From Bacilli bacterium (GTDB lineage: Bacteria; Bacillota_I; Bacilli_A; RF39; UBA660): DNA of 12,911 bases. The notes under the pieces are model-generated. The model saw nothing but the letters and a program-made list of their open reading frames with translations. It was not told the DNA's origin and made no database searches. The stretch spans positions 1 to 12,911 of the forward strand of contig JAAWCI010000043.1 in the NCBI GenBank assembly GCA_022793145.1. Reading direction: 5' to 3'. Position numbers and translations under genes: made by a program. This document shows positions 1-12,911 of this stretch, in pieces (position 1 is the stretch's first letter; each line of letters starts with the position of its first letter).

Positions 1-516
1 CATTAATATTATAATGATCGAAATAACAATGGCATATGAATAAATAAAATTATTATTAAATATTGAAAAGGCTAAAATACTAATAGATAAAAGATAAGTT
101 TCTAACATATATTTTATAATAATCAAAAAAGTTATTTCGTTTATTGGGATGTTAAATTTAAAAGTATACATAAAAATAAACCATTGTATAAAAATAGTAA
201 TCATTGTAAACAATATACTTTGACCCAAGTTTTCTTTTAAACATTCAAATAAATATCTATTTCTATTTTTAAACCTAGTATCAAAATTTATCAATTTATA
301 ATATAAAGAACTTGTCAATAGAAAAGTACCTGAAATTATTGGAATCATCCATACAAAATTTATATAACTATTTGTTGAACTAAAAGCTAATATATTAAGA
401 GGTATGCGGAAATAATCATCTATAATTTCTGATAAATAAGGTTTTTTTAATATACAACTAATTAATATTATAAAAATATATAGTAATAACTTTTTTTTAT
501 CATATTTCCTCATCAT
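1..516 (-). CDS. Polytopic membrane protein, 3' end cut by window edge
   Basis: A reading frame with no stop runs from an ATG at 514-516 (Met-Met-Arg-Lys-Tyr) to the window edge, giving at least 172 residues without a C-terminus. Hydrophobic segments are visible at about residues 9-23, 53-70, 98-118 and 127-150, with another beginning near the edge, so it is an integral membrane protein. A GAAAGGA ribosome binding site lies about 14 bases upstream, inside the preceding gene, and the start overlaps that gene's stop by 17 bases, which suggests translational coupling. No family motif is recognisable. From its position as third membrane gene after a small secreted protein, I infer it is another subunit of an ABC-2-like export or immunity system. 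It could also be an unrelated membrane protein. Base composition is extremely AT-rich. Confidence 0.75.
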   Translation of the reverse strand, partial: MMRKYDKKKLLLYIFIILISCILKKPYLSEIIDDYFRIPLNILAFSSTNSYINFVWMIPIISGTFLLTSSLYYKLINFDTRFKNRNRYLFECLKENLGQSILFTMITIFIQWFIFMYTFKFNIPINEITFLIIIKYMLETYLLSISILAFSIFNNNFIYSYAIVISIIIILM

Positions 517-1180
517 TTTTCAATATAAAATCCTTTCTTCTTATCTTTAAATTTAATACTGTAAACATAATTAAGTCTAACATTAAAATAAATAATAAAT
601 AAATTATACTGTTCTTATATATATAAAAGACTTTATATATAGTTTCTAAATCAAAAAGTTTATTATTAAAAAAGAAGAAATTAAAATATTCCAAAATAAA
701 ATCAAAAGCAGTATACAGAAAAACAAAAATAATTGATGATACATAATGATTCTTAGCAAAAATATCAATCACTTTTATTGTTAAAGAAATTGTTATATAT
801 ATTATCATAATATTTATAGTAATGATAACTATATCAATAATATAGTGAATTGATGTAGGCAATGAAAAAAGCATTACCACTAAATTAAAAATAGAAAATA
901 TAATGATACTCAATAGGAGTTCTAATTTTATACTTTTCTTCAAAAATATTTGTTTTGATTCATGTCTAGATATAATGCATGAGTTACTCATAGTTTTATA
1001 TATAACATATTCTATTATAATAGATAAAATAATTAAAAAATATCTTATAGATATAATACCTAATCTTCCCATATATATCTCTAAAAAGTTACTTCTAGTA
1101 CCATTTGCCATAAACAAACCTACTATAATACTTAACAAAATAAGAAAATAAACTTGTTTATTCTTAATTATATAAATCAT
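500..1180 (-). CDS. Hypothetical six-segment membrane protein, ABC-2 permease-like
   Basis: A 226-residue protein rich in Ile, Leu and Phe with about six hydrophobic segments (roughly residues 11-25, 43-63, 86-108, 112-133, 147-170 and 188-212) and a short charged C-terminus. There is no signature motif, so the permease reading rests on size, topology and neighbours. The ATG start (1178-1180) overlaps the TGA of the upstream membrane gene in an ATGA arrangement, and AAGGA lies 8 bases upstream, so the pair is almost certainly co-translated. Its stop overlaps the next gene by 17 bases. A hand count of 541-660 gives about 13% G+C, against about 28% at 6541-6660 in the housekeeping operon, so the cluster may have been acquired separately or be under weak constraint. 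Role inferred: membrane subunit acting with the small secreted protein at 2060-2500. Confidence 0.7.
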   Translation of the reverse strand: MIYIIKNKQVYFLILLSIIVGLFMANGTRSNFLEIYMGRLGIISIRYFLIILSIIIEYVIYKTMSNSCIISRHESKQIFLKKSIKLELLLSIIIFSIFNLVVMLFSLPTSIHYIIDIVIITINIMIIYITISLTIKVIDIFAKNHYVSSIIFVFLYTAFDFILEYFNFFFFNNKLFDLETIYKVFYIYKNSIIYLLFILMLDLIMFTVLNLKIRRKDFILKNDEEI

Positions 1181-1980
1181 AATAAATCCTTCTTTTGCTG
1201 GCTAAATCTTAATAAAATAATACTTACTAATAATAAGATGAAATATAATATTATTGAATCATTCACTTTAAATACTGATAACGGTTGCAATTGACCAACA
1301 ATTGAATATTGACTAAGATTTAATAATGGACATACAAATTCTGTAAATAACATAATAAAAAATGGAAAAACATAAATTATTATTTTTTGTTTTACAAAGA
1401 ACGAGATTGAATAAGCTAATCCAGATAAGAGACTTAATATAAATGATACATGTGCAATTACACAAATTAAGAATAAAGGTAAGTTTGATAATCGCAAAGA
1501 ATCCATAAATAAAAATTTTTTACTAACCATATAAAATGCTGAATTTTGAAAATAAGAAAGGGCATTCCCACTTCCATATATAAAATACAAAGAAATGTAG
1601 TTTAATAAAAATGATAAAAAATTAATTAAAAATACTGTAAATATTATTATTATAAATCTCGAAAATATTAATTTTTTTTGATTTAATCTAGTATATAAAA
1701 ACATATTTGTTTTTTGCCTTTTTTCTATAAAATTTATATCAGAAAAAATTGTTGAACAAAGGATAGGAAAAACTATTATAATTATCATATTTAAATTAAC
1801 AGATGGATTATATAAAATATATAAATACTCTGCTCTATAACCGGTTTCAAACAATGTATTCAAATTATAATGTATAACCAGAAATACATGAATTAAATTA
1901 ATCAACAAGATTCCAATTATTGCAAAATAAAATTCTTTTTTTTGAATTAAGCACTTCAAACTATATATAAATTCCTTCAT
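1177..1980 (-). CDS. ABC-2-type permease-like membrane protein
   Basis: A 267-residue protein that begins with a short amphipathic, Lys-containing stretch (MKEFIYSLKCLIQKKEFYF), then has about six hydrophobic segments near residues 20-38, 62-84, 106-130, 165-195, 199-216 and 240-258. A basic cytoplasmic loop with EKRQKTNMFLYTRLNQKK lies after the second segment. That layout, with an N-terminal elbow helix and a charged loop in front of the third helix, is typical of ABC-2 transporter permeases. The assignment is by topology and not by a diagnostic motif. AGGTGA lies 5 bases before the ATG at 1978-1980. It is the first membrane gene downstream of the small secreted protein, separated by an untranslated 79-base gap that holds a 17-bp hairpin. 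The nucleotide-binding partner is not in the window and might lie beyond position 1. Confidence 0.7.
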   Translation of the reverse strand: MKEFIYSLKCLIQKKEFYFAIIGILLINLIHVFLVIHYNLNTLFETGYRAEYLYILYNPSVNLNMIIIIVFPILCSTIFSDINFIEKRQKTNMFLYTRLNQKKLIFSRFIIIIFTVFLINFLSFLLNYISLYFIYGSGNALSYFQNSAFYMVSKKFLFMDSLRLSNLPLFLICVIAHVSFILSLLSGLAYSISFFVKQKIIIYVFPFFIMLFTEFVCPLLNLSQYSIVGQLQPLSVFKVNDSIILYFILLLVSIILLRFSQQKKDLL

Positions 1981-2010
1981 TAATTCACCTGCAACTTTCT
2001 AATATTTTAT

Positions 2011-2050
2011 AAGTAAACAAACACCAATAAAAATTGGCGTTTGTTTACTT
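2011..2050 (-). terminator. 17-bp hairpin without U-tract, between secreted-protein and permease genes
   Basis: Arms 2011-2027 and 2034-2050 pair over 17 bp around a 6-nt loop. The single imperfect pair (2023 with 2038) is A-C on the plus strand but a U-G wobble in minus-strand RNA, so the fully paired molecule is the minus transcript, matching the gene direction. It starts 9 bases after the secreted-protein stop. What follows on the minus strand (ATAAAATATT) is AU-rich but not a U-tract, so this is more likely a partial terminator or an mRNA 3'-end stabiliser. Either would make the secreted-protein transcript more abundant than the permease transcript. Confidence 0.7.
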
Positions 2051-2059
2051 AATTCCAAT

Positions 2060-2500
2060 CTAGTAATCTACTACTCCAGTAACTGCACCTTTATTTAATG
2101 ACCAATTATGATTACGAGCTCTTAAGCCCATCTTTTGACCATTTCCATATGTATATCCATAAGGAACAGATACTTCATCTTGATCACCTTTTTCAAAATC
2201 TTCTCTGTAAATATAGCTTCCTGTTGTTCCCCAAGTAACAGTTTTACCATCGCTTGAATAAGCTCCAGCATAAAATGTTACAGCCTTAATTCCAGTAAAT
2301 GCCTCAAGGTAAACCATTGCATGATTAGCTGTTGGAGTAGTTACATATCCATTTCCAGTGCCATCACCAGTTTGGACATATCCTTGTGCTTTTGGGATTT
2401 GTAAATGGAATGCTGCTTGTCCTGCATACGCTGTTCCAATTGATACAATTCCTAGCAATGCAACCGTAGCCATCAACAATCCTTTATTTTTCTTTTTCAT
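2060..2500 (-). CDS. Small secreted protein, faintly DUF2712/bacteriocin-like
   Basis: A 146-residue protein with a clear Sec signal peptide: KKKNK, a hydrophobic core at residues 8-23, and a signal peptidase I site TAYA|GQ after residue 26. The mature 120 residues are Gly/Tyr/Thr-rich with no Cys, and end in RARNHN (residues 128-133) plus a Val-Val-Asp-Tyr C-terminus. This end is reminiscent of DUF2712-type and lactococcin-972-like secreted proteins of Bacillota, which often sit beside ABC-type membrane genes. That resemblance is from memory and is tentative. The start is fixed by a strong GGAGGTGA ribosome binding site upstream of the ATG at 2498-2500. A promoter lies about 100 bases upstream, and a hairpin follows the stop before three membrane protein genes. 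Possible roles are a secreted antimicrobial or signalling protein, or a surface protein exported or resisted through the neighbouring membrane proteins. Confidence 0.8.
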   Translation of the reverse strand: MKKKNKGLLMATVALLGIVSIGTAYAGQAAFHLQIPKAQGYVQTGDGTGNGYVTTPTANHAMVYLEAFTGIKAVTFYAGAYSSDGKTVTWGTTGSYIYREDFEKGDQDEVSVPYGYTYGNGQKMGLRARNHNWSLNKGAVTGVVDY

Positions 2501-2596
2501 TTTTTCACCTCCATTTCTTTTTAATATAGATGAACTAGACTTTTAAAAAAATATTTTCTTAGAAAGAATACTGCGACATTCACTCTACTTGTTATA

Positions 2597-2624
2597 AGTA
2601 TATCACAAATACTTCATATTTCAA
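2597..2624 (-). promoter_or_regulatory. Sigma-A type promoter of the secreted-protein gene
   Basis: On the minus strand TTGAAA (2619-2624) and TATACT (2597-2602) are separated by 16 bases, and a TG one base before the -10 makes it an extended -10. Transcription would start near 2590, giving a leader of about 90 nt before the ATG, much longer than other leaders in this window. The leader contains a weak stem (around 2553-2570) followed by a run of seven U, which could attenuate transcription. Confidence 0.6.
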
Positions 2625-2646
2625 CTTTTTTCGACTTATTTAGACT
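2617..2646 (-). repeat. Three 10-bp tandem repeats overlapping the -35 element
   Basis: On the minus strand three head-to-tail units occur with exactly 10-bp spacing: AGTCTAAATA (2637-2646), AGTCGAAAAA (2627-2636) and AGTTGAAATA (2617-2626). They keep AGTY then AAA in each unit. One helical turn per unit places all copies on the same face of the DNA, and the last copy overlaps the -35 element. They could be an activator or repressor operator, or phased A-tracts that bend the DNA and act like an UP element. No regulator gene is visible nearby. Confidence 0.5.
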
Positions 2647-2762
2647 AATAAACCTCATATTTCTATATTACTTGAAACAAATCTTCCTCCCCATTTATAC
2701 CCATCTCCAGGGAAGCGCCTTCTACTATATAAATGTAGATTTTTCTACTATTCCCGTCACCT

Positions 2763-3630
2763 TTAATGTGCTGCTGCCTTTAAACAATACTCATCTGGCA
2801 TGATCTTCACTACAACTTCTATAACGTTCTTCTACTCTATCAAAATTGATTAGAGATGTATCACCATTATTAGCAATCATCATATCTAATATTAAATTAT
2901 CTTTATATCTTGGAATTACTAAAGCTTCTCTAAATACATAATATTTATTATTTACTTCTATTACTCCTACAGAAAACGGTGTTGTATAATCATTCACTTC
3001 ATTTCCATTTTCTACTTTACAAGAATTAAAAGAACAATAATTCATATGAACATCATAAATTTGATAGAAATACTTACTATCCTTTTTAGAACTCTTTACT
3101 AGATTCTTATTAATATGATAATCTCCTTCCATTGTTATTTTAAATAATACTGAACCATATTCAAAAATCATATGTCTTAGTCTATTTTCTAATGGCCCAA
3201 ATAATTCAATTTTATAACGACTAAATTCTTTTAAAATATCTGGATAATTATTTTCTAATAAATAAGAATTTGCTTCCTCTAAATTTCTACTTTGTACCAT
3301 ATCTACATAAGAAAGTGCTACTTGAAAGAAATCTTCATTATTAGTAGATGGATTATTCTGTACGATTGCCTCTGGCTTTTCTGTTACTTTTTCTATAGAA
3401 AAGGTATTTGACTATTTTATATTTACAAATACTGATATAGTCGTAACTAAAATAGAACAAGCCATAACAAAACCATACAAATAATGAATTATAAACTTTT
3501 TAAAATTTTTAGAAAAAGTCTCTTCTGCTTCACCCATTCCATTTTCTATAAGATAGTCAATAAGTAAATGCTTTTTTGGCTCTAATTTTCAAAAGCATTT
3601 CTTACGTCTCTTTCTTTTATTATCATTCAT
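2763..3630 (-). pseudogene. Degraded gene for a single-pass membrane protein
   Basis: One coding frame can be followed from an ATG at 3628-3630 (MNDNKRKRRKKCF) with three lesions. There is an in-frame TGA at 3589-3591. A TAG at 3412-3414 falls just after the hydrophobic segment FVMACSILTTISVFV. A frameshift near 2820 follows: the frame used upstream stops at 2791-2793, while the neighbouring frame gives a coherent C-terminus (EVVVKIMPDEYCLKAAAH) ending TAA at 2763-2765. The longest uninterrupted piece (2791-3300) has no ribosome binding site and starts mid-domain. The intact protein would have had a basic N-terminus, one membrane anchor and a roughly 200-residue outer domain, of a family I do not recognise. 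It follows the DUF5011 gene by 41 bases without a terminator between them, so it was probably the second gene of that operon. TGA as Trp is unlikely because TGA terminates other genes here. Confidence 0.75.
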
Positions 3631-3671
3631 TTTATCTCATTAAATCAACATTTCTTCTTTTATATTCTTCA

Positions 3672-4529
3672 CTATTCTTCTACTCTAACCACTCTTTTTT
3701 TCTCAGCTACATTTCCAGAGGGATCAATAGCACGATAAGTAAGTACATATCTTCCTGGAATAGATGACAAAGATCCTTCTATCTCTACTTTTAAATCTTC
3801 ATTAGAATTGTCGCTAATCATAACTCCATTCATTAAGTTCATATTTTTTGTTTCTTCTGGTTTTATTGTTAAACGGTCCGTTTGAATTACTGGTTTCTCT
3901 TTATCAGATACAACTACAATTCGAGTAATTGTGCTTACCTCTTCTGCATAAGAAGTATGATAAGTTAATTGATATGTTCTTGCTTTTGAAGTATCTATGC
4001 GTGATACTGTTTTTCCTTCTGTTGTAATTTTTATTTTACTTTCATCTGGTAAATTTCCTTCTATTGTAATTGCTTCATATCCAGGATCTTCATAAGGTCG
4101 ATTCAATTCAGCATGTTCTATTGCTTTCCCTCTCATCACAATCATTGGAGCTTGTTTTTTTACTTCGTCATAATCTTTAATCATATTTTCATCTTGATCA
4201 AATACAGTATACTCATATCCTTTTTCTTTTTTTTCTATCTGCATCAATAATTGATTGGAAAAATTCATTCTCTCTCTTGGATTTATAAATTTTGAATTAA
4301 TATAACCAGCTTGCTTTAAAGTACGAAGAGGAACTATAATTACATCTCCTTTTTCCTTCGGCAAAAAGTCTTGATATTCTGCTCCCCATTTTTCTAAAGC
4401 AACCTTCAATTCTTCAATTCGCCGCTTGTACTTTTTCTTTGCATTATAACTTCTTGTCACTGAAAATATAGTTGTTGCCACAATAATTATTCCTATTATA
4501 ATTAATAAACGTTTTAATCCACTTTCCAT
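3672..4529 (-). CDS. Membrane-anchored surface protein with DUF5011-type Ig-like domains
   Basis: A 285-residue protein with an N-terminal membrane anchor (residues 7-23), a basic helical stretch and WGAEY region (30-60), then two Ig-like modules. The second module (about 208-285) runs from DKEKPVI to YRAIDPSGN, the pattern of bacterial DUF5011/HYR-type surface domains. The first module is at about 130-208. The region at 40-115, with an LRTLKQAGYI motif, looks like the pilin-like N-terminal part of some Bacilli surface proteins; this is a tentative comparison. The ATG at 4527-4529 is preferred to the in-frame GTG at 4536-4538 because AGGTGAT overlaps that GTG and lies 5 bases before the ATG. 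It is transcribed divergently from the RluA-family gene, and a degraded gene follows it. It probably acts outside the membrane as an adhesive or structural module. No sortase motif is seen. Confidence 0.8.
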   Translation of the reverse strand: MESGLKRLLIIIGIIIVATTIFSVTRSYNAKKKYKRRIEELKVALEKWGAEYQDFLPKEKGDVIIVPLRTLKQAGYINSKFINPRERMNFSNQLLMQIEKKEKGYEYTVFDQDENMIKDYDEVKKQAPMIVMRGKAIEHAELNRPYEDPGYEAITIEGNLPDESKIKITTEGKTVSRIDTSKARTYQLTYHTSYAEEVSTITRIVVVSDKEKPVIQTDRLTIKPEETKNMNLMNGVMISDNSNEDLKVEIEGSLSSIPGRYVLTYRAIDPSGNVAEKKRVVRVEE

Positions 4530-4546
4530 AAGTATCACCTATTATT

Positions 4547-4575
4547 AGTATAACATTTTTAAGAAAAGTTTCCAA
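4547..4575 (-). promoter_or_regulatory. Promoter of the DUF5011-type gene, very short leader
   Basis: Minus-strand TTGGAA (4570-4575) and TATACT (4547-4552) are 17 bases apart, with TGT directly before the -10. The predicted start near 4540 leaves only about 10 nt before the ATG, almost all ribosome binding site. The plus-strand promoter of the RluA-family gene shares this divergent gap. Confidence 0.6.
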
Positions 4576-4590
4576 ATATTTTAAAATTTA

Positions 4591-4599
4591 TGTTACAAT
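4591..4599 (+). promoter_or_regulatory. Extended -10 promoter of the RluA-family gene
   Basis: TGT followed by TACAAT (4594-4599) makes an extended -10; TATAAT at 4599-4604 is an alternative but would put the RNA start beyond the ribosome binding site. No good -35 is seen. GAGGG at 4606-4610 precedes the ATG at 4617-4619, so the leader would be about 10 nt. Confidence 0.45.
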
Positions 4600-4616
4600 A
4601 TAATAGAGGGATAGCT

Positions 4617-5480
4617 ATGAAGAAATTAGAAATTATGGAATTTAATGTCACAAAAGAAGAACAATTATTAAACTTTCTTTATCAAAATGTACAAGGAAAG
4701 TCAAAAAATAATATCAAGTCCTTGCTTAAAAATGGTCAAGTTTTTGTCAATTCAAAAAAACAAACAAAATTCGATTTTCTATTAAATAAAAATGATCATA
4801 TCAAAATACAGCTTAGAAAATTAAATTCTTTTCCATATAAAATTTTATATGAAGATGAAAGCTTGATAGCAATCGAAAAACCAGCTGGTGTTCTCACAAT
4901 TTCAACAGAACAAGAAAAAGAAAAAACAGCTTATAAAATTGTACGAAATTACTTACAGAAAAAAGGACAAAAAGTATTTATTGTACATCGTTTAGACCGT
5001 GATACTTCTGGAATATTATTATTCGCAAAAAATGAAAAAATGAAAATCATGCTACAAAAGCATTGGAACGATATTACATTAAAAAGAGGATATATGGCAA
5101 TTGTTGAAGGACCTATGAAAACTGACTTTGGAACAATTCGAAGTTTCTTAAAAGAAGAAAACAACAAAATGGTTCATTCTACCAAAGGAATGGATGGTAA
5201 ATTGGCAATTACTCGTTATCAAACAATTGAAAAAAATAAAGAATATAGTTTATTAGAAGTTTTCTTAGAAACTGGAAGAAAAAATCAAATCAGAGTTCAT
5301 ATGAGCGAAGCAGGCCATCCTATCATTGGTGATACAAAATATCATGCTACTAAAAATCCAATAGGTAGATTAGGTTTACACTCTCATATATTAGAATTTA
5401 TTCATCCTTTTTCAAAGAAAATAATCAGTTTAGAGACTCCTATTCCAGATAAGTTCAGTAAATTATTAAAACATGAATGA
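4617..5480 (+). CDS. RluA-family pseudouridine synthase
   Basis: A 287-residue enzyme that isomerises uridine to pseudouridine in rRNA or tRNA. An S4-like RNA-binding region occupies about residues 15-65 (KNGQVFVNSKKQTKFDF). The catalytic domain follows, with the family motif HRLDRDTSG at 124-132 (catalytic Asp127), YEDESLIAIEKPAGVL at 78-93, and the conserved RKNQIRVHM at 221-229. The C-terminus with GLHSHILEFIHP (253-264) is typical of the RluC/RluD group. Target positions cannot be read from sequence. The start chosen is the ATG at 4617 behind GAGGG; an in-frame ATG at 4590 sits inside the promoter and would add nine poorly supported residues. It is the only plus-strand gene here, is monocistronic, and has its own terminator. 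Confidence 0.93.
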   Translation: MKKLEIMEFNVTKEEQLLNFLYQNVQGKSKNNIKSLLKNGQVFVNSKKQTKFDFLLNKNDHIKIQLRKLNSFPYKILYEDESLIAIEKPAGVLTISTEQEKEKTAYKIVRNYLQKKGQKVFIVHRLDRDTSGILLFAKNEKMKIMLQKHWNDITLKRGYMAIVEGPMKTDFGTIRSFLKEENNKMVHSTKGMDGKLAITRYQTIEKNKEYSLLEVFLETGRKNQIRVHMSEAGHPIIGDTKYHATKNPIGRLGLHSHILEFIHPFSKKIISLETPIPDKFSKLLKHE

Positions 5481-5503
5481 GTTAACAAATTCATTCTTTT
5501 TTT
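5475..5503 (+). terminator. Intrinsic terminator of the RluA-family gene
   Basis: GAATGAG (5475-5481) pairs with TTCATTC (5490-5496) around an 8-nt loop, followed by seven T (5497-5503). The 5' arm overlaps the stop codon. Confidence 0.75.
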
Positions 5504-5555
5504 ATCTTACTAAAAATATTTACTCAATTCTTTTATAATGAATATTATATTTTAG

Positions 5556-5582
5556 AATAAAAAAAGAAGTAGATACTTCCTT
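5556..5582 (-). terminator. Intrinsic terminator of the prfB-yitT-ftsEX operon
   Basis: In the minus transcript AAGGAAGT pairs with ACTTCTTT around the loop ATCT (5563-5582), followed by a U-run encoded by the A-tract at 5559-5565. The 5' arm begins inside the ftsX stop codon. It faces the RluA gene terminator across about 50 bases. Confidence 0.75.
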
Positions 5583-6480
5583 ATATTTTTAAATGTTTTC
5601 TAACTGCTCTCCAGCTTCCAAACATTCCCACTAAAATACCAATTACCAATAGAACCATTGATACAACATAAATAAATGGCTCTGGTTTAATCAGTTTGAT
5701 AAAAGGTGAAAATAATTGTCCATTAAAATTGTTATAAAGTGCTGTATATCCATAAATAGTAGCTAATATTGGGATAATTGCTCCAAACATTCCTAAAAAC
5801 AATCCTTCAAATAAAAATGGTATTTTGATATTTAAGTTACTGGCTCCTACAAGTCGCATAATTTCAATTTCTCTTTTTCTTGAGAAAATTGTAATCTTAA
5901 TTGTATTTGCAATTAAGAAAGCAGTTACAATGATAAGTGCTATAACCATGCCAATACTAATTTTCTTTACAACATCAAATACTGTTACTAATTGTTCTAC
6001 CATTCCTTCTCCATATTTAACAACACTAACATGGTCGATCTCTTTTATTTGATTGGCTGTCTTTTTTATAAGATCAATATCTTTTACTTTCACTTGATAT
6101 GTATCTTGAATCGGATTTTCTTCTTCGTCATAATTTCCTAAAATATTTTTAAAAACATCAGAAGATTCCATCATTTCTTTTGAAATAGACATTTTATCTT
6201 GAAATTCAATAGAAGCAATATTATCTAAAACATCAATACTATCTCTTACATCTTCAATCTGTTCTTTTGTTATATCACGATCCAAAAATACTACAATTGT
6301 AACATCTTTTTCAACTAATGTCGCAAAGTTATTTACATTATCAGATAAAATCATAGCTAAAGCAACCACAATTAATGTAATTGTAATACAAGAAATAGAC
6401 GCCAATGAAAGAGAAAAATTTCTAAAGACACTTTTAAAAGCATCTCTAATATTTCTACTTAAAATTCTAAATCCCCTCAT
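5581..6480 (-). CDS. ftsX: Cell-division ABC transporter-like permease FtsX
   Basis: A 299-residue FtsX: membrane partner of FtsE, which in Gram-positive bacteria activates peptidoglycan hydrolases from the outside. It has a basic cytoplasmic N-terminus (MRGFRILSRNIRDAFKSVFRN), a first membrane helix at about 25-48, an extracellular domain at about 50-170 (KDVTIVVFLDRDITKEQIEDV), and three C-terminal helices near 173-198, 220-245 and 266-288. The conserved FtsX loop RKREIEIMRLVGAS is at 201-214. The start at 6478-6480 is preferred over an upstream in-frame ATG at 6499-6501 because AAAGGAA lies about 9 bases before it while the longer version lacks a ribosome binding site. It overlaps ftsE by 14 bases, so translation is coupled. 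The protein is of normal length. A partner hydrolase is not encoded in the window. Confidence 0.95.
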   Translation of the reverse strand: MRGFRILSRNIRDAFKSVFRNFSLSLASISCITITLIVVALAMILSDNVNNFATLVEKDVTIVVFLDRDITKEQIEDVRDSIDVLDNIASIEFQDKMSISKEMMESSDVFKNILGNYDEEENPIQDTYQVKVKDIDLIKKTANQIKEIDHVSVVKYGEGMVEQLVTVFDVVKKISIGMVIALIIVTAFLIANTIKITIFSRKREIEIMRLVGASNLNIKIPFLFEGLFLGMFGAIIPILATIYGYTALYNNFNGQLFSPFIKLIKPEPFIYVVSMVLLVIGILVGMFGSWRAVRKHLKI

Positions 6481-7162
6481 GTTTATATGTTCCTTTCTCA
6501 TAATCTTTTAATATGCGCCCTGAATCTAATAAAATAACTCTTTTTTTCATTTTGTCTACAATTTCTGTATCATGTGTTACCATAATAATGGTTGTTCCCA
6601 TTTGATTGATTGCATCTAATACTGACATAATTTCCATACTTGTATTCTCATCCAAATTTCCTGTTGGTTCATCACAGATAAGAAGCTTTGGCCCATTGAT
6701 AATCGCTCTTGCAATTGCTACACGTTGTTGCTCTCCACCTGATAATTCAGTAGGATAATTTTTGGCTTTGTGTTTTAAACCAACTAATTCTAAAGCTTTA
6801 AGAACTTTAGTGTGAATCTCTTTCTTTGGAGTTCCAAAAACTTCTAATGCAAATGCCACATTTTCATAAACGGTTGAGCGATTAAGAAGCTTAAAGTCTT
6901 GAAAAACAACTCCCAATTTTCTACGCAGTTTGTATACTTTTCCATTTCTTAACTTTGCTACATCAATTCCACCTACAATTATTTTCCCACTGGTTGGTTT
7001 TTCTTCACGATAAAGCATTTTAATTAAAGTGGATTTCCCACATCCAGTAGAGCCAATGATAAAAACAAAATCACCTTTTTCGATTCTTAAGTCAAGATCA
7101 TAAATGGCAGTCACGCCATTTTTATATCGCTTATTTACATCTTTCATTCTAATTAAATCCAT
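6467..7162 (-). CDS. ftsE: Cell-division ATP-binding protein FtsE
   Basis: A 231-residue ABC ATPase. Walker A is GSTGCGKST (37-45), the Q-loop Gln is at 88 in VVFQDF, the signature is LSGGEQQR (140-147), Walker B is LLICDEPT (160-167), and the switch His is at 197 in MVTHDTE. The N-terminal MDLIRMKDVNKRY and the normal FtsE length of about 225-230 residues agree with FtsE, and the next gene is ftsX. FtsE binds FtsX on the cytoplasmic face and uses ATP hydrolysis to drive conformational signalling to wall hydrolases at the septum. AGGTGG lies a few bases upstream of the ATG, and only 11 bases separate it from the YitT-family gene. No residue of the catalytic set is missing. Confidence 0.97.
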   Translation of the reverse strand: MDLIRMKDVNKRYKNGVTAIYDLDLRIEKGDFVFIIGSTGCGKSTLIKMLYREEKPTSGKIIVGGIDVAKLRNGKVYKLRRKLGVVFQDFKLLNRSTVYENVAFALEVFGTPKKEIHTKVLKALELVGLKHKAKNYPTELSGGEQQRVAIARAIINGPKLLICDEPTGNLDENTSMEIMSVLDAINQMGTTIIMVTHDTEIVDKMKKRVILLDSGRILKDYEKGTYKHEGI

Positions 7163-7173
7163 TTTTCCACCTC

Positions 7174-8058
7174 TTATTCTCCACCTGCTACTTCATATGC
7201 ATCAGTCACTAAAAAAAATGCATTAGGATCAATTTTCTTAATTCCTTCTTTGGCTACAAAATATTCTTTTGTTGGAATAATACACATAATTACTTTTTGA
7301 CGGTCTCCAGTGTACCCTCCTCTTCCATCTAAGATGGTAACTCCATGGCTTAGATAATTTAAAATAAATTTTTTTACTTCTGTCTCATAATCTGTAATGA
7401 TATAAAATGCTTTGGACTGACTAATTCCTAATATTACTTTATCCGTCATAACGCTAATTAAATAAATTGAAATAACAGAATACATAAATTTTTGAAAACC
7501 AAATACAAAGAAACTAATACCAACTATAATGCCATCTGTAAAAAACATTGCATTTCCGATGGACATTTTAAAATATTTTGATACAATTTGATTCAAAATA
7601 TCTGTTCCACCCGTTGTGAATCCTGCTTTAAATATCATTCCTAATCCAAATCCACTAATTGCTGCTCCAAATAATGCAATAACTACTGGTTCTGTCGATC
7701 CCAAATCAATCAAAGTTGCCATAGGCTCTGTCAATTTTACAAAGACTGGATATAACAAAGAACCAATTACCGTATTGGCAGTTTTTTCTTTTCCTAAAAA
7801 TATCAAACTTAATAAAAGCAAAAATATAGAACCAATCAGAATAACAAAAGATGGATCCAAATGATAGAGCTTATTCAAAATAACAGCAACTCCACTTACC
7901 CCATATACAACTTGACTAGGTAATAGAAATACATTAAAAGCCAAGGATACTAAAAATAATCCTAATAAAAATTCTGCATATCTTACTAATTTATCTTTCG
8001 CATAAATAGATTTTATAATATTTGGATCAATAATACTTTCTTTTCTTCTAAAAAACAT
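7174..8058 (-). CDS. YitT-family (DUF161/DUF2179) membrane protein
   Basis: A 294-residue protein of the YitT family: about five to six membrane helices (near residues 27-45, 50-62, 70-88, 93-108, 123-145, 165-185 and 193-210; boundaries uncertain), with the DUF161 motif GFTTGGTDI at 146-154. A soluble C-terminal DUF2179 domain follows, with GVTILDGRGGYTGD at 239-252. The biochemical function of the family is unsettled; it is usually listed as a membrane protein of unknown role, and DUF2179 is thought to be a small ligand-binding domain. It sits between prfB and ftsE, 3 bases after the prfB stop, with its AGAGGTG ribosome binding site inside the prfB end, so it is coupled to prfB translation. 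Length and motifs are complete. Confidence 0.92.
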   Translation of the reverse strand: MFFRRKESIIDPNIIKSIYAKDKLVRYAEFLLGLFLVSLAFNVFLLPSQVVYGVSGVAVILNKLYHLDPSFVILIGSIFLLLLSLIFLGKEKTANTVIGSLLYPVFVKLTEPMATLIDLGSTEPVVIALFGAAISGFGLGMIFKAGFTTGGTDILNQIVSKYFKMSIGNAMFFTDGIIVGISFFVFGFQKFMYSVISIYLISVMTDKVILGISQSKAFYIITDYETEVKKFILNYLSHGVTILDGRGGYTGDRQKVIMCIIPTKEYFVAKEGIKKIDPNAFFLVTDAYEVAGGE

Positions 8059-8061
8059 ATT

Positions 8062-9148
8062 CTAGCACCTCTTTAAATTCTCCTCCATAAAGAAATCGAT
8101 ATCACCATCTAATACTTTTCCAACATTACTTGTTTCAATATTGGTTCTATGATCTTTTACCATTGAATATGGATGCATGACATAACTTCTAATTTGAGAA
8201 CCAAAATTGATATCCATTTGTTCCCCTTTTAAGCTTTTCATTTCTTGTTCTCTTTTTTCTTGTTCTTGTTGATAAAGCTTATTCTTTAATATTTCCATTG
8301 CCTTTTCTTTATTTTGAATCTGACTTCTCTCATTTTGGCAAGTAACAACAATTTTGCTTGGAAAATGGGTAATTCTAACTGCACTATCAGTAGTATTTAC
8401 ACCTTGTCCACCGTTTCCACTGCTTCTATAAACATCAATTCTAATATCAGTCTCTTTGATTTCAATGTCAATATTGCTTTGTTCTAAAAATGGGGTTACT
8501 TCTACCGAAGCAAATGAAGTATGTCTTCTAGCATTAGAATCAAATGGAGAGATTCTTACCAATCTATGAACTCCACGCTCATTTTTTAAATAACCAAATG
8601 AATGAATTCCTTTTACCAAAAACGAAATGCTTTTAATTCCTACTTCCTCTCCAGGTTGTTCATAAATAATTTCATAAGTAAAATTTTTCTTATCGCACCA
8701 TCTCGCATACATACGGAAAAGCATTTCTGCCCAATCACAAGCTTCTGTTCCTCCTGCTCCACTATGAATTTCTACAATAGAATTTCCTTCATCATATGGA
8801 CCGTTAAATAATGTTTCTATCTCTAATTTTTTTAATCTTTCATCAATGCTTACAATAGAAAGCTCTAATTCTTTTTCTACATCTTTATCATTTAATTCAC
8901 ACATTTCTAAAGAAAGATCGATTTCCGACTGTAAAGTTTCCAAGCTTTCTACAGAACTTTTTAAATTATTCAGCTCACCAATAATCGTTTCACTGTATCT
9001 TTTGTCATCCCAAAAATTAGATTGTAACATGGTTTGCTCTAATTCTTGTATACGTTTCTTTTTTGTAGAAGGGTCAAAGTAACCTCCCTAATTCATTAAT
9101 TTTTATTTGATAATTTTCATAAGTACTTTTTAATTCATTATGTTCCAC
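8062..9148 (-). CDS. prfB: Peptide chain release factor 2, programmed +1 frameshift
   Basis: A 361-residue RF2 made from two frames. The first 24 codons run from a GTG at 9146-9148 (MEHNELKSTYENYQIKINEL) to CTT at 9077-9079. An in-frame TGA (9074-9076) follows, and +1 slippage continues with GAC into DPSTKKKRI and on to the TAG at 8062. The stop-codon motif SPF is at residues 200-202 and the catalytic GGQ (RSSGNGGQGVN) at 246-248. RF2 recognises UGA and UAA and releases finished peptides. The GTG start is chosen because AGGAGG lies 7 bases upstream and because the ATG two bases ahead, in another frame, hits a stop after six codons. The frameshift lets RF2 sense its own level. It is the first gene of an operon with yitT-like, ftsE and ftsX genes. 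Confidence 0.95.
9073..9089 (-). promoter_or_regulatory. prfB: prfB autoregulatory +1 frameshift site
   Basis: The minus strand shows the hallmark order: Shine-Dalgarno-like AGGGAGG (9083-9089), one TTA codon, then slippery CTT, TGA and C (9073-9079). The spacing matches the classic RF2 signal. The protein is continuous only if ribosomes shift +1 at CTT. Confidence 0.95.
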
Positions 9149-9170
9149 ATTCAATCCTCCTAACTATAAC

Positions 9171-9179
9171 ATTATAACA
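9171..9179 (-). promoter_or_regulatory. Promoter of the prfB operon (extended -10)
   Basis: Minus-strand TGT plus TATAAT (-10 at 9171-9176) lies about 10 bases before AGGAGG. A weak TAGGAA 17 bases upstream may serve as -35. The predicted leader is about 16 nt. Confidence 0.6.
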
Positions 9180-9215
9180 TTTTTTTATTAAAATTCCTAT
9201 GTATTTTAAAAATAA

Positions 9216-9244
9216 TAAAAGAAAAACAAGGTTTTCTAACCCTG
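9216..9244 (-). terminator. Intrinsic terminator of the DUF4015-yutD operon
   Basis: In minus RNA CAGGGTT pairs with AACCTTG (one G-U) around the loop AGAA (9227-9244), followed by TTTTTC then TTTTA. It starts right after the TAG of the 259-residue gene. Confidence 0.85.
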
Positions 9245-10024
9245 CTATTTTATATCTGCTGTTATTCGTTTATAAGACTTGCAAAATTCACTAATAACTC
9301 TCTGCATTTCTTCTTCTGTTAATTCCACCCCATTTTTATGATAGCGGGTTTCTATTATCTTTTCTAAAACCATACTGACATAATGAAAAGGAAAGCTAGA
9401 TAGTATAGATTGATTTTCTGTTTTTGGAAATTTACTTGAACTTGGAATATCATTTCCTGTTACAACGTATAAATCCATTGCATTTCTATTCTCTAATTCT
9501 ACTCTTATTGTATCTTCTAATTGCAATTTAGTTGCTAATTCTCTTGGAAGTGGCTTCATAACAGGAGAATTATTTATATGAAATGGATACATTGTCCCCG
9601 ATAGCTGATCCAAAAGTGGTGCTTCTAAATCTTTCCTATTTGTAGTTACAAAAGAGACAACTTTATAAAATGGACGGTTTATCTCATCTATCTGAAATCC
9701 GTGCTTTACCAACCTAGTTGCATAAAAATATGGAGTACTTTCTTGCTCTGTTAATATAGTTGCAATAACTTTTCCTAACAATTCATAATGAAATGTTCTA
9801 CTTTGACTAATTTTCTTCCATTCTACTTTTATCCATTCCTGCTTTTGTTCAATAGAATTTTTATGTTGTTTTAAATATTCTTTCAATTTAGATAATTTTT
9901 CTAAATCAACAGCATTTAACGAACTATTAAGAAATCTTTCCTGCTCCTCCATGTACTGAGCATATTCATTAATCATGGAAGCTACTTGTAAAAATCGTTC
10001 ATTTATTTGTTCTAAAGTTTTCAT
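9245..10024 (-). CDS. Hypothetical protein with N-terminal coiled coil
   Basis: A 259-residue soluble protein I do not recognise. The first 80 residues are charged and helical with heptad-like leucines (EKLSKLKEYLKQHKNSIEQK), so a coiled coil is likely. The rest is mixed alpha/beta, with an aromatic stretch PYFYATRLVKHGFQIDEI near 98-115 and a helical acidic-basic tail (ELTEEEMQRVISEFCKSYKR). There is no signal peptide or membrane helix, so it should be cytoplasmic. It is the last gene of the operon, directly abutting yutD (its ATG follows the yutD TAA without a gap) and lacking a clear ribosome binding site of its own, so translation probably depends on termination of yutD. An operon terminator follows immediately. 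The only clue to function is its link to YutD and a surface glycosyl hydrolase-like protein. Confidence 0.8.
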   Translation of the reverse strand: MKTLEQINERFLQVASMINEYAQYMEEQERFLNSSLNAVDLEKLSKLKEYLKQHKNSIEQKQEWIKVEWKKISQSRTFHYELLGKVIATILTEQESTPYFYATRLVKHGFQIDEINRPFYKVVSFVTTNRKDLEAPLLDQLSGTMYPFHINNSPVMKPLPRELATKLQLEDTIRVELENRNAMDLYVVTGNDIPSSSKFPKTENQSILSSFPFHYVSMVLEKIIETRYHKNGVELTEEEMQRVISEFCKSYKRITADIK

Positions 10025-10303
10025 TTATTTGCACTTTTTTAAAATGAAATAGCGACATTCATAGGAACAATAATCTTTCAAATATTGTTCTACTTTTTCT
10101 ATGTCATTTCCCTTTCTATATAATTTATTTTCTTTATCACAAAATCCTTTTAATCGTAATTTTCCATATGACCAATCACCTACAATATAGTCATAGGGAT
10201 CAAAATATTCTGTGTCTTTATTTATTACTTCATCTAATAAGAAGCCATCTTTATAATCTTTTAATAATTCATATTCATAATGATTCATTTTATATTTTTT
10301 CAT
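10025..10303 (-). CDS. yutD: YutD-family protein (DUF1027)
   Basis: A 92-residue protein with the family core YDYIVGDWSYGKLRLKGF (37-54) and the C-terminal YCSYECRYFILKK (78-90), matching Bacillus YutD, a small conserved Bacillota protein of unknown function. Two Cys near the end (79 and 83) could pair or bind metal; this is inference. The ribosome binding site AAAGGAG sits in the last codons of the upstream gene, which ends 3 bases before this gene, and the stop abuts the next start. It has no signal peptide and should be cytoplasmic. Recognition rests on the GDW and LRLKGF motifs. Confidence 0.88.
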   Translation of the reverse strand: MKKYKMNHYEYELLKDYKDGFLLDEVINKDTEYFDPYDYIVGDWSYGKLRLKGFCDKENKLYRKGNDIEKVEQYLKDYCSYECRYFILKKCK

Positions 10304-10306
10304 TTA

Positions 10307-11974
10307 TTACTCCTTTTCAAATGCTGGTGCTATTTCATTATACTTTGATAAACTTGATGCTGCATTCCAAGTCATAAAACCACCAGTTAATCCAGCATCT
10401 TCTAATGCATCAATTTGTTCTTTTATTTTTGTACTATCATAAACAATATACGGTTCTCTTACTGTATTATATGCTTGAATCCAAGTTCTCACTACTGCTG
10501 GAGTAGGAATTTCCTGTTGTCTTACATTTGCATATCCATTTCCCCATGCATATAAAAGCTTATATGGAACTGTCCATACAATATCTTTAATTCCATATTC
10601 ATAAGCTCCGAAATGATCTGGATACGGCATTGCACTGATTACATCAACAACATTAGAAATAGCTCCCCAATATTGTCCATACCCAGTTACATAATTATGA
10701 GCACTTTCTCCAAATACATCTGCTGATACATAAGCTCTAACTTCGTGAATTTGATCACAAGCATACATTAGAAATGTTTGAATTGCCTGTGCTTTTGTTT
10801 CGTTATATGTATTTTTTAAATTCATTTCTCCATTTTTTTCTAATGCATATGTACGATCTGGGAAACGAACATAATCAAACTGGATTTCATGAAATCCCAT
10901 CTCTACAACTGCTTCTTTTGCCAATTCAACATTAAATTCCCATACATCTCTATTGTAAGCACTTGGCCAATAAGAGCCATTATGTTTATATGGATTCCCA
11001 GCACTATCCGCTATCGCTGCTTCTGGGTGATCTGTTACATAATAACTATCTTTAAATACTGTAATTCTGCCAATTACATAGAATCCATTCTCTTTTAATT
11101 TTTGAATTGCATTTTTATAGTCATCAAAACTATTAATCGCATGATTAAAATTAGTTTTTGAATATTTTTCCATAACTTTACTTTTATAAGCTGGAGCTGT
11201 ATTGTCTTTGATATCCACAACAAATGCATTGATATTGGTATTCTTTGCAATTTCAATATATTTATCTACATCTTTTATAACACCTGCATTTAAATATAAA
11301 CTTCTAACTTTTTCTGGCATTTTGTTTTCTTCAAATTTTGCCTTTTCATAAGGATAAAAATCTAAACTTCCTGCATCTCCTCCACCTTGTGTATTTGTAC
11401 GTTTCAAATGAACCTGATAACTATTATTTTCATCATAGTTTTTCATAGCTTCTTCTTTTGTACTAACGAGGTACTTGCTGTAAACAAATCCCTCTGACCC
11501 ATTATACATGATTTTGTATTTGGGTGCAAATCCATTTTCTAATGTATTAAATCCAATAATTTTAACAGGTTCACCCTTTTTAATTAATCCTAATATTTCA
11601 CTGCTTTTGTCCTCTTTATAAACTGTTGTATTGGTTCTAACAAATAATTCTTCTTCATAGATTACTTTATTATAAGTATCTACTATATTTTCTGATTTAA
11701 ATAAAAATGTCGATCCTTCAATCTTCACTTTTTTATATTCTTGTTTTGTTATTTCACCAATGATAGTTTGGTCATAAAGTTCTACTTTAGTACCACGATA
11801 AAATTCATTCACTTCCTTATATTTTTCATCATAAGCTTTTACTTTTATTTCAAGAGATCCCAAATAAGCTATATTCAGTTTCTCTGGTTTTATAACTTCT
11901 TTCTTTGTTAAAAATAAAAATCCAACACCTAAAATTATTCCTATCAAAAATGTTATTGCCAATATTTTTTTCAT
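10307..11974 (-). CDS. DUF4015 putative glycosyl hydrolase with SH3-like region
   Basis: A 555-residue cell-surface protein. Residues 5-23 form a signal anchor (ILAITFLIGIILGVGFLFL). Residues 105-172 resemble a bacterial SH3 domain (LFVRTNTTVY, GFVYSKYLVS), usually wall-binding. From about 222 onwards is a TIM-barrel-like DUF4015 domain: VRSLYLNAG (223-231), FVVDIKDN (251-258), IGRITVFKD (301-309), the family hallmark HEIQFDYVRFP (362-372), and VSADVFGE (416-423). The acidic residues in FDYVRFP and ADVFGE are candidates for catalysis. The substrate is unknown; a cell-wall or capsular polysaccharide is plausible for a protein with an SH3-like wall-binding region. The ATG at 11972-11974 follows AGGTGA. 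It is first in an operon with yutD and an unknown protein. Confidence 0.9.
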   Translation of the reverse strand: MKKILAITFLIGIILGVGFLFLTKKEVIKPEKLNIAYLGSLEIKVKAYDEKYKEVNEFYRGTKVELYDQTIIGEITKQEYKKVKIEGSTFLFKSENIVDTYNKVIYEEELFVRTNTTVYKEDKSSEILGLIKKGEPVKIIGFNTLENGFAPKYKIMYNGSEGFVYSKYLVSTKEEAMKNYDENNSYQVHLKRTNTQGGGDAGSLDFYPYEKAKFEENKMPEKVRSLYLNAGVIKDVDKYIEIAKNTNINAFVVDIKDNTAPAYKSKVMEKYSKTNFNHAINSFDDYKNAIQKLKENGFYVIGRITVFKDSYYVTDHPEAAIADSAGNPYKHNGSYWPSAYNRDVWEFNVELAKEAVVEMGFHEIQFDYVRFPDRTYALEKNGEMNLKNTYNETKAQAIQTFLMYACDQIHEVRAYVSADVFGESAHNYVTGYGQYWGAISNVVDVISAMPYPDHFGAYEYGIKDIVWTVPYKLLYAWGNGYANVRQQEIPTPAVVRTWIQAYNTVREPYIVYDSTKIKEQIDALEDAGLTGGFMTWNAASSLSKYNEIAPAFEKE

Positions 11975-11993
11975 AAATTCACCTACTATAGTT

Positions 11994-12002
11994 AGTATAA
12001 CA
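11994..12002 (-). promoter_or_regulatory. Promoter of the DUF4015 operon (extended -10)
   Basis: Minus-strand TGT then TATACT (11994-11999), followed within about 8 bases by AGGTGA and the ATG. No convincing -35 at 16-18 bases; the upstream DNA is an A/T run that may act as an UP element. Leader of about 12 nt. Confidence 0.55.
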
Positions 12003-12031
12003 TCTTTTAAATTTTTTATAAAATTTGTAAA

Positions 12032-12067
12032 AAAAGAAAATTTTTAATTTTATAAAAATTTTCTTTT
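12032..12067. terminator. AT-only palindrome, possible bidirectional terminator
   Basis: Arms 12032-12046 and 12053-12067 are perfect 15-base inverted repeats around a 6-nt loop, each arm ending in T-rich sequence in its own direction. It lies downstream of the surface-protein gene and upstream of the DUF4015 promoter. The nearly G+C-free stem is weak, so termination is plausible but not certain. Confidence 0.45.
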
Positions 12068-12080
12068 ATAAATATATATA

Positions 12081-12136
12081 AGTAGCCCCCAATATTAGAA
12101 TAGAAATAGAAATGAAGTTAAATATCGAGGGCTGCT
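12081..12136 (-). terminator. Long hairpin downstream of the surface-protein gene
   Basis: Arms 12081-12096 and 12121-12136 pair over 16 positions with a 24-nt loop. In minus RNA there are two G-U pairs and one C-A mismatch; on the plus strand there is one G-U pair and two mismatches, so the minus transcript folds better. A GGGGGCTACT arm gives real stability. The sequence after it is AU-rich (TATATATATTTAT) but not a U-run. It is the likely 3' end of the surface-protein mRNA, 80 bases after its stop. Confidence 0.5.
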
Positions 12137-12215
12137 TCTAAACACATATATAAGATTGATAGATTTTTTAGAACATGTCTATCTTACTATGTGGTTAGAC
12201 ATTATTCATCTTCTA

Positions 12216-12911
12216 TCATTTTGTTAATATATATGGATCTGTTTTAGTTCCTGTTCCACTTTTTATTTTAACATCTGATGTTAAGAATAATACTGGGCGC
12301 ACACCACTCGCGAAAGTCACGGTGTCGTAGCTGTAGTTGCTGTAGACATTCCCGGCCGCACCCACAAAGAACGCATTGCCCGAGGTGCTGCTACGCGGAG
12401 TCAGCGTCCATTGCCACTGAGAACTGTTAAATAGCCAACTCTTCTCTGCACATTCTGCTTTTGCTGCACTTCCATCCCAGTTATATAAATTAGTAGTATC
12501 ACATGTACTTCCTCCACTTGACGCATACGCATAATCGCTTGGGTACATCAATGCAATCTTTCCAGTCCATGTTGTTGGTCTTCCTGAATATATTGTTGTT
12601 CCATTTTCATACTGATACATCTGGGCTCTTGTTATAGATGATGTACTCCATCCTCCTAATTTCCATACATGACTCTGATCTACCATTGCCTGTGATGTGG
12701 CATTTATTGTATTCCAATATGTTGTATTGAACTCTGTCATCAATGATGCTTGACTCCAATCATTTTTATCTACTGAATTCCATGCCATTGTTGTATTCTT
12801 ATAGAATTGCCCTTCTGTTGTATAATTTCCCCAATATATGATCTTCATTTGACCATTAAATACTCCTATTATTCTATATGCCTCTCCATTAAATGTTACA
12901 AAGTTATTTGG
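12216..12911 (-). CDS. Secreted surface protein, C-terminal part; N-terminus beyond the window
   Basis: The reading frame is open to the window edge; the first visible residues are PNNFVTFNGEAYRIIG, and the Met at 12846-12848 is internal because coding continues upstream without a ribosome binding site. The visible 231 residues are rich in Trp, Tyr, Ser, Thr and Asn, with IALMYPSDYAYA, two Cys near CDTTNLYNW and AECAEK, LFNSSQWQWTLTP, and GVRPVLFL near the end. The pattern (FNGE.YRIIG ... WTLTP ... GVRPV) is typical of C-type-lectin-like (DUF6273-like) domains on proteins of uncultured gut Bacillota; the assignment is from memory of such repeats. Codon use is AT-rich except for the segment 12292-12410, described separately. 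It is probably displayed on the surface and binds a ligand. It is followed by two hairpins. Confidence 0.8.
   Translation of the reverse strand, partial: PNNFVTFNGEAYRIIGVFNGQMKIIYWGNYTTEGQFYKNTTMAWNSVDKNDWSQASLMTEFNTTYWNTINATSQAMVDQSHVWKLGGWSTSSITRAQMYQYENGTTIYSGRPTTWTGKIALMYPSDYAYASSGGSTCDTTNLYNWDGSAAKAECAEKSWLFNSSQWQWTLTPRSSTSGNAFFVGAAGNVYSNYSYDTVTFASGVRPVLFLTSDVKIKSGTGTKTDPYILTK
12268..12284 (-). repeat. Perfect palindrome just after the G+C-rich segment
   Basis: Minus strand TTAACAT, CAG, ATGTTAA: 7-bp arms and a 3-nt loop (8 bp if only the central A is unpaired). It lies inside the coding sequence (Leu-Thr-Ser-Asp-Val-Lys) about 8 bases after the G+C-rich segment ends, the place where retroelement target sites carry a hairpin. 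Confidence 0.6.
12292..12410 (-). other. Candidate DGR variable region: G+C-rich codon-biased island
   Basis: By hand count 12291-12410 holds 72 G+C of 120 (60%). Codons in this segment end mostly in C or G (for example CTG, CCG, GGC, GCG, GTG), whereas flanking codons end in A or T. Nine consecutive codons (12321-12347, residues V-Y-S-N-Y-S-Y-D-T) all end in C. The segment covers WTLTP through GVRP, the surface loop of the lectin-like fold. Its downstream end (GGTGTGCGCCC, near 12295-12305) has no adenine. These features match a variable region rewritten by adenine mutagenesis from a template repeat. No template or reverse transcriptase is present in the window. Confidence 0.5.

Follow-up and report, generated by a model that had tools for sequence, protein, structure and literature searches.

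Probable remote variable region of a diversity-generating retroelement in an AT-rich Bacilli gene, and template arrays in related genomes

The window, by which we mean the whole 12,911-nt stretch of DNA that was analysed, is AT-rich (27.9% G+C overall). It carries prfB-, ftsE- and ftsX-like genes, which we take to be ordinary chromosomal genes (named from their translations), as well as DUF4015 and YutD-like genes identified with Pfam. Upstream of the prfB-like ORF, at about 9070-9095 on the minus strand, lies GGGAGGTTACTTTGACCC, which resembles the programmed frameshift motif typical of release factor 2 genes. At the left end of the window (1-2500), a small secreted-looking protein (2060-2500) adjoins three ORFs with many membrane-span-like stretches; we take this region to resemble a lactococcin 972-type bacteriocin locus, and a Pfam search of ORFs 2060-2500 and 1177-1980 gave no match.

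At the right edge of the window lies an incomplete target gene (ORF, 12911-12216, minus strand), of which 231 aa are visible; its 5' part, and with it the N-terminus of the protein, is past the edge. Homologs and structure place a DUF6273-like, C-type-lectin-like domain at the C-terminus of the protein, and the variable region (VR) described below sits near the 3' end of the gene, within this fold. The protein had no match in Pfam, a PDB sequence search with the target family had no match, and two scans of viral_contigs found no relative.

The original prediction was that a sharp G+C island in this gene is the remote VR of a diversity-generating retroelement (DGR). We found that the island at 12292-12410 is as described, with a G+C content of 0.605 as compared to 0.279 for the whole window, and among the 109-nt stretches that end before 12200 the value peaks at 0.44. 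The bias towards codons ending in C also holds: C occupies 40% of third positions in the island, whereas the rest of this gene has 6% upstream of it and 4% downstream, and nine successive C-ending codons (GTC TAC AGC AAC TAC AGC TAC GAC ACC, 12347 to 12321, minus strand) encode V-Y-S-N-Y-S-Y-D-T. The segment ends, as claimed, without adenine (GGTGTGCGCCC). By alignment to template TR1 of the related genome G001, the VR spans 109 bp, from ACTCC to GCGCCCAG (12293..12401, minus strand; G+C 0.606). Its G/C-rich 3' end, GGTGTGCGCCCAG (12293..12305, minus strand), is identical to the 3' ends of G001 TR1 and TR2 and may play the role of an IMH-like homing sequence. The end GTGCGCCCAG is common to the window VR and the compared templates of G001 and G005, and the end pattern read backwards had no match in the six genomes of the genus.

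A perfect palindrome had also been pointed out just after this end. An inverted repeat is present at 12268..12284 (unstranded), some 10 bases beyond GCGCCC. A single base separates its 8-bp arms, and as a hairpin it has 7 bp and a 3-nt loop; an equally long hairpin was found in 52 of 2000 base shuffles. Among ten VR genes of relatives, none has a hairpin at this place, and one has a 6-bp hairpin elsewhere within the 70 nt. The palindrome is the weakest part of the observation; as a homing hairpin it is not conserved, and it is not usable as support for the DGR reading. Just downstream of the target gene, on the minus strand, is a 141-nt structured element (12070..12210) with a two-hairpin fold (z = -3.8) and no match in Rfam. 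Like elements occur at G019:C21:1017-1153, G005:C3:1503-1627, G005:C1:1695-1819, G003:C25:4900-5033 and G001:C9:487-529; five of seven congener matches directly follow a target-family match, the other two being G005:C22:1325 and C3:55548.

To place the window, we compared 5581-8058 with 291 family genomes; identity is 89% to G005, 87% to G001 and G019, and 76% to the next genome. The genus set comprises six genomes (G001, G005, G019, G002, G003 and G020). Window positions 5581-12303 are collinear with G005 contig C3 at 86%. The match breaks off at 12303, which falls within the 3' end of the VR, and farther upstream the two genes differ. The syntenic G005 gene lacks the island (60-nt maximum 0.45). 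We rejected the idea that the window gene is its plain ortholog, as the long match covers the 3' end only, plus a 68.7% stretch at 12651-12878. In G019, a sequence 94% identical to 12065-12206, downstream of the gene, adjoins a different gene of the target family, whose G+C rise is smaller (60-nt maximum 0.53) and which lacks the GNGTGCGCCCAG end.

A protein search returned 81 relatives of the target protein at E <= 0.001. The best homolog, P0002, is 57% identical across the full visible length of the window protein; its N-terminus is type IV pilin-like (PF07963), and its DUF6273 match stays below the threshold. A genome scan gave at least 582 relatives, of which 79 loci were kept, with record titles naming Bacilli, Tenericutes, Bacillales, Erysipelotrichaceae, Mycoplasma sp., Bacillota, Candidatus Ventrenecus, Candidatus Caccenecus and one 'uncultured bacterium'. 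Among the matches listed, the same segment of about 100 bp is a G+C island in 58 of the 78 loci measurable for G+C, and 20 miss the island threshold; over these 78 loci, the segment averages 0.514 G+C as compared to 0.360 upstream and 0.366 downstream of it, and third-position C is 40% in the segment as compared to 8%. Thus, the G+C mark is common in the family and not universal.

To ask where close relatives differ, we chose 14 near-identical protein pairs, some sharing members, from an all-against-all list; 13 were measurable. Differences fall at 19/30 VR positions and 5/360 positions outside for P0063/P0067, at 13/31 and 12/372 for P0008/P0009, and at 10/30 and 12/346 for P0019/P0027, and six other pairs have a like excess in the VR. 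The excess is smaller for P0060/P0061 (10/30 vs 41/348) and P0002/P0003 (17/31 vs 116/342). There are two counter-cases: P0019/P0021 differ at 0/30 VR positions and 2/345 outside, and P0063/P0070 have identical VRs (0/30) yet differ at 37/351 positions outside.

DGR machinery is present in relatives. Of 18 genomes of relatives, 17 have a reverse transcriptase (RT) match (PF00078, which also matches other kinds of RT), and the DGR-like signature IGNxxSQ followed by YMDD (once YSDD) occurs in 19 of 139 loci, some of them overlapping; several of the genomes combine an IGNxxSQ RT with template repeats rich in Asn codons. Avd was found in both genomes tested: the ORF overlapping the RT start matches phrog_3206 in G005 (3.5e-11) and G001 (2.5e-10). 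The G005 protein also matches NF033474 at 3e-7, below NCBI's cut-off, and had no match in a PDB sequence search. In G005, the cassette runs in the order target gene, MutS domain I-like ORF (a weak match, E 0.005, below Pfam's cut-off), Avd, RT and templates. The parts of the G001 cassette are ordered likewise; Avd and RT gave matches there, the MutS-like ORF has none in PHROGs, and the cassette adjoins a chromosomal ORF that we take to be YvcK-like.

To identify template-VR pairs, we compared 18 RT loci with the VRs of the same genomes and kept scores of at least 15; VR-to-VR rows in L015, L064, L069 and L074 were left out of the count. Six of the 18 loci gave clear pairs, in which changes concentrate at template adenines: 15/32 adenines vs 0/64 other bases in L014, 20/32 vs 1/64 in L020, 21/36 vs 0/60 in L035, 14/34 vs 2/59 in L056, 16/35 vs 5/58 in L069, and 13/35 vs 3/58 in L074, where a second VR has 19/35 vs 6/55. 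L015 holds a repeat with frayed edges (13/29 vs 18/64 and 20/29 vs 16/64), weak pairs occur in L026 (12/28 vs 22/68), L064 (17/31 vs 23/62) and L104 (16/36 vs 24/57), and the remaining eight loci gave no template-VR pair. A scan of the RT loci with a translated motif returned one irrelevant AT-rich match, because the motif demanded a WT.. start that is absent from templates.

Within the genus, an RT at least 80% identical to that of G005 occurs together with templates in three of the six congeners (G001, G005 and G019). G020 has only a marginal RT match and G003 no close RT that we could find, its template array being cut by the contig end; both have templates or tail. The RTs of G002 are only 33-41% identical to that of G005, and this genome lacks the end pattern and the tail. 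In G001, two templates follow the RT (L006 2962-3061 and 3252-3345), and four G001 VRs each lie on another contig than these templates, TR1 and TR2; since the contigs of this genome are short, with most of the four targets close to a contig end, separate contigs set no distance between VR and template. For the G001 VRs, adenine and other differences are 16/33 vs 2/67 on C103 (L140; p=9e-8), 11/30 vs 3/64 on C106 (L001), 16/32 vs 7/62 on C63 (L141) and 12/33 vs 8/67 on C18 (L003). The corresponding values are 13/31 vs 1/75 for G005 C4 (L144), 10/28 vs 6/69 for G003 C25 (L145), 12/30 vs 7/67 for G019 C20 (L179) and, against its best template, 15/28 vs 23/69 for G003 C79 (L185; p=0.053). The VRs of L185, L003, L145 and L179 are poor or moderate matches to their templates, and two ends at contig starts (L177, L178) were left out of this comparison. 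Since the L140 VR reads as that of P0002, the closest match to the window protein in the protein search is a DGR target off the contig of its template.

When we aligned the window VR to congener templates, differences were again more frequent at template adenines: 16/33 adenines vs 12/67 other bases for G001 TR1 (9 gap columns, p=0.0018) and 14/32 vs 9/62 for G001 TR2 (p=0.0024). The eight templates of G005 give a weaker adenine bias (p 0.0065 to 0.086), and we rejected these as the source of the window VR since they fit worse than G001 TR1. Given the 12/67 non-adenine differences and 9 gap columns, the true template of the window VR must differ from G001 TR1 as well. Inside the window we found no template (best score negative), no RT, no Avd and no match to R1, the template-tail model described below (E up to 10). 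In relatives, the closest such target lies off its template's contig, which is the arrangement predicted for the window.

Several genomes carry more than one template. In G005, eight tandem templates lie behind one RT (L144 4832-6754), and one G005 VR matching a template (TR1) was found among the tested loci and by a motif search that allows two mismatches, so that more heavily changed VRs escape it. In G019, eight motif matches that resemble templates follow the RT (L178 2282-3932), and there is one VR-like match; G003 (L177) has four templates and one more cut by the contig end. On G003 contig C60, one non-coding template duplicates the adjacent one (about 22193-22290 vs 22470-22567) except for 8 differences in 97 nt, and all eight fall at adenines, of which there are 27. 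The chance of an adenine-only pattern is about 4e-5, or about 0.005 after allowing for roughly 124 ordered pairs; the leader has one further difference, at a non-adenine, and no long ORF was seen over this template. The case ranking second comes from G019, with 6 differences at adenines and 2 at other bases. In G129, a more distant genome, five template-plus-tail units, one with a shortened template, lie on five contigs (L200, L209, L212, L213, L214), and the one RT match has an internal TGA in frame.

A conserved tail of about 150 nt follows many templates. In an alignment of 16 tails with a 34-pair structure, 92.6% of cells are paired as compared to 72.9% in shuffles, the covariation score is 0.584 as compared to 0.210, and 26 pairs have changed on both sides; none of 500 shuffles reaches any of the five measures, and sliding the partners by one column halves the pairing. 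Helix 1, which was added by hand, is the weakest (76.8%). Four of the eight G005 templates have a full tail, as though one tail served several templates. Of 117 family genomes, 13 matched the covariance model of the tail, R1, as did three of 247 class genomes, all three also in the family draw; five of the six congeners have at least one tail match, G002 having none. Evaluation used the 20 matches outside G001, none of which has a training tail. In 17 of these, the preceding 110 nt (71 nt where a contig end truncates one of them) hold at least eight Asn codons in one open frame, as compared to 2% of 3634 control positions; the exceptions are L201, L214 and L210. Three tail-bearing loci had no match in Rfam. 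R1 also finds templates without prior RT detection.

These data support the original reading, as relatives have RT, Avd, templates and differences concentrated at template adenines, with VRs off the template contigs; we consider it very probable that the island is the VR (12293-12401, minus strand) of a DGR target gene served in trans. Several results weigh against this: the window has neither template nor RT, its VR departs from the G001 template at non-adenines too, the bias towards adenines is weaker with the G005 templates, some VRs of the genus pair poorly, G002, G003 and G020 have no close RT, the palindrome is not conserved, P0063/P0070 differ only outside the VR, and the collinear G005 gene has no island. 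The cassette would comprise a target gene, a MutS-I-like ORF, Avd, RT and one or more templates. Its template RNA would consist of an Asn-codon-rich repeat of about 95-105 nt with, for many templates, a structured tail. The RT would copy the repeat and misincorporate opposite adenines, and the cDNA would replace the VR of near or far targets that end in the same G/C-rich sequence. AAC/AAT codons would thereby become NNC/NNT, which would account for a G+C-rich segment with C-ending codons inside an AT-rich gene, and changed residues in the C-type-lectin-like domain may alter binding by the protein. The protein is presumably exposed on the surface; the genome of the window probably still carries RT and template, and homing presumably occurs in its system.

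It is unlikely, although conceivable, that the VR was made by a DGR whose RT or matching template has since been lost, leaving it frozen and decaying. The window without template or RT would fit such a loss, as would eroded cases among relatives (the G003 C79 target and the island-free syntenic G005 gene), the one congener of six (G002) without tail, end pattern or close RT, and the leftover target genes without RT and TR described in Treponema denticola (PMC4891356). In contrast, the frame of the window VR is open, its C-ending codon pattern is kept and its end is identical to that of the G001 templates, and close RTs with templates occur in three congeners and a tail in five of six.

A DGR may also be dispensed with altogether. 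The many family matches per genome (12 in G001, 14 in G005) could be a paralog repertoire shuffled by ordinary recombination under strong selection for a variable surface; this is very improbable, since recombination would not restrict changes to the adenines of a non-coding template and leaves RT, Avd and templates unexplained. Least credible of all is that the island is GC-rich DNA of foreign origin, or reflects a local bias in codon use with no mechanism behind it: sharp borders and different codon use would suit it, but the recurrence of the island at the same place in homologous loci contradicts it.

Beyond the remote VR, we propose only tentatively that one RT may read an archive of many templates, single or grouped, that are marked by a structured RNA tail and overwritten by mutagenic homing, and that the window gene belongs to such a DGR variant. 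Remote targets like that of the window would then be supplied from a template library that changes, instead of from a single constant template. Should the congener arrays be confirmed, a DGR's choice among templates becomes testable, as do template evolution by its own mutagenesis and the RNA tail that marks templates. More generally, a DGR target was recognisable from composition and family comparison alone, and the same mark is found in many homologous loci.

The DUF6273-type DGR targets described in Faecalibacterium prophages and in the phages nd4/nd12 are phage genes; in contrast, the G001 cassette lies beside the presumed YvcK-like chromosomal ORF and its targets are on other contigs. In those phage targets the VR lies in a DUF6273 domain with a C-lectin-like fold, and in the Faecalibacterium prophages it lies at the C-terminus of this domain, as here (PMC11792537, PMC10743442). 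Remote targets, several templates per genome and DUF6273-type targets are already in print (PMC4891356, PMC6642488, PMC12386605, PMC11792537, PMC10743442); in the available portions of the open-licence literature we found no tandem eight-template array, overwritten template or covariance model of a DGR tail.

The DGR of Bordetella phage BPP-1 (Mtd, bRT, Avd; PMC12875486) likewise has RT and Avd, adenine mutagenesis, a G/C end (IMH) and structured spacer RNA after the template. Its spacer, which recruits bRT-Avd, is likely the counterpart of our tail; it lies between TR and RT, whereas the templates and tails of G001, G005 and G019 come after the RT. The BPP-1 stem-loop after the VR, which helps and is not strictly required (PMC12875486), is not conserved here. 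The T. denticola DGR (TvpA and remote targets; PMC4891356) is also alike: its targets are surface proteins with a C-terminal VR in a C-type-lectin/FGE-like fold, changes fall in Asn codons, and some targets lie far from RT and template.
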